A stretch of DNA of 64,000 nucleotides from Balneolaceae bacterium (lineage in GTDB: Bacteria; Bacteroidota; Rhodothermia; Balneolales; Balneolaceae), in assembly GCA_034521445.1 (NCBI GenBank), contig JAXHMM010000003.1, positions 186,001-250,000 of the forward strand, read 5' to 3'. Shown here in pieces: positions 1-64,000 of this stretch; position 1 is the first letter of the stretch; each line of letters begins with the position of its first letter. The notes under the pieces are model-generated. The model was not told the origin of the DNA. It saw nothing but the letters and a program-made list of their open reading frames with translations, and searched no databases. The translations under genes and the position numbers were made by a program.

Positions 1-1
1 G

Positions 2-337
2 GGCATGCGCCTTCAGTATGCGGGCCGCGAATGGGAACCCGGCATCCTCGAAATAGCCGCGGGGGAGCAGACTCACCGGGTGGCGGTAAATCTGGACATA
101 ATGGAATCACGTTTCGCTACGTTAGGAGAACAGCAGCTGCGGTCCTACTACGGAGAGCAGGCGGCTGTTTCCGGCGTCATATCAGCCGAGGAGCTCAGCG
201 CCGATCAGCTTGACGCGCAGCTCCGGTCGGCCGGTTTTGGCCGCGAAATCTGGAACTGGTTTGTGTGGGCCGCACTTTTGCTGTTACTTACTGAATCTCT
301 GGTCTCACGCCTCTACCGGGCGGAAACCCTCTCATGA
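2..337 (+). CDS. C-terminal fragment of a membrane-anchored protein (5' end outside window)
   Basis: The reading frame is open at the left edge of the window, so the first methionine at position 5 is probably internal. The visible part is about 110 residues: a soluble, mostly beta-looking stretch, then one hydrophobic segment (around residues 85-98, 'FVWAALLLLLTESLVSRL') and a short basic tail. This layout resembles the C-terminal anchor of large BatA/aerotolerance-type membrane proteins of Bacteroidota, but the diagnostic N-terminal part is missing and I cannot confirm the family. The stop codon overlaps the start of the next gene (ATGA), which implies translational coupling and a shared operon. 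Confidence 0.6.
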   Translation, partial: GMRLQYAGREWEPGILEIAAGEQTHRVAVNLDIMESRFATLGEQQLRSYYGEQAAVSGVISAEELSADQLDAQLRSAGFGREIWNWFVWAALLLLLTESLVSRLYRAETLS

Positions 338-915
338 TCGACACCGAATTCAATATCACTCTCTGGGTCCTATTGGGCATTTTCACCGCGGGATCGGCGG
401 TGCTGGCCGTCGACACCGGCGTGAAGGTGATCCGACTGCGCAACATCCGGATGAGCTGGAGGGCCGGCAAACTGAAGGGCTATCCCCTCTTTTCCACCCT
501 CTTCCTGGGACTCACCCTCCTGCTGATGGGTGTGGCCCTCTACCGCGGGCAGAGCAACGAAATCCTTCTGGCCGGTTCCTATATGCTGCTCGGACTGAGC
601 TGGTTTGTGACGAGTTACCTGGCCTCCAAACGATTCATCACCGACCACGGCATCGTCAAGAACATCAACGAGCTGGTGCAGACGGTGGCCTGGCACCAGG
701 TGCGCGACATAGTGGAGAAGGAGCTGGACGGGGCCACCCGCTTTGTGTTCATCTACGTCAACGACGAAGATGCCACTCCCCCCGATCTTGTTCGTCTGGA
801 ACTGGATGTGCCCGCATCCCACCTGCCCTCATTCCGTAAGCTGATATCGCATAAACTTGGAAGGCGGATCAGTTGTTATAAGCATGAACTGTTTCGGATT
901 GAACAGTTCGATTGA
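334..915 (+). CDS. Small integral membrane protein of unknown function
   Basis: The 193-residue product has three predicted membrane segments near residues 8-26, 51-68 and 77-94. They are followed by a cytoplasmic-looking C-terminal domain of about 95 residues ('GIVKNINELVQTVAWHQVRD') that resembles bacterial PH-like or DUF-type domains appended to short membrane anchors. The start is fixed by the ATGA overlap with the preceding stop. I do not recognise a named family. Its coupling to the upstream membrane protein suggests the two work together at the inner membrane, which is inference. Confidence 0.7.
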   Translation: MIDTEFNITLWVLLGIFTAGSAVLAVDTGVKVIRLRNIRMSWRAGKLKGYPLFSTLFLGLTLLLMGVALYRGQSNEILLAGSYMLLGLSWFVTSYLASKRFITDHGIVKNINELVQTVAWHQVRDIVEKELDGATRFVFIYVNDEDATPPDLVRLELDVPASHLPSFRKLISHKLGRRISCYKHELFRIEQFD

Positions 916-957
916 TACCTTTCCTGACAAGCAAGACCCACAGAGGCGGACAAGCTA

Positions 958-2247
958 TTGCTAGACGACGTACGTAATGCTGACTTACAACAGGAACGGG
1001 CCATACTGGTGGGCCTTTACGGGCCCGATACGGCCCGCATTCAGGCCGAGGAGTACCTGGACGAGCTTGAAAGGCTGACGCACACCGCGGGCGGCATCGT
1101 GGTGGACAAGATCCTTCAGAACAAGATCCATCCCGACCCCTCCACCTTCATCGGTGAGGGCAAGCTGCGCGAGTTGAAGGGCCAGGTGGGAGAGAGCCGC
1201 GTCACCACGCTCATCTTCGATGACGACCTGTCGCCCACCCAGATCCGCAACATTGAGAAGGAGACCCAGGCCAAGGTGCTGGACCGCAGTGGACTCATCC
1301 TGGATATCTTCGCCACACGGGCGCAGACCTCGGCCGCCAAGACGCAGGTGGAGCTGGCCCAGCTTCAGTACCTGCTGCCGCGCCTTACGCGCTTCTGGAC
1401 CCACCTTTCGCGCCAGCAGGGTGGTATCGGCACGAGGGGACCCGGTGAAACCCAGATCGAGACCGACCGGCGCCTCATCGACAAGCGCATCTCCTCGCTG
1501 AAGGAGAAGCTGGAGAAACTGGACCAGCAGCGGCAGACCCAGCGCAAGGGGCGCTCCAACCTGATCCGCATCTCCCTGGTGGGCTACACCAACGCGGGGA
1601 AGTCCACCCTCATGAACGCCCTTACCGATACGAGGGTGCTGACCGAGGACCGGCTCTTCGCCACCCTTGACTCCACCGTTCGCCAGTACGAGGTAGGCAA
1701 CTACGACGCGCTGCTCTCCGATACGGTGGGATTTATCAGGAAACTGCCCCATGACCTCATCGAAAGCTTTAAGTCCACCCTCGACGAGGTGCGGGAGTCG
1801 GACATCCTGTTGCACGTGGTGGATGCCGGCGCGCTGATGCTCGAGGAGCAGATCGAGGTGGTCAACGAGACCCTCGAGGAGCTGGGGGCCGGCGACAACA
1901 AGACGCTGCCGGTCTTCAACAAGATCGACCGCATCGAATCGCACCGCATCTCCGAACTCAAGTCGGCGTGGCCCGGGGCGGTATTCGTTTCCGCCCTACG
2001 GGGCATCGGCCTCAAGAAGCTGGAGGAGGCCATCCAGGAGCTTATCGAGCGCGATTTTGTGACCATGACGATGGATATTCCCGTTTCCAAGTACGAAGCG
2101 GTGGCTTTTCTGCACCGCGTTTCCAATATTCACGATGAAAAGTACGTCAATTCCAGCGTGCGCCTCACCTTCAGTCTCAGCGAGGAGAATTTGATGAAGC
2201 TGGAGCACATGCTGGAAAATATTGACAACTCCGAAACGGTTATATAA
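958..2247 (+). CDS. hflX: GTPase HflX
   Basis: This is a 429-residue translation-factor GTPase of the HflX family, which binds the 50S subunit and rescues or splits stalled ribosomes under stress. The N-terminal HflX domain with a coiled linker (residues about 1-200, including the conserved 'GTRGPGETQIETDRR' linker) precedes a TRAFAC G domain with G1 'GYTNAGKST' near 208, G3 'DTVGF' near 254 and G4 'NKID' near 321. Length is typical. The start is a TTG codon; a purine-rich stretch (AGAGGCGG) lies about 10 nt upstream and no earlier in-frame ATG exists. A CBS-domain gene follows after 40 nt in the same direction. Confidence 0.95.
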   Translation: MLDDVRNADLQQERAILVGLYGPDTARIQAEEYLDELERLTHTAGGIVVDKILQNKIHPDPSTFIGEGKLRELKGQVGESRVTTLIFDDDLSPTQIRNIEKETQAKVLDRSGLILDIFATRAQTSAAKTQVELAQLQYLLPRLTRFWTHLSRQQGGIGTRGPGETQIETDRRLIDKRISSLKEKLEKLDQQRQTQRKGRSNLIRISLVGYTNAGKSTLMNALTDTRVLTEDRLFATLDSTVRQYEVGNYDALLSDTVGFIRKLPHDLIESFKSTLDEVRESDILLHVVDAGALMLEEQIEVVNETLEELGAGDNKTLPVFNKIDRIESHRISELKSAWPGAVFVSALRGIGLKKLEEAIQELIERDFVTMTMDIPVSKYEAVAFLHRVSNIHDEKYVNSSVRLTFSLSEENLMKLEHMLENIDNSETVI

Positions 2248-2287
2248 GTAGCGCAGCGGCGCAGGCCGCGTACCCAAGACCCAAACC

Positions 2288-2947
2288 ATGCTCACACAAC
2301 AGGCCCTCAATACCGAAATCGTTCCCCTCTGCCTGGAGGACAGCGTGCAGGCCGCCCTGCTCAAGATGGACGAGTGCGGGGCAAACACCCTGCCCGTAAT
2401 CGATGACGGTGAACGCCTGGCAGGGCAGGTAACCCGCGCGGAGCTGGAGGAGTCGCCGGGCGAGCGGGTGGCGGACGTGGAGATGGAGGAGGCTGTCAAG
2501 GTCTACGGCACGCAGCACGTTTTTGAGGCCGCCCGCCTCATGCTGCAGTACGAGCTGCGCCTGCTGCCGGTCATCGACGGCGAATGGGGCTACCGCGGCG
2601 TAATTACCAAGCAGAAGGTGTTGGAGTCACTGGGCCGGATGCTCAACCTGGCCAAGCAGGGCTCGGTGATTACCGTGCAGCTTGACTTCATCGACTTCAC
2701 CCTATCCGAAATGGTGCACCTTATAGAAACGGAGGGCGCCAAAATCCTCGGCATCACGGTAGAGACGCCGGCGGGGGACGACAACTCCTTTCACGTCTCC
2801 TTCAAACTGAACGTGGAGGATGTCTCGCGCGTAGCCTCCGCCCTGCGACGCCACGATTACAGGGTGGCCACCGAGGCCAGAAACGAGAGTTTCGGCATGG
2901 ACATGGAAAGCCGTGCCGACGAGCTTCTGCGCTACCTTGACATGTAG
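2288..2947 (+). CDS. CBS-domain protein with C-terminal ACT-like region
   Basis: The 219-residue protein carries two CBS motifs in its first 120 residues ('GANTLPVIDDGERLAGQV' and 'ELRLLPVIDGEWGYRGVIT'), the usual Bateman module for binding adenine nucleotides. The C-terminal 80 residues ('MVHLIETEGAKILGITVET') look like an ACT-type ligand-binding fold. No catalytic domain is attached, so this is likely a stand-alone sensor or regulatory subunit; its partner cannot be told from sequence. It may be co-transcribed with hflX upstream. Confidence 0.8.
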   Translation: MLTQQALNTEIVPLCLEDSVQAALLKMDECGANTLPVIDDGERLAGQVTRAELEESPGERVADVEMEEAVKVYGTQHVFEAARLMLQYELRLLPVIDGEWGYRGVITKQKVLESLGRMLNLAKQGSVITVQLDFIDFTLSEMVHLIETEGAKILGITVETPAGDDNSFHVSFKLNVEDVSRVASALRRHDYRVATEARNESFGMDMESRADELLRYLDM

Positions 2948-3017
2948 TGCGGAACATCTGTTCAATGTTTGATATATTCTATTCTTAAGGAACCTTCCAA
3001 CTCCAACCTAGCGCCCT

Positions 3018-5999
3018 ATGCCGACGCACCGGCTGTGTACTCTCTTTTCCCTGACGCTGTTGCTGGCCCTGCTTTCCCTTCCTCTTTCCGCCCAGGATAC
3101 CCGCCAGTCCGATCTTGAGACGTACAACCGGGGGGTGGACCTGTTCGAGCAGGGGCTCTACCGGCAGGCGGCCCGCCTGCTGGGCGATTTCGCCTCCGAA
3201 CGCCCCGACCACCAGCTCGCCGCCTCGGCGCTTTTCTACCGGGCGCGCGCCTTGGCACAGGACGATTCGGCGCGGACGGCCGACTACTACGAGTCCTTCC
3301 TCGCCGACCATCCCCGGTCGGAGTTCAGCCGCCGCCTGCTTTTCGAGCTGGGTGACAAGGCGGCGCGCGACTCCAATTTTTCGCAGGCCATAGCCTACTA
3401 CCGCCGATCCTTTGACCATGGGCTGACTGACGCCGAGTCGGCGCAGGCCCGCTACTGGATGGCCGAGGCGGCCGTGGGCTTGGGCGATTACGGGCAGGCG
3501 CGCTCCCACTACCTCACCCTGGCCGACAACCATCCCGATTCGGAATGGGCGCCCAAGGCCCTGTATTCGCGGGGACGCCTCTACCTCAGCGAGAACCGGT
3601 ACGACTCCTCCACGGTGGCCTTCGAGCTGCTGCGCGAGCGCTTTCCCAACCATGAGATGACCCGGCGCATCGGTACGGCCCTCGGGGAGTCCTACTACCA
3701 GCAGGGCGAGTACGGGCAGGCCATCGAGGCCTTCGAGTCGGCCATGCCCTACCTGGAGGACGAGCTGCGCACCAAGGCGGTCTACCTTATCGCCGAGAGC
3801 CACAACTACCTGAACCAGCTGGACCAGGCCTCCAAATACTACCTTCAGTATATCAACCGTACGCGGGGCACCGACCGCGAGCGGCAGGCCCATTACGGGC
3901 TGGGCTGGGTTTACCACAAACAGCAGATCTACCACTGGTCGGCCGACGAGTTCGAACAGGCGGCTTCGGGCGACGATGAGCTGGCGCGCAAGGCCCTCTA
4001 TTACAAGGCGGTGAACGAGAAGCTCGGTGGACGCTACGCCGACGCCATGAGCACCTTCCAGCAGTTCGGCGAGCGCTACAGCGAGGGACTCTGGGTGGAG
4101 GAGGCCTACTACGAATGGGCGATCACCGCCTTCGAGATGGGCGACTACCCGCAGGCCATCGAGGTGCTGCTGCCGCTGGTACGCAACGAGGAGAGTCTCG
4201 ACTGGACCGGCAAGGTCTATACGCTGCTGGGCGAGTCCTATTTTGCCAACAAGGAGTACACCCGCGCGCTTCAGGCCTTCGAGGCGGCCGAACAAGTTAC
4301 CGACATCGATCCTGAAATCAAGCGCCAAGCCCGTTTCCAGCGCGCCTGGGTGCAATACCGCAACCAGGCCTACGAGCAGGCCCAGGAGGGATTTCAGCAG
4401 GTCTACGCCGAGGCGCCCTCAGGCAGCGAGCTGGGACGCGAGGCTCTGTTCTGGAGCGCCGATTCCTACTACAACCGGCAGGACTACGGGCCGGCCAGCC
4501 GGCAGTACGCCCGTTTTATCAACGAGAATCCCGACCACGAACTTAACGGCGCGGCGCGCTACGCCCTGGGCTGGAGTTATTTCAAGATGGGACAGTACCA
4601 GCAGGCCATCGAGCCTCTGCGTACCTTCCTGAACGAGTACGAGCCCCCCTCCATCGCCCTCTATCCCTACGACACCGACACAAAACTTCGTATAGGGGAT
4701 GCCCACTACGCGCTGGGACAGTACCAGGAGGCGATCTCCGCCTATGAAACCGCCATCGGCGCCGAGCCGGGAGGCGACTACGCCATGTTCCAGATCGGCA
4801 ACAGCTACTACCGCAACGAACAGACCTACGAGGCGGTGACCACCTTCCGACGCTTCCTGCGCATCTATCCCTACAGCACCCTTCGCGAGCAGGCCCAGTA
4901 CAACATCGCCTACATCTACCTGAATACCGGCAACTACACCCAGGCCGTGGAGGAGTTCCAGACCGTCATCAACAAATATCCCAACACCAGCTGGGCGGCG
5001 CGCTCGCAGTACAACATCGGCGACGCCCACTACAACGCGGGACAATACGACCGGGCCGTGCAGGCCTACCGAACCGTGATGGAGGAGTATCCGGAAAGCG
5101 AGTACATCATCGAGGCGGTCAACGGCATCCAGTATTCCCAGCTTTCGGCCGGGGAGTCCGACTCCAGCATGACCGTGCTCGAGGAGTTCCTGGCCGACAA
5201 CCCGAGCAGCTCCACCGCCGACCGCCTGCGTTACCGCCAGGCGGAGACCCTGCTGCAGTCCGGCGACTACGAAGGAGCCGTGGCGGAGTTTCAGCAGTAT
5301 ATCCGCGTCACCAATAACCAGGAACTGCTGCCCGACGCCCATTTCAACCTGGCCAATGCCTACGAACAGACGGGCAATATGCAGCAGGCAGTGGCATCCT
5401 ACCAGACGGTGGCGGAGGAATTCCCGCAGTCACAGCGGGCGGCGCCCTCGCTGGCGGCGCTGGGACGAATCCACCAGCAACGGGGCGACTACGCCCAGGC
5501 TTACAGCTTTTTCGAGAAACTGGCAGGGGAGGGCGGAAGTTACGTCCAGGAGGCGCACATCGGCATGGGTAACGCGCGCCTGGCCCAGGGACAGCTGGAG
5601 GCGGCGGCCGGCCACTTTGAGTCGGCTTCGGGCGACGCGGCGAGCGTGGGACTGGCTAAGGTGGAGCTGCAGCGACAGAACTTCGCCGCTGCCGAGGAGC
5701 TGGCGGCGCCCGTGGCCGAGTCCAACTCCACCGAAATCGGCGCCGAGGCGCAGTACCTTGTGGGACAGAGCCGCCAGCGCCGCGGACAGTATGAGCAGGC
5801 CCTGAGCGCCTACTCCAACGTGCGGGTGCTCTACGAGGCCTTCGACACCTGGGTGGCCCGCGCCATGCTCCGCAGCGCCGAGTGCTATATCCAGCAGGGC
5901 AATCCCGGGGAGGCGCGCAACACCCTCAACGCCCTTCTCGACCGCTTTCCCGGCACGCCGGAAGCGCGGGAGGCACAGCGCATGCTCGAATCCGATTGA
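3018..5999 (+). CDS. Secreted or periplasmic multi-TPR protein (993 aa)
   Basis: A classical signal peptide (residues 1-25, 'LTLLLALLSLPLSAQ') is followed by an almost continuous array of tetratricopeptide repeats to the C-terminus. Typical units read 'AIEAFESAMPYLEDELRTKA' and 'AVEEFQTVINKYPNTSWAAR', with the W/Y-G-Y-A-A-F-P pattern; I estimate more than 20 units. Such proteins in Bacteroidota scaffold envelope complexes, similar in style to YbgF/CpoB or BamD-like TPR proteins, but no enzymatic domain is visible. aroA starts 10 nt after the stop, so the two genes probably share a transcript. The function is inferred to be protein-protein scaffolding in the periplasm. Confidence 0.85.
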   Translation: MPTHRLCTLFSLTLLLALLSLPLSAQDTRQSDLETYNRGVDLFEQGLYRQAARLLGDFASERPDHQLAASALFYRARALAQDDSARTADYYESFLADHPRSEFSRRLLFELGDKAARDSNFSQAIAYYRRSFDHGLTDAESAQARYWMAEAAVGLGDYGQARSHYLTLADNHPDSEWAPKALYSRGRLYLSENRYDSSTVAFELLRERFPNHEMTRRIGTALGESYYQQGEYGQAIEAFESAMPYLEDELRTKAVYLIAESHNYLNQLDQASKYYLQYINRTRGTDRERQAHYGLGWVYHKQQIYHWSADEFEQAASGDDELARKALYYKAVNEKLGGRYADAMSTFQQFGERYSEGLWVEEAYYEWAITAFEMGDYPQAIEVLLPLVRNEESLDWTGKVYTLLGESYFANKEYTRALQAFEAAEQVTDIDPEIKRQARFQRAWVQYRNQAYEQAQEGFQQVYAEAPSGSELGREALFWSADSYYNRQDYGPASRQYARFINENPDHELNGAARYALGWSYFKMGQYQQAIEPLRTFLNEYEPPSIALYPYDTDTKLRIGDAHYALGQYQEAISAYETAIGAEPGGDYAMFQIGNSYYRNEQTYEAVTTFRRFLRIYPYSTLREQAQYNIAYIYLNTGNYTQAVEEFQTVINKYPNTSWAARSQYNIGDAHYNAGQYDRAVQAYRTVMEEYPESEYIIEAVNGIQYSQLSAGESDSSMTVLEEFLADNPSSSTADRLRYRQAETLLQSGDYEGAVAEFQQYIRVTNNQELLPDAHFNLANAYEQTGNMQQAVASYQTVAEEFPQSQRAAPSLAALGRIHQQRGDYAQAYSFFEKLAGEGGSYVQEAHIGMGNARLAQGQLEAAAGHFESASGDAASVGLAKVELQRQNFAAAEELAAPVAESNSTEIGAEAQYLVGQSRQRRGQYEQALSAYSNVRVLYEAFDTWVARAMLRSAECYIQQGNPGEARNTLNALLDRFPGTPEAREAQRMLESD

Positions 6000-6009
6000 T
6001 CCCCCTTCC

Positions 6010-7329
6010 ATGATCGAAGTCCTACGTCCGCCGTCCGCCTTGGCCGGCGAACTTCAGCTGCCGGCCGACAAATCCATCTCCCACCGCTCCATCCTGTTCG
6101 CCTCCCTCCACGAGGGGCGGTCGGAGATCCGCAATTTCTCTTCGGCGGCCGATCCCGCAAGTACGGTAGCCTGCATGCGCGCCCTGGGCGTGGAGATTGC
6201 GCGGGAGGGGGGACATGTGACGGTGGAGGGTGTGGGACGCGGAGGGCTGCGCGCACCCGGCGCGCCCCTGGACTGCGGCAACTCCGGCACGACCATGCGC
6301 CTGCTGGGCGGCATCGTGGCCGGGGCCGGACTGGAGGCCGAGCTCGACGGAGACCATTCCCTCCGGGGGCGTGACATGAAACGCATAGCAGACCCCCTGG
6401 CGCGCATGGGCCTTCATATGGAGGCCCGCGACGGGCAGTACGCCCCCCTGAAGGTGCGTCCACATGAGGGGGTGCGTCCCATGCGTTTCGAGCTGCCCAT
6501 TCCGAGCGCCCAGCTCAAGTCGTGCGTGCTGCTGGCCGGCCTCTTCGGGGAGGGCGAAACGCAGGTGGTGGAGACGCTGCCCTCCCGCGACCACACCGAG
6601 CGCCTTCTTCGCCTGCCGGTGCGCTACGAAGGAGAGGGCGGAGGACCCGGTCCGGGCTGGGAGGGTCCGCGCCGCATCCTCGCCTCCAGCCTGGCGCAGC
6701 AGGTCCCGGAGCAGTCTTACCGCGTACCCGGCGATTTCTCGGCCGCCGCCTTCTGGCTGGCCGCGGGCGCCGTGCACCCGGAGGCGGAGATCCACATGCC
6801 GGGGGTAGGTCTCAATCCCACGCGAAGCGCCGCCCTGCAGGTGCTGGGGGATATGGGCGCGGACATTGAGGCTGCGAACAGCAGGGAGGAGGGGGCGGAG
6901 CCCGCAGGTGACCTGACCGTGCGATCCTCGCAGCTGCAGCCCATTGATATCGGACCCGACCTGGTGCCTAACCTCATCGACGAGATCCCCGTCCTCTGCG
7001 TGGCCATGTGCTTCGCCGACGGCGTCTCCACGGTGCGCGGGGCCCGGGAGCTGCGCCACAAGGAGAGCGACCGCCTGGAGGCGGTGGCGGAGCTGCTGCG
7101 CGCAGCCGGCGCACGTTTCGAGGAGCATGAGGATGGATTTACCATCTACGGCGACCCCGGCTTCCGTCCCCAGCCTGCGCGCTACCGCAGCTTCCACGAC
7201 CACCGCATCGCCATGTCGGCTGCCGTGCTCGCCCTGCGTGCCTCCGGTCCCTCGGAGGTGTCCGGCGCGGAGTGCGCCGCCATCTCCTATCCCCGCTTCT
7301 GGGAAGACCTGGAGGGGCTGACGAATTGA
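6010..7329 (+). CDS. aroA: 3-phosphoshikimate 1-carboxyvinyltransferase (EPSP synthase)
   Basis: This enzyme catalyses the sixth step of the shikimate pathway: shikimate-3-phosphate plus PEP gives EPSP. The 439-residue protein shows the family landmarks in order: 'LPADKSISHRS' near residue 17 (substrate-binding Lys), 'GNSGTTMRLL' near 94, 'PSRDHTERLL' near 195, 'DEIPVLCVA' near 325, and 'RHKESDRL' near 348. Length is normal and no key residue appears lost. It starts 10 nt after the TPR gene. An inverted repeat lies between aroA and the downstream hsp20 gene. Confidence 0.95.
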   Translation: MIEVLRPPSALAGELQLPADKSISHRSILFASLHEGRSEIRNFSSAADPASTVACMRALGVEIAREGGHVTVEGVGRGGLRAPGAPLDCGNSGTTMRLLGGIVAGAGLEAELDGDHSLRGRDMKRIADPLARMGLHMEARDGQYAPLKVRPHEGVRPMRFELPIPSAQLKSCVLLAGLFGEGETQVVETLPSRDHTERLLRLPVRYEGEGGGPGPGWEGPRRILASSLAQQVPEQSYRVPGDFSAAAFWLAAGAVHPEAEIHMPGVGLNPTRSAALQVLGDMGADIEAANSREEGAEPAGDLTVRSSQLQPIDIGPDLVPNLIDEIPVLCVAMCFADGVSTVRGARELRHKESDRLEAVAELLRAAGARFEEHEDGFTIYGDPGFRPQPARYRSFHDHRIAMSAAVLALRASGPSEVSGAECAAISYPRFWEDLEGLTN

Positions 7330-7387
7330 TGGTTGTCCGCCTTATCTGCCCGCAATTCTGACACCCGGCCTGTTTTCCCCTCACAAT

Positions 7388-7432
7388 AATGCCAATACGT
7401 CATAAAAGCCTGCCGGTAGGGGTTTTGGCATT
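7388..7432. repeat. 8-bp perfect inverted repeat in the hsp20 upstream region
   Basis: AATGCCAA (7388-7395) and TTGGCATT (7425-7432) are perfect inverted arms 29 nt apart, in the 149-bp aroA-hsp20 gap. A smaller internal hairpin (CCT-GCCGGT-AGG) sits between them. It could be a stem in the hsp20 leader or an operator. There is no T-run, so it is not a standard intrinsic terminator for aroA. I see no CIRCE element. Confidence 0.5.
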
Positions 7433-7478
7433 GTGATTGCTCATTACTGGAACGAAACCCGAACGAACCGGTACGATA

Positions 7479-7904
7479 ATGAGCGAATACACCATAGATA
7501 TAGAGAAGCAGCTCAACAAGCTCGGCAAGGATCTGCAGAACTTCGTGGAGCGTATCATCCCCCTGGAAGACAAGGGTCACGATTTTCGTCCCGCATGCGA
7601 CATTATCGAGGACGAGGAGAACTACAAGATTGTGCTCGATCTGCCGGGACTGACCAAGAAAGAGATTAACATCGCACTCAAGGAGGCCGTGCTCACCGTA
7701 AAGGGCGAACGCTCCGGCGAGCTGGCCGACGGCGAGGAGTATCGACGTCAGGAACGATCGAGCGGCGTTTTCTCGCGTTCCTTCGCGCTGCCCGAAAACG
7801 TCAACGCCGCCGAAATCGACGCCAAGTTCAAAAGCGGCGTGCTGACGATCTCCATGCCGAAATCGGATGTTCTGAAGGATGCGCAGTCCATCCCCATCAA
7901 ATAG
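7479..7904 (+). CDS. Hsp20/alpha-crystallin small heat-shock protein
   Basis: This 141-residue ATP-independent holdase chaperone has the alpha-crystallin domain from about residue 35 to the end. It includes 'YKIVLDLPGLTKKEINIALK' and the signature 'GVFSRSFALPENVNAAEIDAKF', with a C-terminal 'GVLTISMPK'. I chose the ATG at 7479 ('MSEYTIDIEKQ') because the 14 upstream in-frame residues are not family-like. It is followed by dnaK after 78 nt in the same direction, so holdase and foldase probably form one stress operon. Small heat-shock proteins hand clients to the DnaK system. Confidence 0.92.
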   Translation: MSEYTIDIEKQLNKLGKDLQNFVERIIPLEDKGHDFRPACDIIEDEENYKIVLDLPGLTKKEINIALKEAVLTVKGERSGELADGEEYRRQERSSGVFSRSFALPENVNAAEIDAKFKSGVLTISMPKSDVLKDAQSIPIK

Positions 7905-7982
7905 GGCCGGGCGGCGCCAACGCATTCGCTTCAAGAAAATCAGCAAAGAGTAACAGCTAAAACAAAATAAGCACTACGTATT

Positions 7983-9968
7983 ATGGGTAAGATTATAGGC
8001 ATTGACTTAGGTACCACGAACTCCTGCGTTGCCGTCATGGAAGGCGGCGAGCCGGTGGTCATCCAGAATTCGGAGGGCGGACGTACCACTCCCTCCGTGG
8101 TAGCTTTCTCCAAGGACGGAGAACGCCTGGTGGGTGCCCCGGCCAAACGGCAGGCCATCACCAATCCCGACAAGACCATTTCCTCCATCAAGCGGTTCAT
8201 GGGCCGCTTCTACGACGAGGTCAAGGACGAGACCAAGCAGGTCTCCTACAAGATCGTCAAGGGCGACGACAACACCGCCCGTGTACAGATCGAGGACCGG
8301 AAGTACGCTCCCCAGGAGATTTCGGCCATGGTGCTTCAGAAGATGAAGCAGACCGCCGAGGAGTACCTGGGCGAAAAGGTGACCGACGCCGTCATTACGG
8401 TGCCGGCCTACTTCAACGACGCCCAGCGCAAAGCCACGCAGGAGGCGGGCGAGATTGCGGGCTTCAACGTAAAACGCATTATCAACGAACCCACCGCCGC
8501 TTCGCTGGCCTACGGTCTCGACAAGAAGGACCAGGACCAGACCATCGTGGTATACGACCTGGGCGGCGGTACTTTCGACGTTTCCATACTGGAGCTGGGC
8601 GACGGGGTCTTCGAGGTGAAATCCACCAGCGGGGACACCCACCTGGGCGGTGATGACTTCGACTCCCGCCTCATCGATCACCTTGCCTCGGAGTTCAAGA
8701 AAGACGAGGGCATCGACCTGCGTGAGGACGCCATGGCGATGCAGCGCCTCAAGGACGCTTCCGAGAAGGCCAAGATCGAGCTCTCCAGCTCGCAGAAAAC
8801 CAATGTAAACCTGCCCTTTATTACGGCTACCGATGCGGGACCCAAGCACCTGAACATCGACATTACCCGCTCGCAGTTTGAGAAGCTGATCGACGACCTG
8901 GTGCAGAAAACCGTCGACCCCTGCAAGAAGGCCATGAAGGACGCGGGTCTGGACACCGGCGACATCGACCAGGTGATCCTGGTGGGCGGCTCCACCCGCA
9001 TCCCCAAAATCCAGGAGGTCGTGAAGGACTTCTTTGGCAAGGACCCCTCCAAGGGTGTGAATCCCGACGAGGTGGTGGCCGTTGGCGCAGCCATCCAGGG
9101 CGGCGTGATGAGCGGCGACGTGGACGACGTGGTGCTGCTGGACGTCACCCCTCTGACCCTGGGCATCGAGACCCTGGGCGGCGTGACCACCAAGCTGATC
9201 GAATCGAACACCACCATCCCTACCTCCAAGACGGAGACCTTCTCCACGGCGGCTGACAATCAGACCAGCGTGGAAATCCACGTGCTGCAGGGCGAGCGCG
9301 CCAAGGCGCAGGACAACCGCACGCTGGGACGCTTCCACCTGGACGGCATTCCTCCCGCCCGGCGCGGCGTGCCGCAGATCGAGGTGACCTTCGACATCGA
9401 CGCCAACGGCGTGCTGAACGTCAGCGCGAAGGACCAGGGCACCGGCAAGGAGCAGAGCATCCGCATCGAATCCTCCAGCGGACTTTCCGAGGAGGAGATC
9501 GAGAAGATGAAACAGGCGGCCGAGGAGCACGCCGAAGAGGACGAGCGCATCCGCGAGCGCACCGAGAAGCTCAACGAGGCCGACAGCCTGGTCTTCTCCA
9601 CCCGCAAGCAGCTGGACGAGCACGAGGACAAGATCTCCGACGAGAACAAAAACAGGATCGAGGAGGCTCTCGACAAGCTGGAGAAGCTGCATGAGGAAGA
9701 GAAGGTCGACCAGCTGGATGACGCCATGGAAGAGCTGAACAACGCCTGGTCCGAAGCCTCGCAGGAGATCTACCAGAGCGCCCAGGAGGCCCAGCAGGCC
9801 GCCCAGGGCGCTGCAGGGGCCGCGGGAGCGGCCGGAGCGGCAGCCGGCGGAGCCGGAAACGGCCAGCCGGGCGCCCAGGCGGATGAGTCTTCCGAAGAGG
9901 AGGACGTCGTGGACGCCGACTTCGAAGTTGTCGACGAGGAGGAGGGCGACGACGAGGAAGAGAAATAA
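7983..9968 (+). CDS. dnaK: Molecular chaperone DnaK (Hsp70)
   Basis: The 661-residue protein is a full-length Hsp70. The ATPase domain starts with '[17 protein letters not shown]', has '[17 protein letters not shown]' near residue 190 and '[13 protein letters not shown]' near 333. The substrate-binding domain follows (about 390-505), then a helical lid and an acidic, Gly/Ala-rich tail ending in a run of Asp and Glu. It folds proteins with DnaJ and GrpE, neither of which is encoded here. The tail (about 600-630, 'GAAGAAGAAAGGAGNG') is low complexity. A strong intrinsic terminator follows. Confidence 0.98.
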
Positions 9969-9971
9969 GCA

Positions 9972-10030
9972 TCGGCCTTCCGGCCGACACGAATTCCGGG
10001 GACGCAGCCTGTGGGTTGCGTCCCCTTTTT
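9972..10030 (+). terminator. Intrinsic terminator after dnaK (two hairpins, T5)
   Basis: A short hairpin (TCGGCC/GGCCGA, 9972-9987) is followed by a strong one. The second has arms GGGGACGCA (9998-10006) and TGCGTCCCC (10017-10025), a 10-nt loop, and TTTTT at 10026-10030. This is a textbook Rho-independent terminator that separates dnaK from tsaD. Confidence 0.9.
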
Positions 10031-10049
10031 CTTAGTATATTTTGCTGCC

Positions 10050-11030
10050 ATGAACATCCTGGGCATCGAATCTTCCTGCGACGACACCGCGGCGGCGGTC
10101 TACACCTCCGGCGGACTGCGCTCCAACGTCCTCGCCGGCCAGGCCGTACACGAGCAGTACGGCGGGGTGGTACCCGAGCTCGCCTCCCGCGCCCACCACC
10201 GCACCATCTCGGCCACCGTCCGCCAGGCCCTGGAGGAAGCGGGCATGGAACCGGGAGATCTCGACGCGGTGGCGGTGACAAAGGGACCCGGACTGATGGG
10301 CTCGCTGCTTGTGGGACTCTGTTTTGCCAAGGGCCTCTGCCTGGCGCGCGGGCTGCCCCTGGTGGGGGTGGACCACATGGACGCGCACATCTACGCCAAC
10401 TTCATCGACGAGGTGCCGGACTACCCCTTCGTCTGCCTGACGGTGAGCGGGGGACATACCCACCTGGTGCACGTCACCGCCCCCTTTGAGCACCGCATGC
10501 TGGGCAAAACGCGCGACGACGCGGCCGGGGAGGCCTTCGACAAGATCGGCAAGATCCTGGGCCTGCCCTATCCCGCCGGACCTGTCATCGATGAAAAATC
10601 CGCCGGCGGCGATCCGGAATTCCATGACTTTCCGCAGGCCATGCTCCACGAGGGCTTCGAGTTCAGCTTTTCCGGGCTGAAGACCTCCGTGCTCTACTAC
10701 CTGGAAGACAAGAGCGAATCATGGGTGCAGGAGCACATGGCCGACCTCTGCGCCAGCGTCACCCATGCCATCACGGAAGTGCTTACGGTCAAGCTGGAGA
10801 GGGCCGTGGAGGAGACCGGCGTGTCCACCGTGCTGCTGGCCGGGGGCGTCTCCGCCAACACCATGCTGCGGCAGAAGGTCCGCCGCATGGCCGAGAATCA
10901 CGGCCTGAGCCTGCATATCCCGAAGATGGCCTACTGCACCGACAACGCGGCCATGATCGCCGTCACGGGCCATATGAAGGCTGAGCGGGGCGAGTACGAC
11001 GACCTGGACCTGGAGCCCTACGCGAATTGA
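10050..11030 (+). CDS. tsaD: tRNA N6-adenosine threonylcarbamoyltransferase TsaD
   Basis: TsaD transfers the threonylcarbamoyl group to A37 of ANN-decoding tRNAs, working with TsaB and TsaE and using TsaC product. The 326-residue protein begins 'MNILGIESSCDDTAAAV', the hallmark ASKHA start, contains the metal-binding histidines in 'ASRAHHRTI' and 'VDHMDAHIYANF', and ends with 'AGGVSANTMLRQ' and 'YCTDNAAMIA'. I chose the ATG at 10050 over one 39 nt earlier, because the longer start would lie inside the dnaK terminator. It is monocistronic here. Confidence 0.96.
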   Translation: MNILGIESSCDDTAAAVYTSGGLRSNVLAGQAVHEQYGGVVPELASRAHHRTISATVRQALEEAGMEPGDLDAVAVTKGPGLMGSLLVGLCFAKGLCLARGLPLVGVDHMDAHIYANFIDEVPDYPFVCLTVSGGHTHLVHVTAPFEHRMLGKTRDDAAGEAFDKIGKILGLPYPAGPVIDEKSAGGDPEFHDFPQAMLHEGFEFSFSGLKTSVLYYLEDKSESWVQEHMADLCASVTHAITEVLTVKLERAVEETGVSTVLLAGGVSANTMLRQKVRRMAENHGLSLHIPKMAYCTDNAAMIAVTGHMKAERGEYDDLDLEPYAN

Positions 11031-11051
11031 AGTTCTGCGCACACCATTGAT

Positions 11052-11123
11052 GAATTATAGAACGGTTTTCTATAACTCATTATTTGATATATATTGAGTT
11101 ATAGAAAACAAACCTATAACTCA
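11052..11123 (+). promoter_or_regulatory. Operator-like array of four TATAACTCA half-sites before the Fic gene
   Basis: A perfect 15-bp inverted repeat lies at 11065-11079 and 11095-11109 (arm GTTTTCTATAACTCA, 15-nt spacer). A third direct copy of CTATAACTCA runs from 11114 to 11123 and ends on the A of the start codon. A degenerate inverted copy (GAATTATAGAAC) lies at 11052-11063. The half-sites alternate in orientation. The region is AT-rich against a GC-rich background. Protein binding here would cover the transcription and translation start, so an autoregulatory role is a reasonable inference, because the Fic protein has a C-terminal winged-helix-like region. Confidence 0.75.
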
Positions 11124-12244
11124 TGGCGTGGAATTGGCAACATAGCGATTGGCCGAAGTTCGACTACGAGCTGAATGCCTATGCAGACTACGAAAAGCAG
11201 TTTCTGCAACAAGACGGAATATTTGTCGGAAGTTTAAAGCATCTCGGCGAGGAAGAGCAGGAATTGCTCAGAATAGAACTTCTCAGCGATGAGGCCTATA
11301 AAACGTCCGAAATAGAGGGTGAACTGTTGCGTCGTGACTCCCTGCTATCATCCATCCGAAAGGAATTCGGGCTTCAGGCCGATTATCAGGACGTTTCTCC
11401 GGCTGAGCAGGGCGTGTCGGAAATGATGGTGAATCTCTATCGGAATTTTGAGGCTCCGCTCAGCCGTGAACTGCTCTGCAGGTGGCACAGCATGATTATG
11501 AAGGGTCGCAAGGACCTGGAAAAGGTGGGGGCTTACCGGATCCACACCGATCCCATGCAGATTGTATCCGGTTCCATGAATCGCCCGAAGGTCCATTTCG
11601 AGGCGCCTCCCTCCGCGAGGGTGAGCGAAGAAATGAAATGGTTCATCCATTGGTTCAACCGAACCCGCCCCGATGGGGAGCATTCCCTGCCGGCCCTGGT
11701 GCGTTCGGGCATCGCCCACCTCTATTTTGAAAGCATTCATCCCTTTGAGGACGGGAACGGCCGTATTGGGCGAGCGCTCTCCGAGATGGCCTTGGCCCAG
11801 CACGCGGGACGTCCGCCCCTCCTGGCCCTGTCCGCCACCATAGAGGAGAAGAGAACGGCCTATTACGGTGCCCTTCAGCAGGCTTCCGCACGCATGGAGA
11901 TTTCGGCGTGGCTCTCCTATTTCTGCCGGCTGGTCCTGGATGCCCAGGATCGCACGCAAAGCACCATTGACTTTCTGGTTGAAAAGGGGAAATTCTATCG
12001 TTCCTACCTGGACCTGCTGAACGAGCGCCAGGCCAAAGTGGTGAACCGGATGTTCCGGGAGGGCATATCAGGTTTCGAGGGGGGACTCAGTGCGGACAAC
12101 TATCTCTCCATCACGGGGACGTCCAGGGCAACGGCAACCCGGGATCTGCAGGACCTGGTGAAGATGGGCGCGTTCAGGCGAACCGGGGAAAGGAGATATA
12201 CGCGTTATTACCTGAACATCGATCACCCTTCGGCTCAATCCTGA
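11123..12244 (+). CDS. Fic/DOC family protein (probable AMPylase) with DUF4172-type N-terminus and C-terminal winged helix
   Basis: Fic proteins usually transfer AMP from ATP to a hydroxyl on a target protein. The core motif 'HPFEDGNGRIGRA' is complete at residues about 205-217, with catalytic His and the phosphate-binding loop. A class II inhibitory motif, T-x3-E-G ('TSEIEG', residues 61-66), is present, so the enzyme should be autoinhibited through Glu65. The N-terminus ('MAWNWQHSDWPKFDY') matches the DUF4172-type cap. The C-terminal 60 residues ('NYLSITGTSRATATRDLQDL') look like a winged-helix DNA-binding domain. The start codon is fused to the operator array and no Shine-Dalgarno is visible. 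No toxin or antitoxin partner gene lies next to it. The target is unknown. Confidence 0.9.
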   Translation: MAWNWQHSDWPKFDYELNAYADYEKQFLQQDGIFVGSLKHLGEEEQELLRIELLSDEAYKTSEIEGELLRRDSLLSSIRKEFGLQADYQDVSPAEQGVSEMMVNLYRNFEAPLSRELLCRWHSMIMKGRKDLEKVGAYRIHTDPMQIVSGSMNRPKVHFEAPPSARVSEEMKWFIHWFNRTRPDGEHSLPALVRSGIAHLYFESIHPFEDGNGRIGRALSEMALAQHAGRPPLLALSATIEEKRTAYYGALQQASARMEISAWLSYFCRLVLDAQDRTQSTIDFLVEKGKFYRSYLDLLNERQAKVVNRMFREGISGFEGGLSADNYLSITGTSRATATRDLQDLVKMGAFRRTGERRYTRYYLNIDHPSAQS

Positions 12245-12288
12245 GTCCGGTCTGTCGGTAAACAGTACTTGCTGCTTGTTGCTCGGGA

Positions 12289-12744
12289 TCAGGTGAGGTA
12301 CTGCTGGTAGGCCTGCACGGCCAGCTCGTCCACCCTGTTGTTGCGCTCATCGTCGGCGTGTCCCTTCACCTTGGTCCATTTCACCTTGTGGTCGTCCATG
12401 GCCGCCAGCATCTCTTTCCAGAGTTCCTGGTTTTCTACAGGCTTCTTGTCGGACTTGCGCCAGCCGCGCTGCTGCCAGCTCTCGATCCATCCCTTGGTGA
12501 AGGCGTTCACGATAAGTGCGCTGTCGCTGCACACCTCCACGCGGCAGGGCTTGTTGAGCGTTTTGAGTCCCTCGATGATGGCCCGCATCTCCATGCGGTT
12601 GTTGGTGGTGTGGGGCTCTCCGCCTGAGATCTCCTTGACCTGGCCCCGCCACTCCAGGCGTGCGGCCCAGCCGCCCGGGCCTGGATTCCCGCTGCAGGCC
12701 CCGTCGGTGTAGAGAAGAACGGTGGGCTTGCGGGCGTCAGACAT
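12289..12744 (-). CDS. rnhA: Ribonuclease HI
   Basis: RNase HI cleaves the RNA strand of RNA-DNA hybrids. The 151-residue protein has the full catalytic set: 'LYTDGACSGNPGPGGWAA' (first Asp), 'TNNRMEMRA' (Glu), 'VCSDSALIVNAF' (second Asp) and 'GHADDERNNRVDELA' (last Asp). I chose the ATG at 12744 because it gives the family length; the longer open frame upstream is a shadow of pyrF. Its start overlaps the pyrF stop by 8 bp, so the two are coupled. Confidence 0.95.
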   Translation of the reverse strand: MSDARKPTVLLYTDGACSGNPGPGGWAARLEWRGQVKEISGGEPHTTNNRMEMRAIIEGLKTLNKPCRVEVCSDSALIVNAFTKGWIESWQQRGWRKSDKKPVENQELWKEMLAAMDDHKVKWTKVKGHADDERNNRVDELAVQAYQQYLT

Positions 12745-13576
12745 AGGAGGCAGTGATGGGTTGGAGCTGTTCCCTGTACGATTGGGCGGCGGCGGCGACG
12801 GATTCCTCCCAGTTCTCCTCCTTCCCGCCGGCAAAGAGGATGCTGCGGCTGGAGGAAACCAGCGGGATGCCGCGGTGGCCGGCGAGCACCTCCACCAGGT
12901 CGGATATGCTTCCGCCCTGGCTGCCCACGCCGGGCAGCAGGAGGGGGGCTGTGGGATGGGCGGAGAGCAGGGCACGCAGGTCGCGCGGACGGGTGGCCCC
13001 CAGCACCATGCCCAGGGCCGTGCCGCCGGCGTCTTGGCGGCGGGCCAGTTCGCCCGCGATGTAGGCGGCCATGGTCTCCTCCCCTGCGAAGGGCCGGGCG
13101 AAAAAATCGTCCGCGCCCGGATTGGAGGTGAGGGTGAGGACGTAGAGCGCTTTTTCGGGATAGCCGGCGAAGGGTTCCAGCGTCTCAAAACCCAGCAGGG
13201 GACTCACCGTGAGGGCGTCCACCGCAAACTGCTCGAACCAGGCTTTGGCGTAGTGGGCGGCGGTGGAGCCGATGTCCCCGCGCTTGGCGTCGGCGATGAC
13301 GATCTTGCCGGGAGGGATGGCCTCGATCACCTCCCCCAGGATATCCAGTCCCCTGCGTCCCATCGATTCAAAAAAGGCCAGATTGGGCTTGAAGGCGGCG
13401 CAGTGGGGGGCGGTCAGTTCGATCACCCGCTTCAGGAAGAAACCGGCGCGTTCGGCCGGGCTGTCCGTGGTGCTATGGAGGGAAGGGGGGAGGAGTTCCG
13501 GGTGAGGATCGAGTCCCACGCAGAGGCAGGATTCTGCCTCGGTGACGGCGCACCTCAGTTTTTCGCTATAGGACAT
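12737..13576 (-). CDS. pyrF: Orotidine-5'-phosphate decarboxylase (type 2)
   Basis: PyrF performs the last step of UMP synthesis. At 279 residues it belongs to the longer type 2 subfamily. It shows 'LCVGLDPHPELLP' near residue 17, 'AFKPNLAFFES', and the active-site signature 'IVIADAKRGDIGSTA' near residue 93 with the Lys-Asp pair. 'LLLPGVGSQGG' near the C-terminus is the phosphate loop. The gene overlaps rnhA, which follows it. Confidence 0.95.
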   Translation of the reverse strand: MSYSEKLRCAVTEAESCLCVGLDPHPELLPPSLHSTTDSPAERAGFFLKRVIELTAPHCAAFKPNLAFFESMGRRGLDILGEVIEAIPPGKIVIADAKRGDIGSTAAHYAKAWFEQFAVDALTVSPLLGFETLEPFAGYPEKALYVLTLTSNPGADDFFARPFAGEETMAAYIAGELARRQDAGGTALGMVLGATRPRDLRALLSAHPTAPLLLPGVGSQGGSISDLVEVLAGHRGIPLVSSSRSILFAGGKEENWEESVAAAAQSYREQLQPITASYV

Positions 13577-13645
13577 TCGCTGGATTTTGAATTCCAGCGG
13601 AAGTTACAAAGAGCGAGGGGAAATTCAGAATGGAAGGCCGCCTGT

Positions 13646-13786
13646 TCAGCCGCACTTGCAGTCGGGTCCGCAGTTCTCCTTCTCTTGCGTGCCGGTCACC
13701 TTCTCGTAGAGTTTTTTGCCGCCGAAGGTCCAGGCCATGAAGCCAACTGCGGCAACCAGGAGCGTGATGGAGAGTACGGTCTGCAT
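13646..13786 (-). CDS. FeoB-associated Cys-rich membrane protein
   Basis: This is a 46-residue protein: one N-terminal membrane helix (residues 2-20, 'QTVLSITLLVAAVGFMAW'), a basic stretch, and a Cys-rich tail 'CGPDCKCG'. Short proteins of this type are regularly found right after feoB and are annotated as FeoB-associated Cys-rich membrane proteins, thought to assist Fe(II) transport. The ATG at 13786 gives the compact family form; the longer frame runs into feoB. It lies 22 nt after the feoB stop. Confidence 0.85.
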   Translation of the reverse strand: MQTVLSITLLVAAVGFMAWTFGGKKLYEKVTGTQEKENCGPDCKCG

Positions 13787-13808
13787 GGCGTCGGGGTTTG
13801 GGTTGGAA

Positions 13809-15953
13809 TTAGCCGTAGCCGAGTGCGGTACCCACCTGAAAGGTAAGTAACGAGCAGAGATAGGCAAAGGCCGTCATATAGACGAACATCACGATGGGCC
13901 ATTTCCAGGTATTGGTCTCCCGCTTGACGATGGCCAGGGTGCTCATGCACTGCATGGCCAGTGCAAAAAAGATCATCAGCGAGAGGGCCGTAAGCGTCGT
14001 AAATACAGGCTCGCCCGTCTCGGGGTCCACGTCGTTGATCAGTTTCTGCTGGAGGGTGACCACCTCGCCGTCGCCCTCCACGCTGTAGATGGTGTTGAGC
14101 GTACCCACCACCACCTCGCGTGCGGCGAAGGAGGTAATCAGGCCGATGCCGATCTTCCAGTCGAAGCCCAGGGGGGCGATGACCGGCTCCATGGCCTGTC
14201 CTAGCATGCCGGCATAGGAGTTCTTGAGCTTGTAGGATTCCGGCGAAGTCTGCGCGTTGAAGGAGGTCTCCGTGGTGGTCTGGGCCTGCTGCACGTCCTG
14301 CGGCACCTCCACTTCGGGAAAGGAGGCCAGGAACCAGAGTACGATGGAGATGGCGATGATGATTTTGCCCGCCTGGGTAACGAACACCCAGCCTCGCTCG
14401 AACATGTTTTTAAAGACGTCGCTCCACTTGGGCATCTTGTAGCTGGGCAGCTCCATCATGAAGGGCGTCTGCTCGCCAGTGGGAAAGAACTGCTTGATCA
14501 GCACGGCGGCCAGTACGGCCATCACGATACCGAAAAAATAGAGTCCGAAGAAGGTGAGTCCCTGCAGCCCGAAAAAGCCCAGGAGGGTCTGGTCGGGTAT
14601 GAAGGCGGCGATCATCAGCGCGTAGACCGGCAGGCGTGCTGAACATGCCATCCAGGGGAGCACCATGATGGTGATGAAGCGGTCGCGCCAGTTGTCGATG
14701 GTGCGCGTGGCCATGATGCCGGGGATCGCGCAGGCAAAGCCGGAGATCAGCGGCACCACGGAGCGTCCGTGAAGTCCAATTTTGGTCATCACCCCGTCCA
14801 TCACAAAGGCGGCGCGGGCCATGTAGCCCGTGCCCTCCAGAATGGAGATGAAGAGAAAGAGGAACATGATCTGCGGCAGGAAGATCACCACGCCCCCGAG
14901 TCCTGCAACCACGCCCTCCACCAGCAGGTCGTTCAGCATGCCGGGCGGCAGGGTGGTCGAAAGCCAGTTGCCGGCCTGCACGAAGATCAGATCGATCATG
15001 TTCATGAAGGGCTCGGCCCAGCTGAAGATGGCCTGGAACATCACCATCAGGATGCCCACGAAGATCACGGGTCCGGCCACCTTGTGGGTCACCACCGCGT
15101 CGATCTTGTCGGTGAGGGTGTCCTCCCCGGCCGACTCATCCTCCTGTCCATCGGTGCACTGTTCAATAAAGTTGTAACGCGCCAGTACCTCGTCGGCCGA
15201 AGGATTGCCGCCATTGTTTTCTATAAGCTTCCGCGCTTCGGCCACAATTTCGTCCGCTTTCCCGCGGTCGGGATGGTTCTTGAATGCGTCGGAGAGCTGG
15301 TTGTCGCTGATCAGACGCAGGGCCTCGATGGGGTGGGACTGGGGAGGCAGGTCGGTGTAGGACTCCAGCCACTTTTCGGTGATCATCTCGATGGCGCTGT
15401 TCATGGCGTCGTCAGACTGCCAGCGAAGGGGTTCGGGGCGGGAGAGGTCGTGGCCGGCCACCGCCTGCCTTAGCTTTTCAATATCTTTTCTGCGCTTGCC
15501 CACCACAGGTACCACCGGCACGCCCAGGGTCTCGCTGATGCGCTCCGGGTCGACGCCCAGGCCGCGGTCCTCCGCGATGTCCATCATATTGAGCACCACG
15601 ATCATCGGAATGCCCAGGTCCATCACCTGGGTGGCCAGGTAGAGGTTGCGGTCAAGGTTGCTGGCGTCCAGGATCACCATGGCCAGGTCGGGAGAGCGCT
15701 CGTGCTCAAACTCCCCGATGAGGGTCTGGTAGGTGATCTTCTCGTCCACCTTCTTGTGGTTGAGGCTGTAGGTCCCCGGAAGGTCGATCACCCGGTGCTC
15801 GGTGCCGTCAATGGTCATGCGCCCCACCTTGCGCTCCACGGTCACGCCCGGGTAGTTGCTGATCTTCTGCTTCATGCCGGTGAGTCCGTTGAATATGGTG
15901 GACTTCCCGGTGTTGGGATTGCCGATGAGCGCGATGTCAAGGGACTGCTGCAA
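13809..15953 (-). CDS. feoB: Ferrous iron transport protein B
   Basis: FeoB is the inner-membrane Fe(II) transporter with an N-terminal cytosolic GTPase. The 714-residue protein begins with 'LIGNPNTGKSTIFNGLTG' (G1, residues 9-26), then 'VIDLPGTYSLN' (G3) and 'VVLNMMDIAEDRG' (G4). The GTPase is followed by a helical insertion domain and a polytopic membrane part from about residue 285, with the Gate motifs, including 'GCAIPG'-like 'FACAIPGIMATR' and 'MPKWSDVFKNMFERGWVFV'. It follows two feoA genes in one operon. Confidence 0.97.
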   Translation of the reverse strand: MQQSLDIALIGNPNTGKSTIFNGLTGMKQKISNYPGVTVERKVGRMTIDGTEHRVIDLPGTYSLNHKKVDEKITYQTLIGEFEHERSPDLAMVILDASNLDRNLYLATQVMDLGIPMIVVLNMMDIAEDRGLGVDPERISETLGVPVVPVVGKRRKDIEKLRQAVAGHDLSRPEPLRWQSDDAMNSAIEMITEKWLESYTDLPPQSHPIEALRLISDNQLSDAFKNHPDRGKADEIVAEARKLIENNGGNPSADEVLARYNFIEQCTDGQEDESAGEDTLTDKIDAVVTHKVAGPVIFVGILMVMFQAIFSWAEPFMNMIDLIFVQAGNWLSTTLPPGMLNDLLVEGVVAGLGGVVIFLPQIMFLFLFISILEGTGYMARAAFVMDGVMTKIGLHGRSVVPLISGFACAIPGIMATRTIDNWRDRFITIMVLPWMACSARLPVYALMIAAFIPDQTLLGFFGLQGLTFFGLYFFGIVMAVLAAVLIKQFFPTGEQTPFMMELPSYKMPKWSDVFKNMFERGWVFVTQAGKIIIAISIVLWFLASFPEVEVPQDVQQAQTTTETSFNAQTSPESYKLKNSYAGMLGQAMEPVIAPLGFDWKIGIGLITSFAAREVVVGTLNTIYSVEGDGEVVTLQQKLINDVDPETGEPVFTTLTALSLMIFFALAMQCMSTLAIVKRETNTWKWPIVMFVYMTAFAYLCSLLTFQVGTALGYG

Positions 15954-15965
15954 GAAGGGCCTCTC

Positions 15966-16184
15966 TTATTCTACGGTGATGCATTTGGCTTCGGACTCCC
16001 GGAGCGAAAGCAGGTAGCCGCGCACCTTGATTTCAATGGGGAAGCCCATGGGCGCGGTGCGGACCACCTCGATCTTTCTGCCGGGGGTGAGCCCCATCTC
16101 CATGAGCCGTACGGCTTCGGGTCCTGAAATGTCCTTGATGCGGGAAGTACCCGGATCGGTACGCTCGGAAAGGAGAGAGCTCAT
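15966..16184 (-). CDS. feoA: FeoA domain protein (second copy)
   Basis: The 72-residue protein has the SH3-like FeoA fold ('GPEAVRLMEMGLTPGRKIEV...PIEIKVRGYLLSLRESEA'). FeoA is a small cytosolic partner needed for FeoB transport. It lies 12 nt before feoB, and its start nearly touches the stop of the other feoA. Two separate FeoA genes before FeoB is a known arrangement in Bacteroidota-like genomes, where the domains may also be fused. Confidence 0.92.
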   Translation of the reverse strand: MSSLLSERTDPGTSRIKDISGPEAVRLMEMGLTPGRKIEVVRTAPMGFPIEIKVRGYLLSLRESEAKCITVE

Positions 16185-16185
16185 C

Positions 16186-16407
16186 TTACTTCTTGGGGCT
16201 TACCAGGATGCTGCGGGCCAGATCGCTGTTGATGGCAAGGCGGGTGTCACCGACCTGGATGATTACACGGGACTGGTTGGAGATGATTTTGCCTTCCACA
16301 CCTTCCACGCAGCCCATTTCACGAAGACGGCAGGCCTGCTGGCAATCGCAGCTCAGGCAACAGATGTCAATCTTCTCGCCCGCCTTGGTGGTGTTGAGTG
16401 GAAACAT
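16186..16407 (-). CDS. feoA: FeoA domain protein with Cys-rich N-terminus (first copy)
   Basis: The 73-residue first gene of the operon has a FeoA fold ('RLREMGCVEGVEGKIISNQS'). It also has a Cys cluster near the N-terminus ('CCLSCDCQQACRLREMGC', six cysteines), which the second FeoA copy lacks. The cysteines could bind iron or an iron-sulfur cluster, a possible sensing function that is inference only. A TATATTTG box lies about 40 nt upstream. Confidence 0.9.
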   Translation of the reverse strand: MFPLNTTKAGEKIDICCLSCDCQQACRLREMGCVEGVEGKIISNQSRVIIQVGDTRLAINSDLARSILVSPKK

Positions 16408-16447
16408 GATGCCTGACCGAATGCCTTCTATTTATAATTGATCTAAA

Positions 16448-16455
16448 CAAATATA
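16448..16455 (-). promoter_or_regulatory. Candidate Bacteroidota-type -7 box for the feo operon
   Basis: On the minus strand this reads TATATTTG and matches the TAnnTTTG -7 consensus of Bacteroidota primary sigma factors. It lies 41 nt before the first feoA start. The matching -33 TTTG is weak (TTTCC about 19 nt upstream). No clear Fur box was seen. Confidence 0.5.
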
Positions 16456-16462
16456 ATAAGAA

Positions 16463-16511
16463 TGCGGCAAAGATGGAAAGCCTATTTGGGTGGGAAGGCA
16501 CCTTTGCCGCA
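16463..16511. repeat. 10-bp inverted repeat flanking the feo promoter region
   Basis: TGCGGCAAAG (16463-16472) and CTTTGCCGCA (16502-16511) are perfect inverted arms with 29 nt between them, directly upstream of the candidate feo -7 box. It may be an operator for a metal-responsive regulator, or a stem. Confidence 0.55.
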
Positions 16512-16517
16512 ACCCAT

Positions 16518-16555
16518 AAAAAACGGCCCCGATCGAGCTTTTCGAAGGGGGCCGT
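16518..16555 (-). terminator. Intrinsic terminator after the SGNH lipoprotein gene
   Basis: Read on the minus strand, ACGGCCCC (16555-16548) pairs with GGGGCCGT (16530-16523). The loop is 17 nt and T6 follows (16523-16518). It ends the fadL-SGNH unit and isolates it from the feo operon. Confidence 0.85.
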
Positions 16556-16576
16556 ATGATTAGATTCCGGGTAGGT

Positions 16577-17992
16577 TCAGTTGCTTGCGGTCTGGACAGG
16601 CTTGTCTGCCTGCGGCAGTCCCTCGGGGATGACGCTCACGTCCACCGGCGGGATGCTTGCGCCGTAGGTGTTGTTGATCACCTCGATGGTTTCGTTGACC
16701 ACGGCCGCGTGTCCCCGGTTGGAGGGGTGAACCCCATCAAAGCTGAAGAGCTCGCCGGGTACGGGACGCAGGGTGAGCCCGTCGGAGGAGTAGCCCCCGG
16801 TTCCGCCGCTGGTCTGGAAGTTCTCGGAGATCTGGGCGAAGGTGGCGTTGATGTCCACCAGCGCGAAGCTGTTGGCGGAGGCCACGCCCTGGATGGCGGC
16901 GTTATACTGCTGTACGGCGCCTGCGGCCTGCTCCAGTTCGGAGCTTCCCAGGGGACCGCCCGCTGGTCCGTCAAGCACCAGATGGTCGGGGATGGCGTTG
17001 CCCGGAGTGATGGGTGGCGCCACCTGGCCGGCCTGCACCTGTGCCACGTAGGTCTGGGCGAGCAGGATCGGGAAATCGTACTGCAGCATCAGTCGGGGAC
17101 CGATGTCGGTTTCGATGTATATGTCGTACCAGTTGCCCGACTCCTGGTCGAACAGTTCATATCTCGCAGGCTGTGGACCCTCATTGTCGGGATCGTTCAG
17201 TCGGATGAGCCCCTGCTGCTGCAGCTGAAGCCGCAGGTAGAAGACGAAGGGGATGGTGGTCACGTCGGGGATATTGTAGACCACCACGTCGGCCCCGGTG
17301 GAGGCGAGTGCCTGCCCGGAGGCCTGGTAGAGCTGGCTGAATTGGTTCGGCGGGGTGATGGCGCGTCCCTCGCCGCCGTCCAGCACGTATCCAAGCACGT
17401 CGTTGTTACCCATCCAGAAGGTCACAAAGGTGGGCTCCTGCTTGGCCAGCTGGTTAAAGACGTTCGGGGCGTCCTTCTGAAGCTCCGAACCCTCCAGCAC
17501 GATGCTGTAGAAGGGGTTGAAGGCGGGGTGGTTGGGGTTGGTGGCCCGTTCCTTCAACTGTCCCTGGTTGCCGGGATTGGTGAAATCCACAAGCACCGCG
17601 CCGGGCACGCCCAGGTTGCTGAATGGCTTCTGTTCCTGGGTGTAGGGCTGGCCCTGCTGCTGGTTGCGCTGCACTGCCAGGGGATCGAGGCTGGTCAGCT
17701 CGATGCGCTCGCCGATGCCGGGATCACTGATCAGCGGCTGGGAGAAGGACTCCGAGCGACGCACCTGACGCGCCAGCATATGGGCGTAGGTGTATTGCTG
17801 GGCCGATTCGTACAATGCGTTGTTTTGAATGCCCGCGGTGATGCTGTTGCCCACGGCAACGTAGCTGCTGAAGTCGGCATTGCCCGTGGGTACGGGCTCC
17901 AGGTTCAGGTCGTTGTAATCCTCGCACCCGGCGGCCAGCATGAGAAGCAGCGCCGTGAGCAGGGTGGTTGTTCTGGCTGAGAAATTTTTCAT
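16577..17992 (-). CDS. SGNH/GDSL-hydrolase family lipoprotein
   Basis: The 471-residue protein begins with a lipoprotein signal peptide ending in the lipobox 'LAAGC' (Cys23), so it should be lipidated and sit in the outer membrane or periplasm. The esterase core has block I 'YVAVGNSITAG' near residue 44 (nucleophile Ser), 'WMGNNDVLG' (block III-like Asn) and 'FDGVHPSNRGHA' near the C-terminus (Asp-x-x-His). The substrate is probably a lipid or acylated sugar ester. A Shine-Dalgarno (AGGAG) precedes the ATG. It follows the FadL gene by 21 nt, so an outer-membrane lipid uptake and hydrolysis pair is a fair inference. Confidence 0.85.
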   Translation of the reverse strand: MKNFSARTTTLLTALLLMLAAGCEDYNDLNLEPVPTGNADFSSYVAVGNSITAGIQNNALYESAQQYTYAHMLARQVRRSESFSQPLISDPGIGERIELTSLDPLAVQRNQQQGQPYTQEQKPFSNLGVPGAVLVDFTNPGNQGQLKERATNPNHPAFNPFYSIVLEGSELQKDAPNVFNQLAKQEPTFVTFWMGNNDVLGYVLDGGEGRAITPPNQFSQLYQASGQALASTGADVVVYNIPDVTTIPFVFYLRLQLQQQGLIRLNDPDNEGPQPARYELFDQESGNWYDIYIETDIGPRLMLQYDFPILLAQTYVAQVQAGQVAPPITPGNAIPDHLVLDGPAGGPLGSSELEQAAGAVQQYNAAIQGVASANSFALVDINATFAQISENFQTSGGTGGYSSDGLTLRPVPGELFSFDGVHPSNRGHAAVVNETIEVINNTYGASIPPVDVSVIPEGLPQADKPVQTASN

Positions 17993-18013
17993 GGGGCTGG
18001 TCTCCTGCGTTCG

Positions 18014-19267
18014 TTATTTGAGATTCAAAGTCAGTCCGATACCGGGGAGGTGGGCGTAAGTGTTGTAGACGCCATCGGGACTCATCGGCGATTCGGTGGT
18101 ACGGCGCTCCTTGGCGCGGATAAAGATATAGGCGACATCCACCTCCACCGCAGGCGTCAGCGCGTAGGTGAGTCCTCCGGAGAAGAGCAGCCGGTCGGAA
18201 TCGGGCAGGGTAGGGTCAAGGTATTCGTCCGGGATGGGGTTCTTGTCGTAGGCCAAGCCGCCACGCAGGGTGAGTCCCTGGACCCCGAAGCCGGTGTATT
18301 CGATGCCGCCGCGGATCTGCCAGGAGTCCTGGAAATTCCGTTCGTTCACAAGCTCGTCGCCGCCCAGGGCGGGAATGACCTGGTCGAACTGCAAGGCCAG
18401 CTCGTCGTAGCTTGACCAGCCCCACCAGACGTAATCCACTTCGGCGCGCAGCCCGTCCATGATTTCCACGTTCAGGGCGGCCACCCAGCTGGCGGGCAGC
18501 TCGATCTCGGCGCTCCCGCCGGCCTCATCGGGAAAGCCCACGTTCAGATTGGTGAAGGTGGCTTCGCCTTCGTACTCGGTGGTCACCGAACTGCGGTAGG
18601 TGAATCCCAGGGTGACCCGGTCAACGGGTTCGTAGAGCAGTCCCAGGTTATACCCGTATGCCGGTTCCTTAAGTTCGCCCTCAAGCGAGAAGGTGCCTTC
18701 GGGTGTAAAGGTGCTTACGGCGCGGCTGAGTGTGACCTCCCCGTGAAAGGCGATCATGAGTCCGGCCCCCACCTTGATGTCGCCTAAGCCGAAGTCGGGC
18801 AGCTCATAGCCTACGGCAGGGTTGGCGAAAAGGGTCTGGATTTCGGCTTCGATGGAGTGCTCTCGTCCCACCCAGTCCGACGGCCATTTGGTGCCCAGGC
18901 CGAAGGGGGCGTAGACTCCGATGCCGGCCGTCAGGCCGTCGGTAATCTGCGCGGTGCCGTACAGGTTGGGCACGAGGAAGTTCTGCTTCTCCATATTCAC
19001 TTTTTGCCCGGCCGGGGCAAGAGGACCCAGGTTCCGGAAGCTGGAGCGCGGAGCGATGACAGTAGCGCCGCCGGCGATCTGTATGCCGTCCAGGTTGGCC
19101 AGGCCGGCGGGGTTATAGTAGATGGTGGAGGCGTGGTCGGCGAAAGCCGTGAATGCACCCATGAGCGCATTGGCGCGCATGCTTGCCTCGTAGATGGAAA
19201 ACCCGCCGGCAAATGCGCTGCTTGATCCGAACAGCACCAGTGCCAGAATAGCTATGATTCTTCGCAT
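18014..19267 (-). CDS. OmpP1/FadL-family outer membrane transport protein
   Basis: The 417-residue protein has a signal peptide (1-20, 'LALVLFGSSSAFAGG') and then the FadL N-terminal hatch region ('GFSIYEASMRANALMGAFTA'), followed by 'AGLANLDGIQIAGG' and many amphipathic beta strands. It closes with a barrel strand ending in 'LPGIGLTLNLK', with a C-terminal aromatic-poor residue. Family members take up long-chain fatty acids and other hydrophobic compounds. A strong Shine-Dalgarno (AAAGGAGA) lies 7 nt before the ATG. The SGNH lipoprotein gene follows in the same unit. Confidence 0.9.
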   Translation of the reverse strand: MRRIIAILALVLFGSSSAFAGGFSIYEASMRANALMGAFTAFADHASTIYYNPAGLANLDGIQIAGGATVIAPRSSFRNLGPLAPAGQKVNMEKQNFLVPNLYGTAQITDGLTAGIGVYAPFGLGTKWPSDWVGREHSIEAEIQTLFANPAVGYELPDFGLGDIKVGAGLMIAFHGEVTLSRAVSTFTPEGTFSLEGELKEPAYGYNLGLLYEPVDRVTLGFTYRSSVTTEYEGEATFTNLNVGFPDEAGGSAEIELPASWVAALNVEIMDGLRAEVDYVWWGWSSYDELALQFDQVIPALGGDELVNERNFQDSWQIRGGIEYTGFGVQGLTLRGGLAYDKNPIPDEYLDPTLPDSDRLLFSGGLTYALTPAVEVDVAYIFIRAKERRTTESPMSPDGVYNTYAHLPGIGLTLNLK

Positions 19268-19568
19268 GAGATCTCCTTTAGATGTTGATGATCAGATTTT
19301 TGCGTGAGGTGCAACGGTGCAGGCGTTGAGCAGCCGTGCAGTTGCCGTTATGCGCCCCGCGGTAATTCACGGGCTTACATTATTAGCCCGATGGGATGTT
19401 CTACCAAAGAAATCGGGCGGTAACCGGGTACTTAGGTTAACAGTGTTAATCAGAAGTAAATAAAACCTGAGGTATTTTGAAAATATTACCGTAAAGACAC
19501 TCTTTTTATTTACCTCGGGTCATTTGGTTATATTCGCTCCGAAATTGCACGCAAAGCCCGAAAGACGG
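19268..19568. promoter_or_regulatory. Divergent promoter region between fadL and a methyltransferase, with a TTAACA-G-TGTTAA palindrome
   Basis: This 301-bp gap separates two divergent genes and is much more AT-rich than its surroundings. A perfect palindrome TTAACAGTGTTAA lies at 19437-19449, about 170 bp from fadL and 120 bp from the methyltransferase start. A TATATTCG box lies at about 19528-19535 on the plus strand. No coding frame of interest is visible. The palindrome is a candidate operator for the fadL unit; the regulator is unknown. Confidence 0.5.
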
Positions 19569-20309
19569 ATGAACTGGTTCGAAAAATGGTTTGACAGTCC
19601 CCTTTACGAATGGCTCTACGCCAACAGGGACCAGAAGGAGGCCACACGCCTCATCGACCTGCTGGAGGAGACCATGAACCTCCACCGGTGCGAGACCATA
19701 CTCGACCTGGGATGCGGGCGGGGCCGTCATTCCATTAGTCTCAACGAACGCGGCTACTGCGTGGTCGGTATTGATCTCTCGGAGACCGCCGTTCAGACCG
19801 CCCGCAGAAAAGCGGAGCAGAAAGGCCTGGAGAACCTGCGTTTCGAAGTGCGGGATATGCGCGAGCCTCTGCAGGAGCGGTTTGACGCCATTCTGAATCT
19901 GTTTACCACCTTCGGATATTTCCGCTCCGATCAGGAAAATGCGCGGGTGTTTGACAGTGTGGCCTCCATGCTGGAGCCTGACGGTATTTTTGTCGTCGAT
20001 TTTTTGAACGCCCCCCTGGTTCGCCGCTCCTACCGGCCCGAGGACAGCGGGGAGTACGAGGGCATTCAGTACGAGATCCGCCGCTATATAGAGAACGACA
20101 TGATTTTCAAGAAAATCACCTTCAGCGGAGACCGCCTGGAGGAACCCCGCCACTACGCCGAACGGGTCAAGCTCTACACGCTGGACTGGTTCAGGGAGGA
20201 GCTGGGAGAACGCGGACTGCGCATACGGCAGGTGTACGGAGACTACGAGGGAGGCAGCTACGATCCCGAAGAGAGCAGCCGGCTCCTAATGCTGGCCGAG
20301 TTCGAATAG
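19569..20309 (+). CDS. Class I SAM-dependent methyltransferase
   Basis: The 246-residue protein has the Rossmann methyltransferase core: motif I 'ILDLGCGRGRHSISLNERG' near residue 44, an acidic residue at the end of strand 2 ('VVGIDLSETAV'), and 'FDAILNLFTTFGYF' as motif IV. It belongs to the Methyltransf_25/UbiE-like group; the substrate cannot be predicted. I prefer the ATG at 19569 ('MNWFEKWFDSPLY') because this start is typical of the group. It is monocistronic. Confidence 0.88.
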   Translation: MNWFEKWFDSPLYEWLYANRDQKEATRLIDLLEETMNLHRCETILDLGCGRGRHSISLNERGYCVVGIDLSETAVQTARRKAEQKGLENLRFEVRDMREPLQERFDAILNLFTTFGYFRSDQENARVFDSVASMLEPDGIFVVDFLNAPLVRRSYRPEDSGEYEGIQYEIRRYIENDMIFKKITFSGDRLEEPRHYAERVKLYTLDWFREELGERGLRIRQVYGDYEGGSYDPEESSRLLMLAEFE

Positions 20310-20348
20310 GCTGTACCTGGCCGGGTCAGTTCCACCTGGAACCCCGCC

Positions 20349-21029
20349 TCAGATTTGCGTGTCCGGGAAGACCTCCTCGGCGCCGTGGGGCGGCTGGTCC
20401 AGGCTCCATGTTTCGAAATAGAAGTGCCGCTCGGAGCGCATGCGCTTGCTGTTGATACTGAAGAGGCGCAGGCTGTCGGAAATCCGGCTCCGGAAGACCG
20501 GGAACAGGTCCGCGTAAAGATTGTCGCTGGAGAACAGGTGCAGATCGTAGCCGTGGTGGGCCTGCTCCTTGTAAAGCACCCGGTGGCCTGCCAGCAGCAT
20601 ATCGCGCAGCTCCTCCTTGTGGTGCCCCACGTTGGAGTCGGCTTCCAGGTTGACGGCGGAGAGCTGGGCGTCGGGAATTTCCCGGTCTGGAGCTGCTTTC
20701 AATGGGGTGATCAGGATGGCCTCGCCTGTCTCCGCCTGCTCCAGCAGATCGGACAGGCAGTCAGCCCGGGCACGGTGCGTGCGATAGGAAGCGGCCCCCA
20801 GCGCATCGTCCAGTCCATCCAGCAGGTCTTCCAGGCTCTCCAGTACGTTGAGGCCGAAGCGCTCGCCCTCCAGGTCGGTGGCGGTAAGGTAGAACTTGGA
20901 GTAGGTGGGGGTGGGCTTCATGAAATCCTGCAGGGTGGCCTCCACCTCCTCTTCGGTCTTGTTGGCGTTTCGTTTCGCAAGGGTGTCCAGGCGCAGGTCA
21001 TGATTATAAAAAAGCTTCAGTATCTGCAT
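20349..21029 (-). CDS. Hypothetical acidic protein of 226 aa
   Basis: I do not recognise this family. The protein is soluble, has no signal peptide or membrane segment, and is rich in Asp, Glu and Leu. Two parts stand out: an N-terminal half with 'SLEDLLDGLDDALGAASYRTHRARADCLSDLLEQ', and a C-terminal half with 'HHGYDLHLFSSDNLYADLFPVF' and 'RMRSERHFYFETWSLDQPPHGA'. It stands alone after the hppA terminator and has an unusually structured upstream region with two palindromic sites and a nine-G tract, so its expression is probably regulated. Confidence 0.75.
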   Translation of the reverse strand: MQILKLFYNHDLRLDTLAKRNANKTEEEVEATLQDFMKPTPTYSKFYLTATDLEGERFGLNVLESLEDLLDGLDDALGAASYRTHRARADCLSDLLEQAETGEAILITPLKAAPDREIPDAQLSAVNLEADSNVGHHKEELRDMLLAGHRVLYKEQAHHGYDLHLFSSDNLYADLFPVFRSRISDSLRLFSINSKRMRSERHFYFETWSLDQPPHGAEEVFPDTQI

Positions 21030-21352
21030 GGCCTTAGTTTTATCGGGTGACTATTTGTTTTCTCAGGTCCCGTGCTGTGGATATCGTGCTGGACGGGGGG
21101 GGGCTCCCACAGGCTCCAAAAACCTTCCCCTGAATTTGTGAATTTTTCACAAAGGAGGCCGGCCCTGCCTGCGTATGCGTGTCACAGCAGTAGAAGAACA
21201 CAGCGCAGGTTGTGGTAAAAACACAAATTCGGGTATTCGATTTCAAGCCCCAGACAGGGGAGGGTAAGATAATGATCCTCGGCGGACTGTTCAGGCCACG
21301 GCTCTGCACCGTGAGGAAATCACACCGCCCCGTCCACCCAAAATAACCGCCC
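21030..21352 (-). promoter_or_regulatory. Upstream region of the 226-aa gene with twin TTGTG-N7-CACAA sites and a G9 tract
   Basis: This 323-bp stretch contains no convincing gene. It holds two 17-bp palindromic sites of the form TTGTG-N7-CACAA at 21136-21152 and 21210-21226. Their centres are 74 bp apart, close to seven helical turns. The first extends to TTTGTGAA-TTT-TTCACAAA. They resemble Crp/Fnr or Rex boxes but the spacing differs from both. A run of nine G residues lies at 21095-21103, about 66 bp before the start codon. A regulated, possibly loop-forming promoter is inferred. Confidence 0.55.
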
Positions 21353-21388
21353 AAAAAAAGAGCAGCGGCCAGAAATGACCGCTGCTCT
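21353..21388 (-). terminator. Intrinsic terminator after hppA
   Basis: On the minus strand AGAGCAGCGG (21388-21379) pairs with CCGCTGCTCT (21368-21359) over a 10-nt loop. A T7 run (21359-21353) follows. It is a strong terminator 59 nt past the hppA stop. Confidence 0.9.
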
Positions 21389-21446
21389 CGAAATTCGGTC
21401 AGCCCGCCGGGTACGTCCCGGTCAGGCCCAGGGATGGCCGCCGGAC

Positions 21447-23660
<2,214 letters not shown>

Positions 23661-23712
23661 GTCTTGGTTTGGTTAGGTGTCAGCGTTTGATGTCGGCGTC
23701 GATGGTTCAAAG

Positions 23713-24270
23713 TCAGTTGAAGGCATTCATGGCCGCCTCGATTCCCTCCCTGCAAAAGAAGAGGACCGCGTCTTCGGCCCGTTCCAGCGCCTCGCGTGCA
23801 ATCTTCTGCTGCCCGCTGTCGAAGCGCGAGAGCACGTAGTCGACCTGACGGCCCTCGGGAAAATCGCTGCCGATGCCGATACGAAGACGCGGGAAGGCAT
23901 CGGTGCCCAGCATGCGTATGATGTCTTTCATCCCGTTGTGTCCCCCGGCGCTTCCCCTGGCACGGAGTCGGACCGTGCCGAGGTCCAGGTCCAGGTCGTC
24001 GTAGCAGACCAGGCAGTGGTCCGGATCGATCTTGTACCAGCTGAGGGCCTGCTGCAGGGCGGTCCCGCTCTTGTTCATGTAGGTGGTGGGCTTCAGCAGC
24101 ACGAGGGTTTCACCCGCGTGGCGTCCCCTGCCTACATGAAAAGGGCCTTTGCCAGGCCCCATTCGAACCGACAGCGACGAAGCCAGCCGGTCCAACAGCT
24201 CAAATCCTATGTTGTGCCGGGTACCGGCGTATTCCGGTCCCGGATTCCCTAAGCCTGCAATGAGCAGCAT
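23713..24270 (-). CDS. pth: Peptidyl-tRNA hydrolase
   Basis: Pth frees tRNA from prematurely released peptidyl-tRNA. The 185-residue protein starts 'MLLIAGLGNPGPEYAGTRHNIGFELLD', with the catalytic His in 'TRHNIGF', and has the supporting 'PTTYMNKSG' and 'YDDLDLDLGTVRLRARGSAGGHNGMKDII' segments (the latter ending in the conserved GGHNG). It forms the conserved block prs-rplY-pth on the minus strand. Confidence 0.96.
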   Translation of the reverse strand: MLLIAGLGNPGPEYAGTRHNIGFELLDRLASSLSVRMGPGKGPFHVGRGRHAGETLVLLKPTTYMNKSGTALQQALSWYKIDPDHCLVCYDDLDLDLGTVRLRARGSAGGHNGMKDIIRMLGTDAFPRLRIGIGSDFPEGRQVDYVLSRFDSGQQKIAREALERAEDAVLFFCREGIEAAMNAFN

Positions 24271-24300
24271 GTGAAGGTGGCGTGGACTGGGATTGGCGGC

Positions 24301-25020
24301 CTATTCGGTCGCTTCTTCGTTGTCCTCTCCTTCGGCATCCTCTTCACCTTCGGGTGCCTCCTCGCCTTCTGGCAGTTCCTCGCCTTCGGGCAGTTCTTCG
24401 CCCTCTTCGAGCTCTTCCTCGCTGGGTTCCTCGGTGATGAGGGAAGAGGTAAGCAGGGCTTCGGATTTCGGGGGACGTATGGTTACGATGGTTCTTCCCA
24501 GGTCGTCCAGGGGCACAATGCCCTCTAGCTCAAGGTCCTCCACGTGGAGGGAGTCGCCGATCTCCAGCTCACCGATATCCACGGTATAGTCGCCGGGGAT
24601 GCGGTCCGGGAAGACCCGGATACGCAGGATGTGCATGGGCTGAAAGATCCGTCCGCCGCCCTCGGTCACGCCCACCGGGGTGCCGGTGGTGCGGATGGGT
24701 ATGCTGAGGGTCACCTTGTGATCCTCATGCAGTTCGTAAAAGTCCACATGCGTGGGACGGTCGGAAATGGGATGAAAGTCGGCGGTCTTGAGCAGGGTTT
24801 TGTAGGTATCCCCGTCGATCTTGAGTTCGATAATCTGCCGCTTGCTGACCGAGAGAATTTTCTCCAGTTCAAGTTCGTCGATGGAGAAGTGAATGTTATC
24901 CTCGGTTTCAGGGCCGTAAAGCACAGCGGGCACGCGCATGGAATCGCGCAGTGCGTCGGCCGCCTTGCGGCCCGTTTCGCGGAGCTCGCCCTGCAATTCT
25001 ACTACATCTGGAGTCGTCAT
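24301..25020 (-). CDS. rplY: 50S ribosomal protein L25/general stress protein Ctc
   Basis: L25 of the long CTC type binds 5S rRNA. The 239-residue protein has the N-terminal L25 domain (about 1-95, 'RVPAVLYGPETEDNIHFSI') and the TL5/CTC C-terminal beta domain (about 96-185, 'HKVTLSIPIRTTGTPVGV'). Beyond the usual length there is an acidic tail of about 45 residues with near-repeats of 'PEGEE'. The tail is low complexity and may be a salt adaptation. It is between prs and pth. Confidence 0.95.
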   Translation of the reverse strand: MTTPDVVELQGELRETGRKAADALRDSMRVPAVLYGPETEDNIHFSIDELELEKILSVSKRQIIELKIDGDTYKTLLKTADFHPISDRPTHVDFYELHEDHKVTLSIPIRTTGTPVGVTEGGGRIFQPMHILRIRVFPDRIPGDYTVDIGELEIGDSLHVEDLELEGIVPLDDLGRTIVTIRPPKSEALLTSSLITEEPSEEELEEGEELPEGEELPEGEEAPEGEEDAEGEDNEEATE

Positions 25021-25039
25021 GATACGTTAAACGTTAGTA

Positions 25040-25972
25040 TTAGTCGTCAAAAAGTGCACTGATGGTGTCGTTGGTATGGATACGCTGTACCGCTTCGGCG
25101 AATATGCCGGCAACGCTCAGCACCTTGATTTTGGCCGAGGGCTTGCGCAGCGGTACGGTATCGGTGACCAGCAACTCATCAATGGGCGAATCCTCGATTC
25201 GCTGGTACGCCGGCCCCGAAAGTATGGGGTGCGTACAGGTTGCGATAATCTTGTTGGCGCCCCGTTCCTTGAGGGCGGAGGCTGCATTGGTCAGCGTGCC
25301 GGCCGTATCGATCAGGTCGTCCACGATCAGCACGTTTTTGTCGGTGATCTCGCCGACGATGTTCATTACCTCCGCCACGTTCTGCTTGGGGCGGCGCTTG
25401 TCAATAAAAGCCAGTCGCGCACCCAGGTTTTTGGCGTAGGCGCGGGCCATTTTGAGACTTCCCACATCCGGGGCCACCACCACCAGGTTCTGGATGGGGT
25501 GCTCGGAAAAATGATCGATAAAGAGCCTGCTGGCATATAGGTGATCGACCGGAATGTCAAAAAAGCCCTGGATCTGCGAAGCGTGAAGGTCCATCGTCAG
25601 TATGCGGTCAGCGCCTGCCTCGGCGAGCAGGTTCGCCATAAGCTTGGCCGCGATGGACACCCGCGGCTGGTCCTTGCGGTCCTGCCGCGCATAGCCGAAA
25701 TAGGGGATGACGGCGGTGACCCGCTTGGCCGATGCCCTCTTGGCGGCGTCGAGCATCAGCAGAAGCTCGATGATGTGGTCGCCGGGCGGCGTGGTGGACT
25801 GCACCACGAAGACGTCTTCTCCGCGGATGCTCTGTTCGTACTTCACATAGAGCTCGCCGTCGGAGAACGGCTTGATGGTAACCTGCCCGAGATCCGTGCT
25901 GTAGTGCTCAGCGATGGCCCGCGAAAGAGCAAGATTGCTTCTTCCGGCAAATATTGCGAGGGGTGTGTCCAC
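25040..25972 (-). CDS. prs: Ribose-phosphate pyrophosphokinase
   Basis: PRPP synthetase makes phosphoribosyl pyrophosphate from ribose-5-phosphate and ATP for purine, pyrimidine, histidine and tryptophan synthesis. The 310-residue protein has 'RGEDVFVVQSTTPPGDHIIELLLMLDAAKRASA' early on, 'FGYARQDRK' (ATP loop), 'VVVAPDVGSLKMARAYA' and the PRPP loop 'NVLIVDDLIDTAGTLTNAA'. It starts at a GTG codon. It follows a tRNA-Gln gene and heads the prs-rplY-pth unit. Confidence 0.97.
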   Translation of the reverse strand: MDTPLAIFAGRSNLALSRAIAEHYSTDLGQVTIKPFSDGELYVKYEQSIRGEDVFVVQSTTPPGDHIIELLLMLDAAKRASAKRVTAVIPYFGYARQDRKDQPRVSIAAKLMANLLAEAGADRILTMDLHASQIQGFFDIPVDHLYASRLFIDHFSEHPIQNLVVVAPDVGSLKMARAYAKNLGARLAFIDKRRPKQNVAEVMNIVGEITDKNVLIVDDLIDTAGTLTNAASALKERGANKIIATCTHPILSGPAYQRIEDSPIDELLVTDTVPLRKPSAKIKVLSVAGIFAEAVQRIHTNDTISALFDD

Positions 25973-26000
25973 CGAAGGCTCAGGCTAAAAAGTTGAGAAT

Positions 26001-26030
26001 AAAAGAAAAGGATGGCTTCGCAGTCATCCT
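26001..26030 (-). terminator. Probable terminator after tRNA-Gln
   Basis: On the minus strand AGGATG (26030-26025) pairs with CATCCT (26014-26009). A T-rich tail TTTTCTTTT follows. It is a modest hairpin lying just downstream of the tRNA and just upstream of prs. Confidence 0.6.
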
Positions 26031-26049
26031 CTTATGCATATTGTTGTGT

Positions 26050-26119
26050 TGCCCGGGGAGGATTCGAACCCCCACTGCCTGGACCAAAACCAGGTGTCCT
26101 GCCATTAGACGACCGGGCA
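26050..26119 (-). tRNA. tRNA-Gln (anticodon TTG)
   Basis: The minus strand folds into a 70-nt cloverleaf. The acceptor stem is TGCCCGG/CCGGGCA, the anticodon arm CCTGG-TTTTGGT-CCAGG gives anticodon TTG, and the T arm is GGGGG-TTCGAAT-CCTCC with the invariant TTCGAAT. The variable loop is 4 nt. CCA is not encoded (the genomic sequence reads ACA after the acceptor stem). It precedes prs. Confidence 0.96.
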
Positions 26120-26169
26120 ATAATGCCATTTTTGACAGATTCAGATGATATGAATTTACCCATTCCATA

Positions 26170-27390
26170 TCAAGGATTAATTGCGGTCTGAAACACCTTG
26201 CAATCCTCACAGCGGCGTCCTCGACAGAAGTGACGGAGCTGGTAGACGGCCCCCAGGCGGCGCCGGTAGAGTTCCGGTGGGAGCTGGGTGAGGGCGAAGG
26301 GCACCAGAAGCTCGTCGGGCACCAGGGGACGGCAGGCCTCCCACGCCCGGCGGGCCCGGCGCATGAGCGAAGGCGGCCCCATACGCTCGCCCAGCAGATA
26401 GAGGGCCGGCAGAAAGACCGTGGCGTAGAGGATGGAGGCGCGCTCTGCACCGGGGCGCCCGTCCTCAGGCACCTCGTCCAGCAGCTCCCGCCATATCCGC
26501 TCCGGGTCTCCTCCTCGTAGGCGTTGCAGCGGCATCTGCTCCAGTGGGGCCCAGCAGGCGGCGGCCTGGCGTATGCGATGCCGTGGATGGTTGGCCGGGC
26601 GGCAGCCGCGGTGTTTCCAGCGCAGGGAAGGGTGACGGGCCAGCGCCTCCAGTCGGCTCGCGGGCCCCTCCGGGCGGGCCGCACCGGCATCCTCTACGGC
26701 CGGGAGTCGCCGGGATATCCCCCCGGCGGACTTCGGCGCAAAGGCGAGGTCGAAGAGATCCCGCATGGCATCCCGGTTGTGCTCGATGCCCAGTCCGTCA
26801 AAGAGGGCCTTGCCCGTCATATGCTTCCAGGCCTTCTCGGGAGGCAATCCCTGAGGCAGCCAGCGCAGGGTGTCCTCCACCTTCCGGATGAAGTAGAGGG
26901 CCCCGGCCCGCTCCATCTGGGCCTGGAACACCTCCGGGGGCAGCTCCCCGAGCAGGCCGCTGCAGGGCAGGGGATGGGGACGCGAGCAGGCCTCCAGGAA
27001 GTGGCCCAGCGGCGCTGTCAGGTGGGGGCGAAGGTAGAGCGTGGGGATGCGGGAGCCGTCGGTCCTTCGGGCGGGACGCCGCCTTCGCCCCTCGCAAACC
27101 ACCTGCAGCACCACCCCGTTGAAGTGGGGATCGTCGTGGTGGCCGTGGGCGTACCAGTCGCTGGCCCTCCAGTGCAGCTCCACGTCTCCGTGCCACGTCA
27201 GCGTGCCAATGGACAGGCGCGCGCCGAGGAAATCGGGTCCGTCGCTGCGGTTCTGCCGTCCCGGATGGTACACGGTGATGGACTCCCCGCGGTCGCATCG
27301 CAGGCCGCCGGTCCGGAATTGGCGGTGCCGCCAGACCCAGTGCAGGAGGGTCTCACGGTAGGGAAGGCGCGAGCGGCGCATGCCGGTCAC
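26170..27390 (-). CDS. DUF2851 family protein
   Basis: The 406-residue protein matches the DUF2851 family, common in Bacteroidota and relatives, by its N-terminal pattern: 'LHWVWRHRQF', 'DGPDFLGARLSIGTLTWHGD' and 'VELHWRASDWYAHGHHDDP'. A conserved Cys-containing end 'CRGRRCEDCKVFQTA' closes the protein. The molecular function is unknown. The arrangement of conserved His and Asp residues in the N-terminal part resembles nucleases, but this is only a suggestion. It lies upstream of the tRNA-Gln gene. Confidence 0.85.
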   Translation of the reverse strand: MTGMRRSRLPYRETLLHWVWRHRQFRTGGLRCDRGESITVYHPGRQNRSDGPDFLGARLSIGTLTWHGDVELHWRASDWYAHGHHDDPHFNGVVLQVVCEGRRRRPARRTDGSRIPTLYLRPHLTAPLGHFLEACSRPHPLPCSGLLGELPPEVFQAQMERAGALYFIRKVEDTLRWLPQGLPPEKAWKHMTGKALFDGLGIEHNRDAMRDLFDLAFAPKSAGGISRRLPAVEDAGAARPEGPASRLEALARHPSLRWKHRGCRPANHPRHRIRQAAACWAPLEQMPLQRLRGGDPERIWRELLDEVPEDGRPGAERASILYATVFLPALYLLGERMGPPSLMRRARRAWEACRPLVPDELLVPFALTQLPPELYRRRLGAVYQLRHFCRGRRCEDCKVFQTAINP

Positions 27391-27505
27391 CTCTTTTTAT
27401 GTTGCGGGATATTGGTTAAAATGCCTTACGGCAGGGGGCATGGCTGCAAACGGTCCCTATGAATAGGTGCCATCAACACCCAAACCTTACAACTGGTTAA
27501 CCGGT

Positions 27506-28006
27506 ATGGATGCAGAACACGGCGAGATACTGATGAACGGCGACCGGGTGCAGCGCTCCCTCAAGCGCATCGCCTTCCAGATCTCCGAGGCCAACCGCGC
27601 CGCCCTCCCCGTTATGCTTATAGGCATCAACCGGCGCGGTCACGTGGTGGCGCGCAGGCTTGCCGAGTACCTTTCGCCCCTCTACGACACGGAGGTCATG
27701 GTTCGGCAGCTCGACCTGGAGGAGGGCGCCCTCACCGGGGAAGATCCGGACGAGGACCATTTCATCGTGCTGGCGGACGACGTGATCTTCTCCGGCCATA
27801 CGATGTTCCAGGCGCTCTCGCTGCTGGCCGAACGCCTCCAGCCCAAGGAAGTGCATACGGTCACCCTGATCGACCGGGGACACCGCAAAATGCCCGTGGA
27901 GGCGCAGTTCTGCGGTCTCACCATTCCCACCAAGCTGAACGAGCACGTGCGGGTCAACGTGGAGGAGGACGCCATCCGGAATGTGGAGCTGACCAGGGGC
28001 GTCTAG
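27506..28006 (+). CDS. PyrR-like phosphoribosyltransferase
   Basis: The 166-residue protein has the type I phosphoribosyltransferase fold with the PRPP loop 'IVLADDVIFSGHTMFQAL' and a PyrR-like start 'RSLKRIAFQISEANR'. PyrR is a bifunctional pyrimidine-operon attenuator and weak uracil phosphoribosyltransferase; many Bacteroidota have only a relative of it. Loop residues of the classical 'DDVLYTGRT' are altered to 'DDVIFSGHT', so the activity is uncertain. I chose the ATG at 27506; a GTG at 27467 in frame would add 13 residues. No pyr genes are adjacent. Confidence 0.8.
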   Translation: MDAEHGEILMNGDRVQRSLKRIAFQISEANRAALPVMLIGINRRGHVVARRLAEYLSPLYDTEVMVRQLDLEEGALTGEDPDEDHFIVLADDVIFSGHTMFQALSLLAERLQPKEVHTVTLIDRGHRKMPVEAQFCGLTIPTKLNEHVRVNVEEDAIRNVELTRGV

Positions 28007-28028
28007 ATGCCCGGCAGGTTTTAAGAAT

Positions 28029-28053
28029 AGGCGAAAAAAGGGTATTTTCGCCT
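28029..28053. repeat. 9-bp hairpin after the PyrR-like gene
   Basis: AGGCGAAAA (28029-28037) and TTTTCGCCT (28045-28053) form a perfect stem with a 7-nt loop between the PyrR-like gene and the DUF3078 gene. It lacks a T-run after the stem, but its 3' arm begins with TTTT. It may act as a weak terminator or leader structure. Confidence 0.55.
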
Positions 28054-28105
28054 ACGAAAATTCAGCCGGCACTCCACACCTTCCATTCATACCCACAGAC
28101 TGCGA

Positions 28106-29044
28106 ATGAGCATTTCAACACTCCGGGCCCTTGCCATCTTCATGGCCGTGCTGCTGGCCCCATCGGCGCTGATGGCGCAGGAAGCCATCGAAATTGGAAA
28201 AATCCTGGCGGAAGACGACATCTCCATCCGTGACATGTCCCGCATCGACCAGACCGTGGTGGTTGAGGACACCCTCGACGGCTGGGCGGCCGAATGGAGG
28301 GGGGGACTGAACGGCGCACAGGCGGCCTACGACAACTGGAGCGGCGGCGGCGTGAATACGCTCAGCGTGACCGCCTCGACGGTCTTCAACCTGATGTACC
28401 GCCGAAACGCCTTCTCCTACGCCTTCGCCACCAACCTGCAGTACGGCCAGGCGCGACTGGACGGGGAGGAGACTCGCAAGACCAACGACCGCGTCGCCGT
28501 CAACAACAAGTTCAACTTCCAGTTTGCCAACGACCACTGGAGCGCCTTCGCCAACATCAATTTCAGCACCCAGTTCGATGCGGGCTATAATTACGGAGAG
28601 GATCCACCGAAGCTGATCTCTAACTTCTTCGCCCCGGCCTACTTTACGCAGATTGCCGGTATCGCCTACAGTCCGGCCAATTATTTCAGCGCCGAGGCCG
28701 GCCTGGCCATGAAGGAGACCATCGTGGCCGATGACACCCTCGCCACGCGTTACGGATTGGAGTCCGGCGACACCTTCCGCTTCGAGCCCGGCTACGCCCT
28801 GGCCCTCAACTTTGAGAAGGAGTTGTTCACCAACATTCGGGTGATCTCATCGGTGGAGACCTTCACCAACCTTCAGGAGAGTTTCAACAACACCGATGTG
28901 TACTTTAACAACGAGATCGTCGGCGAGATCAACGATTTTATGGATATGTCCTTTCATTTCGTGATGCTCTACGACCGGGACTACTCCCGCGAGGTACAGA
29001 TCAAGCAGATTCTCTCGGCAGGTGTGTCGGTGAGCATACTGTAG
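28106..29044 (+). CDS. DUF3078 domain protein (secreted)
   Basis: The 312-residue protein has a signal peptide (1-25, 'AIFMAVLLAPSALMAQ') and the DUF3078 pattern 'WRGGLNGAQAAYDNWSGGGVN' near residue 65, then alternating polar and hydrophobic strands that look like an outer-membrane beta barrel. Family members are widespread in Bacteroidota and have no proven function. It ends with strands 'MDMSFHFVMLYDRDYSREVQ' and 'IKQILSAGVSVSIL', similar to a barrel closure. Confidence 0.85.
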   Translation: MSISTLRALAIFMAVLLAPSALMAQEAIEIGKILAEDDISIRDMSRIDQTVVVEDTLDGWAAEWRGGLNGAQAAYDNWSGGGVNTLSVTASTVFNLMYRRNAFSYAFATNLQYGQARLDGEETRKTNDRVAVNNKFNFQFANDHWSAFANINFSTQFDAGYNYGEDPPKLISNFFAPAYFTQIAGIAYSPANYFSAEAGLAMKETIVADDTLATRYGLESGDTFRFEPGYALALNFEKELFTNIRVISSVETFTNLQESFNNTDVYFNNEIVGEINDFMDMSFHFVMLYDRDYSREVQIKQILSAGVSVSIL

Positions 29045-29166
29045 GGGACCCCGGTCAACCCCCTTTGTATTTAACCAGCAGCAGGACAGGGATACAAAAC
29101 GATCGCAAATATATCGTCCCGTAGCATTTAATGGAGTAGCGTTCTCCACGATATACCGCAGCGGGC

Positions 29167-29186
29167 GCCATTTGGCAACAAATGGC
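29167..29186. repeat. Hairpin with GCAA tetraloop between convergent genes
   Basis: GCCATTTG-GCAA-CAAATGGC is a perfect 8-bp stem closed by a GNRA tetraloop. It lies between the stops of the DUF3078 gene and the opposing aldehyde dehydrogenase gene, so it may serve both as a bidirectional terminator. No T-run follows. Confidence 0.6.
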
Positions 29187-29222
29187 CTGTCATGAAAGCA
29201 GCCGGTAGCTGCAAGCTAAGGA

Positions 29223-30747
<1,525 letters not shown>

Positions 30748-30873
30748 TGCTCGGGTGCCTGTTGGTCGCATATCGCGCCTAAGATACGGATACTTTCGGT
30801 GTTTCTGGGCAGGACGGGCAGGTGCTCGTCTCTTGCCGTTTCGAATAATAACAAAGCTTCAAATTGATTCTAA

Positions 30874-31658
30874 ATGAAACACGCGTCCAACCGTCAACTC
30901 ACCCTGCTTCGAAAATTGAACCGCAAAAAGTACCGGGAGCAGGAGGGCCTGTTCTTTGTGGAGGGAGAACGGGCGGTCGACCAGGTGATCGAGAACGGGG
31001 TTCTGGCCGTACGCGAACTCTTTTTTGATGAGGACCTCAAACTTTGGGAGCGGGACCCGTGGAATCGTCACTCCGGTAAGGTCTCATCTTCGATGATCGA
31101 CTCCGGTACATTTCTGGACGTGGCCGACACGGAGTCCCCCCAGGGCATCCTGGCACTGTGCGAAATTCCGGCCGAAGCCAGCGCCGATGAACTTGCCGCG
31201 GGAGCGGGTCCGGTACTCGCCATTGACGCCCTTCAGGATCCCGGCAACCTGGGAACCATCGTGCGCTCGGGGTCTGGTTCGGTGCCCGCGGGAATTATCT
31301 GCTGGAAGGGGACGGTGGACCTCTACCATCCCAAGGTGGTGCGCGGCACGGCCGGCTCAACGGGCTGCCTGCCCTGGATGAACGGTGAGCTCGAGGAGGT
31401 TTTCCCGCAATTGAAGCCCGCAAATGGAAAATATGGATGCTTTCAGGCGCAAGCGAGGGTGTGCCTCTCAAGTCGGTGCAGCCCTCCGGCAACAACCTTC
31501 TTGTTGTCGGAAACGAGGCTCATGGCATTAGGGAGAGTCTTTTAGAGGGTGCAGGTACTGAATTACATATATCGCGAACCGGGAATCGAGAACTGGCTGA
31601 AAGTTTGAACGCTGCCATTTCCCTTTCCATTGCCCTCCACCACTTCTCAGGGATCTAG
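30874..31658 (+). CDS. SpoU/TrmH-family RNA 2'-O-methyltransferase, interrupted by apparent frameshifts
   Basis: The first frame gives an N-terminal substrate-binding domain ('RKKYREQEGLFFVEGERAVD') and the knotted methyltransferase core 'LAIDALQDPGNLGTIVRS', 'HPKVVRGTAGS'. The last frame adds 'NNLLVVGNEAHGIRESLL' and 'ISLSIALHH', the SAM-binding trefoil-knot motifs. Joining them needs a 1-nt deletion near 31270-31274, a compensating 1-nt insertion (or two deletions) at 31290-31292 and a deletion near 31404-31410. After correction the gene is about 261 codons, which is normal for the family. It modifies rRNA or tRNA ribose. Confidence 0.8.
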
Positions 31659-31883
31659 GCACACCGGGTGCGTCATCGTGGGATAATTTCCGGAATACCC
31701 GCAAATTCGAATGCTGAGGGCCGATCGCCTGCAGGCAGGTCTTTTTGCATGTCTCGATGGCAGCCTCCTGTTCGTAATAATTGCGACAAGCCTGCCCGGT
31801 CTATTGCTTATGAGGGGCGTAATGTATATCGTTGATTAAGCACCTGACACGCAGACGACCTACATACCCCTAAAACGATCTCT

Positions 31884-33215
31884 ATGCCGCGAGCCAAGAA
31901 GCAGAAGAAGATCTACGTCCTCGATACCTCCGTCCTTCTCTACGACCACGACGCCGTAACCAACTTCCGGAAGAACGATATCGCTATCCCCATCACCGTC
32001 CTTGAAGAACTCGACACGTTTAAGAAGGGCAACGACGTCATCAATCTTCACGCCCGCGAGTTCATACGCTACCTGGACAAGATTTCCAACGAGAACATGC
32101 TTCAGCATTGGATATCCCTCAACGGGGAGACTCACGGCAAGCTGCGCGTGCTCAAGGACGAGGACGTTCCACGGATGCCTCCGAGGTGTTCGGCACCCGG
32201 AAGAACGACCATCGCATTCTCAACAGCGTGCTGAAGCTGATGGAGGACGAGCCGGGCAAGAATGTGATCCTGGTCTCCAAGGACATCAATCTGCGCATCA
32301 AGGCCCGGGCGCTGAATATACAGGCCGAGGACTACGAGACGGTTCGGGTAAAGGACATCGATCATCTCTACAAAGGCAAGTCCGAGGTCAGTTTCGATTC
32401 AGCCGAAATCATCGATCGTTTCTACGAATCGGGTTCCCTGGACGTGAAGGAAGTCACCGATGAAAAACCGGGCAGCAACCGATTTCTTCATCCTGAAAAA
32501 CCATTCAAGCTCCGCCCTGGGTTACTACAATGCCCGGACGGAGTGCATCGAGCCGGTAAAACGGACCACGGCATACGGCGTAAAGCCTCGCAACGCCGAG
32601 CAGACCTTCGCGCTGCAGGCCATCATGAACCCGGAAAACCTGCTGGTGACCGTTACCGGTGCGGCCGGCACCGGCAAGACGCTCATCGCCCTCGCGGGGG
32701 CCCTGGAGCAGCGTCGGAACTATCGACAGATCTACCTGGCACGACCCATCGTGCCCCTCAGCAACAAGGACATTGGCTATCTTCCCGGGACATCCATTCA
32801 AGATCGACCCTGACATGCAGCCGTTATGGGATAACCTCTCCTTTATCAAGAACCAGTACCCGGAGAACAGCAAGCCGTACCAGAAGATCGAGGAGATGGT
32901 GGAGACCGAGAAGCTGCGCATCATCCCCTTGGCCTACATACGGGGACGCAGCCTGTCGAATATCATCTTCATCGTGGATGAGGCGCAGAACCTGACCCCG
33001 CACGAGGTGAAGACCATCATCACCCGGGCGGGGAGGACACCAAGATTATCTTTACCGGCGATATCTACCAGATTGATACGCCTTACCTGGATACCCAGAG
33101 CAACGGGCTTTCCTACCTGGTGGATCGCATGCACGACAACGATCTCTACGCGCACATCAACCTGGAGAAGGGCGAGCGTTCCGAGCTGGCCAACCTGGCC
33201 AGCAAGCTGCTGTAA
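31884..33215 (+). CDS. PIN-PhoH fusion ATPase (PhoH2-type), interrupted by apparent frameshifts
   Basis: Pieced together from three frames, the product has an N-terminal PIN nuclease domain ('[15 protein letters not shown]', 'LEELDTFK', '[16 protein letters not shown]') and a C-terminal PhoH P-loop ATPase ('[15 protein letters not shown]', '[15 protein letters not shown]', '[18 protein letters not shown]', '[14 protein letters not shown]'). PhoH2 proteins act as RNA helicase-ribonucleases. Breaks: 32169-32170 (C run), 32483-32485 (T run), 32787-32801 (one insertion, or two deletions in a G run and an A run), 33030-33033 (G run). The corrected length is about 444 residues, which is normal. Confidence 0.82.
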
Positions 33216-33238
33216 TGTCCCGGTACCCGCTTTGACGT

Positions 33239-34051
33239 TCAGGCCAGCTGGCCGATGTGCACGTCGGGAATGGGGGAGCCCAGGAAACGCTCGGCCAGTT
33301 GCTGGAAGCGCTGGGGGCGGTCGCCTGACGTAACACTCGAAGGTTCCTTCCTCGGCGGGATTGAGCAGGTCCAGGTCCCGCAGCATGTCACGAGACATGT
33401 CCGCAATGGATTGGGCGGAATCGATGATGGCGGATCTGCTTGTTGCTGAGCGCCTGCCGGATGGATTTCTTGAAGAGGGGATAGTGGGTGCAGCCCAGGA
33501 TGAGGCTGTCGATATCGCTTTCTTCAAACCTTTCCAGGTAGATGTCGAGGGTGTCGCGGGCCACCTGGTTGTCGGTCCACCCCTCCTCGGCCAGCGGCAC
33601 AAGCAGGGGACAGGCCTCGGAGCTGACTTTCTGATATCCCATTCCCGGGTATGGATGGCCTTTTCGTAGGCCCCGGAGCCAACGGTTGCCAGGGTGCCGA
33701 TAACCCCGATGTGCCGGCTGGTGGAATCCTCCAGCGCGGCGCGCGTACCTGCCGTAATTACGTCCAGTACCGGGATTTCGCCTGCCTCCTCGATGATATG
33801 CTCCTTGGCCGAGGCCGACACCGTGTTACAGGCGATAAGGATCATTTTCACTTCGCGCTCCAGCAGGAAACGGGTAATCTGTAGGGCATAACCGCGGACG
33901 GTCTCCTCCGACTGATGCCGTAGGGCACGCGGGCGGTATCCCCGAAGTAGATGATATCCTCCCCGGGCAGGGCCTCGCGCACGGCTTTTACTACGGTGAG
34001 TCCGCCGATTCCGGAGTCGAATATGCCTATGGGAGCCTGGGGGTCGGGCAT
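33239..34051 (-). CDS. murI: Glutamate racemase, interrupted by apparent frameshifts
   Basis: MurI makes D-glutamate for peptidoglycan. The start at 34051 gives '[24 protein letters not shown]' (first catalytic-face motif). '[12 protein letters not shown]', '[11 protein letters not shown]' (first Cys), '[13 protein letters not shown]', '[11 protein letters not shown]' (second Cys) and '[12 protein letters not shown]' follow. Four frame changes are needed, near 33911-33914, 33628-33630, 33430 and 33331. The end in the right frame reads '[17 protein letters not shown]', typical for MurI. murI is normally essential, so true inactivation is unlikely unless there is a second copy. It converges with the PhoH gene, 23 nt apart. 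Confidence 0.83.
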
Positions 34052-34125
34052 GGTGTGTAGTATGCACTTCAAATTTCGAAGACGGGAAAGTATCCACATT
34101 CCCCTAGAAAATGAAATGACCGGCT

Positions 34126-37100
34126 TTAACGTAGTTTCCGCGCCAGCACGGCCAGTTCACGGTAGGCCTGCCGGCGCCCGGCCGCATTCGACCAGGCCTC
34201 CAGGGTTACGATATAGATGCCGATGCGGTTGGACCGGCGTTGACCGTCGCGGCCGTCCCACAGCAGGGAGCCGCTTGGACCCGCCCGCATGCCGTCGGCC
34301 AGCGTGTGCACCGGCCGGCCGAAGCGGTCGTAGATTCGCACGCGCAGCAGGTAGTCGGGACGGTCCAGCACCCAGGAGATGACCAGGTGGTCCTGGTAGC
34401 CGTCGCCGTCGGGCGAGAAGGGGTTGGGCGAAACATGAAGGCCGGTTTGGGCGAGTGACTCACCCTCCCGGCTGCGAATGGAGTTCTCCTGCAGCGGCGA
34501 ACCGCCCAGCGGGGCGGCGCTCGAACCCCAGTTGAGGGGGGCGTTTCCGGAGAGGGAGGGATCGATCTTTTCCAGCGCGATGCCCCGCACGTCCACCAGG
34601 TCGGGGTTGTGCCAGGAGGCCGTGTAAAATAGCGAGTCGATAACGGTACCGCTGCTGTCGGCCAGGAAGAGAGGACGGTCCGGCGCGAGTCCCAGCCCGT
34701 CACGGTCAAAGCGAAGCAGGGGAGGAGCCGGCGCGGCCGTCTCCTCTTCCAGCCGGAAGTAGACGCCCACGCGGCTGCGGCGCAGATCGGCCGCGGTGTC
34801 GGCATAGAGCAGGGCGAATCCCCCGCCCTCAAGGCTGCGGTGGCGGTCTTCCGCCGGCACGAGCCGGGCCACCCGCCCGTTTTCGTCGGCCGCCCCGTGC
34901 AGGTGCAGGCCTTCCAGGGAGAGGGGGTAGGCGCGGCGGTTGACCAGCTCCACGTACTCCGCCTGGTCGGGTCGCCCGTCGTCAGCCCCGGCGATGGGTT
35001 CGTAGAGGATCTCATTGAAGGTGAGGTCGCCGGGCCCGGGCGGCCAGGCGATGTCGATTTCCTGGAGGTCCATGCGGTTGCCGCGATGGTCCTCCAGGTT
35101 TCGGACCGCCAGGATGGAGAGAGAGGCGTCCGGCTCCAGGATGCCGCCGTGCTCCGGCTCCAGCAGCAGGCGGTCGGCCTGGTGAGGCTGGAAAGCATAC
35201 AGCCGCAGCGGCAGCTTGCCTGCCGAGAATTCGGTTTCGGGCAGCAGGCGCACGAATTCTCCGAAGCGCACCTCCAGCATGCCTTCGCGGGATACCCCGG
35301 CGAAGCGCAGCCGGGGAGGTTCCACGTCAGGTCGAAATGCGCTGTTGGTATGGCCCGCGCTCGCCCCGCCCTCCGCGCTGCTCTCGGTCCAGTTGGAGGG
35401 ATCGAGGGTGGGGGCTCGTGGATCCCGGCGCTCCAGGGAGTGTCCCGCGCGCACCGGGTGGGATTCAGCAACGTAGGCCAGGGAGTCCACCGTCACCCCG
35501 TCGGCGTCGCGCAGGTAGATCCGGTCGGAGCTGTTGTTGAGGGAGGGAAATCCGGGCACCTGGAGGAACCGGGAGGAGGACCCGGTACCGGTGAACACGA
35601 GGAGCTCTCCGGGCAGAAGCAGTACGGCTTCCCGCAGGAGGGTGGAGGAGACCGCGTCGCCCAGACGCCAGTTCTGCAGGTCGAGGTTTTTCGTGCTTGT
35701 GTTGAGTACCTCCACGAATTCATGGGCGCCGGCCTCCTCCCGGAACAGGATCTCGTTGATGACGAGGTCGCCCGGCTCGGCCGCATCGATTCTCAGGTAG
35801 CGTGCCGATAGGGATTGAGGCACCATGGCGTTCCCGAATGCGTCTTCTAACCCCTGCGCCGCCACCGTGTAGGTGGTGCCCGAATTAAGCGGTACGGCGG
35901 AGCGAAGCACCAGGCTGTCCCCGTGCAGCTCCATGGCCGCCAGTGTCACGGAGGGCGAGATGATGAACCGTCCGGCCCATCCCGGGATTTCACGAAGCCT
36001 TTCGGAAAAGAGGAGCGAGAAGGTGCGCCCGTCGGGAATGGCCAGGGCAAGCAGCTCCGGGGGGTCGCGGTCGGGAAGAGCGCGGTTTGCCTCACCCGGG
36101 CTTCCTCTGCCCGCAGGGGAGGGAACCCAGTTTTCAGGCAGGGAGGCCGGATGCTGCAGGCTGCGCCGCTCCAGGGCGTGCTCCTCGCCGGACCAGTCGC
36201 CGCTGTAGGTCAGCTCCTCAAGGACACGTCCCAGGCTGTCGCCTATGGCGATGCGGTCGCCGCCGTTGTTGAGAGCCGGGAATCGGCTGCCCATCTCCAG
36301 CAGGGCTATTTCGGGGAAGGAGTCCCGTAGGGTGGCGTCGGGAGCCAGCACCAGGTAGGCGCCGGGAGCAAGCAATACCAGGCTGTCTGTCAGCGGCGCC
36401 CGGCGCACGCCGGCGTCGGAAAGGGTGATTTTGCGAAGGGAGAGTTCTTCGCCGCCTGCGTTGTAGACCTCTACGAATTCGGTCCACCCGGGCGGGGGGT
36501 CATACATGAACTCGGTGATAAGCAGCTCCCCGCTGCCCGGCCCGGGGTAGTCGAGGTAGGTGAAGGAGGCGTTGCCGGCGCCGGCGTTGCCCCAGGCGTC
36601 GGACACCCCGTCGAAGGTAAGCGTGTAGCGCTGACGGTGGCGCAGGGCGCCACCCAGCTCCAGCACCAGGGCGTCGGGGCCGGAAAACAGGACGGCGGAC
36701 ACGGGAACCCGCGGCTGCAGGCGGAAGTTGCCCGGCCGAATGCGCGCGCTGTCCACCGCCTCGCTGAAGAGAAGTTCGAGGCGGTTGGGGCCCGCCACCA
36801 CGAGCTCCACCAGGTCAGGGGCCGTCGCGTCAGGCCGGGACAGGTTGGCCCTGCCGGGCGTGCCCGCGCTCCCGTCCGGCGGTTCGCTCCAGTTGTAGGC
36901 GGCCGCGGCGGGTCGGGAGATCGCGCGCCGTTCCAGGGCTTTTTGCCGACCGCCCCAGGAGGGGTCGTACCTCAGCGAATCGGCCGCAACTCCCCCGGCC
37001 GTCCGCAGGAGGATGCGGTCGCCTCCGTTGTTCAGGACCGGTATGCCGCCCGAGGGCACCAGCAGGTCGATCTCCGGGAAGGTCTCCCGGAGCGAGGATT

Positions 37101-39789
37101 CGGGCGCCAGCACCAGGTAGTCGCCGGGCGCCAGCAGGCGTGTGGTGTCGGCCAGCAGGTGCGAGTGGTTTCCGCCGTCCTGCAACGTGACCCCATGCAG
37201 GTCCACCGTCCGCGGGGAACGGTTCAGCAGCTCCACGTACTCGCTCCACCCGTCGGGCGGGTCGTACATAAACTCCGTAACAAGCAGATCCCCGGTCTCG
37301 GCGGCCGGATAGTCCACGTAGGCAAAGGAGGTGTCCCCCGGCGCGGTATTCCCGAAGTAGTCCGCTATTCCCTCCCAGCTCAGCCGGTAGCTCTGCCCGT
37401 GCCGAAGGTCGCCCGTCAGGGTGAGCACCACGCTGTCGGGATGGGCGAAACGGGCGTCGGTCACGCCGCCGCCCGCCGCACCGCCGCCCTCCAGGCGGTA
37501 GTTGGAGGCGTTGCCTGCCGGACCGGCTTCCGGCTGCTCGTCGAAGCGCAGCAGGAGGGAGCCCGGACCCGTGATGCGGAACTCCGCCAGTCGTGGCGGC
37601 GACATGTCCGGCCCGATGCGGTTGTCCGTGCCGGGGCTGCCCGGGAAGGGAGGGGGCGAATCCGCCCAGTTGGGACGCTCCCAGGCGGGATGCGCCAGCG
37701 AACGACGCTCCAGCGAACGCTCCTGTCCTCCCCAGGAAGGCAGGTAGGCGAGGGAGTCCACCGCCACGCCATGCTCGTTGCGCAGGACCAGGCGGTCGCC
37801 GCCGTTGTTGAGGGCCGGGAAGGCGGAGCCCATGACCAGGACGCTGACGCCGTCCAGGGAGTCGGCCAGGGAGGACTCAGGCAGCAGCAGCCAGCGGCTC
37901 CCGGGCGGGATAACCAGGGGAGCGGGCGAGAGGGGCACTGGCGCGCCGCCGGCGTCCTCCAGGTAGAGTTCATCGGCTGAGAAGCTCTTGTCGCCGGGGT
38001 TGTAGATCTCCACGTACTCACTCCACCCGGGCGGCGGGTCGTAGGCGAACTCCGTGATCAGCAGCTCGCCCGCATCCGCCGTGCTGAGCACCTGCCAGGT
38101 GAAGGAGGTGTCCCATGACACGGAAAAATTTCCGAAAAGGTCCTCCACCCCCTCTGCGGAAAAGGTATAGGTGGTGTTGTTGGCCAGGGCGGGCGTGAAG
38201 TCAACCCTGACCGTGTCGGGCGGGAAGAAGGTTGCCTCCTGCACCGCAACGCCGCCTGTAACGTCGTAGCGGGCGGGGTCGCCGGCCGAAGCGGCATCCA
38301 GCCTCTCGCTGAAGACCAGTTCAAACGTTCCCTCCCCGGCAAATCGAAGCGAGCGCACACGTGGCGCCTCCGTGTCGGGCGCCACGGTATTGGACAGGCC
38401 GGGGGAGCCGCCGGGATTGCCGGGCGCGTCGGCCCAGTTCTCCGGCCAGGCGGCATCCACCGCCAGGGATCGTCGCTCCAGCGCCCCGTCCGCTCCGCCC
38501 CAGGCCGGGGTGTAGGCGAGGGAGTCGGCCGTCCATCCTCCGGGAGCAAGCAGCAGGAGCAGGTCACCGCCGTTGTTCAGCGTGGGCATGGAAGGTACGG
38601 GAGCCGACGGTCCGCGCTGCGCGTAGGCGCCGGCAAGGGCGGCGGTATCCGCCGTCAGGACCAGCAGGCTGTCGGGAAAGAGCGCCAGGGTGTCGGCGGC
38701 CAGGGCGGCGCTGCCTGCGGCGTCGCCCACCCGCCAGCCCTGCAGGTTCAGAATGGAAGGACCGGTATTGACAATCTCCACGTACTCCGGTGCATCTCCG
38801 GGCGGGTCGAAGGCGAATTCGTTGAACAGAAGCTCTCCCGGAGCGGCTTCCCCGAATACCATAAAGTTCATGGTATCGGGCTCCACGGGCTCGCCCTCCA
38901 GGTCCGCCACACCCTCCAGCGAAAGTTCGTAGGCCGCCGAGGGAAGGGTGCCGTAATCCAGCAGCAGGGTATCGGGCGCCGGCAGGCTGAGGACAGGCGC
39001 AACACCGGGATCGGGGTTAAGCTTGAAATTTCCGGGCTCCGCCGAGGCGAGGTCCACTTCCCGGCTGAAGGCCAGCCGAAGCCCCTCCTGCGCCACGCGT
39101 AGGCCGGTCCACCGGAAGGGCGGCCGGTCAATTTTGAAATCGAAGAAGAAACGGTCGGCGCGGGTGGAAGTGTACCGCACGCGCACCCCGAAATGGGTGG
39201 ACGAGTCATGGGTAAGATCGGTAACGGTCGCGCCGGCGTCCACCGGCTCGCCCAGGTAGCCGCGTGCCACGCGAAGGCTCCACGTCCCGCCGGCGCTGCG
39301 CTCCACGCGCAGCCGGTAGCCTTCCGCTGTGCCGGTTATCCGCGTGGTGTCGGCCAGCAGGTCGGTCGCCTCCCCCGCATCGTAGCGCACCAGCCTGAAA
39401 TAATCGTCCCCGGCCTGGCCCACCTGCACGGCGTAGCCGCTGACCTCGTCCGCCAGCTCCTCCCGGTCGCTCATAAGAAATACCTCCGCCCGGTTGGAGC
39501 CCGAAGGCAGGAAGTCGTCCAGCATCACGAAAAACTCCCAGTAACCCGTGACCGCAGTAGATGGGGTGCTCAGCCAGGCGTCTTCGGTGTCAGGGCTGTC
39601 GAGCTGCAGCAGGTGGCCATGGGCGAATGGGCTGATCACAAAGCGCTCGTCGTGGCCGCTCCAGGCCGGGTTGGAGGTGAACTCCCCGTCCTCGAAACCG
39701 TCCTCGAAGTTGGCCGCCTGCCCGGAGGCGGAAGGCGCCGGCAGTAGAAGACATACCATGGCCACGAGCGGCAGCGCGGGAAGTCGCAT
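34126..39789 (-). CDS. Giant secreted protein with six lamin-tail (LTD) and Ig-like module pairs and a FlgD-like C-terminal domain
   Basis: The 1,887-residue product (ATG at 39789, signal peptide '[18 protein letters not shown]') begins with a laminin-like jelly roll region (about 30-225). Six module pairs follow. Each pairs an SbsA/Big_5-like Ig domain ('[19 protein letters not shown]' type) with a lamin-tail domain ('[20 protein letters not shown]' type). Lamin-tail starts lie near residues 313, 573, 833, 1090, 1336 and 1590, a period of about 250-260. Within them is a repeated 'LNNGGDR' and 'LERRSL' motif. The end has '[15 protein letters not shown]' and a FlgD-Ig/CHU_C-like domain, used by Type IX-type secretion and surface attachment. 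The role is probably surface adhesion or matrix. It stands alone. Confidence 0.88.
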
Positions 39790-39827
39790 GGGAGGGGAGA
39801 ATGAATAGCGTTGAGGGAATATAAAAG

Positions 39828-39917
39828 GGGACGTGGAGGGATCAACCGCCACGTCCCGGAAGGACATTGAATTTGCTCTCTTATATCAACGGCTTAGAGA
39901 TATCTGGGAAGATATCT
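39828..39917. repeat. 9-bp hairpin and twin AGATATCT palindromes upstream of the giant gene
   Basis: In the 229-bp divergent gap between the giant protein gene and the 40.0-kb gene, GGGACGTGG (39828-39836) and CCACGTCCC (39849-39857) form a perfect stem with a 12-nt loop. Two copies of the palindrome AGATATCT lie at 39898-39905 and 39910-39917, 12 nt apart. No further gene is visible here. The elements may be a leader stem and operator sites for one of the two promoters. Confidence 0.5.
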
Positions 39918-40018
39918 GTAGTGTAGACCGCCGCGAAGGTAATTCCTTACAGAATCTTTAAGATTTTTAATATCATTGGGGTCTAACCCAGGTGCCCAAC
40001 CCCAACAAGCCCAGCGAC

Positions 40019-40420
40019 ATGGATTTTCAGAACCGGAGCGTACCCTTTAAAATCGACGAGGTGGCCAGCGGTTTCCAGGAAGCCAACGGACTGCTGACGG
40101 CAACCAGGAAGGGGCTGGACCTGGAGTTCGAGGTCACCGACGCCTTCTTCGGGGTGTTCAAATCGGGCGTGAAGAACGTTTTCCTCTCCTTCGGGGACCT
40201 GCGTTCGGTCAGCTACAAGAAGGGCTGGTTCAGCGCCAAAATCATCCTCGAGGGCACGTCCATGAAGGTTTTCGACGATCTTCCCGGGACCGACGTGGCG
40301 ACGGTCACCCTGAAGGTGAAGCGCAGGCACCGGGAGGATGCGCGTTCGGTCATCTCCCACGCGCGCATGATGCTTTCCGAACACCGCCTGCAGCAGCTGG
40401 AGGAAGGGGAGGAGGGTTAA
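40019..40420 (+). CDS. Hypothetical protein with PH-like fold (133 aa)
   Basis: I do not recognise a named family. The protein is soluble with alternating strands ('FEVTDAFFGVFKSGVKNVFL', 'SVSYKKGWFSAKIILEG') and a final helix ('DARSVISHARMMLSEHRLQQL'), a pattern compatible with a bacterial PH-like domain. No signal peptide is present. I chose the ATG at 40019 ('MDFQNRSVPFKID'); an in-frame GTG at 39992 would add nine residues. The asd gene converges with it. Confidence 0.65.
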   Translation: MDFQNRSVPFKIDEVASGFQEANGLLTATRKGLDLEFEVTDAFFGVFKSGVKNVFLSFGDLRSVSYKKGWFSAKIILEGTSMKVFDDLPGTDVATVTLKVKRRHREDARSVISHARMMLSEHRLQQLEEGEEG

Positions 40421-40453
40421 CAGGTCTTGCCAAGCGCGGCTGTGGGCTCCCTG

Positions 40454-41509
40454 CTACAGGTATCCTTTCCGCACCAGCAGCTCGGCATTCAGCACCGCCC
40501 CGCCTGCGGCGCCGCGCACTGTGTTGTGCGCCAGGGTTACGTAGCCGGCATCAAGCACGGTGCCCAGGCGCAGCCTTCCCACGCTGGCCTGCATGCCGTT
40601 TTCGCGGTAGGCCTGCAGCCGCGGCTGGGGAAAACGCTCCTCGGTGTAGAGCCGCACCGGCACCCTGGGGGAGGAGGGAAGGTCGAGCCCGGCTATGGGA
40701 CTCTTCCAACTCGTGTAGGCCGCCCGAAGCTCCTCCAGGTCGCCCGGTTTGCGCTCTAGTCCCACGCTCACTGAAATCAGGTGTCCCTCAACAGTAGGCA
40801 CGCGGACGGCTGTGGCCTGGATGGGGAAATCGGCGAACCGAACCTCCTCCTCCTGGCGATCGCCCAGCAGCTTGAGGGCCTCAGTCTGCACCTTCTCTTC
40901 CTCCCCGGCAATATGCGGCACGATATTGCCCAGAATGTCCATGCTGGACACCCCCGGGTAGCCGGCCCCGGAGACCGATTGCATGGAGGTGACCACTGCG
41001 GCGGTTACGCCAAAGGCGTCGTGCAGGGGCCGAAGGGACATGGCCAGGGGTACCGACACGCAGTTGGGATTGGTGAGAATCCACCCCTTGCCGTCGCCGC
41101 GGTAGCGCTGGCTGCGTACCAGCTCCGCGTGGTCCGGATTGACCTCGGGCACCAGCAGGGGCACAAGGTCGTCCATGCGGTGGTTTTTGGCGTTGGAGAT
41201 GACCGGGATGCCCGCCTCGGCGAAGGAGCGCTCGATGCGCCCGGCCACCGATGAGTCAAGTCCGCTGAATACGAAATCCATGCCGCTGAAGCGACGGGGA
41301 TCGCAGGTCATCACCTCCATATCGGCCACCTCCCCCGGTAACCCCGTGCTTTCGATCCAGTGGGCGGCCTCGCGGTAAGGCTTCCCGGCGGAGCGCTCGG
41401 AGGCGCCCAGGGCTGCCACGCGAAACCAAGGGTGGTTTTCGAGGAGGCGGATGAATTTCTGCCCGACCGCCCCGGTAGCGCCAAGGATGCCGGCCTGGAA
41501 GGTTTTCAT
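40454..41509 (-). CDS. asd: Aspartate-semialdehyde dehydrogenase
   Basis: Asd reduces aspartyl phosphate to aspartate semialdehyde for lysine, threonine and methionine synthesis and diaminopimelate. The 351-residue protein has the NADP Rossmann start 'AGILGATGAVGQKFIRLLENH', the active-site 'NPNCVSVPLAM' with the nucleophilic Cys, and 'TAVRVPTVEGHLISVSV' with the catalytic His. The pattern fits the archaeal and fungal-type Asd group. I chose ATG 41509 because the 31 upstream residues in frame are not conserved-looking. Aspartate kinase lies elsewhere in the window (50262-51512), not adjacent. Confidence 0.95.
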   Translation of the reverse strand: MKTFQAGILGATGAVGQKFIRLLENHPWFRVAALGASERSAGKPYREAAHWIESTGLPGEVADMEVMTCDPRRFSGMDFVFSGLDSSVAGRIERSFAEAGIPVISNAKNHRMDDLVPLLVPEVNPDHAELVRSQRYRGDGKGWILTNPNCVSVPLAMSLRPLHDAFGVTAAVVTSMQSVSGAGYPGVSSMDILGNIVPHIAGEEEKVQTEALKLLGDRQEEEVRFADFPIQATAVRVPTVEGHLISVSVGLERKPGDLEELRAAYTSWKSPIAGLDLPSSPRVPVRLYTEERFPQPRLQAYRENGMQASVGRLRLGTVLDAGYVTLAHNTVRGAAGGAVLNAELLVRKGYL

Positions 41510-41625
41510 GGGATGCTGTCTTTGGGATGCCGCCGCCCGGATTGCGACTTTCGGACGACCTTTCTTACTGTACAGAAAGGGAAAATACAGAGAAATGTCC
41601 AATTAACTAAAGAGCAGATTTTTTC

Positions 41626-41633
41626 TATCTTTG
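41626..41633 (+). promoter_or_regulatory. Candidate -7 promoter box for glyS
   Basis: TATCTTTG matches the Bacteroidota -7 consensus TAnnTTTG. It is in an AT-rich part of the 163-bp asd-glyS divergent gap, 39 nt before the glyS ATG. No strong -33 TTTG is visible 19-21 nt upstream. Confidence 0.5.
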
Positions 41634-41672
41634 GGCTCTGTAAACGCGAGTCTTCCAACCCAAAATACCCTC

Positions 41673-43145
41673 ATGTCCCTGACCGAACTTGACAGCCTCG
41701 ATAAAATCGTCTCCCTGAGCAAAGCGCGCGGCTTTGTCTTCCAGTCGTCCGAGATTTACGGAGGACTCGGGGCGGTCTATGATTATGGTCCCCTGGGCGC
41801 CGAGCTCAAGCGTAACATTCGGGACCTCTGGTGGCACCATATGACCCGCCTGCACGACAACATCGTGGGACTCGATTCGGCCATTTTCATGCATCCGAAG
41901 GTGTGGGAGGCCAGCGGACACGTGGGCGGCTTCAACGATCCGATGATCGATGACAAGCAGTCCAACAAGCGCTACCGCGCCGATATGCTCATCGAGGGGT
42001 ATATCGAGAAGCTTAAAGGCGACGGCAAGGAGGAGGAGGCCGCCGGGGTGCAGGAGCAGCTGGACACCGCCGGCAGCCGCGAGGGGATCTGTGAGGACCT
42101 TCACGCCATCATCATGGAGCACGAAATCCGCGCCCCCGGGTCGGGCGCCTTCGAGTGGACCGACGTGCGGCAGTTCAATTTAATGTTTAAGACGCAGTTT
42201 GGCGCCACCTCCTCCGGGGAGGACGGCGATTCGGTCTACCTGCGGCCCGAAACGGCCCAGGGCATCTTCGTGAATTTCAAAAACGTCATGGACACCTCCC
42301 GCCAGCAGATCCCCTTCGGCATCGCGCAGGTGGGCAAGGCCTTCCGCAACGAGGTGGTGGCCCGGCAGTTCGTCTTCCGCATGCGCGAGTTTGAGCAGAT
42401 GGAGATGCAGTACTTCGTGGAGCCCGGCAATGACGAGGAGCTCTACGAGGAGTGGCTCGACAAGCGGTTCGACTGGCACAAGGCCCTGGGCATCCGCCCC
42501 AGGAAACTGGATATCCACCGGCATCCCGAAGACAAGCTGGCCCACTACGCCGCCGCCGCGGCCGACATCGTCTACGACTATCCCATCGGCTGGCAGGAGG
42601 TGGAGGGCGTGCACAACCGCACCGACTTTGACCTCAGCCGCCAGGCCGAGTTCTCGGGCAAGAAGCTGGAGTACTTCGACCAGGCCGAGCAGAAGCGCTA
42701 CACGCCCTACGTGGTGGAGACATCGGTGGGACTCGACCGCCTGGTCATGATGGCCCTGTGCGACGCCTACCGCGAGGAGGAGGTGGACGGCGACACCCGC
42801 ACGGTCCTGAAACTGAACCCGAAGATCGCCCCCACCAAAATCGGCATCTTTCCCCTCATCAAGAAGGACAAGCTGCAGGACCTGGCCCACAAGATCACCG
42901 ACGACCTGCGCAAGGATTACAACGTGCTATACGACGAGTCGGGCTCGATCGGCAAGCGCTACCGCCGCCAGGACGAGGCGGGCACGCCCTTCTGCGTGAC
43001 GGTAGACTTCGACGGGGTGGAGTCGGAGGGCGAGGATACGGTCACCATCCGCTACCGCGACGACATGACCCAGGACCGTGTGGCGGTCAGCCGCCTGCGC
43101 GAGGTCCTCTCCGACAAGATGGAGAGCTGGGAGCCCGAAGACTGA
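41673..43145 (+). CDS. glyS: Glycine--tRNA ligase (single-chain, dimeric type)
   Basis: This class II synthetase charges tRNA-Gly. The 490-residue protein is the alpha2 (eukaryote- and archaea-like) form, not the alpha2beta2 form. It has 'RGFVFQSSEIYGGLGAVYDYGPLGAELKRNI' at the start, motif 2 'RNEVVARQFVFRMREFEQMEMQYF' near residue 225 and motif 3 'VVETSVGLDRLVMMAL' near 350, then the anticodon-binding domain ('IAPTKIGIFPLIKKD'). ATG 41673 is the family-like start. It converges with the hydrolase gene, 13 nt from its stop. Confidence 0.96.
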   Translation: MSLTELDSLDKIVSLSKARGFVFQSSEIYGGLGAVYDYGPLGAELKRNIRDLWWHHMTRLHDNIVGLDSAIFMHPKVWEASGHVGGFNDPMIDDKQSNKRYRADMLIEGYIEKLKGDGKEEEAAGVQEQLDTAGSREGICEDLHAIIMEHEIRAPGSGAFEWTDVRQFNLMFKTQFGATSSGEDGDSVYLRPETAQGIFVNFKNVMDTSRQQIPFGIAQVGKAFRNEVVARQFVFRMREFEQMEMQYFVEPGNDEELYEEWLDKRFDWHKALGIRPRKLDIHRHPEDKLAHYAAAAADIVYDYPIGWQEVEGVHNRTDFDLSRQAEFSGKKLEYFDQAEQKRYTPYVVETSVGLDRLVMMALCDAYREEEVDGDTRTVLKLNPKIAPTKIGIFPLIKKDKLQDLAHKITDDLRKDYNVLYDESGSIGKRYRRQDEAGTPFCVTVDFDGVESEGEDTVTIRYRDDMTQDRVAVSRLREVLSDKMESWEPED

Positions 43146-43158
43146 GTGCGCCGGCGCA

Positions 43159-44622
43159 TTACATGCCTGCCTGCGCGCGCAGCCATTCGGTAAGTGTGGA
43201 CAGGAATCCTTCCGTAAAGGACTTCTCCAGGGAGGCATACTCGCTTGGCGCCCCGCTTTCCGCTTCCTGGAACAGGTGGTTGGCCTGCGGAAAGATCTCG
43301 ATACGGTAATCAACCCCCGACCGGTCCAGTGCGCTGCGAATGAGCTCTGCATTGGGGTCCTCTTTCACCTGCATGTCTTTGGCGCCGAAAAGGGCCAGCG
43401 CCGGGACGCGCAAGGCGCTCAGGTCCGACGCTGGATCGTAGTCTACGAAAGAGGAAAAGGCCGGGCTGACGAGGGTCTCCATTTGGATGCGGACCTGGTT
43501 GTCGGCGTGCTGTTCCGGATCGGGGATGGCGGAGCGGGAGCTCTCGGGCAGGGCGGCGATCTGCTCCAGGATCTGTTCTTTCATCCATTTCTTCAGCTCG
43601 CTCAGGTCTCTGCTCCCGCGCAGCGTATCGAAAACGGCCTCCTGCATGGCCACCTGTTCCTTTATCAGCGCCTCTGGCGTGTTCTGCTGCTCCAGCAGGG
43701 TGCGAACCTGGGCGACGACGACGTCGGCCAGGGGCCGGGCCGGGGAGGCCATCAGCACTACGAAATCCACCGGGGGCTGCGGCTCGGCGGCGATGCTGCC
43801 CGCAATGATGCCGCCCTGGGAGTGTCCCAGCAGCCCCATGCGCTCCCCGTCCACCCCGGGATGTTCCTGCAGACGGGTGAGGATGGCGCGGGTGTCAGCG
43901 AGATGGTCCTCCATGGAACTCTGTGCAAAGTCGCCTGTTGAGCCCCCCACGCCTCGGTCGTCAAAGCGGTAGACGGCAAAGCCGTTGCGCGTCAGGTGGT
44001 CGGCCAGCGTACCGAAAATTTCGAAACCGAAAATCTCCTCGTCGCGGTTCTGGGGTCCGCTTCCCGTAAGCAGTACCAGGAGGGGCGCGGGTTTGCCATC
44101 CTGCGGCAGGGTGAGGGTGCCGGCCAGGGTCACCTCCCCGTTCTTCACGGAGAGTTCCTCTATGCGGTAGGGCGGAGGCTCCGGCGCGCGATCCTGCATG
44201 CCGGGCTCGCCGCCCTCCCCATCATCCTCCAGCACCCTTTTCAGCTCGAAAGGGAAAGCCATGCCCGCCTGGTGAAAGGTGCCCGAAATGAGGGTGTCCC
44301 CGCTGAATTCGCCGTCGAACATCACCATGCCCGCGCCGGCGTTAAAGCGAAAGGAAACCGAGTCCCCCGCCACGGCGATGTCCACCAGCTGCAGCCCCCG
44401 GGCCCCCTGCTGGGGAATGTCAATGGTGCCGGTGCGCGCAGTGTCGCCCACCTCCGCGAAGTGGGTCTGTATGGTGAGGCGGGTGCCCTGCACGTCGATG
44501 TGACCCTCCCAGTCTCCGGCCAGCCGGTGATCGGTTTGCTGGGCTGATGCGCTGACCGGTGTCAGGGAGCTGAGCAGGAGTGTGAGCAGCAGGGCGGAAT
44601 ATGCAAAGCTTGGTATTTTCAT
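43159..44622 (-). CDS. Secreted alpha/beta hydrolase
   Basis: The 487-residue protein has a signal peptide (1-27, 'LLLTLLLSSLTPVSASAQ'). It has an N-terminal beta-rich domain (about 28-155) and a C-terminal alpha/beta hydrolase with the oxyanion region 'PLLVLLTGSGPQNRDEE', the nucleophile elbow 'GLLGHSQGGIIAG', the acid near 'PALALFGAKDMQV' and His in 'PQANHLFQ'. Family members are annotated as esterase or peptidase-like dienelactone hydrolases. It is the third gene of an operon with SdpR and SdpI homologues, 48 nt after SdpI; the substrate is unknown. Confidence 0.86.
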   Translation of the reverse strand: MKIPSFAYSALLLTLLLSSLTPVSASAQQTDHRLAGDWEGHIDVQGTRLTIQTHFAEVGDTARTGTIDIPQQGARGLQLVDIAVAGDSVSFRFNAGAGMVMFDGEFSGDTLISGTFHQAGMAFPFELKRVLEDDGEGGEPGMQDRAPEPPPYRIEELSVKNGEVTLAGTLTLPQDGKPAPLLVLLTGSGPQNRDEEIFGFEIFGTLADHLTRNGFAVYRFDDRGVGGSTGDFAQSSMEDHLADTRAILTRLQEHPGVDGERMGLLGHSQGGIIAGSIAAEPQPPVDFVVLMASPARPLADVVVAQVRTLLEQQNTPEALIKEQVAMQEAVFDTLRGSRDLSELKKWMKEQILEQIAALPESSRSAIPDPEQHADNQVRIQMETLVSPAFSSFVDYDPASDLSALRVPALALFGAKDMQVKEDPNAELIRSALDRSGVDYRIEIFPQANHLFQEAESGAPSEYASLEKSFTEGFLSTLTEWLRAQAGM

Positions 44623-44670
44623 GGGGAGAGTTTCAAGTTTTGGGTTGGCGGATGGTCGGCGATGCGGTTC

Positions 44671-45327
44671 TCAGTTCTCGGGCTGGCTTTTGAAGAGCCA
44701 GAAGGAGTAGGCGAGGGGTACAATGGCCATGACCATCACCCCGGCGAAAAAGAGCTTGGAGTAGACCGCCGCGGGAACGAAAAAGGCCACTACCAGCAGC
44801 AGGAGGGAGGTCCCAATCCAGAGCTTGCTGCCGAGCTCGTGGGTCTTGCGCCAGTTGTCGGGGTCCTCCAGGGTCCACGGCGTACGCAGACCGATGAAGT
44901 AGTTGGGCTTGAGCGTGCGCAGGTAATTCCCAAAGATCAGAAACAGCAGGGTGACCAGCAGGAAGACCATGAAACTCTGGTCCCATCCCGGCTTGAATGT
45001 GGGCATGATCATGACGGTGTACATGCCCAGGAAGAAAAGCGGCAGTAGAAGCCGGAGGGCCGGGAGGGGCTTCTGGTCGATGGAAATCCGCTTTTTGGGA
45101 TCAATAAGGGGAACCACGAGGATGAGCAGGTAGGTGACGATGGCGAAGAGGGGAAACCACCAGAGGACGAAGCTTTTGTCCGAAAAACCGTCAGCTTGCC
45201 CCTGGATATTCCAATGCGTGGGCACCTGATCTGGCACCTGGCCGCCTATGAAAGGTATGAGCACATAGGGGAGCAGCAGGAGCAACAGGATGTACCATTC
45301 TTTCTTGAGCGTGGCAAGCAGTTTCAT
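44671..45327 (-). CDS. SdpI family membrane protein (immunity-type)
   Basis: The 218-residue protein has about six membrane segments. It shows the SdpI/DUF1648 signature 'DQVPTHWNIQGQADGFSDKSF' after the first segment and 'NYFIGLRTPWTLEDPDNWRKTHELGSKLW' in the middle. In Bacillus subtilis SdpI protects against the cannibalism toxin SdpC and sequesters the repressor SdpR. No SdpA, SdpB or SdpC gene is visible here, so this may be an orphan immunity protein. It overlaps nothing and lies 4 nt after the sdpR-like gene. Confidence 0.9.
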   Translation of the reverse strand: MKLLATLKKEWYILLLLLLPYVLIPFIGGQVPDQVPTHWNIQGQADGFSDKSFVLWWFPLFAIVTYLLILVVPLIDPKKRISIDQKPLPALRLLLPLFFLGMYTVMIMPTFKPGWDQSFMVFLLVTLLFLIFGNYLRTLKPNYFIGLRTPWTLEDPDNWRKTHELGSKLWIGTSLLLLVVAFFVPAAVYSKLFFAGVMVMAIVPLAYSFWLFKSQPEN

Positions 45328-45331
45328 GACG

Positions 45332-45598
45332 TCAGTCCTTGTTTTGGTTGACCAGTTCGAAAATCCAGTTGGCGGCCCCCTCCAACACCGTGGTGTTGAG
45401 CGAGTAGGTGATGAACTGCCCGTCCCGCTCGCGGTGCACCAGCTTGGCGCGGTGCAGGATCACCAGGTGATGGGAGATGCTCGGCTTACTGATGTCAAAG
45501 GCCTCTGCGATCTCGCCCGCGGTGAGATCCCTGGACTTCAACATCTTGAGGATGCCGCGCCGCGTGGGGTCGTTGAGAGCTTTAAACAGGTTATTCAT
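45332..45598 (-). CDS. SdpR-like ArsR-family transcriptional repressor
   Basis: The 88-residue winged-helix protein has an ArsR/SmtB pattern ('LFKALNDPTRRGILKMLKSRDLTAGEIAEAF' and recognition helix 'SKPSISHHLVILHRAKLV'). It lacks metal-binding cysteines. It matches the autorepressor SdpR group, and the next gene codes for SdpI, its known partner in the B. subtilis system. An inverted repeat lies 7 nt before its start, consistent with autorepression. Confidence 0.92.
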   Translation of the reverse strand: MNNLFKALNDPTRRGILKMLKSRDLTAGEIAEAFDISKPSISHHLVILHRAKLVHRERDGQFITYSLNTTVLEGAANWIFELVNQNKD

Positions 45599-45604
45599 TT
45601 AGAT

Positions 45605-45624
45605 AATTAGATAAATGTCTAATT
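45605..45624 (-). promoter_or_regulatory. Candidate SdpR operator
   Basis: AATTAGA (45605-45611) and TCTAATT (45618-45624) are perfect inverted arms with a 6-nt spacer, immediately upstream of the sdpR-like start. A further half-site TTAGATAA overlaps at 45599-45606. This fits the operator of an ArsR-type autorepressor. Confidence 0.7.
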
Positions 45625-45688
45625 ACACAATACAAAATACGGACATGCTGCACAAGATGTTTCACGTGGGAGGGAGCCCGGACTCCTG

Positions 45689-46279
45689 CTACATGCCGGG
45701 GTTGGCGATGCCGATCTCCCCGCAGGCGATGCGCGCGCCGGCCGCCCCGGAGGGCTGGGAGGTGAAATCGTCGGCGCCCGCATGCAGGATCACGCCCCGG
45801 CCCATGATGGAGTTGGGTCCGTCGAGCGAGAGGCGGCTGTCCGTAAAGTCGATCTGGGCGGTGCCGCCTTCCGTGGCGGTAATGTTGCCCATGTCGCCCA
45901 TATGGCGTTCGGCGTCATCCGGCGCACCGTGTGATGTGTCGGCGGGGTTGTAGTGTCCTCCCGCCGAGGTGCCGTCCGCCGCGCGGCAGTCGCCGTAGCG
46001 GTGTACGTGAAAGCCGTGTTCGCCGGAGGAGAGGCCGGTCAGCGAGCCCTGCACGCGCACGCCCTCGGGGGTCCCGGTAAAGGTTACCGTGCCGGCGGCC
46101 TGGTTGCCCTGGGTGGGCTGCAGGATGGCCACGGCCGAATCCACCGAAGCGGATTGCGTCATGGTGCCTGAGGTTGCCGTGTCAGCGGATTCACCGCTAT
46201 CGCCCTGGGGCGTGCAGCCCGCGGCGAAAAGAAGAGCGATGCACAAGATGCCGAATGCCCTGGTAGATGTCGTAAGCAT
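45689..46279 (-). CDS. sodC: Cu-Zn superoxide dismutase-like lipoprotein
   Basis: The 196-residue protein is a lipoprotein (lipobox 'LLFAAGC', Cys22) with the Cu-Zn SOD fold. Metal ligands can be seen: 'HGFHVHRYGDC' (two Cu His, bridging disulfide Cys), 'GGHYNP' and 'HGAPDDAERHMGDMGNI' (bridging and Zn His), 'ILHAGADDF' (fourth Cu His and Zn Asp region) and 'ARIACGEIG' (second Cys of the disulfide). It converts superoxide in the periplasm. It is divergent to the VOC gene, 125 nt away. Confidence 0.92.
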   Translation of the reverse strand: MLTTSTRAFGILCIALLFAAGCTPQGDSGESADTATSGTMTQSASVDSAVAILQPTQGNQAAGTVTFTGTPEGVRVQGSLTGLSSGEHGFHVHRYGDCRAADGTSAGGHYNPADTSHGAPDDAERHMGDMGNITATEGGTAQIDFTDSRLSLDGPNSIMGRGVILHAGADDFTSQPSGAAGARIACGEIGIANPGM

Positions 46280-46349
46280 AAAATAGAGTCGTTGTGGTTC
46301 GTTGATTTCGGAATAGCTGTAACAAGCAACGCAATCCTGTCATTCATTC

Positions 46350-46395
46350 TAAAAGTTTGTATCATCGACCGAACGCTATTCGTAACAAACTTTTA
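46350..46395. repeat. 11-bp perfect inverted repeat between sodC and the VOC gene
   Basis: TAAAAGTTTGT (46350-46360) and ACAAACTTTTA (46385-46395) are perfect inverted arms with a 24-nt spacer. The right arm ends 9 nt before the VOC start codon. It lies in the divergent promoter region and is a candidate operator for a dimeric regulator binding both half-sites. Confidence 0.6.
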
Positions 46396-46404
46396 CGCGA
46401 CTTT

Positions 46405-46830
46405 ATGGCTGACGCACTTGCTCCCTTCCACCTCGCCTTTCCCGTGTCCGATCTCGAACAGACCCTCACCTTCTACCGTGACGTGCTGGGCTGCGAGACC
46501 GGGCGAAGCTCCGACAAATGGATCGACTTCAACTTCTGGGGCCACCAGGTCGTGGCGCACCTGAGTCCAGAGGAGGCGGGAAAGAGCGGCACCAACGAGG
46601 TGGACGGCCACGCGGTGCCGGCCAAGCACTTCGGGCTGATCCTGGAGTGGGAGGATTGGGAGGCACTGGCCGAACGGCTGCAGGATGCCGATATCGATTT
46701 CATTATTGAGCCCTACGTGCGTTTCGAGGGCAAGCCCGGCGAGCAGGCCACCATGTTCTTCACCGATCCCAGCGGCAACGCTCTGGAGTTCAAGGCCTTC
46801 CGCAACAAGGAGCAGATCTTCGCAAAATAA
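46405..46830 (+). CDS. VOC family (glyoxalase/dioxygenase superfamily) protein
   Basis: The 141-residue protein has two beta-alpha-beta-beta-beta units of the vicinal oxygen chelate fold ('[20 protein letters not shown]', '[18 protein letters not shown]'). Candidate metal ligands are His in 'PFHLAFPV', His in 'PAKHFGLI' and Glu in 'NALEFKAF'. The substrate is unknown. The start at ATG 46405 ('[12 protein letters not shown]') is family-like; the 16 preceding residues are part of the inverted repeat region. It is divergent to sodC. Confidence 0.88.
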
Positions 46831-46838
46831 GCTGACCC

Positions 46839-46910
46839 GACTCCCCGACTTTCTGACTTCCCGACTTCCCGACTTCCCGACTTTTCGACTTATAGACTTT
46901 CAGACTTCAA
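46839..46910. repeat. Nine tandem 8-bp units starting GACT
   Basis: Nine 8-bp units in perfect phase run from 46839 to 46910. Each begins with GACT; the three central units are identical (GACTTCCC), and the outer ones vary only in the last four positions. The array lies between the convergent stops of the VOC and ABC-F genes and includes the ABC-F stop codon. It is polypyrimidine-rich on the plus strand. This is a microsatellite-like array, not a CRISPR. Confidence 0.85.
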
Positions 46911-48939
46911 ACTCTTCCTCGATTTCGGCGGCTTCCACAGCCAGTTCCTCCCACCGGCTGTAGCGGTCGGTGAGTTTCTGTTTGACCGCGTCGTATTCCT
47001 GTGACACCTCTTTCGCCTTTTCGGTATCGTCGTAAAAGTCTGGTTCGGCCATGGCCTCCTCGATTTCCTGCTGGCGTTTTTCCAGTTTTTCGATCTCCTG
47101 CTCCACCGAATCGATTTTGCTGCGGATGGGCTTGAGGCGGCGTGACTTTTTCTTGCGCTTCTCGGCCTCGATGCGTCGCTCCTCCTTACGGGTGAGGCTG
47201 CGCTCCCCGGCTTCGCGGGCCTCCCCTGAGGCGCCGTCGCCCGGACCGTTTCCTGCCTGTGCGACTCCCCCGCTGCCGCCCGCGGGTCCCCCCGTCCCGT
47301 CACGGTCGGAACCGTAGATATTTTCGCCCTCTTCTTCCTTTTTCTTCTCCAGGTAGTAAGATACGTTGCCCAGGAAGGTGCGCGTGCCTTCGGGCTGCAC
47401 CTCCAGGGTTTTGTCCACGATGGGGTCCAGGAAATCACGGTCGTGGGAGACGATCATGTAGGAGCCTTCGTACTGCCGGAGGGCCTGCTGGAGGATCTCC
47501 TTGGACTGCATGTCGAGGTGGTTGGTGGGCTCGTCGAAGATCAGGAAATTGGCCGGCATCAGCAGTATGCGCGCCAGTGCCAGGCGGCTCTTCTCCCCGC
47601 CGGAGAGCATGGAGACCTTTTTGAAGACATCGTCGCCCTGAAAGAGAAAGCATCCCAGTATGGTACGCAGGCGCGTCTCCGGTTCGTAGGGTGCGATGGC
47701 GCGCATCACCTCCAGGGCTTCCTTGCCGGGATCCAGCTCATCGGCCTGGTGCTGGGCGAAGTAGGCGGCCTGCACGTTGTGGCCGGGCTCGCGCAGCCCG
47801 CTGTCGATGGGCTCTTCCCCGGCCATGATGCGAATGAGGGTGGACTTTCCCGCGCCGTTGGGTCCCACCACGGCCAGCTTGTTGCCCCGTTCCACGGTAT
47901 AGTTGAGGTCCTCGAATACCACATTATCGCCGTAGGTTTTGCGCACGTTTTCCAGGCGCATCACGATGGCGCCGGAGCGTTCGGCGGCGGGGAATTCAAA
48001 GCTGATCTCCTCCTGCTCCTCCTCCAGTTCGATCCGGTCCATCTTTTCAAGCTGCTTGATGCGGCTCTGCACCTGGGCGGCCTTGCTGGCGTTGTAGCGG
48101 AACTTGTCGATGAACTCCTGAATCTGTTTGATCTCCCGCTGCTGGTTTCTCCAGGCCTGGCGCAGGTGTTCCATCCGCTCGGCGTGCTTCTCCTCGAAAT
48201 ACGTGTAGTTGCCGTCGTAGTCGAAAAGTCGTCCGTGTTCCAGGGCCAGCGTGCGGCCGGAGATGGTATTCAGAAAGGCACGGTCGTGGGAGACCAGGAT
48301 GATGGCGCCGTCGTACTGAAGCAGGAATTCCTCCATCCACTGCAGCGCCTCGATATCGAGGTGGTTGGTGGGCTCGTCCAGAAGCAGGTAGGTGGGCTGG
48401 CGCAGCAGCAGCTTGGCCAGGGCGATACGCATCAGCCAGCCCCCGCTGAACTCCGAGGTGGGACGTTTGAAATCCTCCGGGCTGAAACCCAGTCCCATAA
48501 GCACCTTTTCGATGTCGGCCTCCAGGTTGTAGGCGTCCGACTGCTCAAGGCGGGTCTGCAGACGGCCGTAGCGGTCCATGGCCGACCGGTGCTCGCGGGT
48601 GCCCTCCTCGGTATCGGCCAGAGCGTGCTGCGCCTTGCGCACCTCCTCCTCCAGCTCCAGTATTTCACGGAACGCGTGGCGGACCTCCTCGAGTACCGTC
48701 AGGCCGGGATGGGGCTCCACACCGTCCTGGGGGAGGTAGCCCACGTCGGAGGCCTTGGAGAGGTGAAGCTCGCCGCCGTCGGGCTCGATCTCGCCTGCGA
48801 TGATTTTCAGCAGGGTGGACTTGCCCGCACCGTTGGGTCCCACCAGTCCCACGCGCTCCCCGGGGTTGACCAGAAAGTTGATGTCCTCAAAAAGCGTGTG
48901 GTCCCCGAAGTGGAGGGTGAGATTCTGGGCGTTCAGCAA
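46900..48939 (-). CDS. ABC-F family ATP-binding protein (Uup-like)
   Basis: ABC-F proteins bind ribosomes and have no membrane part. About 679 residues hold two ABC domains, each with Walker A 'GPNGAGKST', signatures 'EFSGGWLMRIALAKLL' and 'LSGGEKSRLALARILL', Walker B 'YLLLDEPTNHLD' and 'FLIFDEPTNHLD', joined by a linker of about 80 residues. A Gly/Lys/Arg-rich segment and a C-terminal coiled coil ('IDSVEQEIEKLEKRQQEIEE') suggest the Uup subgroup. The open frame continues upstream to a TTG at 49068; I use the TTG at 48939 because it gives the usual family start. The last two codons and the stop lie in the 8-bp repeat. Confidence 0.88.
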   Translation of the reverse strand: MLNAQNLTLHFGDHTLFEDINFLVNPGERVGLVGPNGAGKSTLLKIIAGEIEPDGGELHLSKASDVGYLPQDGVEPHPGLTVLEEVRHAFREILELEEEVRKAQHALADTEEGTREHRSAMDRYGRLQTRLEQSDAYNLEADIEKVLMGLGFSPEDFKRPTSEFSGGWLMRIALAKLLLRQPTYLLLDEPTNHLDIEALQWMEEFLLQYDGAIILVSHDRAFLNTISGRTLALEHGRLFDYDGNYTYFEEKHAERMEHLRQAWRNQQREIKQIQEFIDKFRYNASKAAQVQSRIKQLEKMDRIELEEEQEEISFEFPAAERSGAIVMRLENVRKTYGDNVVFEDLNYTVERGNKLAVVGPNGAGKSTLIRIMAGEEPIDSGLREPGHNVQAAYFAQHQADELDPGKEALEVMRAIAPYEPETRLRTILGCFLFQGDDVFKKVSMLSGGEKSRLALARILLMPANFLIFDEPTNHLDMQSKEILQQALRQYEGSYMIVSHDRDFLDPIVDKTLEVQPEGTRTFLGNVSYYLEKKKEEEGENIYGSDRDGTGGPAGGSGGVAQAGNGPGDGASGEAREAGERSLTRKEERRIEAEKRKKKSRRLKPIRSKIDSVEQEIEKLEKRQQEIEEAMAEPDFYDDTEKAKEVSQEYDAVKQKLTDRYSRWEELAVEAAEIEEEFEV

Positions 48940-49198
48940 GGCGGTGGGTGAGGTATGGTCGGTTTGCAGATGTGTTCGGGCCGTTTCCGGCTGTTCGGGT
49001 GCGTCCCTTTGCGGGCGGCTGCCAATATACGAATCGTTGGGGTGCTGATAAATGTTGTGCGGCGGCAAAGGTGACGCCCTCCTTCAGGTACGTAAAGATT
49101 TTGTTCTCCCTCGTGATCGCGACGGGACCCATGTCTGGAGCGGACGCCGGCGCCTATTCCCCATTTTGATAAGCCCTCATTTGTCCTATTTTTGACCT

Positions 49199-50254
49199 AT
49201 GTCTTTGCTGATTTTTTACCTTGCTCTGGCCATCGGCGTCTCCTTCCTCTGTTCCATACTGGAGGCCGTGCTGCTTTCGGTGAGCCATTCCTATATCGCC
49301 GTGCTGGAGCGCAAGGGCAACAGGGCCGGCGAGCTGCTGCGCACCTACAAGCAGGACATTGATCGGCCGCTGTCGGCCATCCTGAGTCTTAACACCATTG
49401 CCCACACGGTGGGGGCGGCCGGCGTGGGCGCCCAGGCGCAGCTTGTTTTCGGGGAGACCTATGTGGCGGTCACCTCCGCCGTGCTCACCTTCCTGATCCT
49501 GGTGCTTTCGGAAATCATTCCAAAAACCGTGGGCGCCACCTACTGGCGCAGCCTGGCCCCTGTCTCGGTCTACACCTTGCGCGGACTGATGATCCTGCTC
49601 TATCCTTTTGTGGTGCTTTCCCAGGTTATTACGCGCCTGCTCGCCAGCGAGGAGAACATACCCAGCTTCAGCCGTGAGGAGTTCGGGGCCCTGGCCGAAC
49701 TGGGCGTGGAGGAAGGCATCTTCGAGGAGGAAGAGTCGCGCATCTTTAAAAACCTGATACGCTTCAGCTCCCTGCGGGTGAAGGACATCATGACCCCGCG
49801 CACCGTGGTGGTGGGATTCCAGGAAAGCGGCACCCTGGAGCACATCGACGCTAACATCGAGGAGCTTACCTTTTCCCGGCTCCTGCTTTATGGGGAGGAG
49901 CGCGACGAGGTCACCGGCTACGTGCTCAAGAACGACCTGCTCCTGCTGCTGGCCCGCGACCAGACCGACCGCCGTCTGAAGGAGATTCGCCGGGATATTC
50001 TCATCGTGCCGGAGATCATGGCACTGAAGGACCTGTTCGAGGAGCTGATGGCCAAACAGGAGCATATCGCGGTGGCGGTGGACGAGTATGGCGGCCTCGC
50101 AGGCGTGGTGACGATGGAGGACCTGGTGGAGACGCTGCTGGGCATGGAGATTATCGACGAGGCCGACACCATCGAGGACATGCAGAAGATGGCTCGCAAG
50201 AAGTGGGGCGAGCGTGCACGCCGGCTGGGCATCATCGGCGAGAAAGAGAACTGA
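49199..50254 (+). CDS. CNNM/hemolysin-C family transporter (DUF21 plus CBS domains)
   Basis: The 351-residue protein has a DUF21 membrane region with about four helices (residues 1-150, 'EIIPKTVGATYWRSLAPV'). Two CBS domains follow ('MTPRTVVVGFQESGTLEHI' and 'EHIAVAVDEYGGLAGVVTMED'). This is the CorC/CNNM group, implicated in Mg2+ or Co2+ efflux or Na+/Mg2+ exchange. The C-terminal CorC domain of longer homologues is absent. It is divergent to the ABC-F gene and converges with aspartate kinase, 7 nt from its stop. Confidence 0.9.
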   Translation: MSLLIFYLALAIGVSFLCSILEAVLLSVSHSYIAVLERKGNRAGELLRTYKQDIDRPLSAILSLNTIAHTVGAAGVGAQAQLVFGETYVAVTSAVLTFLILVLSEIIPKTVGATYWRSLAPVSVYTLRGLMILLYPFVVLSQVITRLLASEENIPSFSREEFGALAELGVEEGIFEEEESRIFKNLIRFSSLRVKDIMTPRTVVVGFQESGTLEHIDANIEELTFSRLLLYGEERDEVTGYVLKNDLLLLLARDQTDRRLKEIRRDILIVPEIMALKDLFEELMAKQEHIAVAVDEYGGLAGVVTMEDLVETLLGMEIIDEADTIEDMQKMARKKWGERARRLGIIGEKEN

Positions 50255-50261
50255 CAGGCGA

Positions 50262-51512
50262 CTACCCTTCGAACAGCTCCTCGTGCAGACGGCGCACCGC
50301 CTCCACCGTGTGCCCCGCCTCCACCACCAGGTTCAGGTTGCGCTTGGTGCTGCTGTAGGAGAGGGTTTCCAGCTTGATGTCTCCCAGCGCACGTCGCAGG
50401 CGCTCCACAAGCTCCTTCTGGCGCGCAGGATCGCATCCCACCAGCCCTATCACACCTACTCCCCTTCGCAGGCCCGCCTCCCCCAGTTCCTGCAGCTCCT
50501 CGGACAGCCGTTTCAGCTCCGGACCGTCATCCAGGGCGCTCCTCTCCTTGTAGGCCATGGCCTTGACCAGTCCGTCGGAAGTGGTATCTCCGGTGATGCG
50601 GGTCCCGGGTGCCTCCGGCTCGAAGATGTTCTTCACTCGCACGGTCAGGTTGCGGGCGGAGGCCGGTTTCAGGGTGGAGGGGTGCAGCACCTTGGCGCCG
50701 AACCAGGCCAGTTCGGTGGCCTCCCGGAAGCTGAGGGCGGGAATGGGCCGGGCGCCCTCCACCACGCGCGGGTCGCAGGTGTAGACGCCGCTCACGTCGG
50801 TCCAGATCTCTACGGCCTCGCAGGGGAGGGAGGCTCCTATAAGACTGGCGGTGTAGTCGGAGCCCTCGAAGCCCAGGTTAGTGAGATTGCCGTTGGCCGT
50901 CTGCCCGTAGTAGCCGCCCATCACGGGTATGGCCTTGCCCCGCCAGCGCTCCAGCAGTTCGCTTACGGCTGAGCGAATAAATGGCAGATCAGGCGAGGCG
51001 CCGCCGAAACGGTCGTCCGTGCGAATGAGCTCACGGGCATCCACCCACTGCGCCTGCATGCCGGCGGCGCGGGCGCAGGAGGCCAGCAGCCGGGAGGATA
51101 GGCGTTCGCCGATGGAAGCCACCGCGTCACGCGTGCGGTCGTCCAGGCTGCCCGCCTCGCGGATGGCGTCCAGGTGTCCGAGTAGGATTTCGGAGAGGCG
51201 GTCAAGGTGTCCGAGGCAGGCTTCCTGTTCTTTCTCCCGGGAGGAGGACGGGCCGTCGACGGCGTACTCGTCCATAAAACCGGTGATCAGCTTGCGGTGG
51301 CGGGCGTCGATCTCTTCGGCCATATCGCGGGCTTTGACAGGGTCCGTGGCGGCCGACTCGGCCGCGGCGATGAGGCGGCGCGTGGTTCGGGCTGTGGCGG
51401 AGACCACCACCCAGGGGCGCTCATAGCGGGCTGTGATGTCCAGCACCCTCTTCCAGGTATGCTCGTCGCCCATCGAGGTGCCGCCGAACTTGAGTACCGT
51501 GTACTTCGCCAT
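50262..51512 (-). CDS. Aspartate kinase
   Basis: This enzyme phosphorylates aspartate in the first step of lysine, threonine and methionine synthesis. The 416-residue protein has the kinase core with 'VLKFGGTSMGDE' at the N-terminus and 'LTNLGFEGSDYTASLIGASL' near 205. Tandem ACT-like regulatory domains follow (about 270-416, 'GVGVIGLVGCDPARQKE'). It is a monofunctional kinase, without a fused homoserine dehydrogenase. Together with Asd in the window it supplies aspartate semialdehyde. Confidence 0.93.
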   Translation of the reverse strand: MAKYTVLKFGGTSMGDEHTWKRVLDITARYERPWVVVSATARTTRRLIAAAESAATDPVKARDMAEEIDARHRKLITGFMDEYAVDGPSSSREKEQEACLGHLDRLSEILLGHLDAIREAGSLDDRTRDAVASIGERLSSRLLASCARAAGMQAQWVDARELIRTDDRFGGASPDLPFIRSAVSELLERWRGKAIPVMGGYYGQTANGNLTNLGFEGSDYTASLIGASLPCEAVEIWTDVSGVYTCDPRVVEGARPIPALSFREATELAWFGAKVLHPSTLKPASARNLTVRVKNIFEPEAPGTRITGDTTSDGLVKAMAYKERSALDDGPELKRLSEELQELGEAGLRRGVGVIGLVGCDPARQKELVERLRRALGDIKLETLSYSSTKRNLNLVVEAGHTVEAVRRLHEELFEG

Positions 51513-51609
51513 GGGATGCGGTTGCAGAAATTACGTGCCGGTTCCGGCCCAAGATAGCAATCGACCGGCTGAATGTGGAGGGGAAATCAGGGCGGCAGTT
51601 TCCCGCCTG

Positions 51610-52914
51610 TTACCCGCCCGACCGGTAGCGCATGATGCGCCGGTAGATGGGCACGAGCAGCAGGGCCGCCAGCAGAGCGGAGAGGGCCAGGATCCACGAC
51701 TCCCGCACCAGCGAGACGTCCAGCACCCGGTTGAGGGCGCGGGCGACGTTGGTGAGTCCAATGACCAGCGTCACAAACACGATGATTCCGGTGAGGGCGT
51801 TGGCCCAGCCGCCGTTGATGTGCTCCGTGCCCAGCAGTCCGCGGTCGTTGGCCATCAGCAGCAGAAAGATGGCGATGAGGGGAAGGATGATGCCGTTGAG
51901 GGCCTGCGCCAGGATGATGGCGGGTATGGGCTGCACCTGGGAGACCCCGAAGCCCACGCCGCAGAGCAGTACGCCGATCCAGACGGCCCGGAAGCGGGAG
52001 CCGCCTTCGCGCCACAGGCTTTCTGTTGAGGCGGGGCCGCCGGGGCTGGCCTCCGGGGCTGCAGATGTCCCCCAGAGGCTTTGGGCCGTCAGCGCGGCGG
52101 CAAGGGGCGCGGTAAGGGCCGAACTGAGTCCGGCGGCGGCCAGCCCGAGGGCGAAAAAGACCGCCGCCCAGCCGCCCAGGGTACCGGCCAGGGCGCCGGC
52201 TAGTCCCTCGTAGCTGAACGATCCCGCCACCGAACTGCCCACCACCAGCACGGCCATGGAGATGACGCCGCCCAGAATGACGGCAAAGCTGAGGCTGAAG
52301 CGCATCTCCCTGAGGCTCTGCGAGTGCCGGATGTTGGATCCCAGGAAGAGGTTGTAGGGTACCACGGTGGTGCCGATGAGGCCGATGACCAGCAGCTCGG
52401 AGCCCGTCGGCACGGCCGGCACGAAGAGTCCCCCGAGCAGCTCTCCAAGCGGCGGTTGCATGATCAGGGCGGTGGTGAGGAAGCAGATGCCCATCAGTGC
52501 AACCACGCCGCCCAGCATCTTGGCGATCAGGTCGGTGGAGCCGAACCAGAGCAGCAGGAAGGCCGCCAGTCCGATGCCCGCGGTGAGCAGGGCGGGGGAG
52601 ACGTCCAGCACCAGTCCCAGTCCCGCCACGCCGCCCAGGATGTTGCCCGCCTCGTAGGCGGCGCAGCCCAGCACGATCGACCCTCCCACCAGCCAGATGG
52701 CGAAGGTGCCGGCCGGGGTGCCGCGGAAACGCGCGGCAATGGACTCGCCCAGGTTCTGTTCCCCGCTGATGGTGAGACGCGCGCCCGCCTCCTGAAGCAT
52801 CACACAGGCGACGGTGGAGAAGAGCAGGGCCCAGAGCAGGGTAAAGCCGAATCCGGAACCGGCGGAGCCGGCGGCGGTGATGGTGCCGGGTCCGATAAAG
52901 GCGGCCGAAAGCAC
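51610..52914 (-). CDS. NRAMP-family metal transporter with altered motifs
   Basis: The 434-residue, roughly 11-TM protein belongs to the NRAMP group: 'FIGPGTITAAGSAGSGFGF' in TM1, 'LLVIGLIGTTVVPYNLFLGS' in TM6. Classical members have 'DPGN' in TM1 and 'MPHN' in TM6. Here the TM1 Asp and the TM6 Met and His are replaced ('GPGT' and 'VPYN'), so metal preference may differ (Mn/Fe versus Mg or others). The GTG start at 52914 leaves a short N-terminus; no ATG, GTG or TTG is present in the ~66 nt upstream of it in frame before a stop. The ~13 upstream residues ('DRLLNILFWS') read like a normal NRAMP start, so a CTG or ATA start is possible. Confidence 0.85.
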   Translation of the reverse strand: MLSAAFIGPGTITAAGSAGSGFGFTLLWALLFSTVACVMLQEAGARLTISGEQNLGESIAARFRGTPAGTFAIWLVGGSIVLGCAAYEAGNILGGVAGLGLVLDVSPALLTAGIGLAAFLLLWFGSTDLIAKMLGGVVALMGICFLTTALIMQPPLGELLGGLFVPAVPTGSELLVIGLIGTTVVPYNLFLGSNIRHSQSLREMRFSLSFAVILGGVISMAVLVVGSSVAGSFSYEGLAGALAGTLGGWAAVFFALGLAAAGLSSALTAPLAAALTAQSLWGTSAAPEASPGGPASTESLWREGGSRFRAVWIGVLLCGVGFGVSQVQPIPAIILAQALNGIILPLIAIFLLLMANDRGLLGTEHINGGWANALTGIIVFVTLVIGLTNVARALNRVLDVSLVRESWILALSALLAALLLVPIYRRIMRYRSGG

Positions 52915-53044
52915 CGACCAGAAGAGTATGTTGAGCAGGCGGTCTCGGATGGCCGGGGCGTCGTTTGGAGTGTGAGGTTACCGGAATCGGCCGCAATTTA
53001 TCATCTCAGCCCCAACAATCAAATTCTCGGCGTGAAGGGCCGTA

Positions 53045-56878
<3,834 letters not shown>

Positions 56879-56881
56879 GGG

Positions 56882-58786
56882 CTATCCCTCCTGGGATTTC
56901 CTCTCGGTGCCGAATTCGCTTTCAGGATAATCCTGGTCATCCTGCCCCTCCTCTGGGTTGAGATCCTGCATGGCATCCGCTTTCGTAGCGTGTTCGCCGG
57001 GGACGGCCAGGCAGAGCAACAGGTCGCCCACGTCGGCCGCCGGCGTATGGTCCACCGAGTAGGGAATTGCTTCTCCGGTGGTCTTGACGTTGACCAGAGG
57101 CAGCAGACCGGCCGCAAATTTCTCCTCCATCTCCTTGGGAGGAATGGTCTCGGTGATTCCCACTTGTCGGAAATCGGCACCCTCATTCATCAGTTTTGAG
57201 AGGGACTCAAAATTGAGATCCTCGCCGAAGAGGATACGTCCGCTCAGGTTATCCGGGACCTCGCGTTCCTTGCGGTGGGACAGCGAAACGGCGGCCAGCT
57301 GGAAGACCTCCGAAGAGCCGAAGTATTCTGCGAAGCGGATAACGGCCAGCGAATTGACCTCGTCGTTGGGAGTGAGGGCCAACAGCTTGCCGATGCCGTC
57401 CAGGTTGATCTCGTCGAGGGCGTATTCGGCCAGGATGTTGCCGTAATAGGTATTGAGTCCCTCACGATGTGCCTTGTTGATGTTGGTCCAGTTGGAATCG
57501 GTCACCAGCACCTTGAAGCCCTGATCCTGCAGCGCCTTGGCGAGCTCCCGCGCCCAGTTGTGGGCGCCCAGGATAAGGAATCCGCGGGGTACCGGCTTGG
57601 CCACGTCCAGCCATCGGGCAAGGGGAGTGGCTGTAAGCCCGTAGATAGCCACGGTAACAATAATAACGATGAAGACAATGGGCACCAGTTGGCCCGCCTC
57701 GGCATAGCCGCCTTCCACCAGCTGCAGGGCGAAGAGAGAGGAGATGGAGGCCGCTACGACACCCCGCGGTGCCATCCAGCTCAGGAATAATTTTTCACGG
57801 TTATTCAATTGCGAGCCGATGGTGGAGAGGTAGACAGAAAGTGGACGGGTAATGAAGATGAGTACCGCCAGAAAGATCACGATATCCCAGTTCAGGTTGG
57901 CCATCAGGTCGGCAAGTTCCACGCGGGCGGCCAAGAGAATGAAGAGAGCTGAAAGCAGAAGCACGCGAAGGTTCTCCTTGAATTCCGCGATGTGGTGGAT
58001 GCGCGCCGATTTCTGGTTAGCCAGGGCGATACCCATCACGGTGGTGGCCCAGAGGCCGGACTCATGCTGCAGAAAGTCGGAGAGTCCGAACACCAGGAAG
58101 ACTACCATAAGAGTGACGGGATTCTGCAGGAAGTCGGGCAGCATATAGCGCTTCAGTAAAAGGTAGACGATGCCGGCGCCGGCCAGTCCCACGATGGTCC
58201 CGAAAAATACGGTTTTAAAAATGCTGCCGAGGGCCAGGCTGGTGGCCTCCCCCAGTCCGGTGGTAAAAATCACCTCGAAAACCAGCACCGCAAGCAGGGC
58301 GCCTATGGGGTCGATGACGATGCCCTCCCATTTGAGCACCGAACCCACCTGCCCGGTGGGACGCACCTGGCGGAGCAGCGGCAGAATGACCGTGGGACCG
58401 GTGACTACGAGGATGGCACCCAGCAGAACGGCGAGTTCCAGGTCGAAGGGAAAGAGATAATTGGCGGTGATTGAGACAATTACCCAGGTAACCACCACGC
58501 CAATGCTTACCAGTTTGATGACGGCGCCCCCTATATCCCTGAGCTCGGAAAAGCGTAGGCTGAGTCCTCCTTCAAAAAGGATGATGCCTACCGAAATGGA
58601 GACAAAGGGAGCCAGCAGATCGCCCATCAGCACGTCCGGCTGCAGAATACCCAGTACAGGACCGGCCAGTATTCCGGCCAGAAGCAGAAGGAGTATGGCC
58701 GGCAGCTTGGTGCGCCAGGCCAGCCACTGGGCGCCCACCCCGAATACGACAATACTGATAAGTCCCAGTAATACGTGTTCTGTCAT
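56882..58786 (-). CDS. CPA1-type Na+/H+ (cation:proton) antiporter with TrkA-N domain
   Basis: The 634-residue protein has about 12 membrane helices (residues 1-395) with 'GIILFEGGLSLRFSELRDIG' and the ion-binding region 'TGPTVILPLL...WEGIVIDPIGALLAVLV', in which Asp lies in 'IDP' where other family members have an ND motif. It is followed by a TrkA-N/RCK Rossmann domain ('RGFLILGAHNWARELAKALQ', near 400) and a C-terminal extension. It exchanges Na+ or K+ for H+ and may be gated by a nucleotide. The neighbouring divergent gene is nhaA. Confidence 0.9.
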   Translation of the reverse strand: MTEHVLLGLISIVVFGVGAQWLAWRTKLPAILLLLLAGILAGPVLGILQPDVLMGDLLAPFVSISVGIILFEGGLSLRFSELRDIGGAVIKLVSIGVVVTWVIVSITANYLFPFDLELAVLLGAILVVTGPTVILPLLRQVRPTGQVGSVLKWEGIVIDPIGALLAVLVFEVIFTTGLGEATSLALGSIFKTVFFGTIVGLAGAGIVYLLLKRYMLPDFLQNPVTLMVVFLVFGLSDFLQHESGLWATTVMGIALANQKSARIHHIAEFKENLRVLLLSALFILLAARVELADLMANLNWDIVIFLAVLIFITRPLSVYLSTIGSQLNNREKLFLSWMAPRGVVAASISSLFALQLVEGGYAEAGQLVPIVFIVIIVTVAIYGLTATPLARWLDVAKPVPRGFLILGAHNWARELAKALQDQGFKVLVTDSNWTNINKAHREGLNTYYGNILAEYALDEINLDGIGKLLALTPNDEVNSLAVIRFAEYFGSSEVFQLAAVSLSHRKEREVPDNLSGRILFGEDLNFESLSKLMNEGADFRQVGITETIPPKEMEEKFAAGLLPLVNVKTTGEAIPYSVDHTPAADVGDLLLCLAVPGEHATKADAMQDLNPEEGQDDQDYPESEFGTERKSQEG

Positions 58787-59138
58787 CTCAATCTGATTAT
58801 ATGCGCTGCAACTTTATTAGCAGATGATCTAAAATAAGCAAACAGCTGGTAAATCAAAGAGTCCGGCGGGGTCATTTCAGCTTCAGCCCGGTGCTGGTTG
58901 AAAGTAACCAAGCACGCTTTGATTGCGATACGTTCCCGATTCCGGGGATATATCTTTCGCCGGATATCCGGCCTGTAAAAAAAGGTAAGGAGGGGCAAAA
59001 GGTCCACACGACTATTTGCTATGCAATGCCGTATTTACTACACTCAACCTCGAAACCACAGGTGCCGACAGCCCCTCGGCCTGAGTTTTTTTTCACATCA
59101 ACCGCAGCTATTAAATTTCACATATTTTGAGCAGCTTG
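58787..59138 (+). promoter_or_regulatory. nhaA leader with terminator-like hairpin; divergent promoter region
   Basis: This 352-bp gap has no convincing gene. On the plus strand it contains a perfect 14-bp palindrome GCCGGATATCCGGC (58959-58972), a purine-rich GGAGGGG near 58989-58995 and, just before nhaA, a terminator-like element (listed separately). Because the only upstream gene runs the other way, a plus-strand terminator here can only serve a leader or small transcript. That suggests attenuation of nhaA. No known riboswitch consensus could be confirmed by eye. Confidence 0.5.
59043..59093 (+). terminator. Intrinsic terminator-like hairpin just upstream of nhaA
   Basis: GCCGA (59064-59068) pairs with TCGGC (59076-59080) over a 7-nt loop. 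CTCA (59043-59046) can pair with TGAG (59082-59085), or AGG with CCT. A T8 run follows at 59086-59093. The nhaA ATG is 46 nt downstream. The stem is modest but the U-run is strong. Confidence 0.6.
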
Positions 59139-60464
59139 ATGGAACGTATCCAGCAGTTTTTCAGAAGGGACTCCGCCGCGGGCATGATGTTGCTTTTCGC
59201 AACCATCGCCGCCCTCGCCATTGCCAACTCTCCGCTCGGCGACCTCTACCACCATCTGCTGGAGGCGCACATCACACTGGGCGTGGGCGAGCTGGTGATC
59301 GACGAGTCGGTGCACCACTGGATCAACGACGGACTCATGGCCATTTTCTTCCTGCTGATCGGCCTGGAGATCAAAAGGGAGATGAAATACGGGGAGCTTT
59401 CCACCCTTAAGTCGGCCACCCTGCCGGCTGTGGCGGCGTGCGGGGGCGCCCTGGTGCCCGCCCTGATCTTCTGGGGCTTCAACGGCGGCACCCAGTTCAT
59501 GGACGGCTGGGCTATTGCCATCGCCACCGACATCGCCTTTGTGATCGGGGTAGTCGCCCTGCTGGGTTCCCGCGTTCCGATCTGGGCCAAGGTCTTCGTA
59601 ACAGCCGTAGCGGTGGTAGACGATCTCATCGCCGTGGTGGTGATCGCGGGCTTCTATACGGAGACCATTCACATGACGGCCCTCGGCATCGCCGGTGCCT
59701 GCCTGCTGGTGCTGCTGCTGATGAACTGGCGCGGTGTCAACAAGCTGGCCCCCTACCTGGTGGTCGGTTTCGTCATGTGGTGGGCCGTCCTTGAATCGGG
59801 CGTGCACGCCACCATTGCGGGCGTGCTGCTGGGCTTTGTCATTCCGGCCAGTCGGGGCTGGGGCGTGGACCGCCTGCTGGAGTATGCACGTGAAGGATTC
59901 GAGCTCTTCGAACAGGCCTCCAAGGACGATCGTCCGGTTTCGCGAGAGCAGGCCCTGCACCATATGGACGAGACCCTGGAGCAAGCCGAATCACCCCTGC
60001 ACCGGCTGGAGCACAAGCTGCACTTTTCGGTCTACTTCGTGATCATGCCCCTCTTCGCCTTTGCCAACGCCGGCGTGGTCTTCGATCCCGAGGTCATGGG
60101 ACAGGCCTTCAACTCAACCCTCACCTGGGGCATCGTGCTGGGACTCTTTGTCGGCAAGCAGGTGGGCATCTTCAGCTTTACCTGGCTGCTTACCAAGCTC
60201 AATCTCTCGGGCCTGACGCCCGGCAAGGAAACCTGGAAGGTGGTCTACGGGGTTTCCCTGCTGGCCGGCATCGGATTTACCATGTCGCTATTCATCGCCA
60301 ACCTCTCCTTCACCGACTTCAGGCTGCTGGAGTTCTCCAAGGTGGGCATTCTGCTGGGCTCGACGATCAGCGGACTTCTGGGCTACTACTTTCTGAGCCG
60401 CCGTCCCCAGGTCGACGTGGACGAGCAGCAGCTCATGGACGTCCCTGACGAGGAGGTGGCCTAG
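59139..60464 (+). CDS. nhaA: Na+/H+ antiporter NhaA
   Basis: NhaA exports Na+ or Li+ in exchange for protons. The 441-residue protein has the conserved start 'DSAAGMMLLFATIAALAIANSPLG' and the ion-binding aspartates in 'VAVVDDLIAVVVIAG' and 'AIATDIAFVIGVV'. A Gly-rich tail 'GFTMSLFIANLSF' contains the conserved C-terminal motif. About 12 helices are expected. I chose the ATG at 59139 ('MERIQQFFRRDSAAG'); an in-frame TTG at 59127 would add four residues. The stop TAG shares the palindrome CTAG with the stop of the gene on the other strand. Confidence 0.95.
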   Translation: MERIQQFFRRDSAAGMMLLFATIAALAIANSPLGDLYHHLLEAHITLGVGELVIDESVHHWINDGLMAIFFLLIGLEIKREMKYGELSTLKSATLPAVAACGGALVPALIFWGFNGGTQFMDGWAIAIATDIAFVIGVVALLGSRVPIWAKVFVTAVAVVDDLIAVVVIAGFYTETIHMTALGIAGACLLVLLLMNWRGVNKLAPYLVVGFVMWWAVLESGVHATIAGVLLGFVIPASRGWGVDRLLEYAREGFELFEQASKDDRPVSREQALHHMDETLEQAESPLHRLEHKLHFSVYFVIMPLFAFANAGVVFDPEVMGQAFNSTLTWGIVLGLFVGKQVGIFSFTWLLTKLNLSGLTPGKETWKVVYGVSLLAGIGFTMSLFIANLSFTDFRLLEFSKVGILLGSTISGLLGYYFLSRRPQVDVDEQQLMDVPDEEVA

Positions 60465-61486
60465 TTTTGACGCGTGGGCAGTGAAGGGCTCCCCAGTGTG
60501 CCACCCAGGGGTACCCATACCGAATCTTCGCCGGTGGACAGGTTCAGACGCAGCAGACGGTTCATGCCCTCCAGCACGTTCCGGAAGCGCGGGGAGAAAT
60601 CCGACAGCAGCAGTCGAAGTCCCTCCAGGGAGGTGCTCCCCGCCGGTTCCCGTAGCTCCATCTCACCCGACAGTTCCATGCGCACGTGCTCGCTGCGCAG
60701 CCGCATCTGCCGCAGGTTAAGCCTGCCCGAGTCCTCCGCGTAGCTCATTCGCCCATGAAAGGATTGCAGGGGCATGGTCTGTCCCGTGTAGTCGAAACCG
60801 CGTAGAAAAAAGGAGTAGGTGGAAATGAAACGGTCAGGCATACGCCAGGTCAGGTCGTTCAGCTCAAGCTCCAGATCGCCCGCGGACCAGAGTGAGGAGC
60901 TGCCGACGGGGATGTCTCGTCGCAGACGCAGGCTGTCGGCCCGCACCGATCCCCAGTCCATGTAGGGCTCCGACCAGCCGAAACCGCGTCCCCGTGCAAG
61001 CAGCTCCTGCGTTGCGGCCAGTGGACTGTCGCGCAGGATGTTCCGGAGGAGGTCGGCCGGGTTGCCCCGGTAGTCCAGCTCCAGGGTGTCGAAGCTGACC
61101 TCCCGCAGGCGGTAGCGGTCCAGCCAGGAGATGTTCTCCAGGTGAGCCCGCAGGGAGAGCTGGCGGTCCAGCACCGTGGAGGGGTCCCCGAAATACATCC
61201 TCAGGAACATGGGATAGCCCAGGCGGAAGCGCATCAGGGCCCCGCGCTGCAGGTGACGATCGGTAAAGATGTGCAGATCGTGGATGTCGAGCGTGCCGCT
61301 GAATGGGTGGATTTCCACCCCGCTGAACTGTATGCCGGCGTCAGGGTTGGAGTCGGCCACCCAGTTTCGCAGCGTGCGGTCGAGCTCGCGCTCCGCCTCC
61401 CGCGCCGCGTAGAAATGGGAGAGGTAGAGGGCGGCCAAAAGAATCACTGCACCGGCCGCAAGGAGGTATTTCCAGTACCTTTTCAC
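60461..61486 (-). CDS. AsmA-like membrane-anchored hypothetical protein
   Basis: The 341-residue protein has an N-terminal membrane anchor (residues 6-22, 'KYLLAAGAVILLAALYLSHF') and a long repetitive beta-strand region. Segments such as 'EIHPFSGTLDIHDLHIFTDR' and 'QLSLRAHLENISWL' resemble AsmA/DUF748-type periplasmic proteins that help lipid transport or envelope assembly. No catalytic motif is visible. It starts with GTG, overlapping the hisS stop (GTGA), so it is translationally coupled to hisS. The family assignment is tentative. Confidence 0.65.
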   Translation of the reverse strand: MKRYWKYLLAAGAVILLAALYLSHFYAAREAERELDRTLRNWVADSNPDAGIQFSGVEIHPFSGTLDIHDLHIFTDRHLQRGALMRFRLGYPMFLRMYFGDPSTVLDRQLSLRAHLENISWLDRYRLREVSFDTLELDYRGNPADLLRNILRDSPLAATQELLARGRGFGWSEPYMDWGSVRADSLRLRRDIPVGSSSLWSAGDLELELNDLTWRMPDRFISTYSFFLRGFDYTGQTMPLQSFHGRMSYAEDSGRLNLRQMRLRSEHVRMELSGEMELREPAGSTSLEGLRLLLSDFSPRFRNVLEGMNRLLRLNLSTGEDSVWVPLGGTLGSPSLPTRQN

Positions 61487-62748
61487 GAAGAGCCGCCCAC
61501 GGTCTGAACGATCTGCTCAAAGGAGCGCGGCTCCTCTTCACTGGCCTTCATGTCGCGCAGGGTGTAGCGCTCCTGCTCCAGCTCGTGGTCGCCCACAATG
61601 ATGGACCAGCGCGCGTTCTCGCGGTCGGCGTCCTTCATCTGCGCCTTCACCGAACGCCCGATGTAGTCCATGGTGGCCGAGATGCCCTCGGCGCGCAGGC
61701 TGGGAAGGTGACGCAGCGCCCAGCGCCGGGCCTCCCCGCCAATGGTAATGATGTACACGTCCACCCCATCCTCCCCGGCCAGGCTGATCTGCTGCTCCTC
61801 AAGGGCGATGAGCAGGCGCTCCATGCCCGCCGCGAAGCCCACGGCCGGCGTGGGCTGCCCGCCCACCTCCTCCACCAGCAGGTCGTAGCGCCCCCCTCCC
61901 CCGAGCGCGTCCTGCGAGCCCAGGTCGGGGCTGGTCACCTCGAAGGCCGTGCGGGTATAGTAATCGAGTCCCCTGACCAGGTAGGGATCCTCCGTATAGG
62001 CAATGTCCAGCGCGTCCAGTCCCTCTTTCACCTCGGCGTAGTGCGCGGCCGTCTCCTCGCCCAGGAAATCGGTAATGACCGGTGCGTCTTCCAGAAAAGG
62101 CTGGTCTTCCTCTTCCTTGGAGTCGAGAATGCGCATGGGATTCTTCTCGAAACGTTCGCGTGAGATTTCGCTGAGCTCGTCGAGGTGCGGCCGGAAGTAG
62201 TCGCGGAGCGCCTCGCGGTAGGCGTCGCGGCTGTCGGGGTCGCCCACCGAATTGATCCTGAGGGTAGTGTTGTCAATGCCCACCCGCTCGTAGATAGAGA
62301 GCATGAGGGCGATGATGTCTACGTCCGCCGCAGGGTCGTCCGCCCCCAGGATCTCGGCGCCGAACTGGTGAAACTGGCGCTGGCGGCCTTTCTGGGGACT
62401 CTCCGCGCGGAACATGGGTCCAATGTAGTATAAATTCTGCGTGCCGCCGCGCTGCTCCAGGTGGTGCTGCACGAAGGCGCGGACCACGGGCGCCGTGCAC
62501 TCCGGACGCAGCACGTAGCGGTCGTCCCCCCGCTCGAAGGCGAACATCTCCTTGGAGACGATGTCGGTGAGCTGGCCCACCCCGCGGGCAATCAGTTCGG
62601 TCTGCTCCATCACCGGCGTGCGGATTTCCCTGAAGTTGAAGAGGCGGGCCTGCTCGTGGATGATGCGCTCCAGGGCCTGCCACTCCTCCACCTCGCCCGG
62701 TAGGATGTCGTACATGCCGGCGTGGGTGCTGTATTTGGGTTGGGCCAT
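61483..62748 (-). CDS. hisS: Histidine--tRNA ligase
   Basis: This class II synthetase charges tRNA-His. The 421-residue protein starts 'MAQPKYSTHAGMYDILPGE', has motif 2 'GPMFRAESPQKGRQRQFHQFG' near residue 112, the His-binding 'VRGLDYYTRTAFEV' near 253 (HisA loop) and motif 3 'GGGRYDLLVEEVGGQPTPAVGFAAGMERL'. The anticodon domain ends the protein. The ATG at 62748 is family-like; a start 48 nt upstream adds non-conserved residues. Its stop overlaps the start of the AsmA-like gene. Confidence 0.96.
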   Translation of the reverse strand: MAQPKYSTHAGMYDILPGEVEEWQALERIIHEQARLFNFREIRTPVMEQTELIARGVGQLTDIVSKEMFAFERGDDRYVLRPECTAPVVRAFVQHHLEQRGGTQNLYYIGPMFRAESPQKGRQRQFHQFGAEILGADDPAADVDIIALMLSIYERVGIDNTTLRINSVGDPDSRDAYREALRDYFRPHLDELSEISRERFEKNPMRILDSKEEEDQPFLEDAPVITDFLGEETAAHYAEVKEGLDALDIAYTEDPYLVRGLDYYTRTAFEVTSPDLGSQDALGGGGRYDLLVEEVGGQPTPAVGFAAGMERLLIALEEQQISLAGEDGVDVYIITIGGEARRWALRHLPSLRAEGISATMDYIGRSVKAQMKDADRENARWSIIVGDHELEQERYTLRDMKASEEEPRSFEQIVQTVGGSS

Positions 62749-62823
62749 AGGGAGATGAAAGCTGGTTGAATATTCGGGATTTCGCTGCGCGCCCAAGATA
62801 ACGGTATGGGCAGAGAATATCTG

Positions 62824-63810
62824 CTACATGCCGGTGAGCACGATCTTGCCGGTATTTTTATCATCGGCCATATAGCGGTGGGCCTCATCAGCCTCGCTCC
62901 AGTCGAACTGCCGGTCCACCACCGGACGCAGCACCTCCTGCTCGAAGAGGTCAAGGGTGTGGTCGGCAAACTCCGAGGTGAGCTTGATCTTGTAGGACTC
63001 CGGGCGGTTGCGCAGGGTGGAGCCCGTCAGCGTGAGCCGCTTGCGGAGGAGGGCGCCCAGGCTGGCCTTCTTGAGCTTGTGTCCCCCCAGAAAGGAGAGA
63101 TACACCAGCCGCCCGTCCATGGCCAGTACCCGCATGTTCTGCTCCCAGTAGGGGGCGCCGATGAAATCGACGACCAGGTTGACGGCGTTTTTGCCAAGCT
63201 CATCCTCGACGGCCTCCGCCCAGTCTGCTTTCCTGTAGTTGAAGGCGTAGTTGGCGCCCAGCTTCAGGGCCGCCTCCAGCTTGCGTTGTTTGCCGGCGGT
63301 GGTGACCACCCGGGCGTTGACCAGGTGGTGGGCCAGCTGGATGGCGGCGGTACCCACCCCGCTGCCGCCGGCATGGATGAGCACGGTCTCCGAGCGGGTC
63401 AGCCCGCCCAGCCAGTTCAGGGCCTGGTAAGCCGTCAGGAAAGTTTCCGGTATGGCGGCCGCCTGCACGAAGGAGAGGCTCTCGGGCAGGGGCATAGCGA
63501 GGCGCTCGTGGATTACGCAGAACTCGGCGTAGCCGCCGCCGGGCAGCAGGCCGAATACGAAATCGCCCGGCTTCAAGCGGGTGACCTGCTCGCCGGTCTC
63601 CTCCACGATGCCGGCCATTTCCAGTCCCAGGATCTCGCTGGCACCCTCCGGCGGGGGATACTTGCCGCCCTTCTGGTGGAGGTCGGCGCGGTTGAGGGCG
63701 GTGGCCTCCACCTTCACCAGGAGCTGGTTGGGACCGGGAGAAGGGCGTTTGGTCTCCCCGATCTTCAGGCGGGCCTTCTTGCCCGGGTTGACTACGTGTA
63801 TGGCCTTCAT
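62824..63810 (-). CDS. NAD(P)H-quinone oxidoreductase, MDR family (PIG3/TP53I3-like)
   Basis: The 328-residue medium-chain dehydrogenase/reductase has the GroES-like half ('LVKVEATALNRADLHQKGGKYPPP', the signature of the PIG3 group) and a Rossmann half with the cofactor loop 'VLIHAGGSGVGTAAIQLA' near residue 143. It lacks the zinc-binding Cys cluster of classical alcohol dehydrogenases. It reduces quinones or enals with NADPH. The ATG is followed by 'KAIHVVNPGKK'. It is divergent to the PIG-L gene. Confidence 0.9.
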   Translation of the reverse strand: MKAIHVVNPGKKARLKIGETKRPSPGPNQLLVKVEATALNRADLHQKGGKYPPPEGASEILGLEMAGIVEETGEQVTRLKPGDFVFGLLPGGGYAEFCVIHERLAMPLPESLSFVQAAAIPETFLTAYQALNWLGGLTRSETVLIHAGGSGVGTAAIQLAHHLVNARVVTTAGKQRKLEAALKLGANYAFNYRKADWAEAVEDELGKNAVNLVVDFIGAPYWEQNMRVLAMDGRLVYLSFLGGHKLKKASLGALLRKRLTLTGSTLRNRPESYKIKLTSEFADHTLDLFEQEVLRPVVDRQFDWSEADEAHRYMADDKNTGKIVLTGM

Positions 63811-63902
63811 GGAGAGATAAATTTTTATTATCCGGGGGGAATCCCCTAATTTGGCACCATCCGAATATAAGAATTCTTATCGACGCCGGAAGAAACCGCC
63901 CT

Positions 63903-64000
63903 ATGGACCGCATAGAGAAAGTACTGATCCTCGCTCCCCACACCGACGACGCCGAACTGGGCTGCGGGGGCACTATGGCGCGCTTTCTGGAGCAGGGCAT
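63903..64000 (+). CDS. PIG-L/LmbE family deacetylase, N-terminal fragment (3' end outside window)
   Basis: Only the first 32 codons are present. They read 'MDRIEKVLILAPHTDDAELG' followed by 'CGGTMARFLEQG'. The pattern PHxDDxExGCGGT is the metal-binding signature of PIG-L deacetylases, which remove acetyl groups from N-acetylglucosamine-containing lipids, bacillithiol or mycothiol precursors. The substrate cannot be inferred. The frame is open to the right edge. Confidence 0.8.
   Translation, partial: MDRIEKVLILAPHTDDAELGCGGTMARFLEQG

Follow-up and report, generated by a model that had tools for sequence, protein, structure and literature searches.

A start-codon-fused array of alternating half-sites as the probable autoregulatory operator of a class II Fic protein with a C-terminal winged helix

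The window analyzed here, i.e., the whole 64-kb stretch of DNA under study, carries on its plus strand a fic gene (11123-12244) that encodes a DUF4172-Fic-winged-helix protein of 373 amino acids. The DUF4172 domain at the N-terminus spans residues 3-84 (11129-11374, plus strand; PF13776, E 1.4e-23), and the Fic domain is matched in Pfam with E 1.5e-15. The Fic motif HPFEDGNGRIGR at residues 206-217 (11738-11773, plus strand) conforms to the pattern HPFx(D/E)GNGRxxR of class II Fic AMP-transferases, while the inhibitory motif TSEIEG is located N-terminally at residues 61-66 (11303-11320, plus strand), a position characteristic of class II, and closes helix 43-64 of an AlphaFold2 model. Based on these two motifs, we classify the protein as a class II Fic enzyme with predicted AMPylation activity. 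Across 48 homologues, no variation is seen at the catalytic H206 or at E209, D210, G211, N212, G213, R214, I64, E65, and G66.

At the C-terminus, the AlphaFold2 model (mean pLDDT 92) shows a winged helix-turn-helix at residues 301-364 (12023-12214, plus strand) that is composed of helices 301-312, 324-331, and 335-347 as well as strands 351-354 and 361-364 with a wing at residues 355-360. The best structural match to the whole chain of the model is CbFic2 (PDB 8CIL; TM 0.85), which also aligns in sequence over residues 3-353 (E 5e-69) and has the same fold and domain order, i.e., a PF13776 N-terminus followed by the Fic core and a C-terminal winged helix.

Directly 5' of the fic gene lies an array of four half-sites with alternating orientation (R1-, R2+, R3-, R4+) at 11051-11123. 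R1 (11051-11060, minus strand) reads TGAATTATAG, i.e., CTATAATTCA on the minus strand, and is the weakest copy with one mismatch, R2 (11070-11079, plus strand) is CTATAACTCA, and R3 (11095-11104, minus strand) reads TGAGTTATAG, i.e., again CTATAACTCA on the minus strand. R4 (11114-11123, plus strand) is also CTATAACTCA, and its last A is the A of the fic ATG at 11123-11125. The core of the half-sites is TATAACTCA. R1 and R2 form a first operator palindrome of 29 bp (11051-11079, no strand) and R3 and R4 a second one of equal length (11095-11123, no strand), so that the array consists of two 29-bp inverted repeats offset by 44 bp. R2 and R3 with their flanks make up a perfect 15-bp inverted repeat, GTTTTCTATAACTCA at 11065-11079 and TGAGTTATAGAAAAC at 11095-11109, which a repeat search also returned as a block with 34-nt arms of 82% complementarity. 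An earlier note on this DNA had described this perfect repeat, a third copy ending on the A of the ATG, and a weaker fourth copy, all of which are borne out by our analysis, though its block start at 11052 needs a small correction to 11051. The complete Fic motif, the class II inhibitory motif, and the winged-helix-like C-terminus that it had read from the protein are likewise present.

The array is confined to this single place. All four matches to CTATAACTCA with at most one mismatch in the 64-kb window fall within these 73 bases, and a search of the entire 3.2-Mb genome for the paired form TGAGTTATAG-N9-CTATAACTCA, tolerating three mismatches or fewer, finds it only at 11051-11079 (one mismatch) and 11095-11123 (no mismatch), while a reversed control pattern gave no match in the same genome. 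Sixteen further genomes have the paired site at the Fic locus, and outside it only three more copies turned up, namely one AT-rich palindrome and two "orphan operators" beside scpB paralogues. We had also considered a global regulon and discarded it, given one site cluster per genome save these three extra matches in 16 genomes.

To follow the array across the family, 80 homologues were retrieved by protein similarity alone with upstream DNA as no selection criterion. The 80 are the top matches among at least 555 relatives and hence the closer part of the family (at least 48% identity). We read the upstream DNA of these loci and refined a half-site matrix with broad spacings allowed, counting the window among the 81 loci. 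The four-site model fits 80 of these 81 close-homologue loci (window included), and the sole cause of the misfit at L026 is a degenerate R4 preceding a GTG start; the half-sites that the earlier note had suggested looking for upstream of DUF4172-Fic homologues are thus conserved rather than a peculiarity of the window. Judging by record titles, the hosts comprise Alpha-, Gamma-, Zeta-, and other proteobacteria, Acidobacteria, Bacteroidota, Verrucomicrobia, Nitrospira, Nitrospinota, Dadabacteria, and Planctomycetota. With half-sites taken as 11-bp units, the R1-R2 spacer is 9 bp in 67/80 loci and the R3-R4 spacer is 9 bp in 76/80, while the R2-R3 spacer takes two values (13 bp in 49 loci, 14 bp in 31). 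The start codon occupies R4 positions 10-12 in 77/80 loci, and R1 is the weakest copy also across the family, being poor or lost in around 13 of the 80. When scored for R2+R3+R4 with leave-one-out matrices, every locus exceeded the best of 480 dinucleotide shuffles (observed minimum 15.5 vs. shuffled maximum 10.3).

The neighbors of fic in the window, annotated by eye, are what we take to be tsaD upstream on the same strand and rnhA/pyrF-like genes on the opposite strand. Across the 80 loci, no neighbor family among ORFs of at least 60 aa, a limit above the 47-aa AS1 of Sofic, recurs in more than six, and fic therefore appears to be a stand-alone gene with its own operator, in agreement with the absence of a partner gene noted earlier. 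A two-gene toxin-antitoxin arrangement as in class I Fic or Sofic-AS1 was rejected for lack of a conserved partner among ORFs of at least 60 aa, and a phage origin was set aside with no DNA match in phage records and only distant and partial protein matches there. The neighbor family that recurs in six loci comprises scpA/scpB-like (chromosome segregation) genes, which adjoin the Fic gene in related Rhodobacteraceae (L018, L029, L030, L034, L035, and L069). The orphan R1-R2-R3 arrays (L209, 1612-1670; L210, 1692-1750) in turn adjoin scpB/scpA paralogues without a Fic gene and are probably remnants of a deleted Fic locus.

The spelling of the half-sites varies among loci and shifts together within a locus, with a within-locus agreement at variable positions of 0.731 vs. 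0.499 +/- 0.014 once sites had been permuted across loci. Base 1 (C/T) follows residue 358 in the wing of the Fic protein (R358-Y359 in the window; 12194-12199, plus strand): Arg goes with C in 45 loci and Lys with T/A/G in 29, i.e., in 74 of 79 cases with five exceptions. Of the 815 column/residue states compared by a tree-based test for correlated evolution, this pair comes out first (LR 41, 4 df, p ~3e-8), and wing position 359 is also among the top eight. Bases 5-8 follow residues 335-336 (R335 and A336 in the window) of the recognition helix (residues 335-347; 12125-12163, plus strand), with R335 accompanying C7 in 48/50 loci, S335 accompanying A7 in 11/12, and P335 accompanying a base other than A at position 5 in 10/10. 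By correlated evolution, S335 takes second and P335 third place for base 7, and P335 is also second for base 5. Of the co-varying residues, 335 and 336 open the recognition helix in the AlphaFold2 model, and 358 lies on the wing.

A multi-base association without correction for relatedness places A238 on top and R335 second, a ranking that we do not take as proof, and R335 and A336 lead (first and second of 332 columns) only once 8 or 12 principal coordinates of relatedness have been removed. Some columns outside the recognition helix, e.g., L308 and A42, also rank high for bases 5 and 7. Correlated-evolution tests may inflate significance if changes are few, and an independent-pairs test offers four strongly supported pairs; a mean of 3.4 of these agree with the expectation and none contradicts it, but their number does not suffice for a sign test. 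Seven loci had been left out when deriving the residue-base code, and all of them conform to it: L086 and L165 (R335, R358) show mostly CTAT..CTC, L087 (R335, K358) shows TTAT..CTC, L088 and L091 (S335, K358) show mostly TTAT..ATC, L186 (A335 S336, K358) shows TTATAGCTC, and L187 (P335) shows TATCGMTC. This co-variation with residues of recognition helix and wing makes the Fic protein itself the likely reader of the array and, together with the conservation of the array, supports the autoregulation that the earlier note had proposed, with DNA binding as its predicted step. With half-site and recognition helix having drifted in concert across phyla, the system would also be a clear natural case of a regulator co-evolving with the one site it reads.

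A candidate core promoter, weak in sequence, overlaps R2 and R3 (TTTCTA-N17-TATATT, 11067-11095, plus strand; -35 at 11067-11072, -10 at 11090-11095), while a generic promoter/terminator scan of the window returned nothing at threshold. Among the homologous loci, the best -35 most often starts three bases ahead of R2, the best -10 most often overlaps with the first bases of R3 (22-23 of 80 loci), and the spacer between R3 and R4 contains an AAAGGA consensus as ribosome site. Transcription would then start inside R3. From this arrangement and the co-variation, we conclude that the array is very probably the dedicated autoregulatory operator of fic, which would be read by the protein's own C-terminal winged helix, bound by dimers, and repress the gene in a negative feedback loop. 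More specifically, one Fic dimer joined via the N-terminal DUF4172 helix would probably sit on each 29-bp palindrome (R1-R2 and R3-R4), and two bound dimers would cover core promoter and start codon and thereby exclude RNA polymerase. Once enough dimer is present, transcription would be blocked, resulting in a single-gene negative feedback loop. We infer physical binding, the occupancy of one dimer per palindrome, and the repressive sign. The rigid spacing of R1-R2 and R3-R4 compared to the two-valued spacing of R2-R3 suggests one dimer per palindrome, and so does geometry, since the half-site centers are 20 bp apart (ca. 68 Å in B-DNA), close to the 70 Å between the DNA-binding helices of the dimer of CccR, a Fic protein of Yersinia pseudotuberculosis (PMC9755527). 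Such self-repression would account for the control of a potentially toxic class II Fic enzyme in the absence of an antitoxin.

Inverted repeats upstream of genes are usually the sites of some regulator, and with Fic binding to the array being a prediction, the operator could in principle belong to another cellular transcription factor. We consider this very unlikely because base changes in the array go along with changes in the recognition helix and wing of the same locus's Fic protein, because the array travels with fic across phyla amid unrelated neighborhoods, and because its absence from the rest of the genome leaves no other regulon for such a factor. A chance or local low-complexity repeat in a single genome, which the short AT-rich stretch might suggest, is already refuted by the conservation at 80/81 loci, which none of the 480 shuffles reached, and by the uniqueness of the array in 3.2 Mb.

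R3 and R4 could also pair in the transcript with a 9-nt loop and the start codon at the edge of the stem, and the array might thus act at the RNA level, with a leader hairpin masking ribosome site and start codon in the mRNA. However, R1 and R2 are placed just as strictly yet lie outside any such hairpin, R3 and R4 agree no better with each other than R2 and R3 do (8.84 vs. 8.76 of 10), which leaves no extra pairing constraint, and the co-variation of the half-sites is with the protein. Moreover, transcription from within R3 would truncate the hairpin, and the folding of the leader thus shortened does not surpass that of shuffled sequences, so that we regard this explanation as extremely unlikely. 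Activation instead of repression by the bound Fic protein, or a role of the DNA as allosteric ligand only, finds a precedent in CbFic2, for which DNA is a ligand that alters the enzyme mode (PMC10628234). We nevertheless deem this improbable in light of the half-sites overlapping the likely -35 and -10 as well as the start codon in fixed register, a geometry fit for blocking, and of the known relative CccR being a repressor (PMC9755527).

Autorepression by Fic-HTH proteins is already known from CccR, which combines a Fic domain with a C-terminal HTH and represses its own promoter via an inverted repeat in a manner that requires the dimer (PMC9755527). The window protein resembles CccR as a class II Fic enzyme with a C-terminal HTH and an inverted repeat in its own promoter, and the conservation and base/residue co-variation described above suggest that this repeat is likewise read by the protein's own HTH. 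Half-site, number, and spacing differ, however, since CccR by its published description has two boxes (AGATAATCAT-N26-ATGATAATCT), while the window has four alternating half-sites with 9/13/9 spacers and the last one fused to the ATG. Furthermore, CccR is a secreted T6SS effector, and nothing of that sort was seen for the Fic protein of the window. A family-wide operator of four half-sites that is fused to the start codon and comes with a readable protein-DNA code would thus appear to be a new variant of this known theme.

For CbFic2 of Coxiella burnetii, a DUF4172-Fic-wHTH protein, it has been reported that the winged helix binds DNA and that DNA induces dimerization and a change from AMPylation to deAMPylation (PMC10628234). 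These experiments used random DNA only, whereas a specific site could be identified for the window family from sequence, and the authors named the specific binding sequence of such enzymes as an open point of special interest (PMC10628234). We found no specific DNA site for the DUF4172-Fic-wHTH family in the papers available to us. The candidate operator and its predicted contacts (335, 336, and 358) now make an effect of specific DNA on the AMPylation/deAMPylation mode testable. With CbFic2 dimerizing and switching on DNA, the operator-bound dimer might be repressor and deAMPylase in one. It is therefore conceivable, though rather doubtful, that dimers on paired half-sites shut off the gene and lock the deAMPylating state, and that repression of the gene would be lifted just when the protein is a monomer and AMPylates. 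If this coupling were true, the family-wide residue-to-base code would define hundreds of orthogonal one-gene switches.

The single-gene anti-phage proteins SoFic/Sofic are likewise class II Fic enzymes with a winged-helix C-terminus, and the PADLOC SoFic profile matches residues 44-365 of the window protein (E 1.9e-51). An assignment as SoFic equivalog was nevertheless rejected at 59.6 bits against the NCBIfam NF046030 cut-off of 550. Sofic-AS1 differs by a small antitoxin gene (PMC12249575), while among ORFs of at least 60 aa none is conserved downstream in the window family. The window's own genome encodes two more SoFic-like Fic paralogues of 28-29% identity (L082, G000:C5:328693-329547; L083, G000:C6:395421-396086), and the operator is absent from both. 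Among SoFic-like relatives below 31% identity, repeats are present without one fixed spacing. SoFic-like Fic genes also have repeats upstream of the start codons at L178, L179, and L181 (CTTATTTAAG type) and at L123 and L128 (TATCTACTA type). These repeats before SoFic-like genes suggest that self-regulation may be general among Fic-wHTH proteins, which would make such enzymes one-gene self-repressing modules more broadly.

Distant DUF4172-Fic clades retain an inverted repeat with an outer length of 29 bp, while half-site words and recognition residues differ, and both copy number and ATG fusion are variable. In the window's own phylum, proteins that combine K335 A336 with the wing sequence GGRS go with the half-site word WATTCGGCTCA, proteins with K335 D336 go with a TTGCA/CGTCGCA-type word, and proteins with Q335 D336, mostly from viral contigs, go with ATTCNCCGCA. 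In this second DUF4172-Fic clade of mostly viral contigs (L097-L120, L196, and L197), in which the recognition residues are mostly Q/P335 D336, the ATTCNCCGCA half-sites stand before the Fic start, sometimes in as many as six copies.
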